DNA of 64,000 nucleotides. It comes from a bacterium (lineage in GTDB: Bacteria; SZUA-182; DTGQ01). Made by a program: the position numbers and the translations under genes. Of the stretch, positions 1-64,000 are shown piece by piece. The stretch covers positions 1 to 64,000 of the forward strand of contig JBFLZW010000024.1 in the NCBI GenBank assembly GCA_040755755.1, read 5' to 3'. The notes below the pieces were generated by a model. It saw only the letters and a list, made by a program, of their open reading frames with translations. It was not told where the DNA came from and did not search any database. How positions within the stretch are numbered: the first letter of the stretch is position 1; each line of letters begins with the position of its first letter.

Positions 1-109
1 TGCCTCCGGTATCATGGTCTTTAGTTTTTTTCTGCCCATATAATACCGGAAACTTCAGTCAGGGGTGGGGGAATTTTGCGTTGTCACAAACCCCTAAAAT
101 GGGGGAATT
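1..109. other. Left-edge non-coding sequence with inverted and direct repeats
   Basis: No gene is visible. CCGGTAT at 6-12 is mirrored by ATACCGG at 43-49, giving an imperfect stem. GGGGGAATTTT occurs twice (67-77 and 101-111), the second copy touching the damaged 3' end of the methyltransferase. This could be the end of an inserted element that continues beyond the window; that is inference. Confidence 0.35.
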
Positions 110-1217
110 TTAGATTATCACAATCACTTGGCGTAATGCAACTAATCCTTCCTCATTGACGCCTAATAGGGCGTGCTCCAAGGCATAAGTTCGCGTGTAA
201 TCATAGCGGTTACAATATGGAGGAGAGGTTATAACTGCTGTATAGGTCTCGCTTTTTATGTTAGGCAGCAAATTTAAACAAGAACCTTTTAAAAGATAGA
301 TTTCTCCAGGTTTGATATCCTGGTTCATGGAAGAAAATAAATCTATCTGTCGATAACGTTTTGTAATATCATTTAAAAACTCATTAAGCTTGCTCAATAT
401 AGCTTCGTCGAATGATAGTATTTTGCCCTTATGAAATGCGTTGTTACCATTTCTTCGGCCCGATCTGTAATCCCATCTGAGATATTGCCCATCCTTTCTT
501 GTGTAGCTGATTGATTCAAGAACACATAAAAGGGCGAGTAGTAGTAGTTCCTTGATTTTTGGATTTTCATTATCTATTTCATAAAGATATCTCTTGATCT
601 TATACTCAGTTTCTTTTGGATAGGCCCCATTTGTTATGCCAAGGACCTCAAAATCTTTAGCTTTCCCATCCTTATTCCAAACAGTATCGGAAATCCAATG
701 ATTCAACCTAGCTGCTATTTCTTGCTTGTTATGGCTTCTGGCAATAATATTTGCTTCGATTATTTTTTGACCTACGGGTAGAAGTTCAATACCATCTGCA
801 TCATACCCTAAAATCGAACCTGCAAATAGTGCCGTACCTGAGCCAGCAAATGGATCAAGGATTTTGCCTTTACTGACGTGATATTTGCTCAATAGATATT
901 CAACTAAATCAGCAGAGAATGCTTCCTTGTATTTATACCATCTATAATGTGTACGTATCTTGTTACCGTGGAAATGCCACTTTTGATAAAAATTATACTT
1001 TACTCAATAACATTTCCATCTTTGGGGGTGGCCAATAAGTAACTGGCCATGAATGTTTAGCTTGAAAACTAACAAGTTTTCTTGTTAGAGCTTCATCTAT
1101 AATAATCTTTTTTAAAAAATACCTAGTAAGGGAATCATCCAACTCTTTTATTTTAGCCAGATAACCATCGCCTATGCATAGACTGTTAACTATATTAGCG
1201 TTCTGAGCAGTATGCAT
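110..1217 (-). pseudogene. DNA methyltransferase, interrupted and 3'-truncated
   Basis: Remains of a site-specific DNA methyltransferase that would transfer a methyl group from S-adenosylmethionine to DNA. The N-terminal piece (993-1217) ends shortly after LTRKLVSFQA. The body resumes in another frame with THYRWYKYKEAFSADLVEYL, then motif I DPFAGSGT near 840-860 and the catalytic TSPPY near 225-240. The body is open from about 1002 down to 110 but has no ATG at the junction, so the two pieces belong to one gene split by roughly 90 bp of foreign-looking sequence (962-1043). The 3' end stops at ALRQVIVII, where family members usually continue. No restriction partner is visible. The family call is firm from the motifs; loss of function is inferred. 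Confidence 0.75.
962..1043. mobile_element. Short insertion inside the methyltransferase gene, possible IS remnant
   Basis: The segment starts GTTACCGTGGAAATGCCAC and ends GGTGGCCAATAAGTAAC, so GTTAC/GTAAC and CCAC/GTGG are mirrored at its ends. TGGAAATG near the left is also mirrored by CATTTCCA near 1010-1018. It separates LVSFQA from HYRWYKYKEAF and introduces a stop and a frame change. The GTGG/TGGCCA style of the ends recalls IS21-family termini, but there is no transposase and no clear target duplication. Confidence 0.35.
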
Positions 1218-1425
1218 TTAATTCAACCCCTATTCCGATGCTTGAGAATCTTACTAATCAGGGACATGTCTCGATTCACTAAACTATTTGATATATTCGT
1301 AATCCTACCACTCCTTAGATTATCCTTTTAGATGCGGAGAAATTTAAGATATTTTTGGAAAAGAAAAGGGGATAGATAATTTTCACTCATGCTGGAAAAA
1401 CATGTCCATTTCCAGTCATCCATGA

Positions 1426-1680
1426 CTATTTCCATAGCGTACGTATGGCAACAATCACTCCCGTGTAAGCAATCATAAGACCGGCAACCCGCTTAATCAC
1501 ACTTGATCTTACCTGCTCAATTTTCAACTCGATTTCCTTGATATCCGCTTTTGTTGCCACCTCCTGATTTTTAGAATCGATCATTGATTCGATATCTTTT
1601 ACGATAACCTGAGCTTTTTCCTTACCGTAGGTTTCAGCAAAGATATTGAATAATTCTACTCCATGTGGAATAGTGCTCAT
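1426..1680 (-). CDS. Small coiled-coil membrane protein (DUF1640/CCDC90-like)
   Basis: 84-residue protein with an acidic N-terminal part (ELFNIFAETYGKEKAQVIVKD), a charged helix likely to form a coiled coil (about residues 25-62) and one C-terminal transmembrane segment (VAGLMIAYTGVIVAI). It is a paralogue of the 152-residue protein at 62441-62899: GKEKAQVIV, the QVRSSVIK motif before the membrane helix and the overall layout are the same, but the tandem repeats of the larger copy are absent. The start ATG overlaps the stop of the upstream RHH gene (ATGA), pointing to translational coupling. Such proteins lie in mobile-looking regions of many bacteria and have no established function. Confidence 0.7.
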   Translation of the reverse strand: MSTIPHGVELFNIFAETYGKEKAQVIVKDIESMIDSKNQEVATKADIKEIELKIEQVRSSVIKRVAGLMIAYTGVIVAIRTLWK

Positions 1681-1842
1681 CGTGTGGCCGCCTTTGGTTT
1701 ATTCTTTGAATATTTCGACTTGAGTTCATTTTCAATAATTTTCAGCCAATTTTTGCTTTATGCTTTTTCTCTCTTTGGCCGCTAATACCTTGAGTTCATT
1801 CCAGAGGTCATCATCCATGATGATCTGATGACTTTTTTCCAT
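1677..1842 (-). pseudogene. RHH antitoxin-like small protein, frameshifted
   Basis: Translation from the ATG at 1842 gives MEKSHQIIMDDDLWNELKVL and continues AAKERKSIKQ, a ribbon-helix-helix type beginning, then stops at 1732. A one-base shift near the A-run at about 1750 restores KIIENELKSKYSKNK and reaches a TGA at 1677-1679 that overlaps the ATG of the next gene. The intact reading would be about 55 residues. The shift may be a real mutation or a homopolymer sequencing error. A good promoter lies just upstream (1885-1913). No toxin partner is recognisable; the coupled neighbour is a coiled-coil membrane protein. Confidence 0.5.
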
Positions 1843-1884
1843 TTATGTTTCTCTTTTTTGTATGCTGTTTTAGTAACCAGAGAT

Positions 1885-1913
1885 AATATAGACCTGTATT
1901 ATAGACTTGTCAA
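1885..1913 (-). promoter_or_regulatory. Sigma-70-type promoter
   Basis: Reading the minus strand, TTGACA (1913-1908) is followed after exactly 17 bp by TATATT (1890-1885). It would start transcription about 40 bp upstream of the RHH-like ATG at 1842. Confidence 0.55.
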
Positions 1914-1936
1914 GTTAGCGCCTTTCGGCGGACTTT

Positions 1937-2179
1937 TTAGTCTGGCTCAACACACTTCATGATGTAGTTATTACACCCGGGGCATCCAACCTCCATTCCA
2001 ATCTCAACGGTAGCCTCATTAACCAGCAGCTCCATTCCACACATCGAACAGCGGTAGTTGTACTCTTTCGGGGGCAGTCCGAATAGCTCCTCCCCCGCTA
2101 TTTGGGGAGGCAGTGGCATCTTTGGCCTTTTTTTTTTCTTTTTTTTTCCATACTTACCTTTCCTTATCTCCTCAAGCAC
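1937..2179 (-). CDS. Small zinc-ribbon protein
   Basis: 80-residue protein with a lysine-rich N-terminus (KGKYGKKKKKKRPK), a proline-containing linker and a C-terminal zinc ribbon formed by two knuckles, CSMCG and CPGC, about 22 residues apart. The layout resembles small FmdB-like or C4 zinc-ribbon regulatory proteins, but I do not recognise a named family. The poly-Lys stretch is encoded by long A-runs, where sequence errors are likely. It stands alone, 90 bp upstream of the RHH promoter on the same strand. Confidence 0.6.
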   Translation of the reverse strand: MLEEIRKGKYGKKKKKKRPKMPLPPQIAGEELFGLPPKEYNYRCSMCGMELLVNEATVEIGMEVGCPGCNNYIMKCVEPD

Positions 2180-2260
2180 ACTATGGACAATCCCATACTT
2201 TAGACTTATCCGCTTAACTTAATATACTATAAACGGCTTAGAACTGAACTTTTCCAGAGG

Positions 2261-2363
2261 AGCCAGGAGTCAGGAGTCAGAATTCAGAAGAAGGTATGGG
2301 CCATCTTAAATAAGGAGTTCTTTTACCTTCTTCTGGCTCCTGGCTCCTGACTTCTGACTCCTG
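2261..2363. repeat. Inverted pair of 'CAGGAGTCAG' dispersed repeats
   Basis: AGCCAGGAGTCAGGAGTCAG at 2261-2280 plus TCAGAAGAAGGTA is mirrored by TACCTTCTTCTG and TGGCTCCTGACTTCTGACTC at 2324-2363. It is one of at least four loci of this repeat family in the window (also 20561, 27153 and 38988). Apart from this structure, the gene-free stretch 2180-2598 shows nothing I can name. Confidence 0.8.
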
Positions 2364-2598
2364 AGCAAAAAGTTCAATATTCACCCGTTCGCAGTATAGC
2401 ATTGCCCTCAAGGGGGAGGAGAATAGTGGATGCTCCTAATATAAGATGGGGAACATCTGAACAGTTACAATTATTCTTGAAAAATATCAGGAGAGGTTGT
2501 ATGATGCTACAACACAAAGAGGTACGTAACCTGTTAAGAAACAATTTACTATTACAACTCACCATTACAATTTACTCGTGGATCGGGGATAGGAATAG

Positions 2599-2904
2599 AT
2601 GGAAGGAGATCAGGAAAAGACTCTGGCGGAAATACGGGCCCGAGTCAAAGGCCTGCTGGTTGATAATCTTGCCCTGCAAGATATTCAGGCGGAAGATATT
2701 CGGGATGATGAAATTCTGTTCGGGGAGGAAGGGCTTGGCCTTGATTCTCTGGATGCCGTTGAAATAGTTGTCCTGCTGCAAAGAAACTTTGGATTGGAAA
2801 TGAAGGATATCGATCAGGGGAAAAAAATATTTTACTCGGTTGACACGTTAGCCCGATATATTTACGAAAACAGGAAAAGCAATACCTCAAAAGAGCAATC
2901 TTGA
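2599..2904 (+). CDS. Acyl carrier protein
   Basis: 101-residue acyl carrier protein. The phosphopantetheine attachment site is Ser50 in GLGLDSLDAVEI, and the flanking helices look canonical. It would carry the growing acyl or polyketide chain as a thioester in the cytoplasm. The gene ends 7 bp before a ketosynthase, and a second ketosynthase-like gene overlaps that one, so the three form one operon and the ACP is almost certainly dedicated to this pair rather than to primary fatty acid synthesis. The start is an ATG after a GGGGATAGGAATAG stretch; an upstream start cannot be excluded. Confidence 0.92.
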   Translation: MEGDQEKTLAEIRARVKGLLVDNLALQDIQAEDIRDDEILFGEEGLGLDSLDAVEIVVLLQRNFGLEMKDIDQGKKIFYSVDTLARYIYENRKSNTSKEQS

Positions 2905-2911
2905 CCTCGGT

Positions 2912-4126
2912 ATGAAAAAGGCGGTAGTAAGCGGAATAGGAGTGATTTCTGCTGCTGGCAAAGACCTTCCTGAAACTCTGGATACCTTCGCCCAGGGAAA
3001 AAGGAATGCGGGTCCGGTGTCCCTGTTTCCTACGCTCCTCACCTATCCGGTCTTTGAAGTACGGGATATTCCCCCGCAATGGCATAAAGAAGGGATGCGT
3101 ACGTTAAGCCTTGCCCTGTGCGCTGTGGCCCAGGCACTCGGCGATGCAGGACTGCCGGACGATCTTTCCTCTCTGAAGGTGGGAGTATGTTTGGGAACCA
3201 CGGTCGCCAGCCAACTGAATGACCTCGAATTTTACCGCTCGTTCCGAAATAGCGGGCAGGCCCCGATGGGAGCGGTTGACCGCTTTCTCCGAGGGAATCT
3301 TGCGCAGGCCGCTGCCCATACGTTCAAAGCAGAGGGACCGGCCCTTACGGTGGTCAATGCCTGCTCATCCGGAGCTGACGCCATTGGGATATCGCTATCC
3401 TGGCTGAAGCAGGGAATATGCGATCTGGCCATAGCCGGGGGCGCTGACGAGTTGAACCATGTCCCCCTGTGCGGCTTCGGGTCCCTGGGAATTGTCAGCG
3501 AATCGTTGTGCGCTCCTTTTGACCGTAACCGATCAGGTTTGAACCTTGGCGAAGGGGCAGGAGTCCTTATTATCGAAGCGGAAGACATCTGCCGACAGAG
3601 AGGAAAAGCCCCCCTGGCGTATCTTGCAGGATATGGAATAGCTGCCGATGCCTATCACCTGACAGCTCCTCACCCGGAAGGAAAAGGGCTGGAAGCGGCT
3701 GTGCGGCAGGCAATGGCTTCGGCCAATATTACTCCCGATGATGTCTCATTTGTCAATGCTCATGGTACAGCCACCCCGGATAACGATAAGGTCGAGGGAA
3801 CCGTTCTGGCCAGGATTTTTGGCCCGGATGTTAAAGTTCTTTCCACCAAAGGGTACACCGGCCATACTCTGGGCGCAGCCGGTGGCCTGGAAGCTGCCTT
3901 TACCGTCGCAGCCCTGCGGGAAGGATGGATACCGGCCAGCATTGGCTTTGTTCACCAGGACACGGAAATACCGCTGGCCCCGGTTGCCGTGAAAACACCG
4001 ATCGAGAAGGGGTATGGGGTTTCCACCTCTCTGGCCTTTGGCGGAAACAATACAGCCCTCATTTTTTCTGCCGCCGGTTGCAGTGTTCGTTCCTCCTCGT
4101 TTCGCAAATGCCGGGATACAGCATGA
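2912..4126 (+). CDS. Beta-ketoacyl-ACP synthase (KAS II / type II PKS KS-alpha like)
   Basis: 404-residue condensing enzyme of the FabF type. All catalytic residues are present: Cys151 in VVNACSSGAD, His284 in VNAHGTATPDND and His318 in GYTGHTLGAAGG; the C-terminus has the family's SLAFGGNNTALIF. It would extend an ACP-bound chain by decarboxylative Claisen condensation. It sits between an ACP (7 bp upstream) and a ketosynthase homologue without the active cysteine, whose ATG overlaps its TGA (ATGA at 4123-4126). That order recalls KS/chain-length-factor/ACP minimal sets of type II polyketide and aryl-polyene pathways. No ketoreductase, dehydratase or thioesterase is adjacent. Confidence 0.92.
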   Translation: MKKAVVSGIGVISAAGKDLPETLDTFAQGKRNAGPVSLFPTLLTYPVFEVRDIPPQWHKEGMRTLSLALCAVAQALGDAGLPDDLSSLKVGVCLGTTVASQLNDLEFYRSFRNSGQAPMGAVDRFLRGNLAQAAAHTFKAEGPALTVVNACSSGADAIGISLSWLKQGICDLAIAGGADELNHVPLCGFGSLGIVSESLCAPFDRNRSGLNLGEGAGVLIIEAEDICRQRGKAPLAYLAGYGIAADAYHLTAPHPEGKGLEAAVRQAMASANITPDDVSFVNAHGTATPDNDKVEGTVLARIFGPDVKVLSTKGYTGHTLGAAGGLEAAFTVAALREGWIPASIGFVHQDTEIPLAPVAVKTPIEKGYGVSTSLAFGGNNTALIFSAAGCSVRSSSFRKCRDTA

Positions 4127-5196
4127 ATATTGCCGGGATAGGGACCATTTGTACCCGTGGACGGGGAATTGAAAGCTTTGCTCATGCCTTGCAGCAAGGG
4201 TGGAAGGCCCCGCAATTCATTAGCCTACAATCCTTACCGGATAAGTCCTTTCCTGTATACCCGCTCAACCAGGAGTCGCTCATGGACAAAGCGGTTCTGG
4301 GGAAAATGCGCCGGGCGGACAGATTCAGCAGGATGGCTGCTCTGGCTGCCTGGGATGCAGTCCAGGACAGCGGCATGGCACTCGATGGGGAACATACCAT
4401 GGGTATTATTGTCGCCTCGGCCTTCGGACCGCATACCACAACCTTCCGCTTTCTGGATGACATCCTCGATTACGGTGAAGCGAATGTTTCTCCGACAGCG
4501 TTTTCCCATTCGGTCCACAATACGGCTGCATCGTATATCGCCTCTCTGCTGGACATTCGAGGGCCAACCATAACCGTGAGCCAGTTTGCTTTCCCGTTTC
4601 ATCAGGCCATTCTTCTGGCCCAGGCCTGGCTCGATGAAAAGCGGTGTGATTATGTCCTTGTCGGCAGCGCGGATGAATCCGGCAGGGTTATGGAATATAT
4701 TTGCAGTCAAAAACTCCGGATTGCTGATGACGGTCAAATCCAGCCCTTCCATTTTTCAGCCGCACCAAAGGCTGTGCCGGGAGAGGGGAGCGTGTTTTTC
4801 CTGATGACCAGCCGGGAAGATGGCCGCAAATATGGTGAATTGTCCGAAGTCGCTCTCTCCAGTCACCGAAATGAAGAGGAGGATAAACCTGACATCTGCA
4901 TCCTCGAAGCGGACGGCATGGCCGGTGACGAAACTGGCTACCGTGATGCCGTTGTGCCCGGTGCCTTTGCAGCCGGATACTCACCGCTGTTTGGCAGCAT
5001 GCTGACCGGCAGCGGCTTCCAGTGCGCTGCCGCCGCTCTGATGCTGAAAGAGCAGATCCGATATGCCTGTCCGGTTCAGGACAATCCCGGCAGGGTGAAT
5101 ATCTGTACCGTGACTGAGACGGCTGAAATACACAGTATTCACTGTATCAGATATCATTGTGGACAGAAAAAGGCTGTTATTAAATTACGGCGATAG
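4123..5196 (+). CDS. Ketosynthase-like chain-length factor without catalytic cysteine
   Basis: 357 residues when started at the ATG overlapping the previous stop; a longer open frame upstream only shadows the ketosynthase. The fold is recognisable from HSVHNTAASYIASLLDIRGP and VLVGSADE. At the position of the nucleophilic cysteine (GPxxTVxxxC) it has GPTITVSQFA, that is Ala156, and no HGTxTxxxD motif is seen, so it cannot condense by the standard mechanism. The SHSVHN motif resembles the chain-length-factor-like ketosynthases of aryl-polyene clusters. It probably forms a heterodimer with the upstream ketosynthase and shapes chain length. Translational coupling supports equal expression. Confidence 0.8.
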   Translation: MNIAGIGTICTRGRGIESFAHALQQGWKAPQFISLQSLPDKSFPVYPLNQESLMDKAVLGKMRRADRFSRMAALAAWDAVQDSGMALDGEHTMGIIVASAFGPHTTTFRFLDDILDYGEANVSPTAFSHSVHNTAASYIASLLDIRGPTITVSQFAFPFHQAILLAQAWLDEKRCDYVLVGSADESGRVMEYICSQKLRIADDGQIQPFHFSAAPKAVPGEGSVFFLMTSREDGRKYGELSEVALSSHRNEEEDKPDICILEADGMAGDETGYRDAVVPGAFAAGYSPLFGSMLTGSGFQCAAAALMLKEQIRYACPVQDNPGRVNICTVTETAEIHSIHCIRYHCGQKKAVIKLRR

Positions 5197-5226
5197 CGAT
5201 AGCGTTAGGAAATTACGGCGATAACG
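5182..5226. repeat. Short direct repeat at the 3' end of the ketosynthase operon
   Basis: AAATTACGGCGATAGCG (5182-5198) recurs as AAATTACGGCGATAACG (5210-5226), 28 bp apart. The first copy encodes the last residues and stop of the chain-length-factor-like gene. No hairpin followed by a T-run is seen. Confidence 0.5.
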
Positions 5227-5312
5227 TTAACCATGCACCTTTAGAAACGACAGCTTGAGTATACCAGTCCCATACTAAAACCTGTAACTTTATATTTCTC
5301 AAGGAGGTTGTA

Positions 5313-5945
5313 ATGCACAAGGTAACAAAGTATCTATCCAACGCCCTGATCGTTTTTTGTATTTGCTGCCTGGGATTTTTTTCCGGTTGTGCCGGCACCT
5401 CGGCAGGGAAAGCGGACCTTACCGAAGGCTCCCAGGCTGTATCCGCCAGTCCCGAAGGGAAACCCTATTTTACCAAGGTCAATATCTGGTACGAGTACAA
5501 GAACGAAAAGCTGAACCCGATTCCCTCTACCAATTATCATCAAGGAGAAATGCTGCCGGTTGGTACGAAAGTAACCATCAAGGAATGCAGCGATAAAAAA
5601 ATCCTGTTTGCCGATGATAGCACCAATACGGTCTACACCCTGGTGTATATAGCAAAGCATGGCCAGATGACGCCGGAGGAATTCTTCGGCCATTATTTCT
5701 CCGAAGGAAATGTCATGGCTGAGGGTGGTGAATTTTCGAAATTTACTCCGGAGGAGCAAAGCAATATTAAAAGCGGTACACTGGCCGAAGGGATGAGCAA
5801 GGAGGCAGTGCTCATGGCTTATGGGTATCCGCCTAAAATCAAAACACCCGATATATCGAACGATGTATGGACTTTTTGGAAAAACCGCTTCGATACCACC
5901 GTGGTGACATTCCAGGATAATAAAATCGCGAACATCAAAGATTAA
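5313..5945 (+). CDS. Lipoprotein with SmpA/BamE-like C-terminal domain
   Basis: 210 residues. The N-terminus is a lipoprotein signal (ALIVFCICCLGFFSGCAG) with the lipid-bearing Cys in FSGC. Residues from about 48 to the end are nearly the same as the last 150 residues of the caspase-like protein encoded next: FTKVNIWYE, PVGTKVTI, GHYFSEGNVMAEGG, EAVLMAYGYPP and the final FQDNKIANIKD. The GMSKEAVLMAYGYPP...W.FWKN...V.F.DNKI pattern resembles SmpA/OmlA (BamE-like) domains. A clear AAGGAGG site precedes the ATG. It is probably anchored in an envelope membrane and may partner or compete with the caspase-like protein; that is inference from the shared domain. Confidence 0.85.
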   Translation: MHKVTKYLSNALIVFCICCLGFFSGCAGTSAGKADLTEGSQAVSASPEGKPYFTKVNIWYEYKNEKLNPIPSTNYHQGEMLPVGTKVTIKECSDKKILFADDSTNTVYTLVYIAKHGQMTPEEFFGHYFSEGNVMAEGGEFSKFTPEEQSNIKSGTLAEGMSKEAVLMAYGYPPKIKTPDISNDVWTFWKNRFDTTVVTFQDNKIANIKD

Positions 5946-6061
5946 CGTACCCTGCACAGTAAATACGCGGCCAGATCGCAAAGGGCAGGCACCAGACAGG
6001 GTGCCTGCCCCTTGCCAGTTATGAGCATGAGAAATCCGGACAATAGAGAGGTGTCTGAGCG

Positions 6062-7765
6062 ATGAGGAAAACGGAGTCACCTGTAAGCGCACTATACTAT
6101 GCTGTCCTGATTTGTTTCGTATCCACATGCTGCTGCTTCTATTCAGCGGCTCAGGCCAGAGATCGGGACCTTTCCATATCCCCCCGGGTTAATTCATCCT
6201 CTCAGCAGCAGGTTGCGAAGCAGGGTGAGTACTGGGCGCTCATTATCGGGATAAACAACTACGAAAACTGGGCTCTTTTGCAGACAGCTCTTGCTGATGC
6301 CACCGCGGTTCGTGAGGTTTTAATTAAAAACTACGGGTTCTCTGAGAAAAAAACTGTCTTTCTGAAGGACCGGGAGGCTACCCGGCAGAATATTTTACGG
6401 GAATTCAGAAAGATGGTGGAAGTAATGAAGGAGGACGATTCCCTTTTCATCTATTATGCAGGTCACGGGTATTTGGACAAGCTCCTGAATGTAGGGTACT
6501 GGGTACCCTGTGACGGCAAGGCAACCGATATCAGCACCTTCATTCCCAACTCCACTATCCATGACCTTGTCAAGGCAGCCAAATCCAAACATATCTATTT
6601 AGTATCCGATTCCTGCTTCTCCGGCTCGCTCTTTTTACGGGCTGAAACTCCCTCCCCGGCTACCATCGATGATCGATACATCAAAAAATATGGAGGGCTC
6701 AAGTCACGGCAGGTGTTATCATCAGGAAATATGGAGCCGGTATCGGATAGCGGCTATGATAACCACTCCATTTTTGCCTACTACTTCATCAAGACCCTGA
6801 AGGAAAACCCGGACCCCTATCTTACCCCGATGGGGATTTTTGAAAGGCTGAAGGTCCCCATGGCCAGAAACGCCAACCAGATTCCAATCTGCAAACCATT
6901 ACAGGATGCCTATGATGAAGGCGGAGAATTCATTTTTGCAAACCTGGCCCTCAAAAACCATCCCGGTAAGCTTAGCCCTCTTCAACAGCCCCCCTCTTCG
7001 GATCTTGAGGTTGAATCGGAAAAAGAAAAGGTTCAGCAGGAAGCAGAGCAGCTCCAGCAGCAAAAGAAACAACTGGAGGAGTTGCGAAAAGCCCTGCTCG
7101 AACAAAAGGCCCTGATCAATGAGCAAAAAGGCGTGGCCGAAGAGAAGGCCAGGATTGAGCAGCAGCTCAAGGAAATTCAGCTCAAGCAGGGAGCTGTACC
7201 AGTCACCCCCGGACAGGTGAAACAGAAGACCGCATCGGTACAGCAGGAAACTATTTATCAGGTGCAAAAACCAATAGAGCCGGCAGCGGGGAAAACCTAT
7301 TTTACCAGGGTCAATATCTGGTATGAGAAGCCGGACCAGATTCCTTCCACCAATTATCATCGAGGGGCTCGCCTGCCGGTTGGAACAAAAGTAACCATCA
7401 GGCAACAGAGCAATGGCAAAATCCGGTTTGCCGTTGATGGTGCCAGTACAGTCTATACCCTGGTATATATACCAAAACATGGCAGGATGACGATGGAGGA
7501 ATTCTTTAGCCATTATTTCTCCGAAGAGAATGTCATGGCCGAGGGTGGTAAATTTTCTCAATTTACGCCGGAGGAGCAAGATAACATTAAACATGGCACC
7601 CTTGCCGAAGGGATGTGCAAGGAGGCAGTGCTCATGGCTTACGGGTATCCACCAAAACACAAAACACCTAATATATCCAATAACGTATGGATCTTTTGGG
7701 AAAACAATCACAATAAGATCGTGGTGACATTCCAGGATAATAAAATCGCGAACATCAAAGATTAA
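6062..7765 (+). CDS. Exported caspase-family (C14) peptidase with coiled coil and SmpA-like domain
   Basis: 567 residues. A signal peptide (about 1-33, hydrophobic ALYYAVLICFV) is followed by a caspase p20 fold at about 57-265: it opens YWALIIGINNYE, the catalytic His is His135 in YYAGHG and the catalytic Cys is Cys185 in SDSCFSG. Residues about 325-395 are a Glu/Gln/Lys-rich coiled coil. The last 150 residues duplicate the domain of the preceding lipoprotein. Caspase-like bacterial peptidases usually cleave after Arg/Lys or Asp and often act in signalling or cell-death modules. Export to the periplasm is predicted from the signal peptide. The gene follows the lipoprotein by 116 bp and ends just before a terminator. 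Confidence 0.9.
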   Translation: MRKTESPVSALYYAVLICFVSTCCCFYSAAQARDRDLSISPRVNSSSQQQVAKQGEYWALIIGINNYENWALLQTALADATAVREVLIKNYGFSEKKTVFLKDREATRQNILREFRKMVEVMKEDDSLFIYYAGHGYLDKLLNVGYWVPCDGKATDISTFIPNSTIHDLVKAAKSKHIYLVSDSCFSGSLFLRAETPSPATIDDRYIKKYGGLKSRQVLSSGNMEPVSDSGYDNHSIFAYYFIKTLKENPDPYLTPMGIFERLKVPMARNANQIPICKPLQDAYDEGGEFIFANLALKNHPGKLSPLQQPPSSDLEVESEKEKVQQEAEQLQQQKKQLEELRKALLEQKALINEQKGVAEEKARIEQQLKEIQLKQGAVPVTPGQVKQKTASVQQETIYQVQKPIEPAAGKTYFTRVNIWYEKPDQIPSTNYHRGARLPVGTKVTIRQQSNGKIRFAVDGASTVYTLVYIPKHGRMTMEEFFSHYFSEENVMAEGGKFSQFTPEEQDNIKHGTLAEGMCKEAVLMAYGYPPKHKTPNISNNVWIFWENNHNKIVVTFQDNKIANIKD

Positions 7766-7782
7766 GGTACTTCGCTCAAGAA

Positions 7783-7810
7783 AAAAGGCGGGATTTTTAT
7801 CCCGCCTTTT
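7783..7810. terminator. Bidirectional rho-independent terminator
   Basis: AAAAGGCGGGAT (7783-7794), loop TTTT and ATCCCGCCTTTT (7799-7810) form a perfect 12-bp stem with A-tract and T-tract arms. It lies between the convergent caspase-like and beta-barrel genes and can serve both strands. Confidence 0.9.
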
Positions 7811-7841
7811 CTGTTGTGGCAAGTAATGATGTCCAGAATTT

Positions 7842-8282
7842 CTAAAAGACAGCGAATATACTTGCAGTAAATTCGCAGGGTTTTATTTTTTCAGTTGTGG
7901 TAATATAATCAGTATGGTAGTAGTAATTATAATAATAACTGGTTTCAACCTTTCTCTCAAACTCTATTTCAGCCTGATAGAAAGATAATTCAAACCCGAA
8001 GCCCACTTTTTTGGTTCTTAAAAATTCAACTCCGACAGCCGCGAACACTCCGGGTTTCGACCTATCGACGTAATCTCCGCTGGCTGCATGATAGCTCAAT
8101 CCAGCGCGGACATACGGGGAAACACTGATCCGGGGGATCGCGTATCGTACGTCAAGCTTAAGAGGAAAGTTTACAAAACTGGCATCCCCCGCGATAACCA
8201 TGATGGGGCCAATTCCACCCCCAACTCCGAGACCAAAGTCGAACTGGACATAAGGATGGAATGAAACAGCTTCACGTTTCAT
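7842..8282 (-). CDS. Outer-membrane beta-barrel-like protein, probably lacking its N-terminus
   Basis: 146 residues with alternating hydrophobic/aromatic strands (FDFGLGVGGGIGP, ISVSPYVRAGLSYH, KVGFGFELSFYQAEIE) and a terminal Phe, typical of small OmpA-like or OprG-like barrels. There is no signal peptide. The AAGGAGG just upstream sits only 0-2 bp from the ATG, too close for normal initiation, and the frame stays open upstream without a good start. A short peptide ending VSITMVKEDET is encoded in another frame in the 95-bp gap to the next gene. The protein may be a 5'-truncated relic, or a frameshift may hide its signal sequence. Confidence 0.55.
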   Translation of the reverse strand: MKREAVSFHPYVQFDFGLGVGGGIGPIMVIAGDASFVNFPLKLDVRYAIPRISVSPYVRAGLSYHAASGDYVDRSKPGVFAAVGVEFLRTKKVGFGFELSFYQAEIEFERKVETSYYYNYYYHTDYITTTEKIKPCEFTASIFAVF

Positions 8283-8377
8283 CCTCCTTAACCATAGTGA
8301 TTGATACGGTATTAATAAGAACCTCTCCTGTCATTGTAATCTTTTCCAGATCAAAAATTCAAGGTACTCCATTCACC

Positions 8378-10531
8378 CTAATTTTCATGTATCCTGATCT
8401 CGGTAAAATCCTGCACCCAGGTCAGGGAGGAGAGATTTTGCATGCCGATGGACAAATCCCGCAGCCCTCGGGTATTTTCTTTTTCAAGGGAACAGAATGC
8501 CGCAGGATCTACCAGGGCGAACGGCTCGATAGAGGCTATGGCTTTAATCCTTTCGATGCCTGCCGGGCCTGAGACGGTTATGTTGACCCCCCCGAATTCG
8601 GGTGACGGGATGGAATACGTTCTGCCACCCCTGATAAAATTATCCTTCTGCAGTGGATTGGGGAAAATTACCGTCAGTTTGCCGCTTGTCCCGATATCCA
8701 GCAGCGAAAGATAGCAATCCCTGTCCGATTTGACATACAAGGTAAGAGAATCTCCTGTCTTATAATCACTGCGGTCGGTCCATAGATCAATGCTGAACTT
8801 GCGCTCCTCTTCCTCTGAAAAATACACTTTATCAAGCGTAAGGTCATAAGCGGGTGCGGTATCCTGATTCTGACTATGACCGCTTTTCGAATCAAGAGAT
8901 TTGAGATCGGCACTATCGATGGAGTCCCTGGCGATAATGATCCTGGCTGTCGAGACGAGGGTCCCGTCATCCGTATCCACCAGTTTGGCATTGATTCGCA
9001 AGCCCTGGTCATAAAGCCAGTATACCCCTGAAAGGTAGTAGTCCGCTTTTAATGCCCTGGCTTTCTCCCGCAGGTCCCTGTCCCTGGCTTTGTCAGGGGA
9101 GCCTTCTTCGTCAATCACGACGAAACCATCCACTTTGGCCAGAGTTGTCCGCAGGTCAGATTCCAGAACCCTGCTGAGAATAAGCCTTTCTTCGCTCCTG
9201 GCCTCGGAAAAATCCAGGACTGCCACCTTGCTGCTGCTACTGCTGGCAGCAGCTCCGGCAGTAGTGGCATTCGTATATATTCTGGCTATGACTTCTTCCA
9301 CCAGCTTGACTATCCCCTCAGACCAGGGATATGCTTCGGGTTCTCTGGCCATATCCGCAATGAGAAGATCATAGGTGAATGTCGCCTTTTTCCCGCTCCC
9401 CTGCCCGCCGTCTTCAAGGTTAACCACTGCGGATATGGTATTCACCCGGTTCTTCGATTGATCGACCCGGTATACCTTTGATCTGGCTATGCCATTGGCA
9501 TCGGTGATCACCCCGGCATCCAGCTCTCCGGTGGAAGAATCAAAGGCGAATTTCACCGGCATTCCGGCTATGGGGTATTGGTTCTTCCGGTCGCCCTCCT
9601 GACCTTCAAAAAGCACTTTGACTGCCAGATCCCTGGCCAGAGGACTGCCTGCAAACCCTTTCTGGTTATTTCCATCGACCGGGAAAATCCGGATATTCGA
9701 GATAATGTTATCCAGCCTCCTTTTGCTATCGGCCAATGACTTTTCCCCATCCTGTATCCTTGCCTCAAGCTCCTGGCTCTTGAGGTCTGACTTATCTTTC
9801 CGGATTATCGAACGCTGCTTGAGCAGCACATGAAAGCTGTCCGCCATCGCATTTGCCTGCCGGTAGCTATCGAGGGCCTTGACCAGTTCCCTGTTATTTT
9901 CCTGCCCCAGGCCCGACGAATAGAGATTATGGATAGTCTCAAGACTGCTGATAATCTCGCCTTCCAACGCTCCTGCCGCCGTATCCCTCTCCAGGGTAGC
10001 CAGAGAATAATACCGCCTCTCCTGTTCACTATACCACCTTTCACTGATGGTCAGCCCGGCTATCTTAGTGTCTATCTTAACCTTTATCTTCGATTCGACC
10101 CGCGACTCCAGGGAGGTGGAGTGGTGCTGACCGTGGATTCCTTTCGCTTCCTGCTGGAGAGAGGTTTCCCCCTGGAAAGAGGTTTCTTCGCCTGAAATCT
10201 CCATCTCTATCTGCTTGAGGAGGTCCATGCGCGCATCTTCATCTGCGGATGTGCTATCCTTATCTGATACGCCGACACCAGTGAGGTAAAAGGCATATGG
10301 GTATCTGATATCTTTCCGGGATACAACCCAGGATGGGGCGGTTTCTTTTACCCTGCGGATTGCGGCTGAAGATGGAGGTGGAGATTTAGGCGTTGATGCA
10401 GATGCAGGTGTGTTTGTGACCTGCTTTCCGGCTGTATCCGGTAACTGGCGATGAGCGCAGCCGGTAAGACAGGGCAGGAAAAAGCTGGTTACAAGGAATA
10501 AGAAGACAAGGAATATTGGGGTATTTTTCAT
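8378..10531 (-). CDS. Large lipoprotein with LPP20, FlgO/CsgG-like and DUF4384-like domains
   Basis: 717 residues. Lipoprotein signal with lipobox LTGC near residue 24. In order: a low-complexity linker; an LPP20-like domain (PYAFYLTGVGVSDKDS to about 190); a helical segment; an immunoglobulin-like module (MPVKFAFDSSTGELDAGVIT, about 325-385); a FlgO/CsgG-like module (VAVLDFSEARSEE to VSTARIII, about 430-540); and a C-terminal DUF4384-like domain (FSIDLWTDRSDYKTGDSLTL to SIEPF). DUF4384 domains commonly accompany bacterial caspase-like proteins, which fits the neighbouring exported caspase. It is probably an outer-membrane-associated scaffold; no enzymatic motif is visible. Confidence 0.85.
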   Translation of the reverse strand: MKNTPIFLVFLFLVTSFFLPCLTGCAHRQLPDTAGKQVTNTPASASTPKSPPPSSAAIRRVKETAPSWVVSRKDIRYPYAFYLTGVGVSDKDSTSADEDARMDLLKQIEMEISGEETSFQGETSLQQEAKGIHGQHHSTSLESRVESKIKVKIDTKIAGLTISERWYSEQERRYYSLATLERDTAAGALEGEIISSLETIHNLYSSGLGQENNRELVKALDSYRQANAMADSFHVLLKQRSIIRKDKSDLKSQELEARIQDGEKSLADSKRRLDNIISNIRIFPVDGNNQKGFAGSPLARDLAVKVLFEGQEGDRKNQYPIAGMPVKFAFDSSTGELDAGVITDANGIARSKVYRVDQSKNRVNTISAVVNLEDGGQGSGKKATFTYDLLIADMAREPEAYPWSEGIVKLVEEVIARIYTNATTAGAAASSSSSKVAVLDFSEARSEERLILSRVLESDLRTTLAKVDGFVVIDEEGSPDKARDRDLREKARALKADYYLSGVYWLYDQGLRINAKLVDTDDGTLVSTARIIIARDSIDSADLKSLDSKSGHSQNQDTAPAYDLTLDKVYFSEEEERKFSIDLWTDRSDYKTGDSLTLYVKSDRDCYLSLLDIGTSGKLTVIFPNPLQKDNFIRGGRTYSIPSPEFGGVNITVSGPAGIERIKAIASIEPFALVDPAAFCSLEKENTRGLRDLSIGMQNLSSLTWVQDFTEIRIHEN

Positions 10532-10547
10532 TCTGCCTGCTCTCTTT

Positions 10548-10580
10548 ATCCGCCTCTCCCCTTTACGGGGAGAGGCGGAT
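10548..10580. other. Strong hairpin without T-tract
   Basis: ATCCGCCTCTCCCC (10548-10561) and GGGGAGAGGCGGAT (10567-10580) form a perfect 14-bp stem with a 5-base loop. It is in the leader of the large lipoprotein gene. No T-run follows on either strand, so it may attenuate or stabilise mRNA rather than terminate transcription. Confidence 0.6.
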
Positions 10581-10595
10581 ATTCATATCTGAAGT

Positions 10596-10715
10596 GAATG
10601 GCACTTACATAAGAATTCGTAATTTTCCCGCAGAGACGCTCTGCGGGAGATCGTTTTCCCCTGTGCGCTTTGTGTCCTCTCTATATTATAAGCTTGGCTT
10701 ATGTAAGTGCCATTC
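10596..10715. mobile_element. 120-bp MITE-like element with 18-bp perfect terminal inverted repeats
   Basis: GAATGGCACTTACATAAG at 10596-10613 is exactly mirrored by CTTATGTAAGTGCCATTC at 10698-10715. An inner hairpin TCCCGCAGAG/CTCTGCGGGA lies at about 10626-10648. There is no coding capacity and no clear target duplication. It fills the gap between the two lipoprotein genes and may carry promoter or terminator signals into it. Confidence 0.7.
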
Positions 10716-10744
10716 TTTCTAAAGTGGCATCAGCAAGAACAGTT

Positions 10745-11383
10745 TTATTGCCCGGCTTTCTCTTCCCGCTTCTCCACCTCTTTTGACAGCTCGTCATGTA
10801 ATTTCCCGGCATTCTCCCTGACATAATCTTTGACCTTGGAGTTCAATTCCTTCGCCTTGTCAAGGTTTTGTTCGAACTCGTTCAGGTCGAGCATTGCTAA
10901 CGAGAAGATCAGGCCCTGGTTTTCGGGCGACTCCCAATGATCAATTATTTGCACACCGGACAGGGTCATCGAGGAAACAGTCTTGATTGCCTGTTCAACA
11001 TGCTGCTCCTCACTTGTTTCGGAAAAATCACCCGCTGTGGTGGAGGCTGCATAATCCTTCATCAGTGAAGCTACGTAGGTCTCAAATGTCTTGGCCACTT
11101 CGTTCCTGGCACGGTTATCCGCTGTGGAGCGAAGGAGAGAATAATTTTTTATGCCCGATGCCGAACCAACACCATAAAAAACTTTCTTGCCTCCATCCTG
11201 AAAGGCACCACTGCCTTTGGTTACCCATGGAGGGGATTCCACCTTTTTAAATCCAATAGTAGTTTCTGCCGGTTTGGCGACAGGTTCTCCCGTCTCTACT
11301 TTTTTCCCTGCGCATCCGCTGAAAACAACCAGGCATACAAGGCTCATAAGGATTGTTTTGTGCATCTGTTGCCGATCAAACAC
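10745..11383 (-). CDS. LPP20-family lipoprotein
   Basis: 212 residues. The GTG at 11383 is preferred because AAAGGAGG lies 8 bp upstream. The signal sequence ends at a lipobox FSGC (about residue 24). The mature part opens with a spacer, then PPWVTKG and KVFYGVGSASGIKN, the LPP20 signature, followed by a helical domain with QIIDHWESPENQGLIFSLAM and a charged C-terminal helix. LPP20 proteins are envelope lipoproteins of unsettled function, often paired with FlgO/FlgP-like or CsgG-like proteins. It lies upstream of the larger LPP20 lipoprotein on the same strand, so the two may share a transcript despite the MITE between them. Confidence 0.85.
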   Translation of the reverse strand: MFDRQQMHKTILMSLVCLVVFSGCAGKKVETGEPVAKPAETTIGFKKVESPPWVTKGSGAFQDGGKKVFYGVGSASGIKNYSLLRSTADNRARNEVAKTFETYVASLMKDYAASTTAGDFSETSEEQHVEQAIKTVSSMTLSGVQIIDHWESPENQGLIFSLAMLDLNEFEQNLDKAKELNSKVKDYVRENAGKLHDELSKEVEKREEKAGQ

Positions 11384-11423
11384 TTTTTCAGCCTCCTTTT
11401 CTGCTCTCTTGGAGCGTTACCAG

Positions 11424-12560
11424 TTAGTCATTTTTGCAGTTATTACAGCTTATATTTGATACAGATCCCGGTACTTCGTACGGAGATAAGAAATATATGG
11501 CATATGGCGCGGCGTTGATTTTTTCGCCAGTTACTCTCTGTACCAATTCCCGAGAAGTGAACTTTGCTCCGTGAATATGAATATGCTTTCGCAACCATTC
11601 CAGGAGAGGCGAAAAATCGCCATGCATGATATATTCCGGAAGAGTCGGAATGTCTTTTATCAAACGGTCATAGAATTGCAGAGCTAATACATTTCCCAGC
11701 ACATAGGTCGGAAAATACCCGAAAAACGCCGCTGACCAATGAACATCCTGGAGCACACCCAATGCATCGTTGGGTGGTGTGAGCCCTAAATAGGCTTTCA
11801 TTTTCTCATTCCATAGCTCAGGTAAGTCTTTGACTTCAACTTCCAGGTCGAAACGGAGAAAAACATGAAGGTTGTAGGTGACTTCATCAGCTTCGGTTCT
11901 GATATAGCCTAGGCGTACGACATTGACAGCCTGGTAAGCCTGTTCTATAGTTGCCTCTACCAGTTGATCGGGATAAAAGGACTTTAAAATCGGAAGAAAA
12001 TACGTCCAGAATGCCCGGCTTCTGCCAATCACATTTTCCCAGAGGCGCGATTGGGATTCATGAACTGCCGTCGAGGCTCCTTTCGATAATGGCGTTCGAG
12101 CGAGCGCCTCCGCAATCCCCTGTTCGTACAATGCGTGACCACATTCATGGACAGAGCTAAGGAAGGCTGAAGTAAATGAATTTTGGTCCAGCCATGTCGT
12201 AATTCTGACATCTTGGGGTGAGAATGCCACTGAAAAAGGATGGGCGGAAATATCCTGCCGTCCCCGGTTAAAGTCATAGCCAATCCTCTTGAGCACCGCT
12301 GTTCCAAATTTCCATTGAGCATCGACATCGAAAGCTCCTTGAAATAGAATACCTTGAACCGCATCCTGCTGTCGAGAAATCTGCTTTATCAGCGGAACCA
12401 GTTCTGTTTTGAGAGCTTCAAAAATACCAGCCACGTCCGCGGTTTTCATTTCAGGTTCATACAGGTCCAATAACGGATCATAGATGTTCTCGGTATATCC
12501 CAGGCACTCGGCTTCCTCTGACGGGTAAGGACAACCAACAGGAATGAGGAGCATTGACAA
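11424..12560 (-). CDS. M32 carboxypeptidase (carboxypeptidase Taq family), N-terminally truncated
   Basis: 378 residues against about 500 for the family. The zinc site HECGH in SSVHECGHALYEQG and the family stretches YDPLLDLYEP, SAHPFSVAFSPQDVR, ESQSRLWENVIGRS and YIRTEADEVTYNLHV are intact. M32 enzymes are broad-specificity metallocarboxypeptidases of the cytoplasm. Homology begins only near residue 18 (EEAECLGYTENIYDPLLD), so about 120 residues of the N-terminal domain are missing. The ATG lies 16 bp after the stop of the M1 peptidase gene, a junction that looks like a deletion. It may still fold around the active site, but I would treat function as doubtful. Confidence 0.75.
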   Translation of the reverse strand: MSMLLIPVGCPYPSEEAECLGYTENIYDPLLDLYEPEMKTADVAGIFEALKTELVPLIKQISRQQDAVQGILFQGAFDVDAQWKFGTAVLKRIGYDFNRGRQDISAHPFSVAFSPQDVRITTWLDQNSFTSAFLSSVHECGHALYEQGIAEALARTPLSKGASTAVHESQSRLWENVIGRSRAFWTYFLPILKSFYPDQLVEATIEQAYQAVNVVRLGYIRTEADEVTYNLHVFLRFDLEVEVKDLPELWNEKMKAYLGLTPPNDALGVLQDVHWSAAFFGYFPTYVLGNVLALQFYDRLIKDIPTLPEYIMHGDFSPLLEWLRKHIHIHGAKFTSRELVQRVTGEKINAAPYAIYFLSPYEVPGSVSNISCNNCKND

Positions 12561-12575
12561 GGAATTGAACCCGGG

Positions 12576-15440
12576 TTAGAAGAAACCGCCGATCTGGAGC
12601 CAGGTGACAACGGGCTCTTCTCTTTCCGGGTCATGGTCGAGAGGAAAAGCCACATCAACCCGCAGGTCCAGGGGGATTAAATTCGCCAGCGAGGTTTTTA
12701 CGATCAGGGCTGTCCCTATGTCATGCCGGTAGTGGGCATCGCGGAACCTTTGACCATTATCCCAGACTTTCCCTCCGTCATAATAGCAGGCAGCATCGAC
12801 GCCCTCGAACCAGAAATACTTTTTGATCGAGATATCCTTCCGAAAGCGCTTGTGAATCGGCCATTTCAATTCCGCATTCCAGACAGCGATACTCGATCCC
12901 AAATAATCGAGATCGTAATTATATCCACGGAGCATCGCAGGCCCGGCCAGTGAAAATCTCTTCTTCAGAGGCGCTTCACCCTGAATGTCCCCCACAAATG
13001 ACCGGAGCATCAAGCTCGACAGGTGGTGAACATGGATGAAGTATTGCCCATCGATCTGATATTGCTCAAAATCGTAATCTCCACCCAACTCCTCTGAGCA
13101 TATCTCGGCTCCCCCCTCCAGATGCAGCCCCGACAGGGGAGTTTGCCGGGCGTCCCGGATGTAGTGTAAGCTTATGCTTCCTGCCGATCCCCTCCAGCGG
13201 ATCGATTTTTTTTCAAGGTTCTCTTTTTCTTCAAGGTCTTTATCTTCATCCTCGGAAAGATAGTAGGCTTCCTGAAAATTGTACAGCAAGTCGAAATAGT
13301 TTGCAGGCATGCGGACCTGCTGATGGGACTCGTACAGGGTTAAGCCGAATCCGGCAGATCCCCCCCGGACGCCCTGCACATCGAAAGCCGCGGCCCTGGC
13401 CGCCAGATTCGGCAGGAACAGCCGGTCCCTGGTAAAAAGCGCCTGGAAGCCTAATTTGCGGGGTTCCTGCTTGTAAAAGCCGCTGATCAGCAACTGCCAG
13501 TCAGTGAGATATCCTGCGGTCAGGGTCAATCCGATAATTTGTTTATCGGTCGGATTGGAAGTCGATAAAGGAATCGCGGTAATCAGATAACTGTCGGAAT
13601 CGGGAAAATCGAAGATTGGACTGAACCTGACGGGAAGCCGGTAATGGTTATTCGAGCGATCGATATCCGGCAGGATATGCCGTGGATCGAGGCTGGCCTC
13701 GGCAATTTTCCCCTCGGTTGTGAGGGTAATGCTTTCTTCCTCCTGCCTGCCATCAAACTGCACGGTTTCCTTCCTGCCATCCTGAAAGACAACCTGTAAT
13801 TCTCCCGGCATGACAGCTTCCTGGAGACGCCGGATATGCACCGTGGATATGATCTCGCCGGTCCGGCCCTGGCGGGTGGAAATATGATCAATGGCATAAT
13901 CCAGTTTTTTCGTGTCGTAGATCCATTGGTCAAAAAACCAGGTGAGGTCCTTTTTGGCCACCTCCTGACAGAGAGACAGCAACTCCCGGGTGGTCACTAT
14001 TCTGGCAAAATATCTCTGGACGAGGGCCTGCAAAAAAGCCCTATAATCTTCATCACCCATCAGGTAATGGAGCATGCGGTGGATCATGGCTCCTTTGTCA
14101 TAGTGCATGGCACTGAGGGAGGCAAGGTCATCGGTCGCTTTGGCAGATTCGGTAATGGGACGATCGTACCCTCTGACAGCCTCTTCCCGGTACGGCAGTT
14201 CGACAAAATATTCGCTGTAGTCCATATTCGGCATCCACCGGGGCCAGGAGAGCAGGTTTTTCCCCTTCCCGTATTTCTTCTCGAAATACCGGATACTGGT
14301 ATAGTTGGCCAATCCTTCGCCGATCCAGTTATGCTTGTCGAAATTGTAGGTCAGGCCGACGCCAAACCACAGATGACTCACTTCATGGACCACGACAGCC
14401 TCCATGATCCGGTTCAGCAGGCCGGGTAACTTGTGTAATTCCCGGGGAATAAAAATGCTGTTGCCTGAAGTGTAGGCTGCCGGAGCTCCCATGTAGAGAT
14501 CGACAAGCGATAGATGATCGAAGGTCAGGGGCAGTTGAACATCCTGATGGATATACCGTATGGCTTCGGCTGCATACTGAAGGCAGGATTGCATGGTCTT
14601 TGCATCCTGGGGCAAATAGTAAGCCCTTATCTTTACTCCTTCGGATTCTTTTTCCGCAGTGCGATAATGACGGCTGGATGCCAGGGCCAGCAGGGGGGTG
14701 GGGCCGCAGTTTCCCGAATAGGTGGTGGTCCCGTCAGGATGGCTTTCGATCTTTTCCCAGACTGCCGAGGAAACAGGAACTTCCTGCGAAGGAAGAGTAA
14801 GGGAAAGATGGAAATAAGCCGCAGGTGCTTCTTCGATGCCGGTAATCCACTTCCCGTCCCTTCTGGATAGGAGAAAGGGATACCAAAACCCCTGTAAATA
14901 AAGCGTCTGCCGGTAATGACCTTCACCGAACCTTTCAGGGACCCTGCCGTGAAAGTCAATCTCGAGCGTATACTTTTCTCCGGGGGCCAGCGATCTGGGC
15001 AGGGAGACATGCAGCAGGGTCTTTTCCTGAGCACATCCGAGCGGCAGATCGTGATCTGCCCGGTAGTCATACTGCATCGGATTACCCTGCTCGTCCCGGA
15101 CTCCGAGAATTTCCATCCATCCGGGATTGAATCCTTCGGGATAGATAGTATCGTACGTACTTCCATCCACTTTCGGGTCTTTTCGGGCCAGGGTATTGGG
15201 AACCAGTTGGAAAAGCATCTCGGATAAGGGAAGGTCTGAAGTATTGTAACAGGTAACCGTTACTTTTCCGGCAAGAAAATAGGTCTGGGTGTTCAACTGA
15301 ACATCGATCTCGTAGCGGGGAAGATTGTCCGGTGGGGGATATTGGGCAAACTCCGGTTCCGGCAATCCGCTGAAGAATATCAGCAGAAGGGCAGTAATCA
15401 AGAGAACGTAGCCTGCTTTTTGTTTCATTGCCGTCTGCAA
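12576..15440 (-). CDS. M1-family metallopeptidase fused to an outer-membrane beta-barrel
   Basis: 954 residues. Signal peptide at 1-32 (YVLLITALLLIFFSGL). Residues about 40-540 are an M1 aminopeptidase-like module: substrate-binding AAYTSGNSIF, then HEVSH (His352, Glu353, His356) and the third zinc ligand Glu375 in NWIGEGLANY, 19 residues after the second His. The last 350 residues have amphipathic strands, a BamA-like MLRGYNYDLDYLGSS segment and a terminal Phe (QIGGFF), as in D15/Omp85-type barrels. The likely topology is a periplasmic or surface peptidase anchored in the outer membrane by its own barrel. Fusion of these two parts is uncommon. It is divergent from the PagL gene. Confidence 0.88.
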   Translation of the reverse strand: MQTAMKQKAGYVLLITALLLIFFSGLPEPEFAQYPPPDNLPRYEIDVQLNTQTYFLAGKVTVTCYNTSDLPLSEMLFQLVPNTLARKDPKVDGSTYDTIYPEGFNPGWMEILGVRDEQGNPMQYDYRADHDLPLGCAQEKTLLHVSLPRSLAPGEKYTLEIDFHGRVPERFGEGHYRQTLYLQGFWYPFLLSRRDGKWITGIEEAPAAYFHLSLTLPSQEVPVSSAVWEKIESHPDGTTTYSGNCGPTPLLALASSRHYRTAEKESEGVKIRAYYLPQDAKTMQSCLQYAAEAIRYIHQDVQLPLTFDHLSLVDLYMGAPAAYTSGNSIFIPRELHKLPGLLNRIMEAVVVHEVSHLWFGVGLTYNFDKHNWIGEGLANYTSIRYFEKKYGKGKNLLSWPRWMPNMDYSEYFVELPYREEAVRGYDRPITESAKATDDLASLSAMHYDKGAMIHRMLHYLMGDEDYRAFLQALVQRYFARIVTTRELLSLCQEVAKKDLTWFFDQWIYDTKKLDYAIDHISTRQGRTGEIISTVHIRRLQEAVMPGELQVVFQDGRKETVQFDGRQEEESITLTTEGKIAEASLDPRHILPDIDRSNNHYRLPVRFSPIFDFPDSDSYLITAIPLSTSNPTDKQIIGLTLTAGYLTDWQLLISGFYKQEPRKLGFQALFTRDRLFLPNLAARAAAFDVQGVRGGSAGFGLTLYESHQQVRMPANYFDLLYNFQEAYYLSEDEDKDLEEKENLEKKSIRWRGSAGSISLHYIRDARQTPLSGLHLEGGAEICSEELGGDYDFEQYQIDGQYFIHVHHLSSLMLRSFVGDIQGEAPLKKRFSLAGPAMLRGYNYDLDYLGSSIAVWNAELKWPIHKRFRKDISIKKYFWFEGVDAACYYDGGKVWDNGQRFRDAHYRHDIGTALIVKTSLANLIPLDLRVDVAFPLDHDPEREEPVVTWLQIGGFF

Positions 15441-15463
15441 CTCGCTTCGGTGAAATTATTATC

Positions 15464-15491
15464 TTGACTTGGGTTCCAAATAATGTATAAC
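15464..15491 (+). promoter_or_regulatory. Sigma-70-type promoter of the PagL-like gene
   Basis: TTGACT (15464-15469), a 16-bp spacer and TATAAC (15486-15491) sit in the divergent gap about 125 bp before the PagL-like ATG. Confidence 0.5.
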
Positions 15492-15615
15492 TCGATTCCA
15501 CAAGGGAAGCTGTACCGTGGATAACAATACCTTATTTTCTCTGGTATTGCAAAAGAAAGTTTCAGGAAGGAATTTTTTGCCGATAAAGAGGGATAAACAA
15601 TCGGAGGAGAATATC

Positions 15616-16218
15616 ATGACTCCAGGTACCTGTAAAACCTTCATTATCAGATTCCTGGGATGCAGTATCCTGCTTTCAATTATCATCTCAGGCCCAGGAG
15701 AAACCCATGCCGGGCGGAACAGCCGGGATTTTGTTCCCTCCCGGTATGGATTTGCTTTGATCCTTGGGAATACCTACAACCCGGAGAACGATATCAGATT
15801 TTCCCTGATTTCCGGCTTTGCCTTATACGATTATGACCGAATCTGGCATCACCCGGCGCCTGCTCCGTTGCGCTTTAAGGTAGAGGGCAGCCTTGGAGCA
15901 ACCACCAGCCCCCGGACCCGTGCCGTAGCTTCCTGCGGCATAATGGCCTTGTATTACCTGGATAAGTTTGCCACTCAGCGCTTGCGGCCTTATGGAGAGG
16001 CAGGGATCGGGATTATCTATACCGATTTTCGAGTCAAGGGGCAGGGTTTGCGCATTAACTTTAACCCGCAGGCGGGCTTTGGCACTGAATTTTTGACCGG
16101 ATCAGGATCACCCTTTTTCACGACCCTTCGTCTTCACCATATCTCGAACGGCGATTTGTATAAAGATAATCGGGGTGTTAATGCCGTTGTTCTCGTATTG
16201 GGATATTTTTTTCATTAG
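15616..16218 (+). CDS. PagL-like lipid A 3-O-deacylase
   Basis: 200 residues from the ATG at 15616, chosen because CGGAGGAGA lies 8-13 bp upstream and a signal peptide (FIIRFLGCSILLSIIISG...THA) follows; the frame is open further upstream without a ribosome site. The C-terminal strand LRLHHISNGDLYKDNRGVN carries the His-x-Ser pair of the PagL family, and the protein ends in the aromatic LVLGYFFH. PagL is an outer-membrane barrel that removes the 3-O-linked acyl chain of lipid A. Its presence implies an LPS-containing outer membrane. It has its own promoter and is monocistronic. Confidence 0.85.
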   Translation: MTPGTCKTFIIRFLGCSILLSIIISGPGETHAGRNSRDFVPSRYGFALILGNTYNPENDIRFSLISGFALYDYDRIWHHPAPAPLRFKVEGSLGATTSPRTRAVASCGIMALYYLDKFATQRLRPYGEAGIGIIYTDFRVKGQGLRINFNPQAGFGTEFLTGSGSPFFTTLRLHHISNGDLYKDNRGVNAVVLVLGYFFH

Positions 16219-16270
16219 GAGCATGTACCTGCGGTCTGACTGCCGGGGGTAAAAGATGGGGGCAAGCGGC

Positions 16271-17905
16271 CTATTTTAAAATCTCCAGGACATGGGGAAC
16301 AAGCTGTTTCTTTCTGGAGAGCATGCCTTTGGCGTACAGCAGGTTCGGCTCAACCTTGTCATAGCCGAGGCGCTCGGCCAGATACTCTTTCCCCGCATAC
16401 AGGAGATAACTTCCGCCTTTGACCACATCGCTGATCATCAGCATCGAAAACAGATACTCATGATTAGCGGTCAGGGCCTGGAGCTGCTTCAGCAGGTCCT
16501 CCTTGAGGTCGTTCAGCAGGGAGCGACCGACGATTTCCACCTGCCCGATCCCGAATTTGCCAAGCTCCGAGTCGTATACTTTGAAATCATTATTGATGAT
16601 TTCCTGAACCGAAAGCGCGCTGACCGACGATCCGGCGGCAAAGAGATCGTTTCCAAACCGCAGAGTATCCAGACCGGCGATTTCCCCCAGCCAGGAAGCC
16701 ATTTCCTGATCATGCGGGGTGGTGGTCGGAGATTTGAAGAGCATGGTATCGGAGAGAATGCCGGACAGCAGCAAACCTGCCATCTCAGGGGCTGGTTTCT
16801 TCTGCAGGGAGTGGAAAAACTGGGCAATAATGGTACAGGTGCTCCCCAGGGGCTCGTTGATGAAGCGGATCGGGCGGATGGTATGCAGATCTCCTAACCG
16901 ATGGTGATCGACAATTTCGACCAGATCAGCCTCTTCGATACCGTCGATAGCCTGGCTTTTCTCATTGTGATCCACAAGTATCACTTTTTTCCGGCAGCCC
17001 TTGAGCAGATCGGTCCGGGTGATAATACCCTGGAGGTTCCTCTCATCGTCCAGGACAACCAGACCCCGCTCTTCCGTCTGAACGATCCGTTCCCTGATTT
17101 CATAGAACCTGTCTTCCGGCTTGAGTGACCCTCCCAGAGGATCGGCCACTTTGCCCACCGGCGTGGCCAGCCTGGCCAGCAGGGCGGTAGAAGCCGTATC
17201 AGAGGGAGAGAGGAGAACATAAACACCTTTCTCTCTGGCCAGGGCAAGAATGTCCTCTCTGACCGCCGCTCCTCCGCAAACAACCAGGGCGTATACTCCC
17301 AGCTCAACGGCCAGCTTCTGGATGTTGGAGCGGTCGCCGACGATTACGATCGGCAAAGCGGTTTCCGCGGATTGAAGGATGTAGCGGCTAAAGGCCTCCT
17401 CTTCCATCGCTCCGACCAGTATCCGGGCGGCAATGGTTTCCTGCGAACTCTCCCCTGCCAGCAGCTTGGCCTTGATTCCTTTGAGCAGAGAATTTACAGA
17501 CACGGGCAGGGAATTGGGGAAATTTTCCTGCTGGAGAATATGCCGGGCTATACGGGAAAAAGTCAAAATCCCCTGAACCTTCCGGCTGTCAGCCGAAACG
17601 GGGATAAAGTGAAGATCACGTTCCTTGAAAATTTCAACCGCCTTCCGCAGCGGCTCTCCCGGCGAAAGGCAAACCACATCCCTGGTCATAAGGTCCTTGG
17701 CCCTGATGTAGAGATCGCCAATATAGGCGGGAGGATCGATATTAAACTTATCGAGAACAAATTGAGTTTGCGGATTGATATTCCCGCACCTGGCCGGAAC
17801 AAGTCCTTCCTCTCCCTGTACCTGCCGCTTGAAACAGGCATACGCCAGACAGGAACAGATGGAATCCGTATCCGGATTTTTATGACCAATAATTATAGTT
17901 GACAT
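16271..17905 (-). CDS. CBS/DRTGG-containing manganese-dependent inorganic pyrophosphatase
   Basis: 544 residues, DHH family. The N-terminus STIIIGHKNPDTDSICS carries the first metal-binding motif. CBS domains (DLMTRDVVCLSPGEPL, and GLVVLDDERNLQGIITRTDL later) flank a DRTGG-like insert at about 125-240. The second half continues the phosphatase with VDHNEK and VEIVDHHRLGD, and ends in the DHHA2 part with a C-terminal RKKQLVPHVLEIL. It hydrolyses pyrophosphate in the cytoplasm and is normally tuned by adenine nucleotides bound to the CBS pair. Length and domain order match regulated family II enzymes. Confidence 0.92.
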   Translation of the reverse strand: MSTIIIGHKNPDTDSICSCLAYACFKRQVQGEEGLVPARCGNINPQTQFVLDKFNIDPPAYIGDLYIRAKDLMTRDVVCLSPGEPLRKAVEIFKERDLHFIPVSADSRKVQGILTFSRIARHILQQENFPNSLPVSVNSLLKGIKAKLLAGESSQETIAARILVGAMEEEAFSRYILQSAETALPIVIVGDRSNIQKLAVELGVYALVVCGGAAVREDILALAREKGVYVLLSPSDTASTALLARLATPVGKVADPLGGSLKPEDRFYEIRERIVQTEERGLVVLDDERNLQGIITRTDLLKGCRKKVILVDHNEKSQAIDGIEEADLVEIVDHHRLGDLHTIRPIRFINEPLGSTCTIIAQFFHSLQKKPAPEMAGLLLSGILSDTMLFKSPTTTPHDQEMASWLGEIAGLDTLRFGNDLFAAGSSVSALSVQEIINNDFKVYDSELGKFGIGQVEIVGRSLLNDLKEDLLKQLQALTANHEYLFSMLMISDVVKGGSYLLYAGKEYLAERLGYDKVEPNLLYAKGMLSRKKQLVPHVLEILK

Positions 17906-17953
17906 ACCTGTCGTTTGTCTCCCTAACCTACATAGTGATCAATCACATGGTGA

Positions 17954-18517
17954 TCAATCAAACGAATAGCGGTACTTGGCTCTCCCCTTCCGATAGAAGC
18001 TTCCGGTAATCAGGCCGATAATCCAGCCAACGGATAAAATACCTGCCCCAACCCCTATCCAGAGAAGATCCTGGCGGTCTTTCAGACGGAGATTTTCCTG
18101 CTTGAGGCGCCTGAGCTCCTGCGCGCTATTCTCGAAAAGCTGGGCATATTTCTTTAATGACTTGTTTTCCTCGCTCAATTGAGCAATCACCAGGGACTGC
18201 TCTTTCGTCTTGCTGGCCAGGGCAGTAACCTGCTCCGTGAGGGGCCTCCCTTCGTTCAGCAGAGAGCTCATGATCCAGCCCTCTTCATCAGCCGCGGTCC
18301 GGATATGGTACCATGTTCCCTCCTGACCCAGGACGGTCACGGGATCTCCGGTCCTGACTCTGGCAATGACTTTATATTCACTGCCTGGCCCGTTATTGAC
18401 TTTCACCCATGTTGTCTCCGTAACGTACATGGTCTTGGCCATTCCGTTCCCCCCGGCCAGGAAACCAATCACCAGGGCCAGAATAAAGACAAATGACAGA
18501 AAGTGACTTTTCGGCAT
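17954..18517 (-). CDS. SH3-domain protein with coiled coil and C-terminal membrane anchor
   Basis: 187 residues. Signal peptide (FLSFVFILALVIGFLAGG), then a bacterial SH3 domain (MYVTETTWVKVNNGPG to EEGWIMSSLLNEGRP, about 29-92), a coiled coil (about 95-150, with LSEENKSLKKY and LRRLKQENLRLKDRQ) and one transmembrane helix (LLWIGVGAGILSVGWIIGLI). This is the YgiM/TIGR04211-like architecture, in which the SH3 domain faces the periplasm and may bind peptidoglycan. GTGATCAATCA occurs twice (17935-17945 and 17950-17960), overlapping its stop codon. It follows the pyrophosphatase gene on the same strand by 48 bp. Confidence 0.85.
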   Translation of the reverse strand: MPKSHFLSFVFILALVIGFLAGGNGMAKTMYVTETTWVKVNNGPGSEYKVIARVRTGDPVTVLGQEGTWYHIRTAADEEGWIMSSLLNEGRPLTEQVTALASKTKEQSLVIAQLSEENKSLKKYAQLFENSAQELRRLKQENLRLKDRQDLLWIGVGAGILSVGWIIGLITGSFYRKGRAKYRYSFD

Positions 18518-18787
18518 TCCTCATACCTCCTTATGAGAACTTAAGCAAGCTTTGCAGACTCTGTATCATGGCAAAAATATCCTGTTTCGTCAAGGAGATA
18601 ATGATACGATCTTTCCCATAGTCAGGACCGGATTAAAGGCATTCTCATACTTACCGGGATATAGTGCATGTTCTGATTCTGAAGAATGGCTTGATTTTTA
18701 CGAGCAGGTTTTGCGGGAATCACCTTGTTGGCCGCTTGAAGGCGCAGCCTTTCTCGGTATTTCATCGTGCATGAGGAACTACAAAAA

Positions 18788-18876
18788 TGGTGCCGAGGGC
18801 CGGACTCGAACCGGCACGGGGGCAAGCCTCCGAGGGATTTTAAGTCCCTTGCGTCTACCAATTCCGCCACCCCGGC
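18788..18876 (-). tRNA. tRNA-Leu (anticodon UAA)
   Basis: Minus-strand cloverleaf starting GCCGGGGTGGCGGAATTGG, with anticodon loop CTTAAAA (UAA), a long variable arm (CGGAGGCTTGCCCCCG) and T-loop GGTTCGAGTCC. Acceptor arms GCCGGGG/CCTCGGC pair with one G-U. The 3' CCA is encoded (18788-18790). Confidence 0.95.
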
Positions 18877-19149
18877 TCCAAGCGCATGTTCTCTCAAAGA
18901 GAACAAAATTTAACACTATTTGGCAAATATGTCAATGTATTTGTTGACTGCTCTTCACGACTTCCCTCTCTCTAAAAGAAGAGTCTGCCCCATAAAGAAC
19001 TTATTGATTTTTGAAAAGGTAGTCATTTTAAGCTGGACGTACGGTCAAGAATTTACTATTATTATAATTACACTGTATATGATTCCACCTTAGATATATT
19101 TTGGCCCTCAGGGCCGGCAGATACGGCCTTTATCGGCGCAGGGAACATC

Positions 19150-19677
19150 ATGGAAAATTGCAGCAATGGTAAACCAAAACTCATCCTTAATCCAAGAATT
19201 GGGCAGGGAGAAAATTTTTGGCCTGCATCTCGGGTAGCGGATTTATTCTGGAAGTGCCAGGAGGATTATAGTTTTGAAACATGGATCATTGCCGGTTTCA
19301 CTGATCAGGATTATGTAAAAGAGATTACGGACCGAATGAAGGGAGAAAAACCCCGTACGATCAGCCTCCTGGAGTTAGATAAATTAGGGGAGATGTTAAG
19401 GTCCTGCAACCTGTTCATCGGACCGGACGGCGGGACGAGCAGATTGGCTGCTTCCCTGGGCGTGCCGTGTATCATACTTTTCGGACCGACAAAGCCTGCC
19501 GCCTGGGCAGCACCTTCCGGGACACGGAACGAAATCATCTGGAAAGGGGTTGCCTGCTCTCCCTGTTCTCTTGAATACCGGCGTACCTGCCGGAGCAGGC
19601 AATGCTTTACCGCTATTTCAATAAGAGAAGTTATCGGTAAGATAGAAAAGATATCTGTTTATATTACGGAGCAATAA
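19150..19677 (+). CDS. GT9 heptosyltransferase-like protein, C-terminal half only
   Basis: 175 residues matching the second Rossmann domain of ADP-heptose:LPS heptosyltransferases: LILNPRIGQGENFWP, the donor-site FIGPDGGTSRLAASLGVPCI and LFGPTKPAAWAAP, and a CSPC...C pattern near the end. Family members are about 350 residues, so the acceptor-binding N-terminal domain is missing. It lies between tRNA-Leu and tRNA-Cys. It may be a remnant of a larger gene or a stand-alone domain; I favour a remnant. No ribosome site is obvious before the ATG. Confidence 0.7.
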   Translation: MENCSNGKPKLILNPRIGQGENFWPASRVADLFWKCQEDYSFETWIIAGFTDQDYVKEITDRMKGEKPRTISLLELDKLGEMLRSCNLFIGPDGGTSRLAASLGVPCIILFGPTKPAAWAAPSGTRNEIIWKGVACSPCSLEYRRTCRSRQCFTAISIREVIGKIEKISVYITEQ

Positions 19678-19681
19678 GTAA

Positions 19682-19753
<72 letters not shown>

Positions 19754-19769
19754 ATGTCGAAAAAAAAAG

Positions 19770-19841
19770 AGCGGGAAACGGGATTTGAACCCGCGACCAC
19801 CGCCTTGGCAAGGCGATGCTCTACCGCTGAGCTATTCCCGC
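19770..19841 (-). tRNA. tRNA-Gly (anticodon GCC)
   Basis: Minus-strand cloverleaf GCGGGAATAGCTCAGCGG..., anticodon loop TTGCCAA (GCC), T-loop GGTTCAAATCC, acceptor GCGGGAA/TTCCCGC with U73. CCA is not encoded; a run of eight T follows. It is 16 bp upstream of tRNA-Cys on the same strand and probably cotranscribed. Confidence 0.95.
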
Positions 19842-19995
19842 TTTTTATTTGTGTATGAGTTAATTTATAGCAAATTTGAGCCTGCTTGTCAATGTAAATT
19901 TGCCAATAAGCCACGGTAAATTTGTTCTCATTTTTAAAGTTGATGCGTAGCGCGTTCTGGGGGTCAACGACCGTTTTCGTGAGGTAATTATTGCC

Positions 19996-20499
19996 ATGGA
20001 CTTGCTTGATGGAATACACAGCCGAAGAAGCATCCGCAGCTATACCGGCCAGCCGGTTGACCGGGCGCTTTTGCTTGAGATCATTAAAGCCGGGACCTGG
20101 GCTCCATCCGGCCTCAACAATCAACCCTGGCGCTTTGTGATTGTTCAGGATCAGGGCTGGCGCTGCCGGTTGGCTCAGCTTACCCGCTACAGCAGGATTA
20201 TCGAGGCAGCCTCAGCCTGCATCGCTGTTTTTATCGACCGGAAGGCAATGTATCATGAAGTCAAGGATTATCAGGCCATAGGCGCATGTCTGCAAAATAT
20301 GCTGCTTTCGGCCCATGCCCTGGGACTGGGAGCTGTCTGGCTCGGAGAAATACTGAAGAGCAGCTCCGAGGTGAGAACACTGCTGGCCTTACCCGATAAT
20401 TTGGAACTTATGGCAGTTGTGGCCGTTGGCTATCCGGATGATCAAAATCAGGAGTCCGAGCGTCTGGAGCTGGAGGATGTCTTACTGAAGGAGCTATAA
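19996..20499 (+). CDS. Nitroreductase-family flavoprotein
   Basis: 167 residues, the normal size of a short nitroreductase. FMN-binding motifs are in place: RRSIRSY near the start, WAPSGLNNQPW, then IGACLQNMLLSAHALGLGAVWLG and the closing VVAVGYP. Such enzymes reduce nitro groups, quinones or other acceptors with NAD(P)H, usually as cytoplasmic dimers; the physiological substrate cannot be read from the sequence. It is monocistronic, 150 bp downstream of the divergently oriented tRNA-Gly, and followed by dispersed repeats. Confidence 0.88.
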   Translation: MDLLDGIHSRRSIRSYTGQPVDRALLLEIIKAGTWAPSGLNNQPWRFVIVQDQGWRCRLAQLTRYSRIIEAASACIAVFIDRKAMYHEVKDYQAIGACLQNMLLSAHALGLGAVWLGEILKSSSEVRTLLALPDNLELMAVVAVGYPDDQNQESERLELEDVLLKEL

Positions 20500-20560
20500 A
20501 GTATTCACCCCGGCTTTCCGATTTGCGTTGTTTGCGGAGCTTCAGCCAAGAGTGATGTCT

Positions 20561-20622
20561 GAATTCTGACTCCTGACTCCTCTTCACTGATCACTGACCA
20601 CTGGCCACTGACCACTAACCAC
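20561..20622. repeat. Compound dispersed repeat: 'CTGACTCC' plus 'CACTGACCACTGGCC' units
   Basis: GAATTCTGACTCCTGACTCC is followed by TCTTCACTGATCACTGACCA, CTGGCCACTGACCAC and TAACCAC. The same two units, reverse-complemented, occur together at 27153-27283. It separates the convergent nitroreductase and DksA-like genes. Confidence 0.8.
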
Positions 20623-20642
20623 TTTCTTCCCTGCTCAGGCCC

Positions 20643-21059
20643 TCATGCCCTCTCTTCCACCGAGAAAGCTCTTTGGGCTGCCTCTTTATTTTTGTCCTCT
20701 TTCTTCTTTTGACAGCTCACGCAGTACAAGGCAAACGGCAAGGCTTCCAGTCTCTTTTCAGGAATCGGCTGGCCGCACTTCTGGCAGGCTCCGTAATTCC
20801 CCTCGGCCAGGCGGTCGATGGCATTTTCGATATTTTTGAGCTTTTCGTTGTAATTGCTGATCAGTGTACAGTCTATTTCTTTATTTTGGTTTAAAAAAGA
20901 GAGATCCAGCTCATCAACGGCAGAATCAATGATGGTTTTAATGTCATGGATATCTGTGTTGGCCAGATGCGAGATCTCCTTAATGCCCTTGTTTCTCTCG
21001 TTAATCAATATTTGCAGAAGTCTTTGTTCCCGTTCAGTCAGCTTTCTCTTAATTTGCAT
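20643..21059 (-). CDS. DksA/TraR-family zinc-finger protein
   Basis: 138 residues. A long helical N-terminal part (KLTEREQRLLQILINERNKG..., probably the coiled-coil tip region) leads to the motif NAIDRLAEGNYGACQKCG and the zinc finger CxxC-17-CxxC (CQKC ... CVSC) with the usual PIPEKRLEALPFALYC spacing. DksA-like proteins bind the RNA polymerase secondary channel and, with ppGpp, reset promoter choice. The typical acidic tip residues are not clear here, so the exact role is open. It reads as a single gene. Confidence 0.85.
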   Translation of the reverse strand: MQIKRKLTEREQRLLQILINERNKGIKEISHLANTDIHDIKTIIDSAVDELDLSFLNQNKEIDCTLISNYNEKLKNIENAIDRLAEGNYGACQKCGQPIPEKRLEALPFALYCVSCQKKKEDKNKEAAQRAFSVEERA

Positions 21060-21302
21060 AAGCTTACGTTCCTTAGATAAATGTTAAAGGTTAAATATCC
21101 CTCTTCTGAAGGATTCCGCTCCACGTGCCGTTCTCTCCCCAATTTCCTGTTCCCCAATTTCCTGTTTTTGTCTTCCGAGCCCTTTTCAATCGGCAGATAT
21201 GGGATAAAACCTTTATTTTCATGTACGTTTTTTGTTTCCAGGCTTACTGTCTCTCTAAGAGAATCGGCATGGAGCGGAGCAGACATCGAATATTTTTCAC
21301 CA

Positions 21303-24300
21303 TTAAAAATCCTTCTTCCAGATCAGATCCACGCTGGAATTCTGGTCATTGCGAATCTCGGCCTCCAGGGTGAGATTGCTGTACAGGTAATATTCCACAA
21401 CGACCTGCTCGGCTCCTTTCTCCTGGCCGAACTCCTTGCCGAAAGAGACGAAGACATTCCTGGTCAGATATTTTCCCACTTCAAGAGTGCTGATCCCCTC
21501 CTTTGAGGCCCGGATCTGCACGGTATCGACCGGCAATTTCTCGCCGAATATTCCCAGCACCTGGGTGGCCACTACCCTTCCCAGCAGGGCAAAGGCCTCA
21601 CCCTGCAAGCTGGCGGCCTCCCTTTGATTCAGGTTTTCGAGCTGCTGGCCGAAAACCAGGAGCGAAATTATTTGATCCTGCGACAATGTCGGGTCATCAC
21701 TCTGCAATCTGACGACCGGAGCTTTGCGGGTTCCTGAAATCAGGATGTAGATATTCGTCTCCCCCACCCGGTAAACGGTTTCCATATCGATCAGGGGATT
21801 GATTTCCGGCAGTCCCTGAAACTGAATGTTCGCCCTGCGGATAGTAAATTCCTTGCCGTAAAATTCATAGGTTCCCCGTATGCTTTCGATACTCCCCGCA
21901 ATGGCCGGATCCTGGCCGAAGGTCTTATGGATGCCAAGTTCTCCCTTGAGCTCGATATTGGTTTGTTCACCGCTGACCCAAAAATTCCGGGGGATGCTCA
22001 CGGTTACGGACATGGATACATTGGGTTTGAAAAAAGCCGCTTTTTTTTCCACCAGCTTCATCTCATCCTCTTTCCCCCGTATCACCTGAATTTCTGAAGA
22101 GCTTTTTTTACCGAAGGCAAAATCACTCAGCCTGGCCTTCCCCTCCGGGATAGACATTCTGCCCGCCACGGCAATGCGGGACAAGTTTCCCTGAGCTGAA
22201 AGCTCCCCATTGAAAACAAAATAAGTGGTGCGGGAGTAGAGTATTTTCCACTTATCCGCTCTGATCCTGGCCGTAATGCTCCTGACCGTAAATCCGGATA
22301 ACTCCACAGCGGCGGAAAGTCTTCCTGCACCGGACTTTCCAGCAAGGTCCACATCCTCGAAGGTAATACGCTGGCTGTTTCCCCTGATCAGGGCGCTCCT
22401 GACCTGAAAGACCTGAAGGAGCGGCTTGATTCGAAATGAGGTCCTGACAAATCCCACACTTCCTTCAAACCGGGGGTCCCGGAGACTGCCGGTCATCGAT
22501 CCTGTCCCGGAGACGGCTCCCTTCACCTCGGCGAGGGCAGGCAGGAATGAAGGAATCACCGAGAGGTCAACCTCCTGAAGCCGTATCCTCAGCTCCAATC
22601 CTGATCTGGACCAGCGGTCAGGGACTGAGCGGAAAGAAAGGTCCACCGGCACCATGCCTTCAAGGTGCAGGATCTCTTTTTCCGCCTGAGCCAGGCTGGC
22701 GGTGATATTCAGTTTTTTTTGGCTGTAGGTGAATTCCTGGTGCAGCCGGTTAAAGGAGAAGGTGGACCATCGCCCTTTGATGACCTCGAGTTTCCCGCTC
22801 ATTTCGGGCGAGATTCTCGTTCCCGCAAGGTTCACCTCTCCCTCCAGGGTACCGGAAAGAGATCCGAGTGAAGAAGCGGTCCTTCCCGTCCATTTCCCGA
22901 TCTCCTGCACGGGGAAGCCGGATACCTGAATCTGCATTTTCTGTTGACCGGTCCGTCTGATTTCTCCCTGGGCAGCGAAATACCTCTGCCCCGATCCCAG
23001 CCGGAGAGAGAGAATGCGCACATTTTTATCGGCATCCAGTTCCACCCGGATCGGCTCGATGTTTCGCCAGATCGATTCTTCCAGGGGGAATGAAGCCTCA
23101 TCCACTCTGACCGATACCTGGAAGGGCTGAAGGATATCCGCAACCCCCCGGGCCTGGTAGACCCGGTTGACTTGCCGGGTTCCCCTGACCTGCCAGGTGA
23201 TCTTTGGCCCCTCTTTCCTGGCCTGGATGCTCAGAGAATCCTGAAATTTTTGCTGCTCGTGCCAGAGGGAGGCCGCCTGGATCCGGGCATCGAAATTCAG
23301 GGCCTGAAATGAACGCCCTCCCCCTGCCCTGCCCTTGAGCGCAATATTCGAAGCATGATAGCCCCGATAGGTTATATCGCGGCCAGTAAATTCCCCCGCA
23401 AGCTCAGGCTGTTGCCAGCTCCCGGTGATTTTCCCGTGGCCGCTGACCACACCTGCGGAAAGGTCAGCCAGCCGGTCAATTCCCGCCCGTGAGAAATCCA
23501 GCTCCGACAGGTTCCAGATCAGATGCAGCTTCTGCCGGGAGGCTGTGCCGCGCAGGGTGAGGGCTAAACCATCGGCGGTGATTTTTCCCTGGCTCAGGTG
23601 CACGGTCCCGGCTGCAAAATCCCCCTGAAGCGTAAGATTGTCCACAAACCTGTTTTCAATCCAGGAGGGGAAAAGACGCACCGATCCGGCAGCCTGAAAA
23701 TTTTTGGGAAATCCCGTTCCCACGCTTCCCTGGAGCATTGCATCCCCGGCCAGCCGTGATTCCCGGACCAGGCGGGCGGGCAGCCCCTGTATCCGCGCAA
23801 GGTTCACCTGCTGGAAAGAAATATCCGCCCGGTACAGAAAAGGAGGCCGCAGGTCTGCCTCCCCCTCCAGTCTGACCCTGCCCGCAGGGCCATTCACTTC
23901 CAGGTTCGCCAGCCGTAACTTTCGCCCATCCAACTGGGCTGAAAACCCTGCTGCCGTAACGGATTGCCCAAACAGGGTAAAGGGAGAAATATCAGCTTCA
24001 ATTTCCGCTGAAATCTCATCCGGCCGGATGCCCTCTCCCCTGATTCGGGCATGCAGATCGAGATACCGGGAAAAGGCGGACCGTTTTTTTTCGGGCAGCC
24101 ACCAGGATACCGGAAATCTCCGGATGCCGGTGCGCAGACGGTAGCGGGGAAATCCGGGATCGGAAAGGTCCAGGTTGCCGCCGGACTGCCACTGCCCTTT
24201 TTGCCTGTCCGCCTCAAAGGAGAGGAGAAAGGAATAATCGAGATCGCTCAAAGTTCCCCGGACTCTGCCCTCCCCTTCCAGGTCGGAAAGACGCAGGAGG

Positions 24301-25175
24301 GCGGGGGGAAATTGGCCCGGCACGCCGCCTCTGGCCAAGATAGCCTCCAATTCCGGAAGAGATATCCTGGAGAGCCTGCCCCGCAGATCGAAAAAGGGCA
24401 CATCCCGCTGACCTGCTGCCAGATTCACCCTGCCCTGCAGCCAGATCTGTGCCGGAGCGCTCATAACCTCCAGGCCGCTGATGTCAAGGACTCCCTGCCG
24501 GGAGGAAACATCACCCCGGACCTTGTTGACCGCCAGTTGCCAGGGACTGACCCGAAAGGAAAGATTCCGGACCCTGGCGTCCCAGTCCCCTGCTCCAGGC
24601 CGGAGATACAGGCCAAGGGAAAGGTCTGCCTGAATGCCCTGGCCGGATATCTCGATCGGCGATTTCTTCTGAAAGTAATCCCGGAAAGTCACATATCCAT
24701 CCTGGATAAGGAGCCGCTGGATCCGAAAATCCAGGAGAGGAAATCCCGCGCCGGTCGGCGATGGAGGAGAGGGGCGGCCCGGCAGGGGAAGCACGCGGAT
24801 ACCTCCCTCTTCGGTACGGATTATGGTCAGGTGCAGCCTTGAGAGCGCTACCCGGGGAAAGGTCATCTGCCGGGTCAGAAGAGCGAGCGGAGAGAAGCGG
24901 ACTTTCATTTCTCCCAGACTCAGGTGCTCACCTTTCGGGTCTCGCAGCTCCACCTCCTCCAGAACCAGGCCGGTAACAAGGTTTCCTCCGATTCTCCTCA
25001 CGGATAAGGCCAGCCCAAACTTCTCCCGGGCATTTCGGGCCAGAACCCCGCTCAGCCAGTTCCGGAACGAGGCGGTTTGGGTCACCAGGGCCAGAATAAC
25101 CAGCACGCTCCCAAGCACCAGCGCACAGGAGCCTAACAGGATAGCCAGACTTCGAATGACCGATTTAGCGCTCAT
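21303..25175 (-). CDS. tamB: Translocation and assembly module subunit TamB (AsmA/TamB-like)
   Basis: 1290 residues. One N-terminal membrane helix (LAILLGSCALVLGSVLVILAL) is followed by a very long beta-rich region of AsmA/TamB repeats and the conserved C-terminal TamB domain (IQFQGLPEINPLIDMETVYR, DDPTLSQDQIISLLVFGQ, then PVDTVQIRASKEGISTLEVGKYLTRNVFV) with a final Phe. The protein spans the periplasm and works with the barrel protein TamA, possibly also in phospholipid transfer. The gene starts directly at the stop of the tamA-like gene (TAA followed by ATG), so the two are co-translated. Confidence 0.9.
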   Translation of the reverse strand: MSAKSVIRSLAILLGSCALVLGSVLVILALVTQTASFRNWLSGVLARNAREKFGLALSVRRIGGNLVTGLVLEEVELRDPKGEHLSLGEMKVRFSPLALLTRQMTFPRVALSRLHLTIIRTEEGGIRVLPLPGRPSPPSPTGAGFPLLDFRIQRLLIQDGYVTFRDYFQKKSPIEISGQGIQADLSLGLYLRPGAGDWDARVRNLSFRVSPWQLAVNKVRGDVSSRQGVLDISGLEVMSAPAQIWLQGRVNLAAGQRDVPFFDLRGRLSRISLPELEAILARGGVPGQFPPALLRLSDLEGEGRVRGTLSDLDYSFLLSFEADRQKGQWQSGGNLDLSDPGFPRYRLRTGIRRFPVSWWLPEKKRSAFSRYLDLHARIRGEGIRPDEISAEIEADISPFTLFGQSVTAAGFSAQLDGRKLRLANLEVNGPAGRVRLEGEADLRPPFLYRADISFQQVNLARIQGLPARLVRESRLAGDAMLQGSVGTGFPKNFQAAGSVRLFPSWIENRFVDNLTLQGDFAAGTVHLSQGKITADGLALTLRGTASRQKLHLIWNLSELDFSRAGIDRLADLSAGVVSGHGKITGSWQQPELAGEFTGRDITYRGYHASNIALKGRAGGGRSFQALNFDARIQAASLWHEQQKFQDSLSIQARKEGPKITWQVRGTRQVNRVYQARGVADILQPFQVSVRVDEASFPLEESIWRNIEPIRVELDADKNVRILSLRLGSGQRYFAAQGEIRRTGQQKMQIQVSGFPVQEIGKWTGRTASSLGSLSGTLEGEVNLAGTRISPEMSGKLEVIKGRWSTFSFNRLHQEFTYSQKKLNITASLAQAEKEILHLEGMVPVDLSFRSVPDRWSRSGLELRIRLQEVDLSVIPSFLPALAEVKGAVSGTGSMTGSLRDPRFEGSVGFVRTSFRIKPLLQVFQVRSALIRGNSQRITFEDVDLAGKSGAGRLSAAVELSGFTVRSITARIRADKWKILYSRTTYFVFNGELSAQGNLSRIAVAGRMSIPEGKARLSDFAFGKKSSSEIQVIRGKEDEMKLVEKKAAFFKPNVSMSVTVSIPRNFWVSGEQTNIELKGELGIHKTFGQDPAIAGSIESIRGTYEFYGKEFTIRRANIQFQGLPEINPLIDMETVYRVGETNIYILISGTRKAPVVRLQSDDPTLSQDQIISLLVFGQQLENLNQREAASLQGEAFALLGRVVATQVLGIFGEKLPVDTVQIRASKEGISTLEVGKYLTRNVFVSFGKEFGQEKGAEQVVVEYYLYSNLTLEAEIRNDQNSSVDLIWKKDF

Positions 25176-27044
25176 TTAAAAAGCCTGACCAATACTGAGG
25201 TGAAAGCGGTAGCGGACAGGTATCTCTTTTTGCGGATTGAGAATATAACCATAATCCAGCCGCAGAGGGCCAATGATGGTCTTGTATCGAATTCCCGCAC
25301 CCGTAGAATAGTGCAAATCGTTAAAGTCAAACTGCATCGAATTAGGAAAAACATTGCCGAAATCCACAAATGTCACTCCCCACAGCTTGCCGAACAGGGG
25401 AAACCGAAGCTCCATACCTCCCTCAACCAGGGAATTTCCGCCAACCGGCTCCTGGTTCTCGGAAAGAGGGCCCAGCTTCTGGTAATCATATCCGCGGACA
25501 CTCATGGTTCCACCGGAAAAAAACCGCTTCATGATCGGCACTCCCCGCTGGTTCAGGCCGTAGGGCTGAATTGTTCCCATGAGCAGCCGTCCTGCAAGTA
25601 TCGGCCCGGCCAGGAGACGATAGTAGCGCTTATACTCCGCGGTTCCCTTCACATAGGATACCTCGGAGCCGATGCCTTGCAGGGATGGTTCGATAAAAAA
25701 AGAAGCCTGTTCCCCGCTGGTCGGATCCAGAGGAGAGTCGGTGGTATTCCATTTGAAGCCGGTTTGAAAATAGGAAAGGAAGTATACCCTCTCCTGATCC
25801 TTTTTGGCCTCCTCCGACAGACCGCTGATGGCAGACGAATCCAGGCGGTGAGCCAGAAAGACCGACAATGCGGAACCGATGCCCCGCTCAACCCGTAACT
25901 CGTTCGAGATATTGCTGACGTCAAAAGAAGTAAACATTTCTTTCCGCCTGAACAGAGTCCACCGGGAGGTGGATGCGGAGTCGGGAAAGTACGGCTGCCT
26001 GAAAGTCAGGGCCTCCTCTTCGGCCAGAGAAGACAGGCTCAGGGATAGCCCAAGCTCCCGCAAGCCCCCGAAAATATTGCGGTAGGTCCCCGATATTCTG
26101 AGGCGCAGCCGATCTTCCGTTCCATACCCAAGTCCGACCTCCACGGTCCGGGGCTTTCGCTCCTGAAGGAGGATATGAACATCTATCGGCCCGGTTCCCT
26201 CCTGAAGATTCACCGGGTTCACCAGGACAGAGCGAAAGAAGCCAAGGCCGTTAATTCTCGACTGGGTTTGAAAAACCCTGTTCATGGAAAAGGGCTCCCC
26301 TTCGGCAAAGGTCACCTCGCGCATGATATTGGGAAGTGAGATATTTTTATATCCCGTGACCTGTATCCTGCCAAACCGGCTCAAGGGCCCCAGCTCAACC
26401 GGCAGACGAATGACCGCACTGTTATCCTTCTCATAGATCAGGACCCTGCCCGACAACCGGGCTCTTGGGTAACCGGAATTGGCCAGATATTCCAGGATAT
26501 TGGTCTTGGACTGCTCATAATCCCTGACCCGGAATATTTTTCCCCGCTGAAGGGATATAATCCGCCGAAACCTCTCTTCCCATTCGGATGTCTGCCCATC
26601 CCGAATTTCAAAGGTGACTTCCTGAATGGTCACTGCAGGCCCCTCGCTGACATACAGGGTTATTGTTAAAGCCCCATCTTCTTCTTCCGTTATCTCCGGA
26701 CTGATCCTGACCTGATAATACCCCTCCTGGTGGTAAAGCTGCTGAACCTGTTCCAGGTCGCTGTCCAGTTTTTCGGCGGTATATTCCTTGCCTTCCTGCC
26801 AGAACTTCCAGAACGGAGGGGGCCGAAGGCCCGTCATTTGCTGGCGGACCTTACTCCCGGAGACTCTCTTTACTCCCACCAGCCGGATCTTTCGCACCAG
26901 ACTCCGCCTGTTCTGACTGCTCCCCTGAGCACGGGCCGGAGCACTCAAGCCTAACCAGAGGGCGGCCCCAATCAGTATCATAGCCAGGTTCACCAACGGG
27001 AAAACCGGCATTCGTTTTCCAAAATCCGAGGGGAATTCATCCAT
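25176..27044 (-). CDS. tamA: Omp85-family outer membrane protein, TamA-like
   Basis: 622 residues. Signal sequence (PLVNLAMILIGAALWLGLSA), then POTRA domains at about 45-340 (VRKIRLVGVKRVSG, GPAVTIQEVTFEI, RFGRIQVTGYKNIS) and a 16-strand barrel domain (from about RTVEVGLGYGTEDRL) with the Omp85 motif MSVRGYDYQKLGP and a terminal aromatic QAF. Adjacency to tamB identifies it as TamA rather than BamA, since no other Bam or Skp/lpx genes follow. It would insert or help assemble outer-membrane proteins. Confidence 0.88.
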   Translation of the reverse strand: MDEFPSDFGKRMPVFPLVNLAMILIGAALWLGLSAPARAQGSSQNRRSLVRKIRLVGVKRVSGSKVRQQMTGLRPPPFWKFWQEGKEYTAEKLDSDLEQVQQLYHQEGYYQVRISPEITEEEDGALTITLYVSEGPAVTIQEVTFEIRDGQTSEWEERFRRIISLQRGKIFRVRDYEQSKTNILEYLANSGYPRARLSGRVLIYEKDNSAVIRLPVELGPLSRFGRIQVTGYKNISLPNIMREVTFAEGEPFSMNRVFQTQSRINGLGFFRSVLVNPVNLQEGTGPIDVHILLQERKPRTVEVGLGYGTEDRLRLRISGTYRNIFGGLRELGLSLSLSSLAEEEALTFRQPYFPDSASTSRWTLFRRKEMFTSFDVSNISNELRVERGIGSALSVFLAHRLDSSAISGLSEEAKKDQERVYFLSYFQTGFKWNTTDSPLDPTSGEQASFFIEPSLQGIGSEVSYVKGTAEYKRYYRLLAGPILAGRLLMGTIQPYGLNQRGVPIMKRFFSGGTMSVRGYDYQKLGPLSENQEPVGGNSLVEGGMELRFPLFGKLWGVTFVDFGNVFPNSMQFDFNDLHYSTGAGIRYKTIIGPLRLDYGYILNPQKEIPVRYRFHLSIGQAF

Positions 27045-27152
27045 AGCTGTCGAATTATAATACGGTTAATCAATAAAATCACCAATAATTCCATAAAATC
27101 TTCAATACCCCCTCCAGGTAAGAGCTAAAAAGAGAATCGGTCGATAGTAATG

Positions 27153-27283
27153 AGAATTCAGGAGTCAGAAGTCAGGAGTCAGGAGTCAGGAGAGAGTGAT
27201 CAGTGGCCAGTGGTCAGTGAAGAGAAGGCAGGGGTCAGAATAAAGGCTTTCTTTTCTCCTGAATTCTGACTCCTGACTCCTGC
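27153..27283. repeat. Inverted 'CAGGAGTCAG' repeats flanking a 'CAGTGGCCAG' unit
   Basis: GAATTCAGGAGTCAGAAGTC with further AGGAGTC units (27153-27193) is mirrored by TCTCCTGAATTCTGACTCCT (27255-27283). Between them is CAGTGGCCAGTGGTCAGTGA (27201-27220). The pair can fold into a long hairpin. It ends 35 bp before the next gene and is the same compound repeat as at 20561. Confidence 0.8.
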
Positions 27284-27317
27284 AAAAATTTATCCACCCG
27301 TTCGGAGTGTAGAAGAG

Positions 27318-28454
27318 ATGGTTTCTGTTGAGCTTGTCCAGACTGAACAGGCATTTCAGGATTTACGGCCCGCGTGGGATACAATCCTGGAAAGATGTGC
27401 TTCTTCCAGTATTTTTTTAACCTGGGAATGGCTGTTTACCTGGTGGGTCCACTATCAGCAGAACAGAAAGCTGTTTTTGATATTGTTTCGGGAGAAGGGG
27501 GAGCTGCAGGGCATAGCTCCTCTGTTTCACGAGGAGGAAGTACGAGGTGGCATACGGATGCGGACCCTGAGATTCCTCGGAAGCGATGGACCAGCCTGCT
27601 CAGAATTTCTCGACCTGATTATTGCTCCGGGATATGATACCGAGGTGTACCAGCGGTTCGGTGAGTTTCTCAAGGAGCGCTCACCCCTCTGGGACCGGAT
27701 TGTTCTGAATCCCCTCTCATGGGGCAATTCGGAGATATATCGGCTGTACCGGATGTTGAATCGATCCTATTCAGCCGAATTGGAAGAGGCTTTCAGGTGT
27801 CCTTATATCAGGCTTCCTTCTGATTGGGACCAGTTTCTGGTCCGGCTCAGCCGCAATTTTCGACAACAAATTCGCACTTCACTGCGAAAATTCGAACAAC
27901 AGACTGAAATGAGATACCTTTCAAATGCCCAGGATATCTTTCCTGTTCCCCTGCTGGTCAATACCCTGCGCACACTGAACGGGCAGCGGATGGAGCGCAA
28001 GGGGATCGACTCCACCCTGAAAATCTCCTCCTTTCATCGATTTCTGCTGGACGTTGCCGAGCACCTGCACCGGAGGGGCTGGCTATCCTGTTCACTCATT
28101 CAAAGAGATCAACAGATTGCAGCTATCATTTTCAATTTCCGGTACGGAAAAAAGGTCTGGTATTACCAGGCAGGATTCCTTCCGGAATACGCACATTTTC
28201 GCCCCGGAACACTGCTTTTTGCCCAGACTATCAGGGAGGCCATCGAAGCGGGATTTTTGGAATATGATTTCCTGCGGGGGGAGGAAGAATATAAATACCG
28301 CTGGGGTTCGCTCAATCGGCCGGTGACTACTTTCCGGCTCTATAATCGAAAACTCTTCCCCCAAATGATTTATTACTTTCGAAAGGCGAAAATCCGGCTC
28401 TCCGGGCCATTAAAAAGAATATACCACTCGATACAGACTCACCATGATAGCTGA
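27318..28454 (+). CDS. FemAB/CelD-like GNAT acyltransferase
   Basis: 378 residues of the BioF2/CelD-like double-GNAT family found in cellulose and exopolysaccharide loci. Recognisable stretches are LRPAWDTILERCASSSIFLT, WEWLFTWW, SRNFRQQIRTSLRKFE, WYYQAGFLPEYAHFRPGTLL and the closing YDFLRGEEEYKYRWG. The family transfers acyl or aminoacyl groups, here probably onto a polysaccharide or its lipid-linked precursor. A second member is encoded at 60965-62053, so the pair brackets the polysaccharide locus. The start is an ATG preceded by GTAGAAGAG. Confidence 0.85.
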   Translation: MVSVELVQTEQAFQDLRPAWDTILERCASSSIFLTWEWLFTWWVHYQQNRKLFLILFREKGELQGIAPLFHEEEVRGGIRMRTLRFLGSDGPACSEFLDLIIAPGYDTEVYQRFGEFLKERSPLWDRIVLNPLSWGNSEIYRLYRMLNRSYSAELEEAFRCPYIRLPSDWDQFLVRLSRNFRQQIRTSLRKFEQQTEMRYLSNAQDIFPVPLLVNTLRTLNGQRMERKGIDSTLKISSFHRFLLDVAEHLHRRGWLSCSLIQRDQQIAAIIFNFRYGKKVWYYQAGFLPEYAHFRPGTLLFAQTIREAIEAGFLEYDFLRGEEEYKYRWGSLNRPVTTFRLYNRKLFPQMIYYFRKAKIRLSGPLKRIYHSIQTHHDS

Positions 28455-28490
28455 GATCCGCTCTTTTCCCGTAACTGCTCAGGCACAAAT

Positions 28491-28603
28491 GGGTAAAGGC
28501 ACAGAGGCACAAAGTTACCTTGCCTGTTTGCTGCTTAATTGCTCAGCATTTATTTTTATCTTCTTTGTCCCTGGTACCATTGTCTCTCTATGCCTTTGTG
28601 CCT
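28491..28603. repeat. Inverted 'GGCACAGAGGCACAAAG' repeats
   Basis: GGTAAAGGCACAGAGGCACA (28491-28510) and, inverted, the complement of CTCTATGCCTTTGTGCCTGA (28586-28605). It belongs to the 'CACAGAGACACGGAGGCAC' repeat family seen again at 35331 and 36498. It is part of the 940-bp gene-free region 28455-29392. Confidence 0.6.
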
Positions 28604-28613
28604 GATTTATCAG

Positions 28614-28931
28614 TTTGTCTCAAATTGAGATAACCACAGCAGGCAAGATTGCTGTGCCTCATCAGGCTGAACTTTTTCTTCCAATTCGCCTGCCACCATC
28701 CTTGGCCCGGCAGAATCATTCTCACCAGCGATGCTCCGTAAAAATGTATTTCCGGTCCGTACGATCCCGTCAATCTGCAAGCTCCTTCAGGCATACTGCT
28801 TTATTTATCAGCCAGTAATAAAATTTTAAGGAAATTTCTTTTCAAGAAAACGTATCAATACAAATTCTCTTTTCCCGTTTGTCTCACAAAGCAACATCTT
28901 TGACTCAGTTATTTGTCTCTAAATTGAGAAA
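28614..28931 (+). promoter_or_regulatory. Paired palindromes, candidate enhancer-binding sites
   Basis: TTTGTCTCAAATTGAGATAA (28614-28633) contains the perfect palindrome TCTCAAATTGAGA, and TTTGTCTCTAAATTGAGAAA (28912-28931) is a near copy. A half site TTTGTCTCAC lies at about 28878. The second full site is about 165 bp upstream of the sigma-54 motif, a usual distance for an NtrC-type activator. Binding is inference. Confidence 0.4.
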
Positions 28932-29093
28932 TTCAAGAATCCGTCACTCTATGGATAGGCTTTTTTCCAAGAATTGTCCTGAGTAAAGTCTTTGGCATTT
29001 TCCTAGAGATTGACTATATTACTAATAAATGAATAACTAACCTATTGAGTTACAAGGATAATCATGAGGTATCAATTACACATGCCGATCTAA

Positions 29094-29110
29094 TTGGCAT
29101 GATAATTGCT
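29094..29110 (+). promoter_or_regulatory. Sigma-54 (RpoN) promoter
   Basis: TTGGCATGATAATTGCT matches the -24/-12 consensus TTGGCAYR-N4-TTGCW, with the GG (29096-29097) and GC (29108-29109) exactly 10 bp apart. It faces the secreted Pro/Thr-rich protein gene, with a leader of about 270 bp. A short open frame (29169-29252, 27 codons) lies in that leader but its ribosome site is too close to the ATG to be convincing. Confidence 0.65.
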
Positions 29111-29392
29111 TTAATTATAACTCGAAAGTCATGACTAAATGTAGGTGTATAAGTAATAGAGAGGGAGGATGGATACCTTGCTTTTGCCTTATGAACCATT
29201 CTCACCTTTTGAGGTCCAGGCAGCAGTTGTCTCCACAGCTTCCTGCAAGTAAGTTAGGTTATTAAAATTCTTCATTTTATTATTCGGATTTTTAATTACC
29301 TTATGTATTTCCCTGTCCGGCCGCAGGGCAAGAAAACCTTATATTTTCAAATAAGAAAACGAACAAAGGTTAATGAAAAGGAGGAAATATCA

Positions 29393-30025
29393 ATGTGTAA
29401 GAAGGAAAATGTTTATTTGCCGTTCACAATAGTTTTTCTGGTCGGATTTGTTATGAGTGCTCTCAGTACCATAGTTTGGGCTCAAGTTGCTCCGGCAGTT
29501 GTTACTACGCCGGTCACCACTACGGCTCCTACGATTGTTACTACCACGCCCACCACTCAAAACTGGGCAGCCATGCCTCCGTATAACACTCTGTGGCCTC
29601 TGTGGTCGCCGGCACTATCTCCCGTCAATCCGGCAACCGGCCAGCCGACCCCCCTGGTAACCAGCCTTACACCTTCTACGGTACTGCCGGTTCAACCCGG
29701 TCTGACCTGGCATTTCGCTCTGGGGCATCCCTGGCTGCTCTATAATACTCCTATGGGTATGGCGTATTATGATCCTTTTACCGGAATCGATCTTTGGCCG
29801 CCGGATATTCTCATGAATTCGATCACCGGCCTTCCCATAACCATTACTTTGCCACCTACCTACTCTATTCTGCCACCTACTCCAGCATGGTGGATATTGC
29901 AGGAAGTCCCGGCTGCCAACTGGGAATACGTGACGGTTTATCCCAGTTTTTCCCTCTCGGCTATATCCACTCCGCCTGCGCCCCCGTTAAGCTCATTATT
30001 GACGCCCAGTGCGATTTTACTGTAG
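29393..30025 (+). CDS. Secreted Pro/Thr-rich protein of unknown function
   Basis: 210 residues from the ATG at 29393, which follows AAGGAGGAAATATCA. A signal peptide (PFTIVFLVGFVMSALSTIVWAQ) is cleaved probably after WAQ. The mature protein is rich in Pro, Thr, Trp and Tyr: TTPVTTTAPTIVTTTPTTQ, then PPYNTLWPLWSPALSPVNP, GMAYYDPFTGIDLWPPD and PPTYSILPPTPAWW. No cysteine, no enzymatic motif and no PEP-CTERM or LPXTG anchor is visible. Its position at the start of the polysaccharide locus, behind a sigma-54 promoter and before a strong terminator, suggests a separately regulated extracellular or matrix protein. I do not recognise the family. Confidence 0.75.
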   Translation: MCKKENVYLPFTIVFLVGFVMSALSTIVWAQVAPAVVTTPVTTTAPTIVTTTPTTQNWAAMPPYNTLWPLWSPALSPVNPATGQPTPLVTSLTPSTVLPVQPGLTWHFALGHPWLLYNTPMGMAYYDPFTGIDLWPPDILMNSITGLPITITLPPTYSILPPTPAWWILQEVPAANWEYVTVYPSFSLSAISTPPAPPLSSLLTPSAILL

Positions 30026-30118
30026 GCAGTAAGGAGAAAGGATTCTATTAATTACCTGTTGACCTCATCACTTCATCCCTTATTCCCTTCACCCAAGGGG
30101 TGTTTTACCAGATGATCG

Positions 30119-30166
30119 TGAGGGAAAGTCTTTCAGCGAAGGAGAGACTTTCCCTCAGATCTTTTT
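30119..30166 (+). terminator. Rho-independent terminator
   Basis: TGAGGGAAAGTCT (30119-30131) pairs with AGACTTTCCCTCA (30145-30157), followed by GATCTTTTTC. It ends the transcript of the secreted Pro/Thr-rich protein and lies just before the convergent GT2 gene. Confidence 0.85.
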
Positions 30167-30171
30167 CAACC

Positions 30172-31371
30172 TCACCTGTCTGCGTTATTTACCTTCCCCA
30201 TCCTGTCAGGAGTCCAGAGAACATCATGGTTTCGGGTACAGCACCGGAGCCATCCGCACAGCATGGCATGGTTGACGAGTACGAAATGATAAGGGACCCT
30301 GCACACCAGGGATAGTTTCCCCTCCCATCCCCCCAGCCAGGAGCCGATCAAGGCGAGACTGTAGAAGGCCAATTGGAGAACAAGGAAGAAAAAATACCCC
30401 TTTCCGCTTCCCAGTGCCGCCAGGTTCGAGATTAAAAGAGTGATCATAAGGAACGGAACCAAAAGCCGTAAAAGCTTATGAGAGACAAGCTGCCAGGCAA
30501 ATACGGGATAACGGAAAGGATTCAGCAGGTTCCGGTTCCGGAACAGGGTTCGCACGGTTCTATTGGTGATGCGGATCTGCCGCCGGACCTCTCCTCCCAT
30601 CTTGAGGGATGCGCACTCACGGACCAGGGCTGACTCCTCCATCACCCCCCGGTATCCCTGCCGGACAACCTGCAAGGGGATAGCCAGATCGTTCAGATCG
30701 CCCGCGAGCAGGGGAAGATATAATTCTTTTCGAATGGCGAAAATTGCTCCATCGGCTCCGACACAGGAGCCCAAAGCCGATTCCTTCCGCTTGAGATACC
30801 GCTCAAAGCGGTGGTACAGTCCGCTCGTTTTCCCAACAGAATTTCCGCACGGGCTGACGATGTATTCGGTCCGTCCGGTCACAAAGCCGATCCGCTCGTC
30901 CCGAAAGCTCAAAACCAGATTCTGCAGGGACTTTCGGTCGAAAAAGGCATTGGCGTCCGTGAAGACAAGTATCCCGCCTGCTGTCAGAGGGACCACCTGA
31001 TTCAACAGAGCGCTTTTCCCCTGCCGCTCCTTTTGCCAAAACAGCCTTACTCCCCGATCCTGGTAGAGAGCCGCCCGCTCGTTTGTCCGGTCAGTCGAAC
31101 CGTCGGAAGCCACCCATATTTCCAGCTTTTCCCGTGGATAATCCAGCTCCAGGGTATTGAGGATTTTCTCTTCTATTGCCTCCTCCTCATTAAAGGCGGA
31201 AATGACGATGCTCACCGCAGGCCAGGTATTCTGATTCCCGTCGAGAGCCTTCTTCGGTAATCGCCCGCGCGAAAAAAGAAACAGGAGCAGGGGGTATCCG
31301 AAATACGGGTACAGAATCAAAAAAAGAGATGCCTTCCATATAACCGGACCGAAAAAAGTTGACAGGGCCAC
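30172..31371 (-). CDS. Membrane GT2 glycosyltransferase
   Basis: 399 residues. One N-terminal membrane helix (ASLFLILYPYFGYPLLLFLF), a GT-A catalytic domain at about 50-280 with AVSIVISAFNEEEAIEEKIL, VASDGSTDRT and FTDANAFFD, an acceptor-side VGADGAIFAIRKELY and a RRQIRITNRT segment in the place of Q-x-x-R-W, then three to four C-terminal membrane helices. This is the layout of processive or lipid-linked GT2 enzymes such as IcaA/HasA relatives. It would add sugars at the cytoplasmic face of the inner membrane. The gene lies 27 bp downstream of the Gfo/Idh-SDR fusion on the same strand. Confidence 0.88.
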   Translation of the reverse strand: MALSTFFGPVIWKASLFLILYPYFGYPLLLFLFSRGRLPKKALDGNQNTWPAVSIVISAFNEEEAIEEKILNTLELDYPREKLEIWVASDGSTDRTNERAALYQDRGVRLFWQKERQGKSALLNQVVPLTAGGILVFTDANAFFDRKSLQNLVLSFRDERIGFVTGRTEYIVSPCGNSVGKTSGLYHRFERYLKRKESALGSCVGADGAIFAIRKELYLPLLAGDLNDLAIPLQVVRQGYRGVMEESALVRECASLKMGGEVRRQIRITNRTVRTLFRNRNLLNPFRYPVFAWQLVSHKLLRLLVPFLMITLLISNLAALGSGKGYFFFLVLQLAFYSLALIGSWLGGWEGKLSLVCRVPYHFVLVNHAMLCGWLRCCTRNHDVLWTPDRMGKVNNADR

Positions 31372-31398
31372 TGGTTCTCTCTCCTCGATGTGTTTCTT

Positions 31399-33525
31399 TT
31401 AACTGGCCCAGACATTTTTTGACCAGCTCAAAGTATTTTCCAGCCCCTCGCGGGCCGGGATGCGGGAGCACCACCCCAGATCCTGCCTGGCCCTGGAGAT
31501 ATCAAAGCGGCAGCTTTTACTGGAAGCTGCCAGCCGGTAGCGGGTCAAAAAAGGGTCCTTATGCATGATTCTGCTTACAAACTCCAGGCCAAAGGTCAGA
31601 CTGTAAACCAGAGGATAGGGCAGATACACTACATGTCCATGAACACCCTTCTTGTGGAGATACCGCTGGATATAGACATGCTTTGAAACCTGCTCCTCGT
31701 CCACGATGTTATAAACCTTACCGGCAGCATTCTCCTTTTCCAGGGAAAGTACAATGGCATCCAGAAGGTTGTCGATATAAACCAGGGGAAGCTCAAACCC
31801 TTTGCGGCCAATGGCCAGGATAACATTTTTCGGCAGGGCATAGCCGATCATGGGTGTCAGGACCGGCCCACCGGGGCCATAAATAGTACCGGGCCGCAGG
31901 ATGACTATTGGCAGGCGAGTTTCCCGGATGAACTGCTGGACGATTTTTTCCGCTTCCAGTTTCGTGTAGGTATAAGCTCCACGGTTTTGCGGATCAGCTT
32001 CGAGGGCGTCATCTTCCCTGATCGGACGGCATGTCGGAAGCCGCGTATAACCATAGACACTGAGGGAGCTGATATAAATCACTTTCCGGACCGCCTCTTC
32101 CTGAGCAAGGCGAAGCACATTCCGGGTACCTTTGACCGTAGTCTCCATGGCTGCATCAACCGCCCCTCCTGTGGTGTCAGCCGCTGCATGGACAATCATC
32201 TCCACCCCCCGGATAGCTGTACGCAGGGAGTCTTCATCCCGGATGTCGCCGAAAAAAACCTCAAGGCCAAGATTGCGCAATTCCCCAAGGGGAGAGAGCT
32301 TTCTGACCAGTGCCCTCACCGGATATCCTTCCCGGACCAGCCTCCGGGCCAGATGGGTTCCCAGAAAGCCGGAGGCCCCGGTAATCAGCACCCTGGGAAG
32401 TTGTGGTGACTTTAGGGAAACAGCGCTCTTTTGGGGGAGAATGGGCGAAAAGTCCAGTTTCCTGGTACCAATCTGATCCCAGACCTGATCTATTGCTTTG
32501 GCTACCTGCAGGCATTGATCTTTGCTGACCGGCGGAGGGCTTCCCCGCTGGATACTCTCATAGAACCGGTGGATGAGCGTGCGCATGCCGTGATAGGATT
32601 TTAACTTGCCGCGCAGGAATTGAACAGTATTGGCCACAGTCCTTTTCGAAAGCTGCCAGCTCTGCCCGAAATTAGCCAGGGGCTTGGTGATGGCTTTAGG
32701 CAGTTTCCGGTTGGGCTGAGTATAAAAGGTCATGGTATCGAAATTCACCTGCACGAACATCTCACTGCCGAACAAATTCAGGTAATGCAGGAAGGGTTTC
32801 GCGTTGAAGGAGATGGCCAGAGTGCCCAGTGCCCGTGCCCCATTGCAGAGAATTCGCAATTCGTCGGGCTGCTCCTGCGGCAGGGTTCCCAATGACCTGG
32901 ACATGGCCTTCATTTCCCTGGGCGCACCGGTATATTCCAGGAGAAGGGCCAGCGGATGAGTGATAATATCGTGAAACACTCCGCCGGGGAGATTGTGGAT
33001 CCAGGGAATTTCATTGGCCTTCGGATAGCTGCGGACTGCCGGGATATCAGTATTCCAGCCATAGTAGCTTTCTACGTAAATAATGCTGCCGAGGTCTCCC
33101 CGTTCCGCCATCTTCTGGACCTCGACCATGCAGGGGTCAAAGCAGTGATTGTGATCCACACAGAGTGAAACACCCTGCTTCTCAGCCGCTTTGAACATGG
33201 TCCGGGCTTCCTGATAATTCAAACCCACAGGTTTTTCAACCAGGATATTGCATCCCGCTTGTATGCACTCCAGCACCACCGGCAGATGGCTGGCAGGAGG
33301 GGTCAATATATGGACAACCTGGGGTTTATGATAGAGGAACAGTTCTGACAGACTGACATAACAGGCAGGTATCTGGAATTGGGCGGCCCGCTTTTGGGCC
33401 TGTTCTCGATTTGCATCTACCAGGCCGACAATTCTCGCTCCCGGATAATCGAGAGCAAATTGGATATGTTTGGTTGAAATCTCTCCGCAACCCACGATGG
33501 CAATATCCATACGGATCTCCCTCAT
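31399..33525 (-). CDS. Bifunctional Gfo/Idh/MocA oxidoreductase - NAD-dependent epimerase fusion
   Basis: 708 residues, two complete enzymes in one chain. Residues 1-345: Gfo/Idh/MocA dehydrogenase with AIVGCGEISTKHI, the VEKPVGLN catalytic-Lys motif and CVDHNHCFDPCM. Residues about 375-700: extended SDR with the nucleotide loop ITGASGFLGTHLARR, DIRDEDSL, and the Y-x3-K pair in YTYTKLEAEK. The first module could oxidise a nucleotide sugar or related polyol and the second epimerise or dehydrate it, so the fusion may channel an intermediate for an unusual sugar. Such fusions are known from exopolysaccharide loci, but the substrate is not predictable here. Confidence 0.88.
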   Translation of the reverse strand: MREIRMDIAIVGCGEISTKHIQFALDYPGARIVGLVDANREQAQKRAAQFQIPACYVSLSELFLYHKPQVVHILTPPASHLPVVLECIQAGCNILVEKPVGLNYQEARTMFKAAEKQGVSLCVDHNHCFDPCMVEVQKMAERGDLGSIIYVESYYGWNTDIPAVRSYPKANEIPWIHNLPGGVFHDIITHPLALLLEYTGAPREMKAMSRSLGTLPQEQPDELRILCNGARALGTLAISFNAKPFLHYLNLFGSEMFVQVNFDTMTFYTQPNRKLPKAITKPLANFGQSWQLSKRTVANTVQFLRGKLKSYHGMRTLIHRFYESIQRGSPPPVSKDQCLQVAKAIDQVWDQIGTRKLDFSPILPQKSAVSLKSPQLPRVLITGASGFLGTHLARRLVREGYPVRALVRKLSPLGELRNLGLEVFFGDIRDEDSLRTAIRGVEMIVHAAADTTGGAVDAAMETTVKGTRNVLRLAQEEAVRKVIYISSLSVYGYTRLPTCRPIREDDALEADPQNRGAYTYTKLEAEKIVQQFIRETRLPIVILRPGTIYGPGGPVLTPMIGYALPKNVILAIGRKGFELPLVYIDNLLDAIVLSLEKENAAGKVYNIVDEEQVSKHVYIQRYLHKKGVHGHVVYLPYPLVYSLTFGLEFVSRIMHKDPFLTRYRLAASSKSCRFDISRARQDLGWCSRIPAREGLENTLSWSKNVWAS

Positions 33526-33558
33526 TGTCGTTAAGAACCGTTAGTAAGCGCTTAAAAT

Positions 33559-33593
33559 GCATGAAAGGAGCGCTTATAGCGCTCCTTTCATGC
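33559..33593. terminator. Perfect 16-bp hairpin, probable terminator
   Basis: GCATGAAAGGAGCGCT (33559-33574), loop TAT, AGCGCTCCTTTCATGC (33578-33593). On the minus strand it is followed by ATTTTAAG, so it could end the transcript of the secreted jelly-roll protein gene at 33726. It is also directly before the start of the fusion gene. Confidence 0.6.
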
Positions 33594-33725
33594 TAAAAGT
33601 TGCTCTCAACGATACCTTATCGACATAACCGCTCCCGCTCAGCTATCCGTTACCTTCAAGAAGCAGCTCATTAATAAGAGTGTAGTCGGGAAATCGTGGA
33701 AAAGCCGATTAAGTTGTCGTATTGA

Positions 33726-35123
33726 TCAGTTCATGTACTGATAAACGATGGAATCAAACCGTCTGGTTAACCATACGGAAGAAGGTGAAACCGGGGTTGC
33801 ATCGGACTCCAGGGCTGAAGATTGCACCCCTGCAGTGGACTCTTCCGGCTCGACGATGGTGATAACCGGCGCGGCCTGCGGCTCAGAAGCTGTTTCCATG
33901 TTGTTTGAGCCGAGAAGATAGGGTTTGCTCCGCTCGCCGAGGTTATTGGTTACCCACAGGTAGAAGGGACCGGTGCCCAGACCCCGTAAGTCGGTCCGGA
34001 ATTTTGCGCCCTCATCCCCCATCCAGATTATCTTCTGAGTAACCCTGGTGGCTGCCCAGTAATCCGGCTGATCACCGATTTCCACCAGCGAGGCAGGGCC
34101 GATGCGCCGGTCGGGACTCATGGCAAAACCGTCAAACCAGATGCTCTGATCGATCGGCAATTGGTCTTGAGTCCAGTTCTGGCAATTGATCGTCCCCAGT
34201 TCCAGGGGGCCAAAACGCAGGCTCCCGTCTGATTCACGATAGCTGTTCATCCAGGGAGAGGTCAGGAGGTTATTATTTTCATCATAAATTTCGCACTCCT
34301 TCCCGTCCAGCCAGAACTTCAGCTCAAGGCCGCCGCCAACCTTTCTGACCATCAGCTCGATGCAATACCACTGGTCAAGTTCCATCCGCTTCCCCAGGTG
34401 GACAAACAGGCGCTCACCTCCCTGGATATCATACATGCTGGGGCCCATCCCCTCCGGAATTTCATCCCACATGCAGGCATTCATATTAAAGAGATTGTGA
34501 ACATAAAATTGCTTGAAACTGTTGTTGGTCCATTTGAAGATTGGTCCGCTGTAACGGACATAGTAGCGATAAAAATACTGGTCAGAATCCGGCGCAGACC
34601 ACCAGGTCATCGGGTGATAAATTCCCTTGCCCGGCTCTTCCTTCGGATACATCCAATCCTGCCAGGAATACTGAAGGCGGTTGCGGTAGCTCTGATTGCC
34701 GAGAACAGATATGCCAGCATCGAAGATCGCATCCGCATCCCGCTGCTCCGCTGTCTCAGCCCAGCATTCCCAGTTATCACGCAGCCAGCAGTTGCCATTC
34801 CTGATCCAGCCATTGGTATCTTCAAAACTGCCCTGCTCTTCCGCCCAGTGAATCCAGTGGCTGGTTTCCTGCTCGAGCAGTCCTGTCCCGTGCAGGTCTG
34901 CAATTTCGCCACTTTGCAGGGCAGTGGCCTCCTTGCTTCCCGCATAGGCAGTCTCCGCGTTTGACGAATGACTGAAGGAGATATGCGAGACTTGCGGCTC
35001 TCCTGAAACTGATAGCGGGGTCAGGAGTCCTGCTATCAAAAGGAAGGTAAGCTGGAAAACATGGATCAGGGTTCTTCCTTTGGAAGCGGCAGGCGAAAAG
35101 GTAAAGCGTACTTCTCGGGACAT
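33726..35123 (-). CDS. Secreted protein with concanavalin-like (polysaccharide-lyase-like) fold
   Basis: 465 residues. Signal sequence at about 16-42 (LIHVFQLTFLLIAGLLTPLSVSG). The central region, about 95-365, is rich in Trp/Tyr and has strand patterns such as WTNNSFKQFYVHNLFNM, ERLFVHLGKRMELDQWYCIE, LMVRKVGGGLELKFWLDGK and SIWFDGFAMSPDRRIGPA, typical of jelly-roll lectin/glucanase-like domains including PL14/PL20-type lyases. A C-terminal stretch (PVITIVEPEESTAGV...) is low-complexity. No catalytic residues can be assigned with confidence. Located among glycosyltransferases, it may bind, trim or cleave the polysaccharide made by the locus. Confidence 0.7.
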   Translation of the reverse strand: MSREVRFTFSPAASKGRTLIHVFQLTFLLIAGLLTPLSVSGEPQVSHISFSHSSNAETAYAGSKEATALQSGEIADLHGTGLLEQETSHWIHWAEEQGSFEDTNGWIRNGNCWLRDNWECWAETAEQRDADAIFDAGISVLGNQSYRNRLQYSWQDWMYPKEEPGKGIYHPMTWWSAPDSDQYFYRYYVRYSGPIFKWTNNSFKQFYVHNLFNMNACMWDEIPEGMGPSMYDIQGGERLFVHLGKRMELDQWYCIELMVRKVGGGLELKFWLDGKECEIYDENNNLLTSPWMNSYRESDGSLRFGPLELGTINCQNWTQDQLPIDQSIWFDGFAMSPDRRIGPASLVEIGDQPDYWAATRVTQKIIWMGDEGAKFRTDLRGLGTGPFYLWVTNNLGERSKPYLLGSNNMETASEPQAAPVITIVEPEESTAGVQSSALESDATPVSPSSVWLTRRFDSIVYQYMN

Positions 35124-35282
35124 GATAAAAAAACCTCCTGAATGTTAAAAAGAAACTCTGGATGAAATAGATATGCTTTTTCTTATGGAGTATAAATTGG
35201 AAATGGAAGAAGCAAAACGAAAGCACATCTTACGTAAAATAAGCCCCGATAATACGCTATTTATCCTATGCTGTCAAGAGGG

Positions 35283-36476
35283 TCAGATCATTTTTCCTCC
35301 TCTAATTTTCCTGGCAATTCTCATTATGTGAACCTGTGCTTTTCTCTGTGTCTCTGTGGTTTCTTTTGTATTTATATAGAGTTGCTCATATCGCTCCACC
35401 ATCAGCCCCAGATGATAGCGCTCCACGACTGTTTTCCGGCCACATTCACCAAACCGGCGGGCCATCGGCGGATCATCCAGAAGGGCCTGGATAGAGGAAG
35501 CGAAAGACCCCGTATCGTGCGGCGGAACCAGAAAACCTGTCCGCCCTGACTGAACGATTTCCTGATTCCCGCCCACACGGGAGGCCACAACCGGCTTTGC
35601 GCAGCTCATGGCCTCGAGCAGGGAGATCGAGGTTCCCTCGCTCCAGGAAGGGAGCACAAAAATATCCATTACCGAAAGCAGATCCCGGATGTCGAACCGC
35701 TCCCCCAGCAGCCGGCAGGTTGCGGAAAGCCCGCTCTTATGGATTATCTCTTCAAGATTTTTCCGTTCCGGCCCTTCACCCACGATCAGCAGTCTCAGCC
35801 TGGGATTTACGGCCGCAACCTGCCGGAAAGCATGCAGCAGGGCCGGATAGTTCTTCACCTGACTCAGGCGTCCGACACTGCCGATGATTGTCTGGTCCTG
35901 CCCTATCCCCAGTTCCTGCAAAAGCCCTTCCGGTTTTGGCTGGGGAGAAAAATACCCGGTATCGATCCCGTTTTCAATAACCATCACTTTCTCATCCGGC
36001 CAGCGGAAAGCCTTATGCAAATAACCCTTCAACACCGGTGAGACAGCCACAATTCTCCTGGTCTGCCGGGCGTAGAACCGCTCCAGCTCGATCATCCATC
36101 GCGGGTCAGGAAAGGGTCGTCCGTGCTCGGTATGGATCTGAGGGATTCGCAGACAGCGGCTGACCAGGGCTGCCACAGGCCCGCAGCCGCTATGACTGTG
36201 GATAATATCCGCTTTTTCCCTTTGAACGATGCGAAGCAGGGAATAGGGATAGATCAGGGACGCGCCTTTGATCATCGGATCAGCCAGGATGATTTTGGCT
36301 CCCTCCTGCTCAGCTCGATCAGCCAGAGGGCCGCGGGAAGAGAGGCAGACGACCACTACCCTGAAAACCCGGCTATTGATCTTTCCTATCAGGCGGGTGA
36401 TGACAGTTTCGGCTCCACCGGTCTCCAGACTCAGGACCAGGTGGAGTACGGTGATTGGATTGGGGTTGGATGACAA
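35283..36476 (-). CDS. GT4 glycosyltransferase whose ends run into dispersed repeats
   Basis: 397 residues from the TTG at 36476, chosen because AAAGGGGA precedes it by 6 bp; an upstream GTG at 36509 lies inside a repeat. The GT-B fold is clear: LHLVLSLETGGAETVITRL, HTEHGRPFPDPRWMIELE, IIGSVGRLSQVKNYPALLHA and the donor-binding LPSWSEGTSISLLEAMSC and VASRVGGNQEIV. It probably adds a sugar to a lipid-linked repeat unit on the cytoplasmic side. The C-terminal tail KETTETQRKAQVH is encoded by a copy of the 'CACAGAGACAC' repeat, and another copy covers the upstream end in inverted orientation. Confidence 0.85.
   Translation of the reverse strand: MSSNPNPITVLHLVLSLETGGAETVITRLIGKINSRVFRVVVVCLSSRGPLADRAEQEGAKIILADPMIKGASLIYPYSLLRIVQREKADIIHSHSGCGPVAALVSRCLRIPQIHTEHGRPFPDPRWMIELERFYARQTRRIVAVSPVLKGYLHKAFRWPDEKVMVIENGIDTGYFSPQPKPEGLLQELGIGQDQTIIGSVGRLSQVKNYPALLHAFRQVAAVNPRLRLLIVGEGPERKNLEEIIHKSGLSATCRLLGERFDIRDLLSVMDIFVLPSWSEGTSISLLEAMSCAKPVVASRVGGNQEIVQSGRTGFLVPPHDTGSFASSIQALLDDPPMARRFGECGRKTVVERYHLGLMVERYEQLYINTKETTETQRKAQVHIMRIARKIRGGKMI
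35331..35368. repeat. 'CACAGAGACACAGAG' dispersed repeat inside a gene end
   Basis: The complement of AACCTGTGCTTTTCTCTGTG and TCTCTGTGGTTTCTTTTG. It encodes part of the glycosyltransferase tail and is the inverted partner of 36498-36529. Confidence 0.7.
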
Positions 36477-36497
36477 GGGATTCCCCTTTGAAAAAAT

Positions 36498-36529
36498 AAA
36501 AGAAACCACAGAGACACGGAGGCACAGAG
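36498..36529. repeat. 'CACAGAGACACGGAGGCAC' dispersed repeat
   Basis: AAAAGAAACCACAGAGACAC followed by GGAGGCACAGAG. AAAAGAAACCACAGAGACAC is shared exactly, in opposite orientation, with 35331-35368, so the glycosyltransferase gene is bracketed by inverted copies about 1.15 kb apart. Confidence 0.75.
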
Positions 36530-36582
36530 CAAAGCAAAGGGTAAATTCTCTGGGTCTGGTTTATTTGTTTTTGAGCTTCCGG

Positions 36583-38475
36583 CTACAGGTATTCCGCCTG
36601 CCAGACCTGGAAGAGCAGGAGGGCAAAGATCAGTTTATCGTGGGTTTCTTTTCGGGAGAAGTGCTCATCCAGGATTTTCCGGACTGCGCCGGGGTCAAAA
36701 AAACCTGATTCCCGAAGGCGTTCCCGGCTCAGCATCTCGCAGACATACGGCTTGAGATCAGAGCGGAGCCAGTGGGCTATAGGGCCGACAAATCCCTGTT
36801 TTTTATGCCGCAGCACGGCCGGGGGCAGAAGACTGGCCCCGCATTTTTTCAGCAGGTACTTTTTCTGGAAAAACTTCAGCTTCATTTCAGATGGTATGCG
36901 AAAGCAGAATTCAAGCAGCTTATGATCCAGAAACGGGACCCGGACTTCCAGCGAATGGGCCATGCTGATGCGGTCAGTAAGGGCCAGAATATCATCTGGC
37001 AGGTAGGTATGGATATCCTGGTAAAAAACCCGGTTCAACGGGGAAATATCCCTGGGCCGATGAAAAAATGCCTTCAGGTGTGCCTCGATACGGGAGGGAT
37101 CGATCTGGCGACGGATATCGGGATGATATAACTGATGGCGCTGGGAGGCGGCCAGAAGCGAGATAAATTGCAGATACCGTGACGAAGCTGGCAGGCCGGA
37201 TCCTCTGATGAATCTTTTCAGGCGGTTGATGGCAGGATTGCCATTGGCCTGCTCAGGAATCCCCATAGCCAGGGGATGAATTACCCGCTGGCGCATCCAG
37301 CGGGGGATATGATCGTACCAGTCCCCCAGTTGAAATCCGAGGTATCTTTCATATCCCCCAAACAGCTCATCGCCGCCCAAGCCCGACAGAGCGACAGTCA
37401 CCTGGCTCTTGGCCAGCTCGGACACATAGTAGGAAGGAATGGCTGAATCATCGGCCAGAGGCTCATCAAGGGCCTGCACAATCCGGTGGAGAACATCAAC
37501 GGCCTGGGGCTGGACTTCCTGCTCGTAGTGGCAGGCTTCATAGTGCCGGGCGACCATACGGGCATAAGGGCGCTCGTCGTCAAAGCCGCCTGTTGATCCG
37601 CCAAAGCCGATGGTGAAGGTCCGCACCGCTGAGGGAAGATTCCTGGCCATGAGGGCCACCACGCATCCTGAATCCACACCACCGCTTAAGAAAGCACCCA
37701 GAGGCACCTCACTCATCAGGTGAATCCGGACCGACTCTTCCATCAGCTCCATTACCCCTTCCAGAAAGTATGATTCCGGTTTGCCGTAATCCGGCGCGAT
37801 AACCAGATTCCAGTAGGACCGAATGTGCACTCCTCCGGGAGTGACGGTCATGAGATGCCCGGGACACAGCTTATGGATTCCGCTGAAAATAGTCAGCGGA
37901 GCTGGAATATAGGACAGGGTAAAATAGGCATCCAGGGCATCAAGATCCACCCTGCGCTGAACCCCTTTGATCTTCAGCAGGGACTTCAGCTCAGAACCAA
38001 ACAGGATTCCTGCCGCGGTCCGGGTATAGAAGAGCGGTTTGATGCCCAGCCGGTCGCGGGCCAGCAGCAGCTTCCGGTTGCGGATATCCCAGAGGGCAAA
38101 GCCAAACATGCCCCGCAAAAAAGCAGGCATCTTTTCGCCATATTCTTCATACAGGTGGACCAGGACTTCCGTATCACTGCCGGTCGAAAACCGGTGCCCT
38201 TTTTGTTCCAGGCTCTGCCTGAGATGCCGGTAATTATAAATCTCGCCATTATAGACCACCCTGATGGTCCCATCCTCGTTGGCTATCGGCTGCTGGCCGC
38301 CACTTCGGTCGATAATGCTCAGCCGCCTTGAGCCGAATCCGAGATTTTTGTCCAGATAAAAGCCTTCAGCATCCGGACCCCGATGGGCAATGGCATCGCC
38401 CATCAGCTTCAAATCCGGAAATTCAACTCCAAGCTCCGGCTGAGAGAAATTATAGATACCAAATATTCCGCACAT
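36583..38475 (-). CDS. Glutamine-hydrolysing asparagine synthase-like amidotransferase of an EPS locus
   Basis: 630 residues with both halves intact. The glutaminase domain starts at the required Cys (MCGIFGIYNF) and has AHRGPDAEGFY, RRLSIID and YNGEIYN. The synthetase half has the pyrophosphate loop LSGGVDSG and ALSGLGGDELFGGYERY. Length and sequence match the AsnB-like amidotransferases that accompany exosortase-type polysaccharide systems, where they probably amidate a sugar acid or an amino-acid substituent with ammonia from glutamine. It is 74 bp upstream of the repeat-bracketed GT4 gene on the same strand. Confidence 0.92.
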   Translation of the reverse strand: MCGIFGIYNFSQPELGVEFPDLKLMGDAIAHRGPDAEGFYLDKNLGFGSRRLSIIDRSGGQQPIANEDGTIRVVYNGEIYNYRHLRQSLEQKGHRFSTGSDTEVLVHLYEEYGEKMPAFLRGMFGFALWDIRNRKLLLARDRLGIKPLFYTRTAAGILFGSELKSLLKIKGVQRRVDLDALDAYFTLSYIPAPLTIFSGIHKLCPGHLMTVTPGGVHIRSYWNLVIAPDYGKPESYFLEGVMELMEESVRIHLMSEVPLGAFLSGGVDSGCVVALMARNLPSAVRTFTIGFGGSTGGFDDERPYARMVARHYEACHYEQEVQPQAVDVLHRIVQALDEPLADDSAIPSYYVSELAKSQVTVALSGLGGDELFGGYERYLGFQLGDWYDHIPRWMRQRVIHPLAMGIPEQANGNPAINRLKRFIRGSGLPASSRYLQFISLLAASQRHQLYHPDIRRQIDPSRIEAHLKAFFHRPRDISPLNRVFYQDIHTYLPDDILALTDRISMAHSLEVRVPFLDHKLLEFCFRIPSEMKLKFFQKKYLLKKCGASLLPPAVLRHKKQGFVGPIAHWLRSDLKPYVCEMLSRERLRESGFFDPGAVRKILDEHFSRKETHDKLIFALLLFQVWQAEYL

Positions 38476-38719
38476 AGGAATTCAACCCGCCTCGAAAAAA
38501 ATGTGTATGGATCACCAATACCTTGTCTTATTGCCTATCCTTTTCCAATTGACAGTCACTCTTAATATAGAGCATATTCGGGTAGGGTATATTTAGTAGA
38601 CTTTTCTGTGAGGGTGGAGGAATTGTCATAAGAAATAATAAAACTCATAGAGTCCCTTAACCACTCCTCTTCAGTGAGGGAATGGGGAAAAGCCTCGTTG
38701 TATTGTACGCAGTGAATTT

Positions 38720-38986
38720 ATGATTAAGGAACGTGTTGCCGTGAAAAGACGCGAAAAAATTCCAATCAGAATTTATCTGGAACCTGAACAGGAAAAGATC
38801 ATCAATCACTTATCGAGGACCAGTGGCAGGTCCAAAGCCGCCATTGTCCGATTGTGTATCTCTCAATTCATAGACAATCTTCTCCCGGAAAAAGATCCGG
38901 CTCTGGATATTATAGGCCCCGGAGACGCACAAAAAGGAGATATTTCTCAAAACCACGATGATTATTTAACCTCTTTCAAAAAGTAA
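38720..38986 (+). CDS. Ribbon-helix-helix (CopG/Arc-like) DNA-binding protein
   Basis: 88 residues. The RHH core is KIPIRIYLEPEQEKIINHLS followed by RTSGRSKAAIVRLCISQFID, that is a beta strand and two helices with the usual small residues at the turn. The tail is acidic and low-complexity. Such proteins repress their own operon or act as antitoxins, but no toxin gene is adjacent: the next gene is a convergent glycosyltransferase. It could regulate the divergent amidotransferase gene 245 bp upstream; that is a guess from position. The gene ends in a repeat at 38988. Confidence 0.65.
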   Translation: MIKERVAVKRREKIPIRIYLEPEQEKIINHLSRTSGRSKAAIVRLCISQFIDNLLPEKDPALDIIGPGDAQKGDISQNHDDYLTSFKK

Positions 38987-38987
38987 G

Positions 38988-39012
38988 CTCCTGACTCCTG
39001 ACTCCTGACTTC
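38988..39012. repeat. 'CTCCTGACTC' dispersed repeat between convergent genes
   Basis: CTCCTGACTCCTGACTCCTG and ACTTC fill the whole 24-bp gap between the RHH gene and the GT4 gene stop. Same family as 2261, 20561 and 27153. Confidence 0.75.
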
Positions 39013-40204
39013 ACTCCCCAAGAAGTCCCTCATACAAATCCAGGGTCTTTCGGCCAACGGCCTCCCAGCTATACTGCTCTAATGCCCTCCGATGCAGTTG
39101 CCTGCCCAGGTCATTCACCAGGCCGGGGTTTTGAATGAGCCGCAGCATTGTATCAGCCAGGTCCTGCGGGTTATCTTCCTCTATATAGAGGCCGCTTTCC
39201 CCCAGGTATTCCGGAAGCCCCACCTTCCGGGTGGCAATTACCGGCACGGCATTGGCCATGGCCGCAGTCACGGCAGCCCCGGCCTCACTGGTCGTATAGG
39301 GTATAACCATACACAGGGCTGTCTGCAATTCTGCAAACAAGGATTCATCACTCCGGTAGTCGAGCCATTTGAACTTATTGCTGATCCCAAGTTCATGGAT
39401 GAGTTTTTGGCCTTTTTCCTGGCCGTAGCCTTCATTCAACCCATAGATCATGAGCGGCGGTGTTACCCCCTGCGCCCTCAGAATGAGCAGTGCCTTGAGA
39501 AAGGCATCGAAGCCCTTGCCAGAAGTCAGATGATGGCCACCGCAAAATGCGATCTGATGCCGGGCAGGAGGTAATGCGCCCGGTTCCATCAGCCTGGATA
39601 TACCGGCAGGTATATGAGTGCCATGAGGTATGATGTGAACCCTTTCCGAAGTGACACCCAACGCTTCGAGTGCCTTTCCGGCAGCCGCATTCTGGACGAC
39701 TATGGCATCGGCCTTATGGTAAATCCTGTTTAATTTTATCGTGGAAAATGCTTTTGACCCGACCTTGAGCTGCTTTTGTATGCTGTCGATCTCATGGATA
39801 CTGATCACCCGCCTGGCCTGAGTTGGATATGACAGAAAAGAGAGCAGCGGAAGAAAGCCGAATGACCCCTGGGTCTGCTGATAATGAAGGATGGCCGGTG
39901 ATTTTGCCTTTGCAAGGTATCCGAAGCCCTTGAAGGCATCTGCGGCCAGTTCTCCAATGGCCCGAAGGTAGCTGATAGCCAGGGGAGCAGGTTTCCAGTA
40001 AAAATCGGGGAATCTTACCTTGTGACAGGGTGAGAAAAACAGCTCAGGATGAAAGGGATCATCACGAAAACACAGGCAGTTGGCTGAAATAACCTCGATC
40101 TCCACACCCAGCCCCGTCAGTGCCTGAGCAAGATTATGGGCAAACCTGCCGCAGCTTTTCTCCTTATACCAGCATGAAATTAAGCCAAGCCTGATGGTAT
40201 CCAT
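39011..40204 (-). CDS. GT4 glycosyltransferase
   Basis: 397 residues, GT-B fold. The N-terminal acceptor domain contains KEKSCGRFAHNLAQALTGLG; the donor domain has HIIPHGTHIP, QIAFCGGHHLTSGKGFDAFL, LMIYGLNEGYGQEKGQKLI and the acidic ETSEAG-like VIPYTTSEAGAAVTAAMANA with VIATRKVGLPEYLGESGLY. The nucleotide-sugar specificity is not readable. Its start overlaps the end of the SDR gene by 25 bp, so the two are one transcription unit and probably act in sequence. The C-terminus ends normally just before a dispersed repeat. Confidence 0.88.
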   Translation of the reverse strand: MDTIRLGLISCWYKEKSCGRFAHNLAQALTGLGVEIEVISANCLCFRDDPFHPELFFSPCHKVRFPDFYWKPAPLAISYLRAIGELAADAFKGFGYLAKAKSPAILHYQQTQGSFGFLPLLSFLSYPTQARRVISIHEIDSIQKQLKVGSKAFSTIKLNRIYHKADAIVVQNAAAGKALEALGVTSERVHIIPHGTHIPAGISRLMEPGALPPARHQIAFCGGHHLTSGKGFDAFLKALLILRAQGVTPPLMIYGLNEGYGQEKGQKLIHELGISNKFKWLDYRSDESLFAELQTALCMVIPYTTSEAGAAVTAAMANAVPVIATRKVGLPEYLGESGLYIEEDNPQDLADTMLRLIQNPGLVNDLGRQLHRRALEQYSWEAVGRKTLDLYEGLLGE

Positions 40205-40929
40205 CGAGCAAATACCCTCCGGATTATCTTTCTGAGGGACAGGGAGCGGATCTCCTCTGCATGAGGATTCATTACCAGCTCAAGAAGCTGATCCGCCACC
40301 CCTTCGGGGGAGGTCACATCGGCCCCCTTCAGTATATCGGCAGGAAACACCTTTAACAGCTCAGTATCCACATAACCTGGACAGAGGCAGGAAACCTCGA
40401 TATTGTGGGGAGCCAACTCCCGCTGCAGGGATTCGGAAAATCCGATAACCCCGAACTTCGAGGCACAATAGGCGGCCAGGTTGGGAAAGCCGAACCTTCC
40501 TGCCTGAGAGGCCACATTGATGATCTGTCCCGCCCCCTGCCGGATCATAACCGGCACAACCTCCCTGGTGCAGAGAAAGACCCCGGTTAAATTGGTTCCC
40601 ATGACCTTTTCCCAATCGGTCAGGGAAGTCTGGGCCACAGAGCCATATACACATACTCCCGCATTATTGATCAATACATCTATGCGGCCAAACCGGCCGA
40701 CGACCCTGGTCACCAGTGCCCTGACACTGCCCTCGCTCTGCACGTTCGCGGTAACGGCCAGACAGAAGCCCTGACGGCTTTTGATCCCCTGGCTGACCTC
40801 GTGCAGGGCCGCTCCATCGCGGGAGGCCAGAATAACCCTGGCTCCCCTGTCAGCCAAAAGGCAGGCCGCAGCCCGGCCAATACCCCGGCTGGCTCCGGTT
40901 ATGATGATCACTTTACCGTTGAGGAGCAT
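40180..40929 (-). CDS. Short-chain dehydrogenase/reductase
   Basis: 249 residues from the ATG at 40929, which gives a normal SDR N-terminus; a longer frame to 41028 adds a non-family leader. Motifs: cofactor loop ITGASRGIGRAAA, NAG in LINNAGVCVYG, catalytic Ser in INVASQAG and the Y-x3-K pair in YCASKFG; the PG motif CLCPGYVDTE follows. It reduces or oxidises a carbonyl/hydroxyl with NAD(P)H; position suggests a sugar or lipid intermediate of the polysaccharide pathway. It overlaps the downstream glycosyltransferase by 25 bp. Confidence 0.88.
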   Translation of the reverse strand: MLLNGKVIIITGASRGIGRAAACLLADRGARVILASRDGAALHEVSQGIKSRQGFCLAVTANVQSEGSVRALVTRVVGRFGRIDVLINNAGVCVYGSVAQTSLTDWEKVMGTNLTGVFLCTREVVPVMIRQGAGQIINVASQAGRFGFPNLAAYCASKFGVIGFSESLQRELAPHNIEVSCLCPGYVDTELLKVFPADILKGADVTSPEGVADQLLELVMNPHAEEIRSLSLRKIIRRVFARWIPSGLA

Positions 40930-41068
40930 GGGGATAATCTTCCCTGCGGTCGAGGGAGTGAAGGTTAGTTTGCATATTTGCGAAATGTTGAAGAAGATAC
41001 TTTGGTGGGTGAGGTGAGCTGCTAACAACTGCCAGGCGGTAGGCGGTACTATGAGGCAGATAGCCTAA

Positions 41069-41137
41069 TTATTCATGAATCTTTTCCAGGTTTTCCAGTC
41101 CAAATGCGACCTCACCCGTCAGTTCGTTCACATTCAT
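41069..41137 (-). pseudogene. Remnant of a HEPN-type partner of the nucleotidyltransferase
   Basis: A 22-codon frame that starts inside the end of the nucleotidyltransferase gene and reads MNVNELTGEVAFGLENLEKI before a stop. The position and helix-like start are what a HEPN partner gene would show, but the rest is missing. The assignment is tentative. Confidence 0.3.
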
Positions 41138-41441
41138 ACAGTATTTTTCCTTCCTTCAAGATTCTCTTCCTGAAATATCCATAAATATCTGCAAAGTCAA
41201 GTACGCTCACTGGTCTATGGGCTTCCATAAGGCATTCAGCTACGGCACGGAAGTATTCCTCATCAGGGATCCCCTCAAAGCATATATCTATGTCGGAATC
41301 AGCTCTGTAATCACCTCTTGCCAGGGCCCCATACAAAATAATCCTCATAGCCCCATGACGAAGCAAGATCGATTCTATTTGTTCTATATCCCGTAAGATA
41401 TCAGCAGGAAATTCTTTTTCTGTTAATAGTAATTTCTCCAT
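41112..41441 (-). CDS. MNT-type minimal nucleotidyltransferase
   Basis: 109 residues. The Pol-beta-like catalytic motif is complete: LYGALARGDYRADSDIDICF (G[S/A]-x-A-R-G ... D-x-D), with a further acidic residue in VSVLDFADIY. Such proteins pair with HEPN toxins and neutralise them by adding AMP to a tyrosine. Here only a 22-codon HEPN-like start overlaps its 3' end. GGAGG precedes the ATG. The surrounding DNA is AT-rich compared with the flanking polysaccharide genes, which suggests an accessory insertion. Confidence 0.8.
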   Translation of the reverse strand: MEKLLLTEKEFPADILRDIEQIESILLRHGAMRIILYGALARGDYRADSDIDICFEGIPDEEYFRAVAECLMEAHRPVSVLDFADIYGYFRKRILKEGKILYECERTDG

Positions 41442-41579
41442 AGAGGAAACCTCCCATCCTACTACTTATGCTTCTCCCCCCTTCCAGCAACTTACTTTTT
41501 AACCGAATGTTTTTATTAATGAGTTGATCGGCATAAGCCGAATATTTAGACTTAAACGAGAACATTGGTATCGAAAAAG

Positions 41580-41759
41580 TTACCGCTCATAGAGCTCTTC
41601 CCGTTTCGAATAGAGAATATCTCCCAGATGGTATCCTTTTTCTATATCTGCAATAAACTCCTCTTCTGATTTATCTCTTTGAGGATATTGCAGTACCAGC
41701 ATCCCATGTTTATCTTCGATTTCAATTTCCTTATTAATTACTTTTTGTGTTTTTCTCAA
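41580..41759 (-). CDS. Small protein of unknown function, third gene of the STAS-ATPase operon
   Basis: 59 residues from a TTG at 41759, chosen because GGAGGAG lies about 10 bp upstream; an ATG at 41816 would lengthen it to 78 residues and overlap the DUF4325-like gene by 83 bp. Sequence is charged: RKTQKVINKEIEIEDKHGML, VLQYPQRDKSEEEFIADIEK, then GYHLGDILYSKREELYER. No family is recognised. It overlaps the end of the previous gene by 26 bp, so it is translated with it and may be a regulator or substrate of the STAS/ATPase pair. Confidence 0.5.
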   Translation of the reverse strand: MRKTQKVINKEIEIEDKHGMLVLQYPQRDKSEEEFIADIEKGYHLGDILYSKREELYER

Positions 41760-42069
41760 CCTTTTCAGTCTCCTCCACGGTCTCTTTTTGGCGAAGCCTC
41801 GAATTAATAATATCATTTAATAAGGCGAGATCGTATTTAAGGATGTTCTTAAATCTCAATTTCCTTTTAAGGTCTTCTTTTGTATGCTGAAGAGCAAGTT
41901 TCCCAAACGCCTCATCGATAAAAGAAACTGAAGCAACTAGGATGTTTTCAAAGTCAATATCAAAAATATTCTCTTCATCCCATTTTTCCCTTAAGACCTT
42001 ATTCAACTTCTCCCCATCGTCTCTTGATACCGTTCTTTTTTCACATAGTTGTGTTATATGAATCTTCAT
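41734..42069 (-). CDS. STAS-like DUF4325 protein
   Basis: 111 residues. The pattern MKIHITQLCEKRTVSRDDGE, then FDIDFENILVASVSFIDEAF and GKLALQH, is that of STAS-like DUF4325: a short strand, an SR(D/E)xG/A helix, a hydrophobic strand and a conserved S-F-x-D-E-x-F(G) segment. Such domains resemble anti-sigma-factor antagonists and are often coded next to HATPase proteins, as here (11 bp after the STAS-ATPase gene). It probably binds or is phosphorylated by the ATPase. The C-terminus is a low-complexity Glu/Lys tail. Confidence 0.7.
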   Translation of the reverse strand: MKIHITQLCEKRTVSRDDGEKLNKVLREKWDEENIFDIDFENILVASVSFIDEAFGKLALQHTKEDLKRKLRFKNILKYDLALLNDIINSRLRQKETVEETEKVEKNTKSN

Positions 42070-42080
42070 ATTAATATTCC

Positions 42081-42971
42081 TTAAAATAAGTCGTCTTCTT
42101 CTGAAGATAAAAAATAAAATCCTTCTTTATCAGCATTTATTTCTAACTCAATAAGTGTGCCTTGAAGAGGATGCTGCATAGTTTGTTTTTCTTTCCTGCG
42201 TTTTTTTTGACCAGTATAGTTCCAAACAGCCTTACCATCTCCTGATAAGATATACATTTTCCCTTCATTAACCTCTATGAATCGGTTGATATGACTTAAG
42301 CCATATCCTGCCTGTTTTCCTACGCGGCTCGTAACTCCTTCTTGGGTAGCGAGCTTTATACTTTCGTAACAATTATTCAAGCTTCCATATTGAGGAATTT
42401 TTCTTAAAGATGCCAAAATTCCTATTCCAAAGTCTGCAATACAAAGTCTTATTTTCTTTTCTTGTGGATAAGATTGAGCACAAACGTAACAGCCTTCTTT
42501 AGACTCACTATGGTCAAACACATTAGTCATCAATTCGTTTAGTGCCAGTTTAAGAGAACATTTAACCCCTTCGGACATGTGAATGAAGTTGCCAAAAACT
42601 TCTAATATTTGGTCTATTAACGAATAGTCTAAACTATATATCCTTTTAAGTTGTACATTAGGACTTTCTATTCTGTGATTTATGCTTTTAATTTGGAAAA
42701 AATTATTAAAACCGATTCCTGCCAAAAACTCTTTTGTGATTCGCTTCTTGGGTTCTTGATACCTTGCTTCTTTCCCCAAGGATAAACATTCTGAAAGTGT
42801 TCCAGCTAATAGAACTATTCCAAAAGGGGTAAGAAATTCTGTTTTTGATAGATCAAAAATGACTCCTTCTTTTTGTGACATTCTTGCCTGATAACATAAT
42901 CCGAGTAAAGCATTTGAAAATGCGATAGTTTGTAATTTTGGATATTCCAAAAAAGTATATTTGTTATTCAT
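42081..42971 (-). CDS. STAS - histidine-kinase-like ATPase (anti-sigma-type) protein
   Basis: 296 residues. The first ~110 residues look STAS-like (GVIFDLSKTEFLTPFGIVLL). The second part is a GHKL ATPase: N box LKLALNELMTNVFDHSESKE, G1 box IADFGIGI, and the lid/G2 region GKQAGYGLSHINRF. No His phosphorylation site or membrane part is seen, so it is a soluble serine-kinase/anti-sigma-type switch rather than a two-component sensor. It sits between a broken transglutaminase-like gene (6 bp upstream) and a DUF4325-like gene. The C-terminal tail is acidic. The operon may be a regulatory or defence-related switch; function is not established. Confidence 0.78.
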   Translation of the reverse strand: MNNKYTFLEYPKLQTIAFSNALLGLCYQARMSQKEGVIFDLSKTEFLTPFGIVLLAGTLSECLSLGKEARYQEPKKRITKEFLAGIGFNNFFQIKSINHRIESPNVQLKRIYSLDYSLIDQILEVFGNFIHMSEGVKCSLKLALNELMTNVFDHSESKEGCYVCAQSYPQEKKIRLCIADFGIGILASLRKIPQYGSLNNCYESIKLATQEGVTSRVGKQAGYGLSHINRFIEVNEGKMYILSGDGKAVWNYTGQKKRRKEKQTMQHPLQGTLIELEINADKEGFYFLSSEEDDLF

Positions 42972-42977
42972 AGAAGG

Positions 42978-43547
42978 TCATTTGTGACGAAGTGAGCTCG
43001 ATTCTACCGGTATAATTTGGATATCCGGGAGATTATCCCATAGAGAGTCCTTTGTTTTATGCTCTTGCAAAGCTTCTACCACCATAGGCAAAGGGTCGGG
43101 CCATATTTCGGGAAGATCAGCTTCTCCTTTGAGATGCACAGAGAATGCCAATTGTTCACGAGGAGGTGAGAATTGAGCGTTCACTCCCTCTTTATTTCCG
43201 CGTGCATCTATTCTCTACCATCCGAAATCGGGTAAATACAAAGCATCACGGCTGAGTCTCTGATAGCAGAAACCAGCAGGTAGAGAATTTGCCCTCAATA
43301 ATGCTGCAAGAAGATGGCTTTTCGCATAGCATATACCGCATCCAGCCTCTAATACCTCTGAAGATCTCCAGGTAACGGTGGAAATGTCATAATCAGCAAT
43401 ATGCTTGATATCATCTCTTACCCATTCAAAACAAGCCTTAGCTATAGCTTGTTTATTCTCTTTTCCATGAGATAGTATGTGAGCTTGTTCGATTATTTGA
43501 GGATGTCTCCAGTTAATTATATCTGTAGATTTAAGGTATTCTTCCAC
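42978..43547 (-). pseudogene. Transglutaminase-like protein split by an in-frame TAG
   Basis: The reading frame is open over 190 codons except for one TAG at 43215-43217. Before it: a transglutaminase core with the nucleophile in EAGCGICYAKSHLLAALLRA and the stretch LSRDALYLPDFGW. After it the same frame continues RIDARGNKEGVNAQFSPPRE and LPEIWPDPLPMVVEALQ, which is how family members go on (normally FGWYRID...). A Tyr codon (TAT or TAC) has apparently become TAG. Unless the stop is read through or is a sequencing error, the protein is truncated. It heads the operon with the STAS-ATPase gene. Confidence 0.75.
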
Positions 43548-43698
43548 TATTCATAACTTTCTATTTTTATTCACCCATTCATTGCCGGACGTTGCACCTG
43601 ATCGCTTATTGATTTATCCATTACGGGCACTGTGTTATTATTATATTCCATCCCCTCATTTCCTTGCAACGAGGAGTAACATTTTTCCCACCTCCCCC

Positions 43699-44901
43699 CT
43701 ACCCTTCCACCGCTTCCCGGTAAACATCCTCCATGATCCGGGAGATTCTGGCCCAGGAGTATTTTTCTTCAACCAGTTTGCGGGCGTTTTCTCCCAGCCG
43801 CACCTGCAATCCCGGATTGCGGAGCACTTCTACCACCCGATGGGCCATATCGTCAGGAGTATCCGCGACCAGAATCTCCTGGCCGTCCCTGGCTTCGATT
43901 CCCTCGCAGCCGATGGAGGTTGACACCACAGCCTTGGCCATGGCCATAGCGGATAAAATCTTGAGGCGCGTTCCGCTGCCGATCCGGATGGGAACTGCCA
44001 TCAGCCCTGCCCTGGCCAGCAGGGGTCGTACATCGCTGACAAATCCCAGCATTCTGGCCCCGGTTTCATCGGCCAGATTCAGGAGCCGCCGGGACGGGTT
44101 TTGTCCGATTATCAGGCATTGCACTCCCTCCTCCAGAGCCTGAATTTTGGGCCAGACACTTTCCAGGAAGTACTCTACCCCGTCGGCATTCTGAAAAACA
44201 TGCATTCCTCCCAGGAGCACAACCGTCTTTTCGGGTGAGATGGATGGTTGGGGCTGAAAATATTCTATGTCCACTCCATTTGGCGCTACCCGGACCGGGA
44301 CACGGAGCGGAGAGGCTTTCTCCAGCCATTGTCTATCCACATCGGAAACCACCACATGAAGACGGGTTTTCATCTCCATCTTGTAGAGAAAGTGCTGCCA
44401 TTTTAGAGCCTGCCGGGAGAAAAACCACCTTTTCGCGAAATTTGGCTCCACCTCAGCCCGGCGCTCCATAAGCAGCCATTCCAGATCATGATGAACAGCA
44501 ATCGCCGGAGGGTCACTTGTGCCTTTGGCATAAACAATCAGGTTAGGCATGTCACAGTGAACGAGATGAATCCGGTCTCTGTGCAAAATCCTCTCCAAAG
44601 CTTTCCAGGCTGGCGGATGGAGATACTTGCGGACCACGAAGGGATCAGGGGAAAAAAGGCTGCGCATCAGGGAAAGCCCCAGATTCAGCCGGGAAACATC
44701 TTCGGGGAGAACAAACGGGTAAACCCCGGCACAAAACCTGCCAAGCACCTCTGCCGACTTCCAGTCATCAGGCTTTTTCACAAAGCCGATCAGATGGATG
44801 CGGTGCTTTTCGGCCAGATGCTTCAGCAGGTAGTACGTCCTCTGCGAATGCCCATCCACCGGAGGATAGGGAATAATGGTCGAAAGGAATACGATATTCA
44901 T
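43699..44901 (-). CDS. GT4 sugar transferase of the PEP-CTERM/exosortase-associated type
   Basis: 400 residues from the Met in MNIVFLSTIIPYPPVDGHSQ; an upstream Met at 44934 is possible but outside the family start, and neither has a strong ribosome site. Sequence features: HHDLEWLLMERRAEVEPN, VSDVDRQWLEKAS, VAPNGVDIEYFQP, VVLLGGMHVFQNADGVEYFL, MAVPIRIGSGTRLKILSAMA and STSIGCEGIEARDG. This matches the TIGR03087-like sugar transferases of exosortase-linked polysaccharide loci. It is read alone between the two accessory islands. Confidence 0.85.
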   Translation of the reverse strand: MNIVFLSTIIPYPPVDGHSQRTYYLLKHLAEKHRIHLIGFVKKPDDWKSAEVLGRFCAGVYPFVLPEDVSRLNLGLSLMRSLFSPDPFVVRKYLHPPAWKALERILHRDRIHLVHCDMPNLIVYAKGTSDPPAIAVHHDLEWLLMERRAEVEPNFAKRWFFSRQALKWQHFLYKMEMKTRLHVVVSDVDRQWLEKASPLRVPVRVAPNGVDIEYFQPQPSISPEKTVVLLGGMHVFQNADGVEYFLESVWPKIQALEEGVQCLIIGQNPSRRLLNLADETGARMLGFVSDVRPLLARAGLMAVPIRIGSGTRLKILSAMAMAKAVVSTSIGCEGIEARDGQEILVADTPDDMAHRVVEVLRNPGLQVRLGENARKLVEEKYSWARISRIMEDVYREAVEG

Positions 44902-45129
44902 CGGGGCGGAATTTATGATTTTATGATGAGGCATAACGATATTGCCTTGTCGGTGATATTGACATGAGGTTGATAATTGATGGTTGAAAGGATGATAATT
45001 GATAATTGTAATTAGGATACAATATGGCTATAATAATTTATGGATATAAATCGGTAACAAACGGTAGTATATGTATGAGTAAAATGATAATACTGAAAAA
45101 TGAATGACTAAGAAAGCAGAGGGTGACCT

Positions 45130-45366
45130 GTGACCATAAAAGAACATCTCGTAAATGAACTCGATAGGCTTGATGACAAGCAATTACTCGAAGTTGAAGA
45201 ATTTATTTTATTCTTGAAGTTCCGTTCTCGGCTTGTGCCCTCTCAAGTCTATGATGATAAGCAAATTGCTCAACTCTACGGAGAATTTGCTGAAGAAGAC
45301 CGCCTGCTTGCAGAAGAATCTATGCAAGACTATCTAACTGACCTATTAAGGGAAGATCAGCAGTGA
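45130..45366 (+). CDS. Antitoxin-like protein (DUF2281 type) of a MazF module
   Basis: 78 residues: KEHLVNELDRLDDKQLLEVE, EFILFLKFRS, then an acidic C-terminal helix QLYGEFAEEDRLLAEESMQD. The composition and length fit DUF2281/AbrB-less antitoxins that precede mazF-type genes. Its TGA overlaps the GTG of the toxin gene (GTGA at 45363-45366). The toxin is interrupted by a stop codon, so this antitoxin may be an orphan. Confidence 0.7.
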   Translation: MTIKEHLVNELDRLDDKQLLEVEEFILFLKFRSRLVPSQVYDDKQIAQLYGEFAEEDRLLAEESMQDYLTDLLREDQQ

Positions 45367-45710
45367 CCACAGTGAAGCGCGGAGAAATATGGCTTGCTGA
45401 TTTGAATCCGACTCGTGGATCAGAGCAAGCAGGAATTCGTCCTGTGCTCATCTTTCAGAATGACTTGTTGAATAGGTATACTGTCACGGTTCTAACAATT
45501 CCCTTGACCACAAATTTATGACGGGCGTCACTTCCTTCCTGTGTAATGATTTCCCGGGAGGAGGGAGGACTTACAACTGATTCAGTTGCTCTTTGCCATC
45601 AGTTGCGCGTTTTGGATAAAACGCGGCTACACCATAAGATCGGGACCGTAAAGCAGCAAACTCTAACTATGGTTGAAAGCAAGATGCTGTTCACCATGGG
45701 TATACTATGA
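45363..45710 (+). pseudogene. MazF/PemK-type toxin with an in-frame nonsense codon
   Basis: The 115-codon frame reads KRGEIWLADLNPTRGSEQAG, IRPVLIFQND, TVLTIPLTTNL, then TGA at 45519-45521, and continues in the same frame with RASLPSCVMISREEGGLTTD and the closing MVESKMLFTMGIL. The family usually has NLRRA here, so an Arg CGA has become TGA by a single C-to-T change. MazF proteins are sequence-specific mRNA endoribonucleases; this one is probably inactive. The start is a GTG overlapping the antitoxin stop, and its own stop overlaps the ATG of the next small gene. Confidence 0.8.
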
Positions 45711-46041
45711 AAGAATGGATTAAGCGACCAACGGAACCTGAGAAAGTTTTTGATATTACATCAGATCCTATTTATCTGCTCTCTACCGGACACTTTTGAG
45801 GTAACAACCGCGAATGAACGCGAATGAACGCGAACTGAACAAAGAGGACTCGATAATGAAGGCAAATCAGAAGAATTTATTAGCGTCTATTCGTGTGCAT
45901 TCGCGGTTGATTACAGGAATTGAAAAAAGTGTCCGGTAGCGAATTTATCTGATGGAAGGATATGAATCCGACGCTCCAGCGGACTTATCTGCCAATCTTG
46001 ATCACTACCTTTATGGAGAAGATCATCCAAAAGGGAATTGA
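45707..46041 (+). pseudogene. Small conserved-looking gene interrupted by a MITE
   Basis: The ATG overlaps the MazF stop (ATGA). The frame reads MKEWIKRPTEPEKVFDITSD, PIYL, then is broken by a 164-bp element (45779-45942). Removing the element and one copy of the 9-bp duplication restores MEGYESDAPADLSANLDHYL and YGEDHPKGN up to a TGA at 46039-46041, giving 53 residues. Restoration of a clean frame is strong evidence that the gene was once coding. The function is unknown; the position suggests a third component of the toxin-antitoxin operon. Confidence 0.7.
45779..45942. mobile_element. 164-bp MITE with 9-bp target-site duplication
   Basis: The element is flanked on both sides by ATTTATCTG (45770-45778 and 45943-45951). 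The left end contains CTACCGGACACTTTT and the right end its complement AAAAGTGTCCGGTAG. The inverted similarity extends inward to ACCGCGAATGAACGCGAATG against ACCGCGAATGCACACGAAT. There is no transposase. It is inserted in the small gene downstream of mazF. Confidence 0.88.
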
Positions 46042-46077
46042 TGGCGGTTACTACACTCCTGAAGTAATGGCAAGCAT

Positions 46078-47664
46078 TTACCCGAATATCCAGAGCCACC
46101 GCACTCTTTTATGCCGGTCTTTGGTGGTTTCAACTCCCAGCAGCCCGCCCAGAATAGCCCAATACGATCCTTTCCCCTTTGCCGATTTAGCGGAGTACAG
46201 GGGATTCAGCTCAAAAATGGAGAATTTATCCGTTCTGACCCTTCTGATCAGCCTCCAGAGAAACCTGAATTCCCAGCTATCCTCACCTGTTCGCTCATAC
46301 GAGATCATTGCCCATGAGGAGCCGGTCTTCCGGGTATATTCTCCCTGATTTCGGTAGGAGAACAAAGGCCAGAGCAGGGTCAAGCGGAAAGCATCTTCTC
46401 TCTCGTTGCGGTCGTAGCTGTAGAGAGGAAAGATCGCATGCTGTCTTCGCCCTGGTCGCTGATGATACCTGATAAGGCTGACTTCCGGCGGATAAAGCCA
46501 CAGTAAAGCTATATCCTTGTCCCGTCCTCTTTGCGCCCGGCCATAGAATGGCCACAGGTAGTATTCCCTGTCCACCCCTTTCTTCCGGCTGAAGTAGTAG
46601 GGCGGCAGCAGAGCCACAGAACCCATCGTAAGCTGCTCATCCGGGTTGTATCGGTGATAGTAAAACGGAAACAGCCAGGTGCGCCCTTCATCGCCATCCC
46701 GAATATTGCTGAAGAAGGGAAAGATGATATCCTGCCGGGACAATCCGCGGCTGCGGTCCCGAGTGTCCATGAATATGAAGGGGGCAAGGACGAACCGCCT
46801 GATATACCAGTTTCCCCTGCTGTGGACCCCATAGAAGGGAATAATATGGGTTAAGGTGTACTCTCTGTAGTGGACAGACGAATACAGGGGAAAAATCATG
46901 ATCAGCCCGTAATCTTCAGCGCAGATTCGACAGAAGAATGGCAGTATCCTGATAGAGAAGGTTTTCGGCGACGTTTTCTCTCCCCTCCGGTACTTTCCCC
47001 GGGAAGAAAAACAATCCGTAAGGTCTGACTGGCTTTGGATATCTTCCGTTTGGTAATAAACAGAATACAGGGACGAAAAGGTCACCTCTCCACTCGGATA
47101 CCTTGAAGAGCCGGGCAGGACTGCCTCGATCCCCATGTCCTCTCTCTCATCGGCAAGGGAAACCGTTATCAAGGTGCTCAGGTAACAGGCATGATACTTT
47201 CTCCTCATCGAGAAAGGTGTAACCAGCCGCAGGTATTTGCCCGATGGTTCACGGTTAGAGCCAGGGTGAAAAACCAGCCAGCGGGGGAAAGCTCCCGCTG
47301 CCTGATAGGGGTGCAAGTCTTTTCCATTCCGGGAAGTCGGAAAAACAACGCCGTGCTGCCGGTTTTCAGACTTTCCATACCACCCATTCTCCTGCAGATC
47401 ACTTTCCGGGGAAAAGAGCAGAGAACGCACATGGGAGCGGGTTTTCTCATTATCTTTCTTATGATCTCTCTCATAAGGGAAATACAGCCGCAGGGTATCG
47501 GTTTTAGCCGGGTCTTGAGCCTCCCGGTAGAGGATGAGAGGCCATGCAGATATCGGCGGCCATGAATTCTCCTGGGCTTTTGCAGGCTGCACAGGACAGA
47601 GAGAGCATACCGATGATGACATGAGCGCAATAGACACCAACATATTGGATAACAACACCTTCAT
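46078..47664 (-). CDS. Exported repetitive Trp/Tyr/Phe-rich protein
   Basis: 528 residues. Signal peptide (LLSNMLVSIALMSSSVCSL...AKA). From about residue 230 onward a loose ~25-35 residue repeat recurs: IMIFPLYSSVHYREYTLTHI, TWLFPFYYHRYNPDEQLT, EYYLWPFYGRAQRGRDKDIA, HAIFPLYSYDRNEREDAFRL, TLLWPLFSYRNQGEYTRK. Each has [FW]P[FL][FY] followed by a charged turn, consistent with a long beta-structure or a barrel. I do not recognise a named family; similar beta-repeat proteins occur in Deltaproteobacteria-like genomes. A surface or outer-membrane location is inferred from the signal peptide and composition. Confidence 0.75.
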   Translation of the reverse strand: MKVLLSNMLVSIALMSSSVCSLCPVQPAKAQENSWPPISAWPLILYREAQDPAKTDTLRLYFPYERDHKKDNEKTRSHVRSLLFSPESDLQENGWYGKSENRQHGVVFPTSRNGKDLHPYQAAGAFPRWLVFHPGSNREPSGKYLRLVTPFSMRRKYHACYLSTLITVSLADEREDMGIEAVLPGSSRYPSGEVTFSSLYSVYYQTEDIQSQSDLTDCFSSRGKYRRGEKTSPKTFSIRILPFFCRICAEDYGLIMIFPLYSSVHYREYTLTHIIPFYGVHSRGNWYIRRFVLAPFIFMDTRDRSRGLSRQDIIFPFFSNIRDGDEGRTWLFPFYYHRYNPDEQLTMGSVALLPPYYFSRKKGVDREYYLWPFYGRAQRGRDKDIALLWLYPPEVSLIRYHQRPGRRQHAIFPLYSYDRNEREDAFRLTLLWPLFSYRNQGEYTRKTGSSWAMISYERTGEDSWEFRFLWRLIRRVRTDKFSIFELNPLYSAKSAKGKGSYWAILGGLLGVETTKDRHKRVRWLWIFG

Positions 47665-47713
47665 GATATTTCTCAGGGAAAATCAGTCGAGGAGGTCTTG
47701 AAATCCACTCACG

Positions 47714-47965
47714 TCATTCGTCTATGTCCCTTCTATGGCCAATCCTTAAAACCACTATATCTTCACCCTCAATGTCAAATATAACCCTATAGTCTCCTAC
47801 CCTAAGCCTGAACGTTCCTATTTTGGGATTGATTAACTTACGAGCAAATTTAAAAGGCTCAGCAGCACATTCTTTGAGTTTCCTGGCAATTCGCTCTTGA
47901 ATGTCTATCTCAATGCCCTTCAAGTCCTTCAAAGCTCTCTGGGTAAGATATATCTTATACATCAA
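47714..47965 (-). CDS. RelE/ParE-family toxin
   Basis: 83 residues with the compact RelE/ParE layout: YKIYLTQRALKDLKGIEIDI, ARKLINPKIGTFRLRVGDYR, VIFDIEGEDIVVLRIGHRRD. The conserved basic residues (Arg in FRLRVGDYRV and GHRRDID) are present. RelE-type proteins cleave mRNA at the ribosome, ParE-type inhibit gyrase; which applies here cannot be read. The gene overlaps the antitoxin by 11 bp. This is the only toxin-antitoxin pair in the 45-49 kb stretch with both frames intact. Confidence 0.85.
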   Translation of the reverse strand: MMYKIYLTQRALKDLKGIEIDIQERIARKLKECAAEPFKFARKLINPKIGTFRLRVGDYRVIFDIEGEDIVVLRIGHRRDIDE

Positions 47966-48152
47966 ATAAATCCTCGATCCGCTTTACCCGACCCTGTCGA
48001 TAATCTTCCCTTGCCTCTTCAATTGATTGCAAGTAGCTCTTACTCGAAAGTGCCAGGATGTCTTCAATATATTCTTCCATCGTCTCTTTAATTGTAGTTG
48101 ATATCAAGTCTCTGAGCTCTTGAATAGTTAAGTCTTTTATCTTTGTTTCCAT
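47955..48152 (-). CDS. Antitoxin of the RelE/ParE-type module
   Basis: 65 residues from the ATG at 48152 (GAGGTG nine bases upstream); a GTG at 48164 is possible. The sequence METKIKDLTIQELRDLISTT, IKETMEEYIEDILALSSKSY, then SIEEAREDYRQGRVKRIEDL is a helical, acidic antitoxin of the kind placed before RelE-like genes. It would repress the operon and cover the toxin. A promoter is visible at 48208-48236. Confidence 0.78.
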   Translation of the reverse strand: METKIKDLTIQELRDLISTTIKETMEEYIEDILALSSKSYLQSIEEAREDYRQGRVKRIEDLFDV

Positions 48153-48207
48153 GAATAGGGGCACCTCATAATTTCCTTATTTCCTGCTTATTGAATCTTA
48201 CTTTGAT

Positions 48208-48236
48208 ATTTTAGCCTAATCGGGTTTATCTTACAA
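48208..48236 (-). promoter_or_regulatory. Sigma-70-type promoter of the RelE/ParE-type module
   Basis: On the minus strand TTGTAA (48236-48231), a 17-bp spacer and TAAAAT (48213-48208), 56 bp before the antitoxin ATG. Confidence 0.45.
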
Positions 48237-48341
48237 CAAGCAAATCCCATAAGTTCAGGGCAATTCGTAAAGTTAACAGCTGTAACAGGACCAGAGTATA
48301 GTCTATAATGGTTATGACCAATAATGCTTAGGGAGAAAAAA

Positions 48342-48642
48342 ATGACCAATACCGAATACGGGCCGGTTCCGGAAGCTCTGCGGGGAGACGTCAACCGGGC
48401 TGTCAGTATCCTGAAAAACGGAGGGTGTTCCGAGATATTCATTTTCGGTTCTGCGGTATCAGGAAAGATCAGACCTGAATCAGACATCGACCTGGCTGTC
48501 CGGGGATGTTCCCAGGGCCTTTTTTTTCACCTATTGGGCAAACTTCTTCTGGAGTTGGATCAGCCCGCTGATCAACCTGGATACTCAAGATGCTTTCACT
48601 CAGTACCTGCAAAAGGAAGAAGAGCTTTTCCGGATCGGTTGA
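48342..48642 (+). pseudogene. Nucleotidyltransferase-domain protein, frameshifted
   Basis: From the ATG at 48342 (after AGGGAGAAAAAA) the frame reads RAVSILKNGGCSEIFIFGSA, then VSGKIRPESDIDLAVRGCSQ with the G-S-x-x-S-G ... S-D-I-D-L-A catalytic pattern. After LLLELDQP the natural continuation LINLDTQDAFTQYLQKEEEL is in the next frame, shifted by one base near 48570, and ends at TGA 48640-48642. The 99-residue intact form is a typical MNT-like nucleotidyltransferase. A TATAAT box lies about 35 bp upstream of the start. Confidence 0.7.
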
Positions 48643-48711
48643 GAAGATCATTGCTCAAATACGTTATAAAACCGAAAGTGGTAACCTGCCTGATAACTCA
48701 AGGAGGAAGTA

Positions 48712-48968
48712 ATGACTCAAACAGAAATCCTGGAAGAGCTCAAGAAGCTCACACCCCCAGAGCGTCTCACTATTATTGAAGCCGCCTTACATCTGATCCG
48801 TGAAGATCTTCTGTACGCAGAGCCCCCCCGACCCAGCCAGAGAGGAAACGACAATTGTCCGCAGCGGCTGAAGCGTTACTGCCGGACTATTCAGCAGATA
48901 AGGAATTAACTATTTTCACGAATCTCGACCATGAGGATTTTCATGGATATGAGGAGAAATCCGGCTCA
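48712..48968 (+). pseudogene. Antitoxin gene with frameshift, followed by a MazF start remnant
   Basis: From the ATG at 48712 (after AAGGAGG): MTQTEILEELKKLTPPERLT, IIEAALHLIREDLLYAEPP, then a frame change at a run of seven C (about 48822-48829). The expected continuation KRQLSAAAEALLPDYSADKE and LTIFTNLDHEDFHGYEEK is in the next frame. Inside that end, another frame reads GEIRLINLDP, the beginning of a MazF-type toxin, cut off where the opposite-strand GT4 gene starts its 3' end. Either mutation or homopolymer error explains the first shift; the toxin is certainly truncated. Confidence 0.6.
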
Positions 48969-50183
48969 TTAATTTGGATCCGGCTTTTTCCCCAGGCACT
49001 CCCCGTATACCTCCTGTATCTTTTTAATCCATCCATCCACGGCAAAGCGTGCCCGAATCTTTTTCCGGGCTGCACTTCCAAGCTTTCCGGCCAGAAGCGG
49101 ATCGGTCAGCACCCGCGCAAGACTTTCAGCCATCCCGGCCATATCCCCCGGATTGACCAGCAGGCCATCTATGCCCTGCTCCAGCAGGGCACCCACTCCA
49201 CCCACCCGCATTGAAACTACCGGCAGGCCAAAGGCCATAGCCTCAAGGAGGGCCAGAGGCGTCCCTTCCGTGCGGGAGGTAATGGCCAGCACATCGAGAG
49301 CCTGGTAAATGCTGCCCATGTCGGCCTGAAATCCGAGAAAACAGACCTGCCGGGCAATGCCCAGCTCTCCGGCCTGCCTCTCAAGATATGGCCTCAGCGG
49401 TCCCTCCCCCACTATCCAGCACACAAGCTTAGGCAGGCGGGGAATAAGCAGACTCACAACGGTCAATAAATCAGCCGGATTTTTTTCCGGGCTCAGGCGG
49501 CCCACAAAGCCAATCACCAGAGCATCCGGATCACAGCCAAACTGCCTCCTGGTGTGCTGCCGCCCGGCAGCCACCACCCTGCCTGCTGCCAGAGGAGAAG
49601 CCCGATCTTCCTCCCCTAGCGGAATCCTGACCGCATTTTGCAATACCCTGATTTTGCCGGGCTTGATGCCCCTCTGCCTGATGAGGCGATCCTTGATCTC
49701 TTCCGAGACTGCGATGATGGCATCAAAAAAGGGCAGTATCCGGCGCTGAATTCCCTCATATCCCTGCACCTTGCGGTCGGTGGCTGTCCATCCATGCAGG
49801 GTGGTGATTACCGGAATCCTGGCTGCCCGTGCACACAGCAGCCCCACGATATCGGAGCGGTAGCCGTGAGTGTGAAGAAGGTGAATCCGCTCCGCCTTCA
49901 GGTAGCGGAAAAGCTGAGCCAGATTAGCCCAGTCAAAGGTAAAGCGCATGGGAAAGACGATATGCGGATACCTGTGGTCCCTCACCTGCCGCAAAAAAAC
50001 ATTGTCCGGCCTTCTGACCCAGATGAATATGCCCAGGGATGAGGTAAAATGGCTTTCCTCCTCCCCTCCCCTTCCTATCGACTCCTGGATTGACAGGACC
50101 ACCCGTTCAGCACCGCCCAGGGTGGCGGGAGCGATCAGTTGCAGAACCCTGATCTGCCCCTCCCCGCTGTCCTTCTTCTCCAC
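48969..50183 (-). CDS. GT4 glycosyltransferase
   Basis: 404 residues from the GTG at 50183, which has GAGGAGGAAGG directly upstream and avoids overlap with the ATP-grasp gene; the frame is open to 50234. GT-B motifs: LQLIAPATLGGAERVVLSIQ, HLLHTHGYRSDIVGLLCARA, VSEEIKDRLIRQRG, VIGFVGRLSPEKNPADLL, then the donor site ITSRTEGTPLALLEAMAFGL with VSMRVGGVGALLEQG. It probably adds one sugar of the repeat unit. The last residues KKPDPN are encoded by the complement of a MazF remnant, so the native C-terminus may have been replaced. Confidence 0.88.
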   Translation of the reverse strand: MEKKDSGEGQIRVLQLIAPATLGGAERVVLSIQESIGRGGEEESHFTSSLGIFIWVRRPDNVFLRQVRDHRYPHIVFPMRFTFDWANLAQLFRYLKAERIHLLHTHGYRSDIVGLLCARAARIPVITTLHGWTATDRKVQGYEGIQRRILPFFDAIIAVSEEIKDRLIRQRGIKPGKIRVLQNAVRIPLGEEDRASPLAAGRVVAAGRQHTRRQFGCDPDALVIGFVGRLSPEKNPADLLTVVSLLIPRLPKLVCWIVGEGPLRPYLERQAGELGIARQVCFLGFQADMGSIYQALDVLAITSRTEGTPLALLEAMAFGLPVVSMRVGGVGALLEQGIDGLLVNPGDMAGMAESLARVLTDPLLAGKLGSAARKKIRARFAVDGWIKKIQEVYGECLGKKPDPN

Positions 50184-50205
50184 CCTTCCTCCTCGAATTT
50201 CCCCC

Positions 50206-51402
50206 CTACTCCCAGACCCCTTGCAGGGAGTCATGAGGCCGAAGGGTAAGGGAGCGCTGTTTGACTATCCGTCTCAGGCTGTCTGCAAAAAACACCAGCG
50301 GAGGCAGGGGGTCGGTCAGGCACAGGTCATCGAAATGGCTGTCAGCTTTCCCGATCCGGCCATAGGTTTTCAAGGCATTGATCTTCTGTCCAGGCTGCCG
50401 GAAAGCCTCCCAGAAGGCCCGCAATTCCCCCCAGAACCAGCGGGACTGAATGCCCGTGGGGTGATCAAGGACCGGGTCCGTATCCCCATAGGCTGCTATC
50501 TGGTACATCAGGCAGGGAAAATCCACACCGGAAATCACCGCCAGGTGGGTAGCACTCCAAAAGCGCGGATTAACGTCCAGAAGATACGGCACTCCGGACC
50601 CCTCGTGCACGGCAAAGTCTGCCTGACAGACACCATGCCATTCCAGGGCTTCGAGGAGCCTCTGCAGGCAGGTTTCGGCATCCTTGTGCCGGTCACTGAC
50701 CCGCAGGGTAGCCACTCCTCCCCGCAAGGGGTAATTTCTCACCTGCCGGTAGGTGAACCGTGCCCGCATCTTTCCCCGGCAAAACAGCATGGCAACACAG
50801 TAGATCGATCCCGGTATATGCTCCTGTACCAGGAAGCGGTCCCGCGAAAGCCCATAGGGAAGATCAGCCTGCGTCCACCGTCTCAACAGTTCCCCGGAGG
50901 ATGCAACCTGAGTTATTCCCCAGGCACCTCCGCCCTGCCGCGGCTTCAGCCAGAGCGGATATGTGATTTCCTTCAGCCAGGGGTAATGAGAAGGCTGGCC
51001 GGTGAGAAAAGCGGTGCGGGGGGCAGGTATTCCCAGTTTACTGGCCAGTTCATACAGTCGCTGCTTATCGTGAACCATGAGGATCTTTTCATATTCGGGA
51101 ATGACCAGATGAAAATGGGGTTTGAACCTGGCCTGATGCCGGGCGATCAGGAAAGTCTCCTCGTAAATCGGCAGCAGAAAGCGGCATCCTTCCCTCCGGC
51201 CATTCTCGATCAGAGAGGCAATACACTCCTCCGGCTTGCGAAACGGCGAAGGATAACGAAAATGCCCCCTGGAATACCGGGAGGAAAAACACATGGCCCA
51301 GGGGATGAAATCAGCCGTACAGACAGGGATACCCCGGCAGCCAAGACTCCTCAGGGCTGCATAAGCGATCCGGTTTTGGGCATTGGTGATCAGAACGCGC
51401 AT
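50206..51402 (-). CDS. ATP-grasp carboxylate-amine ligase-like enzyme
   Basis: 398 residues. N-terminal Rossmann-like start MRVLITNAQNRIAYAALRSL, then the ATP-grasp fold: KQRLYELASKLGIPAPRT, the lysine-bearing YPLWLKPRQGGGAWGITQV, FLVQEHIPGSIYCVA and the metal site VPYLLDVNPRFWSATHLA. Such enzymes join a carboxylate to an amine through an acyl phosphate. In this locus it could attach an amino acid or amine to a sugar acid, together with the amidotransferases and the PLP decarboxylase. It ends 22 bp before the GT4 start. Confidence 0.85.
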   Translation of the reverse strand: MRVLITNAQNRIAYAALRSLGCRGIPVCTADFIPWAMCFSSRYSRGHFRYPSPFRKPEECIASLIENGRREGCRFLLPIYEETFLIARHQARFKPHFHLVIPEYEKILMVHDKQRLYELASKLGIPAPRTAFLTGQPSHYPWLKEITYPLWLKPRQGGGAWGITQVASSGELLRRWTQADLPYGLSRDRFLVQEHIPGSIYCVAMLFCRGKMRARFTYRQVRNYPLRGGVATLRVSDRHKDAETCLQRLLEALEWHGVCQADFAVHEGSGVPYLLDVNPRFWSATHLAVISGVDFPCLMYQIAAYGDTDPVLDHPTGIQSRWFWGELRAFWEAFRQPGQKINALKTYGRIGKADSHFDDLCLTDPLPPLVFFADSLRRIVKQRSLTLRPHDSLQGVWE

Positions 51403-51412
51403 TGTAAAAAAA

Positions 51413-51432
51413 GTGGTCAGTGGTCAGTAAAG
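51413..51432. repeat. 'GTGGTCAGTG' dispersed repeat
   Basis: GTGGTCAGTGGTCAGTAAAG with GTGATCAGTG shortly after (51443-51452), in the 58-bp gap between the ATP-grasp and decarboxylase genes. Same unit as at 20586 and 27201. Confidence 0.6.
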
Positions 51433-51460
51433 ACAGTAGCAGGTGATCAGTGCCGATAAC

Positions 51461-52816
51461 TTACAAAACATCCATACCGATCATATACTCATGGGTTTCC
51501 CGGTGCCGCAGGACGCTGGTCGTGCCATCATGCACGGCCACCACTGCAGCCCGCGGGAAGGAGAAGTTGGTTGAAAACTGGGTAAAATAGGCACCCGCAT
51601 CCATAATTGCCAGAATATCCCCGGCCTGGAGGAAGGGAAGATGAATGCTCCGAAAGACCCAGTCCCCGGGTGAGCACAACCGGCCAACCACAAAATATTC
51701 CTGCCGGACCGGGTCGTTCAGTTTATTGGCCACAAAAGCGGTATGATATTCATGGTCCAGGGGGTAAGTGGTCGTAAACCTTCCGCCGTCGGTAATGGCA
51801 AATACCCTGCCCTTCTTCCCCCGCTGCTTGATTCCGTTGACCATCAGAAGCAGCACCTGGGCATCACTGGTAATGATCCTTCCCGGCTCCAGGCAAAGGA
51901 CCGGGGGATCGAGCCCAAAGCGCTCACAACCCTTGACGAGCTCTGCCAGAATTTGCCTGGCCATATCCTCGATCGGCTGGCACTCTCCGTCCTGCGGCGG
52001 TCTCAAAGGGCGGTTCCATAAGCGGTAGCGCAGGGCTTCCCAATGGGAGAGCCCCTTGACTGTCGGCACCCCGAAGCCTCCTCCAAGATCGATGGATCGG
52101 ATCACGATACCATGACTTTGCCTGATTTTTGCGGCAAACCGCAGCAGGTCGAGGCAGGCCCGGATATGTCCCCCCGCTCCTGTGGCCCGGGTGGTGATAT
52201 GACACATCAGGCCGGTGCAGGCCAGGTGCGGGGAGCGGCTGATAAAATCTATGGCCTGATCAGCCTGGCCGTCCTCGATTCCCAGGCCGAATTGGGAATT
52301 CCAGCCAACCCGAGGGCAAATCCGGATTCCGATTTCACACCCCGAGCCAAGCTCTTTGGCCACAGCTTCAATCTGTTTCAGTTCCTCAAGGGAGTCCGCG
52401 TTGATCCTCACGCCGAACCGAAGAGCCAGCTTTATGCTTTCCGGGGATTTGTTCAGCCCGTTGTAGATAATACGGCCGGGATCAACTCCCATTCGCAGGG
52501 CCAGCCACAATTCATAGGGAGAAATGACCTCGGCCCCCAGCCCTTCTTCCCCCTCCCCTCCCCGGTGCAGGAGTTTCAGCACCCCGGGGATGCCATTCGA
52601 TTTGTATGAATAGCAGATGTGCACCCCCGGCTCATATCCGGCGAAGGCCTCTTTGAAGCGCCTGATGTTGCTCTTGAGCCTTTTCTCATGAACGACGTGA
52701 AGGGGAGTGCCGAATTCCCCGGCCAGATCCAGACAGTTTACGCCGTCAATCAGAAGCACGCCCTGCCGGTTCGTCAGCCCCCAGTCCTCAACCCGCGGCC
52801 CTTTCGATGGGTTCAT
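51461..52816 (-). CDS. PLP-dependent decarboxylase (LysA-like, EPS-associated)
   Basis: 451 residues, fold type III. The PLP lysine is in HICYSYKSNGIPGVLKLLHR; the glycine-rich phosphate loop is SIDLGGGFGVPTVKG; the second domain has LCLEPGRIITSDAQVLLLMV, GGRFTTTYPLDHEYH and GRLCSPGDWVF, with the closing DAGAYFTQFSTNF. It is closest in look to the pyridoxal-dependent decarboxylases of exosortase-associated polysaccharide loci rather than to housekeeping LysA. It decarboxylates an amino acid, possibly to an amine used for glycan decoration. The start overlaps the end of the ligase/polymerase gene by 29 bp. Confidence 0.85.
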   Translation of the reverse strand: MNPSKGPRVEDWGLTNRQGVLLIDGVNCLDLAGEFGTPLHVVHEKRLKSNIRRFKEAFAGYEPGVHICYSYKSNGIPGVLKLLHRGGEGEEGLGAEVISPYELWLALRMGVDPGRIIYNGLNKSPESIKLALRFGVRINADSLEELKQIEAVAKELGSGCEIGIRICPRVGWNSQFGLGIEDGQADQAIDFISRSPHLACTGLMCHITTRATGAGGHIRACLDLLRFAAKIRQSHGIVIRSIDLGGGFGVPTVKGLSHWEALRYRLWNRPLRPPQDGECQPIEDMARQILAELVKGCERFGLDPPVLCLEPGRIITSDAQVLLLMVNGIKQRGKKGRVFAITDGGRFTTTYPLDHEYHTAFVANKLNDPVRQEYFVVGRLCSPGDWVFRSIHLPFLQAGDILAIMDAGAYFTQFSTNFSFPRAAVVAVHDGTTSVLRHRETHEYMIGMDVL

Positions 52817-54032
52817 CTCTGTGCTCTCCTTCCCGGTTCCCCGCCTGGCGGCGGAGAATGCCTGAAACAGCCAGAAAGAGGTAGGGGAAGACCGAATAGG
52901 CCTGCGAGAGAAAGAAGCCGCAGACCAGGAAGCCGGTCAATCCCAGGGAAAACATCTCGGAAAGATGCTGGATGTCAATATCAGAGGCTGCCAGGGCACG
53001 GCACTTGGTTTCCCGGAAATTCCGCAGGCTCAAGGAGATCAGGAACAGGAAAACCAGAAAGCCTCCGATACCTGTCTCTGTTCCGACCTGGAGAAAGCTG
53101 TTGTGGGCTACCTTCCAGGACCGGTCATATACGTTGCCGAGCCTGCCGAATTTTCCCCGGTCCAGGGCCCGTCCATAGGCGGTGGAAAAACAGTCCACTC
53201 CCACTCCCAGCCAGGGATGTTCAGCGAACATCTTCAATCCTCTCCCCCAGATCACTTCTCTCATGGAGCCGCGGTCTTCGCGGGAGAAAATAGTCTGGAT
53301 GCGCTTCCAGTACTGGCTGCTGGCCAGACCGGCCAGGGTAAGGGTCAGAAGAAGGATAATCACTCCCCTGGCCCATTTTTGCCCGCTCCGTTTGTCCTTC
53401 GAGGGATTGCCGACCATAAAGGCCAGGATAATGGCCACCAGGCCAAGGAACCCTCCCCGCGACTGGGTGAGCAGAAAGGCGGACAGCACAATGGCGCCGG
53501 CCCCGGCCAGAACCGCCTTCTGAACGCTCCCTCCCTCGAGAAAAAAGTACAGGAGGAAGGGAAAGGATATGACCAGGACCATAGCCAGATCATTGGGATC
53601 ATACATGGTGCCGACACTGATCCGCTCGGTCTGGGCCCTCAGTTGTATGCTGGCCAGAGAGATCATGACCGCGCTCAGGACAATCACCCAGGCAAGCTTG
53701 CGGATATCCCTGGGCGTGATCAGAATCCGGCAGAGGATCAGGAAATAGATGACCAGCTTGAAAAAGTCCTCCTTCAAAAATTCCAGACTCTGCCGCGGAT
53801 AGACGCCAAACAGGCCGGATGCGGCCATGAGAAAAACAAGGACCAGAAAGGCTAAAACTTCCGGCGTCTTGAAAATATTCCGGTTGACCTTCTTTTTAAT
53901 GTTCAATACATAGAGCACAAGAGTAAGGAGGGCCGCGATCTTCCCCGGATGCAGATGAAACAGAAGATCGGGGAAGATATCCTGAGGCCGGCCGATCATA
54001 ACCAGGGTCCAGAGGTAGAAAGAGAGCATCAT
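52788..54032 (-). CDS. O-antigen ligase / Wzy-type polymerase
   Basis: 414 residues from the ATG at 54032, whose first base is shared with the stop of the CapA-like gene (TGATG). About ten to twelve membrane helices are predicted. The family signature region is GRGLKMFAEHPWLGVGVDCF, followed by the conserved His in SWKVAHNSFLQVGTETGIGG; the first periplasmic features are SIQLRAQTERISVGTMYDPN and FLLTQSRGGFLGLV. It would polymerise lipid-linked repeats or ligate the chain at the outer face of the inner membrane. It is translationally coupled to CapA and the decarboxylase. Confidence 0.88.
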   Translation of the reverse strand: MMLSFYLWTLVMIGRPQDIFPDLLFHLHPGKIAALLTLVLYVLNIKKKVNRNIFKTPEVLAFLVLVFLMAASGLFGVYPRQSLEFLKEDFFKLVIYFLILCRILITPRDIRKLAWVIVLSAVMISLASIQLRAQTERISVGTMYDPNDLAMVLVISFPFLLYFFLEGGSVQKAVLAGAGAIVLSAFLLTQSRGGFLGLVAIILAFMVGNPSKDKRSGQKWARGVIILLLTLTLAGLASSQYWKRIQTIFSREDRGSMREVIWGRGLKMFAEHPWLGVGVDCFSTAYGRALDRGKFGRLGNVYDRSWKVAHNSFLQVGTETGIGGFLVFLFLISLSLRNFRETKCRALAASDIDIQHLSEMFSLGLTGFLVCGFFLSQAYSVFPYLFLAVSGILRRQAGNREGEHRDEPIERAAG

Positions 54033-55183
54033 CAGGGCTTTTGGGATCCCCGGAAAAATCCAGACCGCACCAGGCAGGGTAAAAGACCCAGCAGCCAGCG
54101 CCGGTTTTCCCCTGTCCTGGCCAGGAAACTCAGCCGCCGAAACACTCCCGCCAACCCCTCTTCCCAGTAAATGACCTTCAGGAAGGCCCATTGGATACCT
54201 AATGTATGCCAGCAGGCATTCGCCCAGAACCGGTCCAGAAGGTCGAACCGGCCAAGGGGCAGGGAAATCGCCCGAAGATAGTGCAGGAATTCCTGCCGGT
54301 CTTCGCCGGTGAAGGGCACAGGCTGATGGCAACGATTGATCCGTACCGGCAAAACTTCAGCCTCCCGGACGTTGTGCCGGCCGCAACGAAGACGCAGGAT
54401 AAAGCTTCGATCCATGTGAGGGCGCTCAGCGGCATAGCTGTTCCCCCAGACCGGGAAAACGAAGCTTCCCAGGCTGTAGGCGATCAGCCCCTGACGGTAG
54501 CGCTCTATCCCCTGCGGCACATGCGGATGATGCGCAAGGACCAGGTCCGCCCCGGCATCGATGAGCTGCCGTGAAAGCCGGACCCGCCAGGGAGCGGGGT
54601 AAGCCACAAATTCAAGGTCTGCATGCAGGGAGATAACCACGATATCGACCTGCTGACGCAGGGAATCGATATCCTCAAGGAGGTATTTTTTCCTGATCGG
54701 GGCCACTCCGGGACGATTGGGCTGTGCAGATTGTCCGGTATCATCGGCATAGGCCAGGAAGCCGATCCGCTTTCTCCGCACGGTCAGGATGGCCGGTTTT
54801 CTGGCTTCGGCCAGATTCCCCCCGCACCCTGCGGTCATAATTCCCTGACCTTTCAGAAAGCTCAGGGTATCCCGGCAGGCCGGGGCACCAAAATCCATGA
54901 TATGGTTATTGGCTGTACTGAGCACGCGAAATCCTGTCCGTCCCAGGCCCTCGCCGTAGGAAGCGGGGGCCTTGAAGTCGAGATGGTTCGCCTTGAGGGG
55001 CGTTTTTTCATCATGCAGGACCATCTCCAGATTGCCAAAAACCAGATCCGCACTGCGCAGGATCGGACCACAGGGGGCAAAAGGGAAATCTGTTCCAAAC
55101 CGCTGGATGGAATCCCGCACCCCCATCCCCAGGCAAATATCCCCTACAGCCACAAGACTGATTGAATCAGAATCCCTTCCCAC
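54032..55183 (-). CDS. CapA-family metallophosphatase-like polysaccharide protein
   Basis: 383 residues of the CapA (PGA_cap) family: VAVGDICLGMGVRDSIQRFG at the start, DLVFGNLEMVLHDEKTPL, the STANNHIMDFGAPAC motif, then VVISLHADLEFVAYPAPWRV, LVLAHHPHVPQGIERYRQGL and IAYSLGSFVFPVWGNSYAAE. Family members assist export or modification of capsule/poly-gamma-glutamate polymers and carry a calcineurin-like metal site, here with the expected D, H and N residues. No membrane anchor is seen. The C-terminal 100 residues are extra. It is coupled to the downstream polymerase/ligase gene (TGATG). Confidence 0.85.
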   Translation of the reverse strand: MGRDSDSISLVAVGDICLGMGVRDSIQRFGTDFPFAPCGPILRSADLVFGNLEMVLHDEKTPLKANHLDFKAPASYGEGLGRTGFRVLSTANNHIMDFGAPACRDTLSFLKGQGIMTAGCGGNLAEARKPAILTVRRKRIGFLAYADDTGQSAQPNRPGVAPIRKKYLLEDIDSLRQQVDIVVISLHADLEFVAYPAPWRVRLSRQLIDAGADLVLAHHPHVPQGIERYRQGLIAYSLGSFVFPVWGNSYAAERPHMDRSFILRLRCGRHNVREAEVLPVRINRCHQPVPFTGEDRQEFLHYLRAISLPLGRFDLLDRFWANACWHTLGIQWAFLKVIYWEEGLAGVFRRLSFLARTGENRRWLLGLLPCLVRSGFFRGSQKP

Positions 55184-55208
55184 AGGTGATTATAACAGAA
55201 CCAACTCT

Positions 55209-57059
55209 CTAATCCACAAACGTACGAAAGAAATATTCCACGGTAACAATGGCTTCGACCAGATGGAAATAATTCCTTCCTGAATCGAGGCAGTTGACAA
55301 GGTTTTCAATCCCCTGCCGGGAGACCGTGCCCCGGTTCATGGTCCGGCTGTCCCGGAGGATGTCCATGAAGAATCGCCGGAAAGCAGGGTCCTTGCGAAA
55401 CCGTCGGTCAGGATTTATGTCCGGATTGCCCCATTCCATTTGTCCTCTGGTCAGGCGATTGAGATAATAACCAGACTCTTTGACCAGGTCCCGCAAGCAT
55501 GACATGCTACTTTGAAAGCGGTCCAGGGGCAAACCCGTCTTGCTCCAGGGGATTTTAGCCAGGCTGGGGAAGTAGCGCAGAAAAATCTGCCGGTACAGAT
55601 GGCTCTGATAGCGGTATCGGGAAGGAAGGCGCAGGCAGAAATCGAACACGTCATAGTCCATGTACGGAAAGGCGCTTTCAATGTAATTACGGGCTACCCA
55701 GGAATTACCGATAGTATATCTTCTGGCCCGGTTAACAAAGCAAAAGTATTGCAGCCAGTTCTCAACAGGCTCACGGCCTCGCTCCTCGCTCATCCTGCGG
55801 ATATTTTCATCCGTAACCTGCATAAGAGAGCGGGCAAATTCGGGCGTAAAAAACTGCCGGGCAAGTTCCGGCTGAAGGCCGGAATAAATCGTACGGATGA
55901 GCCTGCACCGCTCTTCGGAAGGGGGTTTGGGGCCGAGAATCGAAAATGTCGAGCCCAGTTGGGCATCAAAGCAGTAGCCATCGAGAAGGATGTTCGCCTT
56001 TCCTTCCCTGGCTGCACGCTTGGCCATCTCCAGAAGCCAGCTCTGGTGGCAGGAAAAATGGCTGTCATTCAGGATAAGAACCTCCGGGATCAGGGTGGTG
56101 ACATCCTGGGAAAGGAGGTCAACAAAGTGCCATTCCCCGCTCAGGAAGCCGCAAACCCGCTGAGCAACCTGAGTTTCCAGATACCGCGGATTGCTTCCGG
56201 CATGGAAGAAATTGACTCTTCTTTTATTCTGTGAGGATATGGTTCCCAGGAGGCGGGAATCGAGCCCTCCGCTCAAGGGAATACCAACCTGAAAACCAGG
56301 TTTCCATTGGTTTTCGACCGCTTTCCTGATCAGTGAATAGCCCTCCTCGATCAGTGCATCCAGCCCCGGATCCTTCTCCTGATTCTGGTACGGATAGTTC
56401 CAATAGCGCTCCCGGATGCAGCCGGTTTCACTCACCTCCATAACTGTGGCATAGGGAAGGAGATTGATATCCGAAAGAAAGGTCTTGTCTTCAGTGATAA
56501 ACTGGAAATTATAAAAGTCACACAATGCACTCTGGTTGATCCTCCTTGCGCCATCCATCACCGGTACAAGAGCCTTCAATTCCGAAGCAAAGGTAAACTG
56601 TTCCGCTGTATCCTTGCAGTAGAGCGGCAGGAGACCATAGCGGTCATTGGCCAGCAGAAGGGAGTGGTTAATCGTATCGTAGATTACCACGGTAAACACT
56701 CCCTTCAATAACCGGGCAAATCCCCTGCCCCGGTCAAGGAAAAGGTTCATGATCAACTCGGCCTCGGAATTCCGGGTAAATAGGTACCCCCGCTCTTTCA
56801 GCTCCTGGACCAGGGAGTGGTATTCATAAATCTGTCCGTCAAAGAAAAGGATATAGCGGTTATCCGGGCTGGTAACCGGCTGGGGAGAGGGGTCCAGAGT
56901 GCCCAGAGTCAGACGGCCTGCCGCAAAGCGGCCGAGACTGTGCGAATCACTGATCCGGCTGAATGCGCGCTGCATATGGCTCCTCATCCTGGCCAGCAAT
57001 TCTTCCGATTTTTCCGGAGTAAAGGATTTTTTCCGATAAAAACCGTATAGTCCCGGCAT
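55209..57059 (-). CDS. Asparagine synthetase homologue lacking the glutaminase cysteine
   Basis: 616 residues with the AsnB layout, but the chain starts MPGLYGFYRKK where family members have MCGI: the nucleophilic Cys2 is Pro. The rest of the N-terminal domain is recognisable (GRLTLGTLDPSPQPVTSPDN, FFDGQIYEYHSL, RGFARLLKGVFTVVIYD, NDRYGLLPLY). The synthetase half keeps the pyrophosphate loop PLSGGLDSRLLG. It may use free ammonia, a different amine, or form amide/beta-lactam-type bonds. In a polysaccharide locus with an ATP-grasp ligase it is a candidate glycan-modifying amidotransferase. It lies 5 bp after the flippase gene. Confidence 0.85.
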   Translation of the reverse strand: MPGLYGFYRKKSFTPEKSEELLARMRSHMQRAFSRISDSHSLGRFAAGRLTLGTLDPSPQPVTSPDNRYILFFDGQIYEYHSLVQELKERGYLFTRNSEAELIMNLFLDRGRGFARLLKGVFTVVIYDTINHSLLLANDRYGLLPLYCKDTAEQFTFASELKALVPVMDGARRINQSALCDFYNFQFITEDKTFLSDINLLPYATVMEVSETGCIRERYWNYPYQNQEKDPGLDALIEEGYSLIRKAVENQWKPGFQVGIPLSGGLDSRLLGTISSQNKRRVNFFHAGSNPRYLETQVAQRVCGFLSGEWHFVDLLSQDVTTLIPEVLILNDSHFSCHQSWLLEMAKRAAREGKANILLDGYCFDAQLGSTFSILGPKPPSEERCRLIRTIYSGLQPELARQFFTPEFARSLMQVTDENIRRMSEERGREPVENWLQYFCFVNRARRYTIGNSWVARNYIESAFPYMDYDVFDFCLRLPSRYRYQSHLYRQIFLRYFPSLAKIPWSKTGLPLDRFQSSMSCLRDLVKESGYYLNRLTRGQMEWGNPDINPDRRFRKDPAFRRFFMDILRDSRTMNRGTVSRQGIENLVNCLDSGRNYFHLVEAIVTVEYFFRTFVD

Positions 57060-57063
57060 AAGC

Positions 57064-58539
57064 TCAATCTCTCCTTATAAATTCCCACATCTCTTCAAGC
57101 AGGGACCGGTTGGCCATCCACAGGAAAGCCAGATAGCCGAAGGCTCCGAAAAAGCAGGTCAAAAAGAACCGGAACCAGGGCCCCAGAGCCGATAAAAACC
57201 ACAGCCGCAAGCCGAAAATCAGCAGCACCATGAGCAGGCTTCCCTCGATCACAGGAACGAGATTCAGCCAGTACTCTCTCAGCGAAATCCGGATGATGCG
57301 GATAGAATTCCAGGTTAAGACCAGAAACAAAAAGGGGTAGACAATCAGCCAGGCCAGGGAGATTCCCTGAATGCCATATCCTGCTCCAAGCCAGAATGCT
57401 GGCGGGAGAATCAGAGCACACAGAAGCGAGTTGAACAGGGCAATGCCGGGCCTGCCCAGGGCATTCGTCAGCGGCGCACCGAGCACAGCCAGAGAACGCA
57501 GCACGGACATAAGGCAGAGAACCTTCAAAGGACCGATCGCTGCGGCCCATTTTCTGGTCAAAACCAGCAGAATGAGGTCTTCGGCCACCAGGAAAAGCCC
57601 CAGAAAGAGGGGAAAGACAATCAGAGCCACCAGACGACTGGTTTTCAAATAATAGTGCCGGACTTTTTCCTCCTCCTGCTGGACCTGGGAAAAGGTGGGA
57701 TAAGCGATCTGCGGAATCATCGAAACCACCTTCTCCAGGGGGAGAGAGGCCATTTCAAAGGCCAGGGTATAGTTGCCCAGGGCCTCTTTGCCCAGCACAC
57801 GGCCGGCAATGATGAAATCGGAATTGGAATAGGCGTACCACAGGATCCGGGAAAGCATGATCTGTGTGCCAAAATTCAGCAGGCCGCGACTGTCCCCGGT
57901 GAAGGGGTTAGAGAGTTTCGGTGTCCACTGCCGGTAATAATAAATCAGGCCGAGCATGATGAGCGGAGTGGCCAGGCTGCTGTAAACCAGAGCCCGGACT
58001 TTCCACCCGGCCAGAACCAGGGACAGGCAGATCAGGCTGTGTCCTACTCCGGAGGCAAGCTCTGCCTTGGATCGCTGATCAAAGGCCAGTTCCCTGGTCA
58101 TCAGATTATAGGGCACGCCGTAAAGGGCAACCAGGATCAGATTGAGCCCTAAGACCCTGATCATGCCCGCCAGGTTTTCCTCACGGAAAAACCTGGCCAG
58201 AAGGGGGGAAAGAACAATGGTTACCCCGTACAGGCCCAGGTTGATTGACAGCATGAGCCAAAAGCTGCGGTCGATATCCTCCTGAGTCAGATCCTGCTTC
58301 TGAATGATAGCCGCATCCAGCCCCACCCCCTCGAACAGGGTTAAAAAGGAAATAACCAGATTGGCCATGCCATAGAGACCGAAATCAGCCGGTTCCAGAA
58401 GCCGGGTAATGGCCATGGTCATGCCCAGGGTCAGGAGTTGTCCGAGCAGCCGTGTTCCCGCCAGCCAGGTGGCAGCCACCCGGACCTTCTGCCTGACCGA
58501 AACCTCCGCTGCACCGTTCTCTTCCAGAAGGCTGCTCAT
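57064..58539 (-). CDS. Wzx-type polysaccharide flippase (MOP superfamily)
   Basis: 491 residues with about fourteen membrane helices. The N-terminal signature VRVAATWLAGTRLLGQLLTL and ITRLLEPADFGLYGMANLVI is typical of MOP exporters in polysaccharide loci; later LLNFGTQIMLSRILWYAYSN, SDFIIAGRVLGKEALGNYTL and IPQIAYPTFSQVQ follow the WzxC-like subgroup. It would move the lipid-linked repeat unit across the inner membrane for polymerisation by the Wzy-like protein coded downstream. The gene is packed tightly with the next one (5-bp gap). Confidence 0.92.
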   Translation of the reverse strand: MSSLLEENGAAEVSVRQKVRVAATWLAGTRLLGQLLTLGMTMAITRLLEPADFGLYGMANLVISFLTLFEGVGLDAAIIQKQDLTQEDIDRSFWLMLSINLGLYGVTIVLSPLLARFFREENLAGMIRVLGLNLILVALYGVPYNLMTRELAFDQRSKAELASGVGHSLICLSLVLAGWKVRALVYSSLATPLIMLGLIYYYRQWTPKLSNPFTGDSRGLLNFGTQIMLSRILWYAYSNSDFIIAGRVLGKEALGNYTLAFEMASLPLEKVVSMIPQIAYPTFSQVQQEEEKVRHYYLKTSRLVALIVFPLFLGLFLVAEDLILLVLTRKWAAAIGPLKVLCLMSVLRSLAVLGAPLTNALGRPGIALFNSLLCALILPPAFWLGAGYGIQGISLAWLIVYPFLFLVLTWNSIRIIRISLREYWLNLVPVIEGSLLMVLLIFGLRLWFLSALGPWFRFFLTCFFGAFGYLAFLWMANRSLLEEMWEFIRRD

Positions 58540-58611
58540 ACATGCCGGGAAGAAAGCAAAGGCAAAAGCATTTGTATTTCCCGCTTCACTTCATCACTCC
58601 CGCGCAGACTC

Positions 58612-59889
58612 TCAGCAGGCCCGGTCCAAAATGGCAGCCAGTTGCCCGGTCAATCGCCGCTTATTGAATTTTTCCAGGTATTCCGGATGCGGGTCAGTCG
58701 GCCAGTCCCCCTTCTCCCATCTGGTGTAAGCAGTATGGATAGCTTCAGCCACCTTTGCCGGCCCATCGCCGGTAAACAGGAGGTAGAAGTTCGACGAATA
58801 GTTACTGACCAGTTGAGCCACCTCCTGCGTGGAGTCAAGGGAAAGGATAGGCTTTCCGATCGCCAGGGCTTCGTACAGCTTGGCGCTGATCATATTTCCT
58901 CTGGAGCGCAGTAAAAACAGGGAGGAATCGGAAATATGCTGAAGGGCTTTTCGGCGGTTCGTATGCCCGCAGTGATGAACTACCCCGTGCAGGCAATATT
59001 TGTCCCTCATGCTTTGGAACCACTCCCTGTTATCGCCAAAATAGGAGAAGCTGATCCTCTGCCGGGGAATTTTGCCTTCGGCCAAAACCTGCTGCAATCC
59101 CTGGAAAAAGATATCCGATCCCGGCAGGGTCGGATAGAAGTTGCCGGTATAGATAATGGAAAACCGGGAGTCTGCTGGAGACGATGGGGCTGCCGTGGGC
59201 AGCAGTTCGTCAAAAAAACCGTTGTAAATGACCGAACACTTGCCCTGAAGTGCGGGATAGAGTGAAAGATATTTATCCAAAGTCCTCTGGCTGGTCACCA
59301 GCAGCCAGTCCGCCTGATGGACGACCATCTTCTCAAGCCTTCGGATAATTTTCCAATACAGACTGCATCCATTTGGCTCATTTGTCCCCATAGCCTCCTG
59401 GGAGACAGGGTCCCGAAAATCCAGGATCAGAAACTTGCCGGTCAGCCATTTCAGCATTATGCCGGTCAGGGTGGAGCTGAAAGGTTTGGCGGAAACATAA
59501 ATAATTTCGATCCCGTATTTGCGGATGAGCCGGTAGGCCGCCCACCAGGAAAGGGGGATCCAGCCCACAAAGATGTCAGGTAAGAAGAGGATATCAGCCG
59601 GATTATGGATGTGGTCATAGCCGAAAAAGCTCAGCACCCGGTTCATGAATCCGTTGAGCAGCCCATTGATCCTGGCCAGGTTTACCAGCGAGCGGGTATA
59701 AACAATCCCGACATGAGCGGGATGAGGCTCCTTTCCCAGCAGGCAGTAAGCCGGATCAGGATTTTTCACCGAGACCACGTAAGGCTGCCAGCCATATTCC
59801 GGCAGGTAACGGGAAAACCCCAGGGCACGCAAAGACCCTACATCCAGAAGGGGTGGATAATAGTAAGAGATCATGAGAATCCGCTTCAT
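58612..59889 (-). CDS. GT4-like glycosyltransferase
   Basis: 425 residues, GT-B fold. The N-terminus MKRILMISYYYPPLLDVGSL and the RALGFSRYLPEYGWQPYV motif are shared by a GT4 group in EPS loci; the second domain has SVIYNGFFDELLP, FSIIYTGNFYPTLPGSDIFF, RISFSYFGDNREWFQ and ISAKLYEALAIGKPILSL. The DFRDP motif (FLILDFRDPVSQE) also belongs to the group. The acceptor is unknown. It is 14 bp downstream of the deacetylase gene on the same strand. Confidence 0.85.
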   Translation of the reverse strand: MKRILMISYYYPPLLDVGSLRALGFSRYLPEYGWQPYVVSVKNPDPAYCLLGKEPHPAHVGIVYTRSLVNLARINGLLNGFMNRVLSFFGYDHIHNPADILFLPDIFVGWIPLSWWAAYRLIRKYGIEIIYVSAKPFSSTLTGIMLKWLTGKFLILDFRDPVSQEAMGTNEPNGCSLYWKIIRRLEKMVVHQADWLLVTSQRTLDKYLSLYPALQGKCSVIYNGFFDELLPTAAPSSPADSRFSIIYTGNFYPTLPGSDIFFQGLQQVLAEGKIPRQRISFSYFGDNREWFQSMRDKYCLHGVVHHCGHTNRRKALQHISDSSLFLLRSRGNMISAKLYEALAIGKPILSLDSTQEVAQLVSNYSSNFYLLFTGDGPAKVAEAIHTAYTRWEKGDWPTDPHPEYLEKFNKRRLTGQLAAILDRAC

Positions 59890-59902
59890 CGCACAGAACC
59901 TG

Positions 59903-60955
59903 TCATGGGACGGGGAGAGTCAGGTAATGGCTGAGGTCCCGCACAAAATACGGCAAAGAATCCGGCGGGGGAATCCGGTTCAGGGAAAATACGTCCCACT
60001 TTTCCGGGTATATGCAGCCCAGTTGAGCTGTACAGGCATACTGGAAGCCAACTTTGCGCACCAGGGCCTTGATCCGGGTATCATAATGCTCCCTCCGCCC
60101 GATCGGATAGGCAAACCCTTCCACCGGACGGCCCAGGTAGTGTTCGATAGTATTCTTGGAAACTCCCAGCTCTTCTTCAACCTTTTGGGAAGAAAGATGC
60201 ACCATATTCGGGTGACTGACCGTATGCGAGCCAAAGTCAAGGTTATGGCGGCTCATCTCCTGGACCTGCTCCCAGGTCAGGGGAGCATAATCATCGGTCG
60301 GAGGATGGCTGTCAAATTCCCGTCCTAAAAGATCTACCCATTCATCCGGACACATATTCTGTCGCCTCCAGATATAGGATATCAGCGATTCCACCATCTC
60401 AGGGTGGCCGCAGGGATCAGCCGAAAACCACGTGCGGTAAAACTTTGGAGGAAGAAGCCCGTTTTTTTCCAGAACCCACGGTAATTTGGGATTTTGCCGG
60501 ATCATGGCCCGCAACTGATCCCACCAGAACCGCCTGCCGGTGCTGATATACCCGGTGGCCAGGAAAATGGTCGCCGGAATGCGGTATTTTTTTAAAATCG
60601 GGTAGGCATTGAGGTAATTATCTGCATATCCATCATCAAAGGTGACCACCACGGATCTGGGAGGGATAAGAAGCCGGGCATTGAGACTTTTGACCAGAAA
60701 AGGAAGAGAAACCGGAGTCATATGCTCACTGAGAAATTGCATCTGCTTTTCAAAATTCCACCGGCTGATTCCTCCATCCTGACTATTGCGATGTCCTCCT
60801 TCAGCCTCCTGGTTGCCAATCCGGTGATACATCAGAATCAGGCAGCGATTGTCCCTGCCCCTTTTCCGTAAGAGCCAGGAATAGTAACCGCAGCGAAACA
60901 GGATGGGCACAACAAAGCGCTTGGTTCTGTATTTGATTTTATGGATAGCATTCAT
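59903..60955 (-). CDS. Polysaccharide deacetylase (NodB-like)
   Basis: 350 residues. NodB motifs: the catalytic Asp and metal-binding Asp in VVVTFDDGYADNYLNAYPIL, LATGYISTGRRFWWD, the metal-binding His pair in DFGSHTVSHPNMVHLS and FAYPIGRREHYDTRIKALVR. The size and context fit the exosortase-associated polysaccharide deacetylases. It removes N-acetyl groups from hexosamines of the polymer or precursor. No cleavable signal is obvious, only a basic N-terminus, so a cytoplasmic or membrane-peripheral site is likely. The gene lies 9 bp after the GNAT gene. Confidence 0.9.
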   Translation of the reverse strand: MNAIHKIKYRTKRFVVPILFRCGYYSWLLRKRGRDNRCLILMYHRIGNQEAEGGHRNSQDGGISRWNFEKQMQFLSEHMTPVSLPFLVKSLNARLLIPPRSVVVTFDDGYADNYLNAYPILKKYRIPATIFLATGYISTGRRFWWDQLRAMIRQNPKLPWVLEKNGLLPPKFYRTWFSADPCGHPEMVESLISYIWRRQNMCPDEWVDLLGREFDSHPPTDDYAPLTWEQVQEMSRHNLDFGSHTVSHPNMVHLSSQKVEEELGVSKNTIEHYLGRPVEGFAYPIGRREHYDTRIKALVRKVGFQYACTAQLGCIYPEKWDVFSLNRIPPPDSLPYFVRDLSHYLTLPVP

Positions 60956-60964
60956 TACCGAGGA

Positions 60965-62053
60965 TTATAAGTTACCGGACAGGAAAGAATATTGAGTTTT
61001 TAATCTTTTGATAATCGGGCGAATATATCGGTAAAGTATAGAGTAGGTGAGCGACTTCAAACCCATCGGATAGAGCTCAAGAGTACAAAAATCTTCCCGA
61101 TGATTAGAAAACTCCTCCTTCCATCGAGCATCGGAACCAAGGAATTCCAGCCTGTCTGCTTCCTTACCGTGAAAAAGCGAGTCGAGAACCATGGCGAACA
61201 GGACCAGCCCCGGGGCATACTCGCGGCAGTCGAGCCGGTAAGAGGTTTTCAGGGCGTAGTATTTGCGGTCTGACAGAATTCCCAAAACAAACGATACGGG
61301 CTGATCGTTAAAATACAGAGCATAAACCCGCGCTTTGTTCTGCCCGGCATAATGATCGAAAACCTCCTGATAGAAATGCATCTGATCCTCGTTGCGAATA
61401 ATGGCTGATCCTGCCTGAGCCTTCCAGGAATCCTGTTCTACTATCCTGATCAGCTCAAATACCTCATCCCGCTCATGCCCCTGCGATAACAGCTTCAGGC
61501 TGACCCGATGCTCTCTCTGTGCCCGGCGCACCTTGCGCCGTATTTCCGACCTGAACTTTGCTCCCTGAGCACTCAGGTAATCGTCGAATGTCCCGGCCAG
61601 GGCCACTGCCCGCATCTGCGATGGATATTTGCTGATCGGAATCCATCGCTCTCTGGCCAGCCGGTCAACATTCCTGCACAGAAGGGAGTTGGTGCTGGTA
61701 TCGGCAAAAACGAGTTTGGGGGGATAATACTTCCCCCTCAGGTACGCCAAAAGGTTCGAAATACCTCCCGTTGACTGCGGTGTGGCCAAAAAATCAGGGT
61801 ACGCGGAAAAGTTGTTGTCAATGAAGCCGATGGCCTTGTCATGCCGCTTCAAAACAACACCAGCCTCTAAATCGTCAGTCCCGTCCGGCAGGTACAGCAG
61901 AGTGAAAGTCTGGCCGTTGCCAAAATGCCTGATCCAGAGATTGAGCCAGGCGTGAGTTAAAAAAAGGTTGCTGATCTGGGAGCGCTGATAGAGATCGTCC
62001 CACAATCCCGCAATTTCCTGAAATTCCGGAAGGGTCTTAACCTCTCGAACCAT
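60965..62053 (-). CDS. FemAB/CelD-like GNAT acyltransferase, first gene of the distal operon
   Basis: 362 residues of the BioF2-like GNAT group: EIAGLWDDLYQRSQISNLFL, HAWLNLWIRHFG, AQGAKFRSEIRRKVRRAQRE, KARVYALYFNDQPVSFVLGI, YALKTSYRLDCREYAPGLVL and DRLEFLGSDARWKEEF. It probably transfers an acyl or aminoacyl group to the polysaccharide precursor, as suggested for its relative at 27318-28454. It is the first gene of a tightly packed minus-strand series that runs from here to 48969 without long gaps. No convincing promoter is seen in the 387 bp upstream. Confidence 0.85.
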   Translation of the reverse strand: MVREVKTLPEFQEIAGLWDDLYQRSQISNLFLTHAWLNLWIRHFGNGQTFTLLYLPDGTDDLEAGVVLKRHDKAIGFIDNNFSAYPDFLATPQSTGGISNLLAYLRGKYYPPKLVFADTSTNSLLCRNVDRLARERWIPISKYPSQMRAVALAGTFDDYLSAQGAKFRSEIRRKVRRAQREHRVSLKLLSQGHERDEVFELIRIVEQDSWKAQAGSAIIRNEDQMHFYQEVFDHYAGQNKARVYALYFNDQPVSFVLGILSDRKYYALKTSYRLDCREYAPGLVLFAMVLDSLFHGKEADRLEFLGSDARWKEEFSNHREDFCTLELYPMGLKSLTYSILYRYIRPIIKRLKTQYSFLSGNL

Positions 62054-62440
62054 TGGCTATAGCCATATCATCCTGGCGACTGTTTCAGACATTATCTGAC
62101 CTGAGCAAACCCTTGCCAGGCATAGCTTCGCCCCGTGAATTACCCTGCCTTTTTCTGGACTGGACCAAATATAAATACTGCTCCACACATAATGATAGAT
62201 GATTTTCCTGCAAATATGATCAAATAGTATAGACTTATCGGATAAATTTAGTATTCAACTGCATGGTGAGTCAGGTTTTCGGGGAGGAAGGTTTATTAAG
62301 GCGAATTTCCTGGTTTTACTACTAATGGAGGGATTCTTTTAAGATCTTTTAAGATAATGAGTTAACCGTCGTGGTAAAGCTCCGGTTAAATCCTCGATGG
62401 CAGGTCTCAGAATGGTGCTCGCTCCACCTTTGGGGATCGG
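62054..62440. other. Gene-free region upstream of the distal polysaccharide operon
   Basis: No coding frame with a credible start is visible. It should contain the promoter for the operon starting at 62053, but I find no clear sigma-70 box. A GG/GC pair near 62102-62118 on the minus strand has 9 rather than 10 bp spacing and is not accepted as sigma-54. Confidence 0.5.
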
Positions 62441-62899
62441 CTATCTATGAAACAGCGTAAATATAGCAATAATTGTCCCTGTCTGAGCTATCAGAAGACC
62501 AGCAACCCAACCGACTACCCATTTGATAACACTTGATCTGACCTGCTCTATCTCCCTGGTCAGCTTAAGCTCTACTTCTTTGATCTCTCCCCGAATCTGC
62601 TCTATCTCCCTGGTCAGCTTAAGCTCTAATTCTTTGATCTCTCCCCGAACCTGCTCTATCTCCCTGGTCAGCTTAAGCTCTACTTCTTTGATCTCTCCCC
62701 GAACCTGCTCTATCTCCTTGGTCAGCTTAAGCTCAACTTCTGATAATCTTGTATCAATTTTCTGTATATCCTCTTTCCCTGCTAGTTCCCGCTTGTGGTC
62801 ATTTACCAGGGTTTCGATGTCCCTTACTATAACCTGAGCCTTTTCTTTACCAAAGGTTCCTGAAAAAATATCAAATAATTCCATTACCTCTCTGCTCAT
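62441..62899 (-). CDS. Coiled-coil membrane protein with tandem 18-residue repeats (DUF1640/CCDC90-like)
   Basis: 152 residues. N-terminal MELFDIFSGTFGKEKAQVIV, as in the 84-residue paralogue at 1426-1680, a linker, then four copies of an 18-residue unit (EVELKLTREIEQVRGEIK) and a C-terminal membrane helix (VAGLLIAQTGTIIAIFTLF). The repeat length of 18 equals one heptad plus one hendecad, so a continuous coiled coil is expected. The charged helix ends in QVRSSVIKW at the membrane. The function of the family is not known. No RHH gene precedes it, unlike the first copy. Confidence 0.8.
   Translation of the reverse strand: MSREVMELFDIFSGTFGKEKAQVIVRDIETLVNDHKRELAGKEDIQKIDTRLSEVELKLTKEIEQVRGEIKEVELKLTREIEQVRGEIKELELKLTREIEQIRGEIKEVELKLTREIEQVRSSVIKWVVGWVAGLLIAQTGTIIAIFTLFHR
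62543..62758. repeat. Four tandem copies of a 54-bp coding repeat
   Basis: Units begin CTGCTCTATCTCC at 62543, 62597, 62651 and 62705, exactly 54 bp apart; the first three are nearly identical and the fourth diverges at its right end. They encode the 18-residue repeat of the coiled-coil protein. Confidence 0.92.
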
Positions 62900-63463
62900 C
62901 TTGTAGTCACCTTTGCTTCCTTAGTACACCGAGCGGAAAATCCGCGGCCAGTTAAAGCCGCCCCTTCACTCCCTCGCCCCCCTTTGGGGGGAGATGTCTG
63001 GGGTGAGGGGGGCGTCGTTGAACCAAACCAGCCGGGTGATTCCCGCGTCGTGTACTTAGCTTCCCCCCTACTAAGTCTATCAAGATCCTCTTTGAGGATT
63101 TAGATTATATTTATTTTATCACCTTTACAAGAATTACCATTGCTTTATTTTACTTGTCAAGCGCATAATTTACCATTTCCGAATTCGGCTCAATCCTCTC
63201 GTTTCCACGAAACAGGGAGCCACTATAGCAGCGGGAATCCAGAAGTAATTGCCATAACAAGGACTGGCGCTCATAGGCATGGAGCTTAATGATAGCATCT
63301 TTCCTCCATATCTCCCCTTTGGGGAGATGATTGGCAGGGAGCCCCTGTGACAGGTGAGAGGAGGAGCCGTGGGAATTTTCCATGGATTATCCGACAAGCT
63401 GCGAGGTGAGAATGAATATCAGAATCGCCTTCACCCTTGGGTATACTATATATGGAAATCTCC
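62900..63463. other. Gene-free 560-bp stretch with small hairpins
   Basis: No credible gene. GCCCCCCTTTGGGGGG lies at about 62990 inside a GC-rich patch (CTCGCCCCCCTTTGGGGGGA) and CTCCCCTTTGGGGAGA at about 63310 is a similar small palindrome. AAGATCCTCTTTGAGGATTT near 63080 is a further short hairpin. A promoter for the coiled-coil gene should lie here but none stands out. Confidence 0.5.
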
Positions 63464-64000
63464 TCACTCCCTGGACACCAGATACCCTTCTCCCGGCCTG
63501 ATGGGGTAATTTTTGCCGCTGCACCGGCTATAAAACCCGTAGGTAGCCTCCCATTTTCCAGAGCGGGTATTGAGCCTCTGCATTTCCGCCAGTTTATTGC
63601 TGTCGGTGTAGCCTTGCAGCCTTGTAAGAACCTCAAAAGAGAGAGCCTTTGTATCTTCAATGGGAAAGGATATCCAATTCACGCCCCCGCTCAATTCAGC
63701 CCCGATTTGGGGCAGGACCGTGTCAAGTTGATAAAAATACTCCACGCTCAAGGTGAGTCTGGGTCTATCTTCCCGCAAATAAAGCAAATATGCCTGTCCC
63801 TCTTTGATTTCGAAGTTATCGCCGCCGGGAGCGGAAGACAGCCAGCGAGAGACTGTTCTGGGGTTTTCCTGCCAGAGAGCATGGGCCGCCCCTGCCAGGG
63901 AATGCATGAGCTGGTATGAGGTGCTGCCTTCAGCCGGAACCTTTCCCGGATATCCGAAGAGGTTCAATCCTGCCTTGAGATCGATGGATGTCTGTTCTTC
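63464..64000 (-). CDS. C-terminal part of a large protein leaving the window
   Basis: The stop is at 63464 and the frame is open to the right edge (178+ codons), so the true start is outside. Two parts, GLNLFGYPGKVPAEGSTSYQ and GGVNWISFPIEDTKALSFEV, share a 'G-x-N-x-(I/L)-x-(F/Y)P' theme often repeated in large secreted proteins of uncultured bacteria. Between them are RWLSSAPGGDNFEIKEGQAY and LLYLREDRPRL. The second part ends KNYPIRPGEGYLVSRE, the same theme again. It is probably an extracellular repeat protein. Nothing catalytic is visible. Confidence 0.6.
   Translation of the reverse strand, partial: EEQTSIDLKAGLNLFGYPGKVPAEGSTSYQLMHSLAGAAHALWQENPRTVSRWLSSAPGGDNFEIKEGQAYLLYLREDRPRLTLSVEYFYQLDTVLPQIGAELSGGVNWISFPIEDTKALSFEVLTRLQGYTDSNKLAEMQRLNTRSGKWEATYGFYSRCSGKNYPIRPGEGYLVSRE

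What the first reader, a model, noticed from the sequence alone, without database searches (positions are those of the whole stretch)
5313..11383. Candidate exported caspase module with domain-sharing lipoproteins
A caspase-like peptidase with intact His135/Cys185 and a signal peptide is next to a lipoprotein carrying its C-terminal domain, and faces (convergent) an LPP20/FlgO-like/DUF4384-like lipoprotein and a second LPP20 lipoprotein. DUF4384 is a known companion of bacterial caspases, but an envelope set with duplicated SmpA-like domains is not a described system that I know. It may be a periplasmic proteolytic or stress module.
Basis: partly seen in the sequence, partly recalled or inferred. 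Interest (0 to 1): 0.62.

Follow-up and report, generated by a model that had tools for sequence, protein, structure and literature searches.

The report
Exported caspase with borrowed lipoprotein domain
A bacterial relative of the animal cell-death protease caspase is predicted to be sent to the cell envelope; it sits beside lipoprotein genes that accompany such exported caspases in several distant bacteria, and its tail is a copy of a domain from the lipoprotein gene next door.

Summary
The genes are real. The caspase (6062-7765) has a signal-peptide-like N-terminus, an intact H135/C185 pair, and a C-terminal ~160 aa domain 75% identical to the lipoprotein next door (5313-5945). Kryptonium, Ca. 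Thermokryptus and a further unnamed lineage, sit beside LPP20 and LPP20-DUF4384 lipoproteins. In 281 genomes outside the phylum, 9 of the 20 holding both kinds of gene have them within 10 kb (about 0.6 expected). The lipoprotein at 5313 does not belong to that set: in four other genomes its relatives sit with ACP/ketosynthase genes and no caspase. The window caspase's tail is best read as a local capture of a neighbour's domain (SH3-like plus BamE-like fold). Exported caspases elsewhere carry other tails (beta-barrel, PEGA, FGE-sulfatase, ricin, laminin-G, Lcl_C), and one tandem pair shows a swap. Prokaryotic caspases with signal peptides, DUF4384 fusions and variable C-termini (EACC1 systems) are already described; I found no description of the exported LPP20/DUF4384 arrangement. 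Function remains inference: a periplasmic, outer-membrane-tethered orthocaspase. New variant of a known kind.

The parts
6062..7765 (+). Exported caspase (C14/orthocaspase): signal peptide ~1-33 (..AQA/RD), caspase domain ~55-295 with H135/C185, coiled-coil-rich linker ~310-400, C-terminal SH3-like + BamE-like domain ~408-567
   Evidence: PF00656 E=2.4e-20; PDB metacaspases; 70% identity in the catalytic domain to the G003 ortholog, which lacks the C-terminal domain
7283..7762 (+). C-terminal domain of the caspase, copy of the neighbouring lipoprotein's domain
   Evidence: 75% aa identity; dN/dS about 0.3 by NG86, 0.47 by YN00; found fused to a caspase only here
5313..5945 (+). Lipoprotein with SH3-like + BamE-like domain; member of an ACP/ketosynthase-associated family
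   Evidence: lipobox FSGC; homologs beside ACP/KS genes in G001, G006, G007, G074; AF2 model pLDDT 76.5, BamE Foldseek probability 0.99 but E=0.03
8378..10531 (-). LPP20 - coiled coil - Ig-like - FlgO - DUF4384 lipoprotein
   Evidence: PF02169, PF17680, PF14326, weak Big_1; G003 relative 55% identical; same LPP20+DUF4384 layout beside caspases in L094, L097, L187, L050
10745..11383 (-). LPP20 lipoprotein (likely start at the internal ATG of MHKTILMS, just upstream of the lipobox)
   Evidence: PF02169 E=1.9e-6; relative next to the DUF4384 gene in G003 C349
7842..8282 (-). Outer-membrane beta-barrel gene, N-terminally truncated
   Evidence: PF13505 E=2e-6, just under cut-off; 56% identity to residues 68-203 of the G001 protein, which lies next to the lipoprotein homolog there
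2599..5196 (+). ACP - KS1 - KS2 operon with which the 5313 lipoprotein is associated elsewhere (not part of the caspase set)
   Evidence: PF00550, PF00109/PF02801; neighbours in other genomes

Best explanation
An exported, probably active orthocaspase works in the periplasm. Its constant part is the signal peptide plus caspase domain plus coiled-coil linker. Its C-terminal domain is an exchangeable docking domain, here an SH3-like/BamE-like domain duplicated from the adjacent lipoprotein gene, that would place the protease at the inner face of the outer membrane or at that lipoprotein's binding partner. The convergent LPP20-FlgO-DUF4384 and LPP20 lipoproteins are its usual envelope partners, most likely an outer-membrane scaffold or sensor that recruits or gates the protease. 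On envelope damage the caspase would be released or activated and cleave envelope proteins after Arg/Lys. Shown: the genes, the domain copy, the recurrence of caspase with LPP20/DUF4384 genes, and the diversity of C-termini. Inferred: export, outer-membrane location, activity, partnership and trigger.
For: Intact H/C pair and signal peptide, also in nearly all close homologs. Ortholog in G003 divergent from LPP20 and LPP20-DUF4384 lipoproteins, with another DUF4384 protein and a beta-barrel nearby. Kryptonium: three LPP20 genes, a CsgG-like gene, an LPP20-FlgO-DUF4384 gene and a caspase fused to an outer-membrane barrel, all in one direction; Thermokryptus the same in part. G267: LPP20 twice, LPP20-DUF4384 and three exported caspases. 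Co-location in 9 of 20 genomes holding both against 0.56 pairs expected. Different C-terminal domains on exported caspases and a tandem pair with near-identical caspase domains but ricin versus laminin-G tails. The domain's relatives are stand-alone elsewhere and mostly sit with KS operons; the caspase ortholog lacks it.
Against: The closest relatives of the window's LPP20/DUF4384 pair (G003 C349) have no caspase on their 13.6 kb contig, and G002 of the same genus has no hit for any of the four genes. In the window the two halves are convergent, not one operon. Most DUF4384/LPP20 loci in other genomes (49 of 60) have no caspase nearby. BamE likeness is sub-threshold by sequence. No activity, localisation or interaction data.
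Confidence: 0.55

Rival explanations
1. Chance neighbours: an exported caspase landed between the lipoprotein of a ketosynthase operon and a beta-barrel gene, next to an unrelated LPP20/DUF4384 lipoprotein pair; there is no joint function.
For: Lipoprotein and barrel are adjacent without a caspase in G001; the pair occurs without a caspase in G003 C349; convergent layout.
Against: Caspase plus LPP20/DUF4384 recurs in distant lineages and with the caspase's own ortholog.
Confidence: 0.25
2. An exported offshoot of the EACC1-type caspase conflict systems (constant caspase plus variable C-terminal effector domain), where autoproteolysis frees the C-terminal domain as the effector.
For: NCBIfam NF047832 (EACC1-associated caspase) is a below-cut-off match (62 vs 140 bits); constant caspase with variable C-termini as in System 4 of PMC7159879.
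Against: No EACC1 (PF19953) in any of 9 genomes of the phylum, though no control genome rang either; signal peptide and lipoprotein partners place it outside the cytoplasm; C-termini are binding or anchor-like folds rather than toxins or NTPases.
Confidence: 0.12
3. A non-proteolytic scaffold: the caspase fold is used for binding or secretion, and the shared domain pairs the caspase with the lipid/polyene-type ACP-KS pathway of the neighbouring operon.
For: The shared domain's family follows or adjoins ACP-KS genes in four other genomes; a paralog in the same genome (C63) has Ser for the catalytic Cys.
Against: H135/C185 kept in this protein and most homologs; no link between the caspase ortholog and KS genes was seen.
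Confidence: 0.08

Closest known systems
Prokaryotic metacaspases/orthocaspases (PF00656), surveyed in PMC3501461
   Same: Caspase domain with H/C pair; some members have an N-terminal TM helix or signal peptide and accessory domains; surface-function operons reported
   Different: That survey's text does not mention DUF4384 or LPP20; no C-terminal SH3/BamE-like domain was reported in what I read
EACC1-caspase two-gene conflict system (System 4, PMC7159879)
   Same: Constant N-terminal caspase with many alternative C-terminal domains; membrane-linked
   Different: EACC1 not found here; described as a membrane sensor plus caspase with effector C-termini, without exported LPP20/DUF4384 lipoproteins
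Cyanobacterial orthocaspases with DUF4384 (PMC8283722, PMC7475262)
   Same: DUF4384 linked to caspases
   Different: There DUF4384 is an accessory domain of the caspase itself; here it is on a separate LPP20-FlgO lipoprotein
FlgO/FlgP/FlgT and LPP20 outer-membrane proteins, CsgG/LpoB-like folds (from general knowledge plus Pfam names)
   Same: LPP20 and FlgO domains in an outer-membrane lipoprotein
   Different: No flagellar genes seen next to it; DUF4384 and Ig-like parts added; caspase partner
BamE/SmpA (PF04355)
   Same: C-terminal half of the shared domain folds like BamE by prediction
   Different: Sequence match below cut-off; extra SH3-like half; associated with KS operon or caspase, not with Bam

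Membership tests
Peptidase C14 (orthocaspase) | Caspase domain above Pfam cut-off | tested here: met
   73.7 bits vs 21.4
Peptidase C14 (orthocaspase) | Catalytic His-Cys pair | tested here: met
   H135 and C185
Peptidase C14 (orthocaspase) | Arg/Lys-specific cleavage, autoprocessing | not testable with these tools
   needs purified protein
EACC1-caspase System 4 | Adjacent EACC1 gene | tested here: inconclusive
   0 of 9 genomes for PF19953, controls silent
EACC1-caspase System 4 | EACC1-associated caspase model over cut-off | tested here: not met
   62.2 vs 140 bits
EACC1-caspase System 4 | Constant caspase, variable C-terminus | tested here: met
LPP20/DUF4384 lipoproteins | PF02169 and PF14326 above cut-off, lipobox | tested here: met
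   LTGC and FSGC read in sequence
BamE (PF04355) | Family model over cut-off | tested here: not met
   window proteins no hit; relatives 12.7-16.3 vs 23.2 bits
BamE (PF04355) | BamE-like fold | tested here: inconclusive
   Foldseek probability 0.99, E=0.03, TMt 0.41
PADLOC defence systems | Recognised defence gene set | tested here: not met
   the only sizeable match is the generic 'caspase' model; lipoproteins have no hit

The most novel reading that the evidence does not exclude
A widespread envelope caspase system in Gram-negative bacteria: an exported caspase with swappable C-terminal docking domains, recruited by LPP20-FlgO-DUF4384 outer-membrane lipoproteins, in which new docking domains are captured from neighbouring genes. 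The window would show one such capture while it is still recognisable.
Probability: 0.3. Interest if true: 0.72.

Novelty: new variant of a known kind. Interest (0 to 1): 0.5.

Why it matters
Bacterial caspases are mostly discussed as cytoplasmic death or defence proteases. A recurrent exported version with defined outer-membrane partners and exchangeable tails would point to a periplasmic caspase pathway that can be tested directly, and it gives DUF4384, a domain of unknown function, a concrete partner. The window also shows how such caspases can gain new tails: by copying a domain from the gene next door.

Tried and rejected
Viral contigs: no relatives of the caspase. Placing the 5313 lipoprotein in the caspase set: rejected, because its family adjoins ACP/KS genes in four other genomes and no caspase carries or neighbours it elsewhere in the data. 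Defence system: only the generic caspase model in PADLOC. EACC1: none found, but the control was silent. AF2 of the DUF4384 lipoprotein: mean pLDDT 53.6, too poor for a fold search, so I used only domain order. Sequence profile of the shared domain against PDB: no hit. Promoter/terminator scan: no more sites than shuffles. Tree of the shared domain: too few and too divergent rows to resolve; identities (75% to each other, 51% each to G074) still put the two window copies together.

Full report
What is there. The window is contig C24 of a 5.26 Mb genome from a small phylum (9 genomes held). Reading the + strand: ACP, KS1, KS2 (2599-5196), lipoprotein (5313-5945), caspase (6062-7765); then on the - strand a truncated beta-barrel gene (7842-8282), the LPP20-FlgO-DUF4384 lipoprotein (8378-10531) and an LPP20 lipoprotein (10745-11383). 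The caspase has a signal-peptide-like N-terminus, a PF00656 domain with H135 and C185, a coiled-coil-rich linker, and a C-terminal domain copied from the neighbouring lipoprotein: 75% aa identity, 82% nucleotide identity over 158 codons, NG86 dN 0.147 and dS 0.487, so both copies look constrained.

The shared domain. AF2 on a five-row alignment gives a usable model (mean pLDDT 76.5; about 87-97 over residues 121-210): an SH3-like barrel followed by an alpha-alpha-beta-beta-beta unit. The best sensible PDB match is BamE (probability 0.99, E=0.03); SH3 domains match the other half. Three relatives hit PF04355 below cut-off over the same region. So 'SmpA-like' is a fair fold guess, not a family assignment.

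Where the domain comes from. Relatives of the lipoprotein occur in G001, G006 and G007 (same phylum) and G074 (outside it), in each case near ACP/ketosynthase genes; in G006 and G074 they directly follow the KS2 gene. A more distant relative in G151 has no such neighbours. The G006 operon also holds a lipid-A-type acyltransferase and a GT2 gene, which resembles aryl-polyene-type clusters (the aryl-polyene comparison is from general knowledge). None of these lies next to a caspase, and no other caspase seen here carries the domain. The caspase's own ortholog in G003 (70% identical over the catalytic domain) ends after the linker. The simplest reading is that the window caspase gained its tail by copying the neighbouring gene's domain. 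The window lipoprotein and the caspase tail are closer to each other (75%) than either is to G074 (51%).

Is the caspase set real? The genome-contig scan returned 80 caspase loci from many phyla; nearly all of the closest ones start with a signal peptide or TM segment by a simple test of my own. In G003 the ortholog is divergent from an LPP20 and an LPP20-DUF4384 lipoprotein, with a second DUF4384 protein and a beta-barrel on the other side. In Ca. Kryptonium thompsonii the run is LPP20, LPP20 lipoprotein, LPP20x2, CsgG-like, LPP20-FlgO-DUF4384, then a caspase whose tail is an outer-membrane barrel; Ca. Thermokryptus has the end of the same run. In G267 two LPP20 genes, an LPP20-DUF4384 gene and three exported caspases lie within about 14 kb. 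DUF4384 genes adjoin exported caspases in Nitrospirae, Spirochaetales, Desulfonema and Dokdonia contigs too, and a protein with weak LPP20 and DUF4384 matches adjoins one in a Verrucomicrobia contig.

Reverse test. The LPP20-DUF4384 profile was run over 290 genomes, and PF00656 over the same set. Outside the phylum 56 of 281 genomes have the profile, 60 have a caspase and 20 have both (odds ratio 2.6, P=0.004). In 9 of the 20 the two lie within 10 kb (in two, G277 and G282, in one protein), against 0.56 pairs expected at random (P about 1e-8). Of 60 fetched DUF4384/LPP20 loci, 11 contain a caspase and 49 do not: the link is real but these domains have other lives. The profile matches either its LPP20 or its DUF4384 part, and genomes are not independent samples, so the P values are indicative.

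Swappable tails. Pfam on exported caspases shows an outer-membrane barrel (L094), PEGA plus DUF5683 (L113), FGE-sulfatase (L069, L077), Lcl_C (L048, L187), ricin-B lectin and laminin-G (L187). In L187 two neighbouring caspases are almost identical through residue ~285 and then differ: one continues into laminin-G, the other keeps about 20 residues of laminin-G start (VAYYPFNGNANDESGN) and then a ricin-type lectin. This supports tail exchange as a general habit, of which the window is another case.

Known ground. N-terminal TM helices that may be signal peptides, accessory domains and surface-function operons of prokaryotic caspases were described in PMC3501461. Constant caspase plus variable C-terminus is the EACC1 system of PMC7159879. 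DUF4384 as a caspase accessory domain is in PMC8283722 and PMC7475262. No paper in the searched library joins DUF4384 with LPP20 and exported caspases; the library is open-access only. The EACC1 caspase model misses its cut-off here and EACC1 was not found (control silent).

Limits. Localisation rests on sequence motifs. The exact four-gene set is unique to this genome; its sister G002 has none of it. The window's LPP20/DUF4384 pair and the G003 caspase-linked pair are paralogs. Function and trigger are inferred.

Noticed in passing
window 7842-8282 (-): Beta-barrel gene lacks the first ~67 residues, including the signal peptide, of its G001 relative, so it is probably a decayed or truncated gene.
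   Followed up: partly
L061:8833-10854 (G000 C63:12832-14853): Second exported caspase-like protein in the same genome with DASFSG, that is Ser in place of the catalytic Cys, and a C-terminal part that reads like PEGA plus FGE-sulfatase: a likely pseudo-orthocaspase.
   Followed up: no
L060:8825-11227 (G000 C6): Third caspase of this genome is a lipoprotein directly followed by an exported DUF4384 protein.
   Followed up: partly
L057:1024-4907 and L058:1988-6042: What look like a sigma factor and an anti-sigma-like gene precede an exported caspase in two genomes; sigma-factor caspase operons are known from Myxococcus (PMC3501461).
   Followed up: no
L187:5146-9303: Tandem exported caspases with near-identical catalytic halves and different lectin-like tails, with a leftover laminin-G start before the ricin domain: a trace of a tail swap.
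   Followed up: partly
L054:1952-9284 and L050:3665-7402: G005 and G003 share a longer caspase neighbourhood with similar lipoproteins and proteins carrying a WDEY/WDAF..DYDE motif; in G003 it leads into an SLT transglycosylase and has an in-frame TAG near L050:6338.
   Followed up: no
L045:8975-9560: G003 relative of the window LPP20 gene has a frameshift in the middle (two frames), either an assembly error or a broken gene.
   Followed up: partly
window 5983-6012: Perfect hairpin GGGCAGGCACC..GGTGCCTGCCC between lipoprotein and caspase genes, and a likely bidirectional terminator at about 7779-7812 after the caspase.
   Followed up: no
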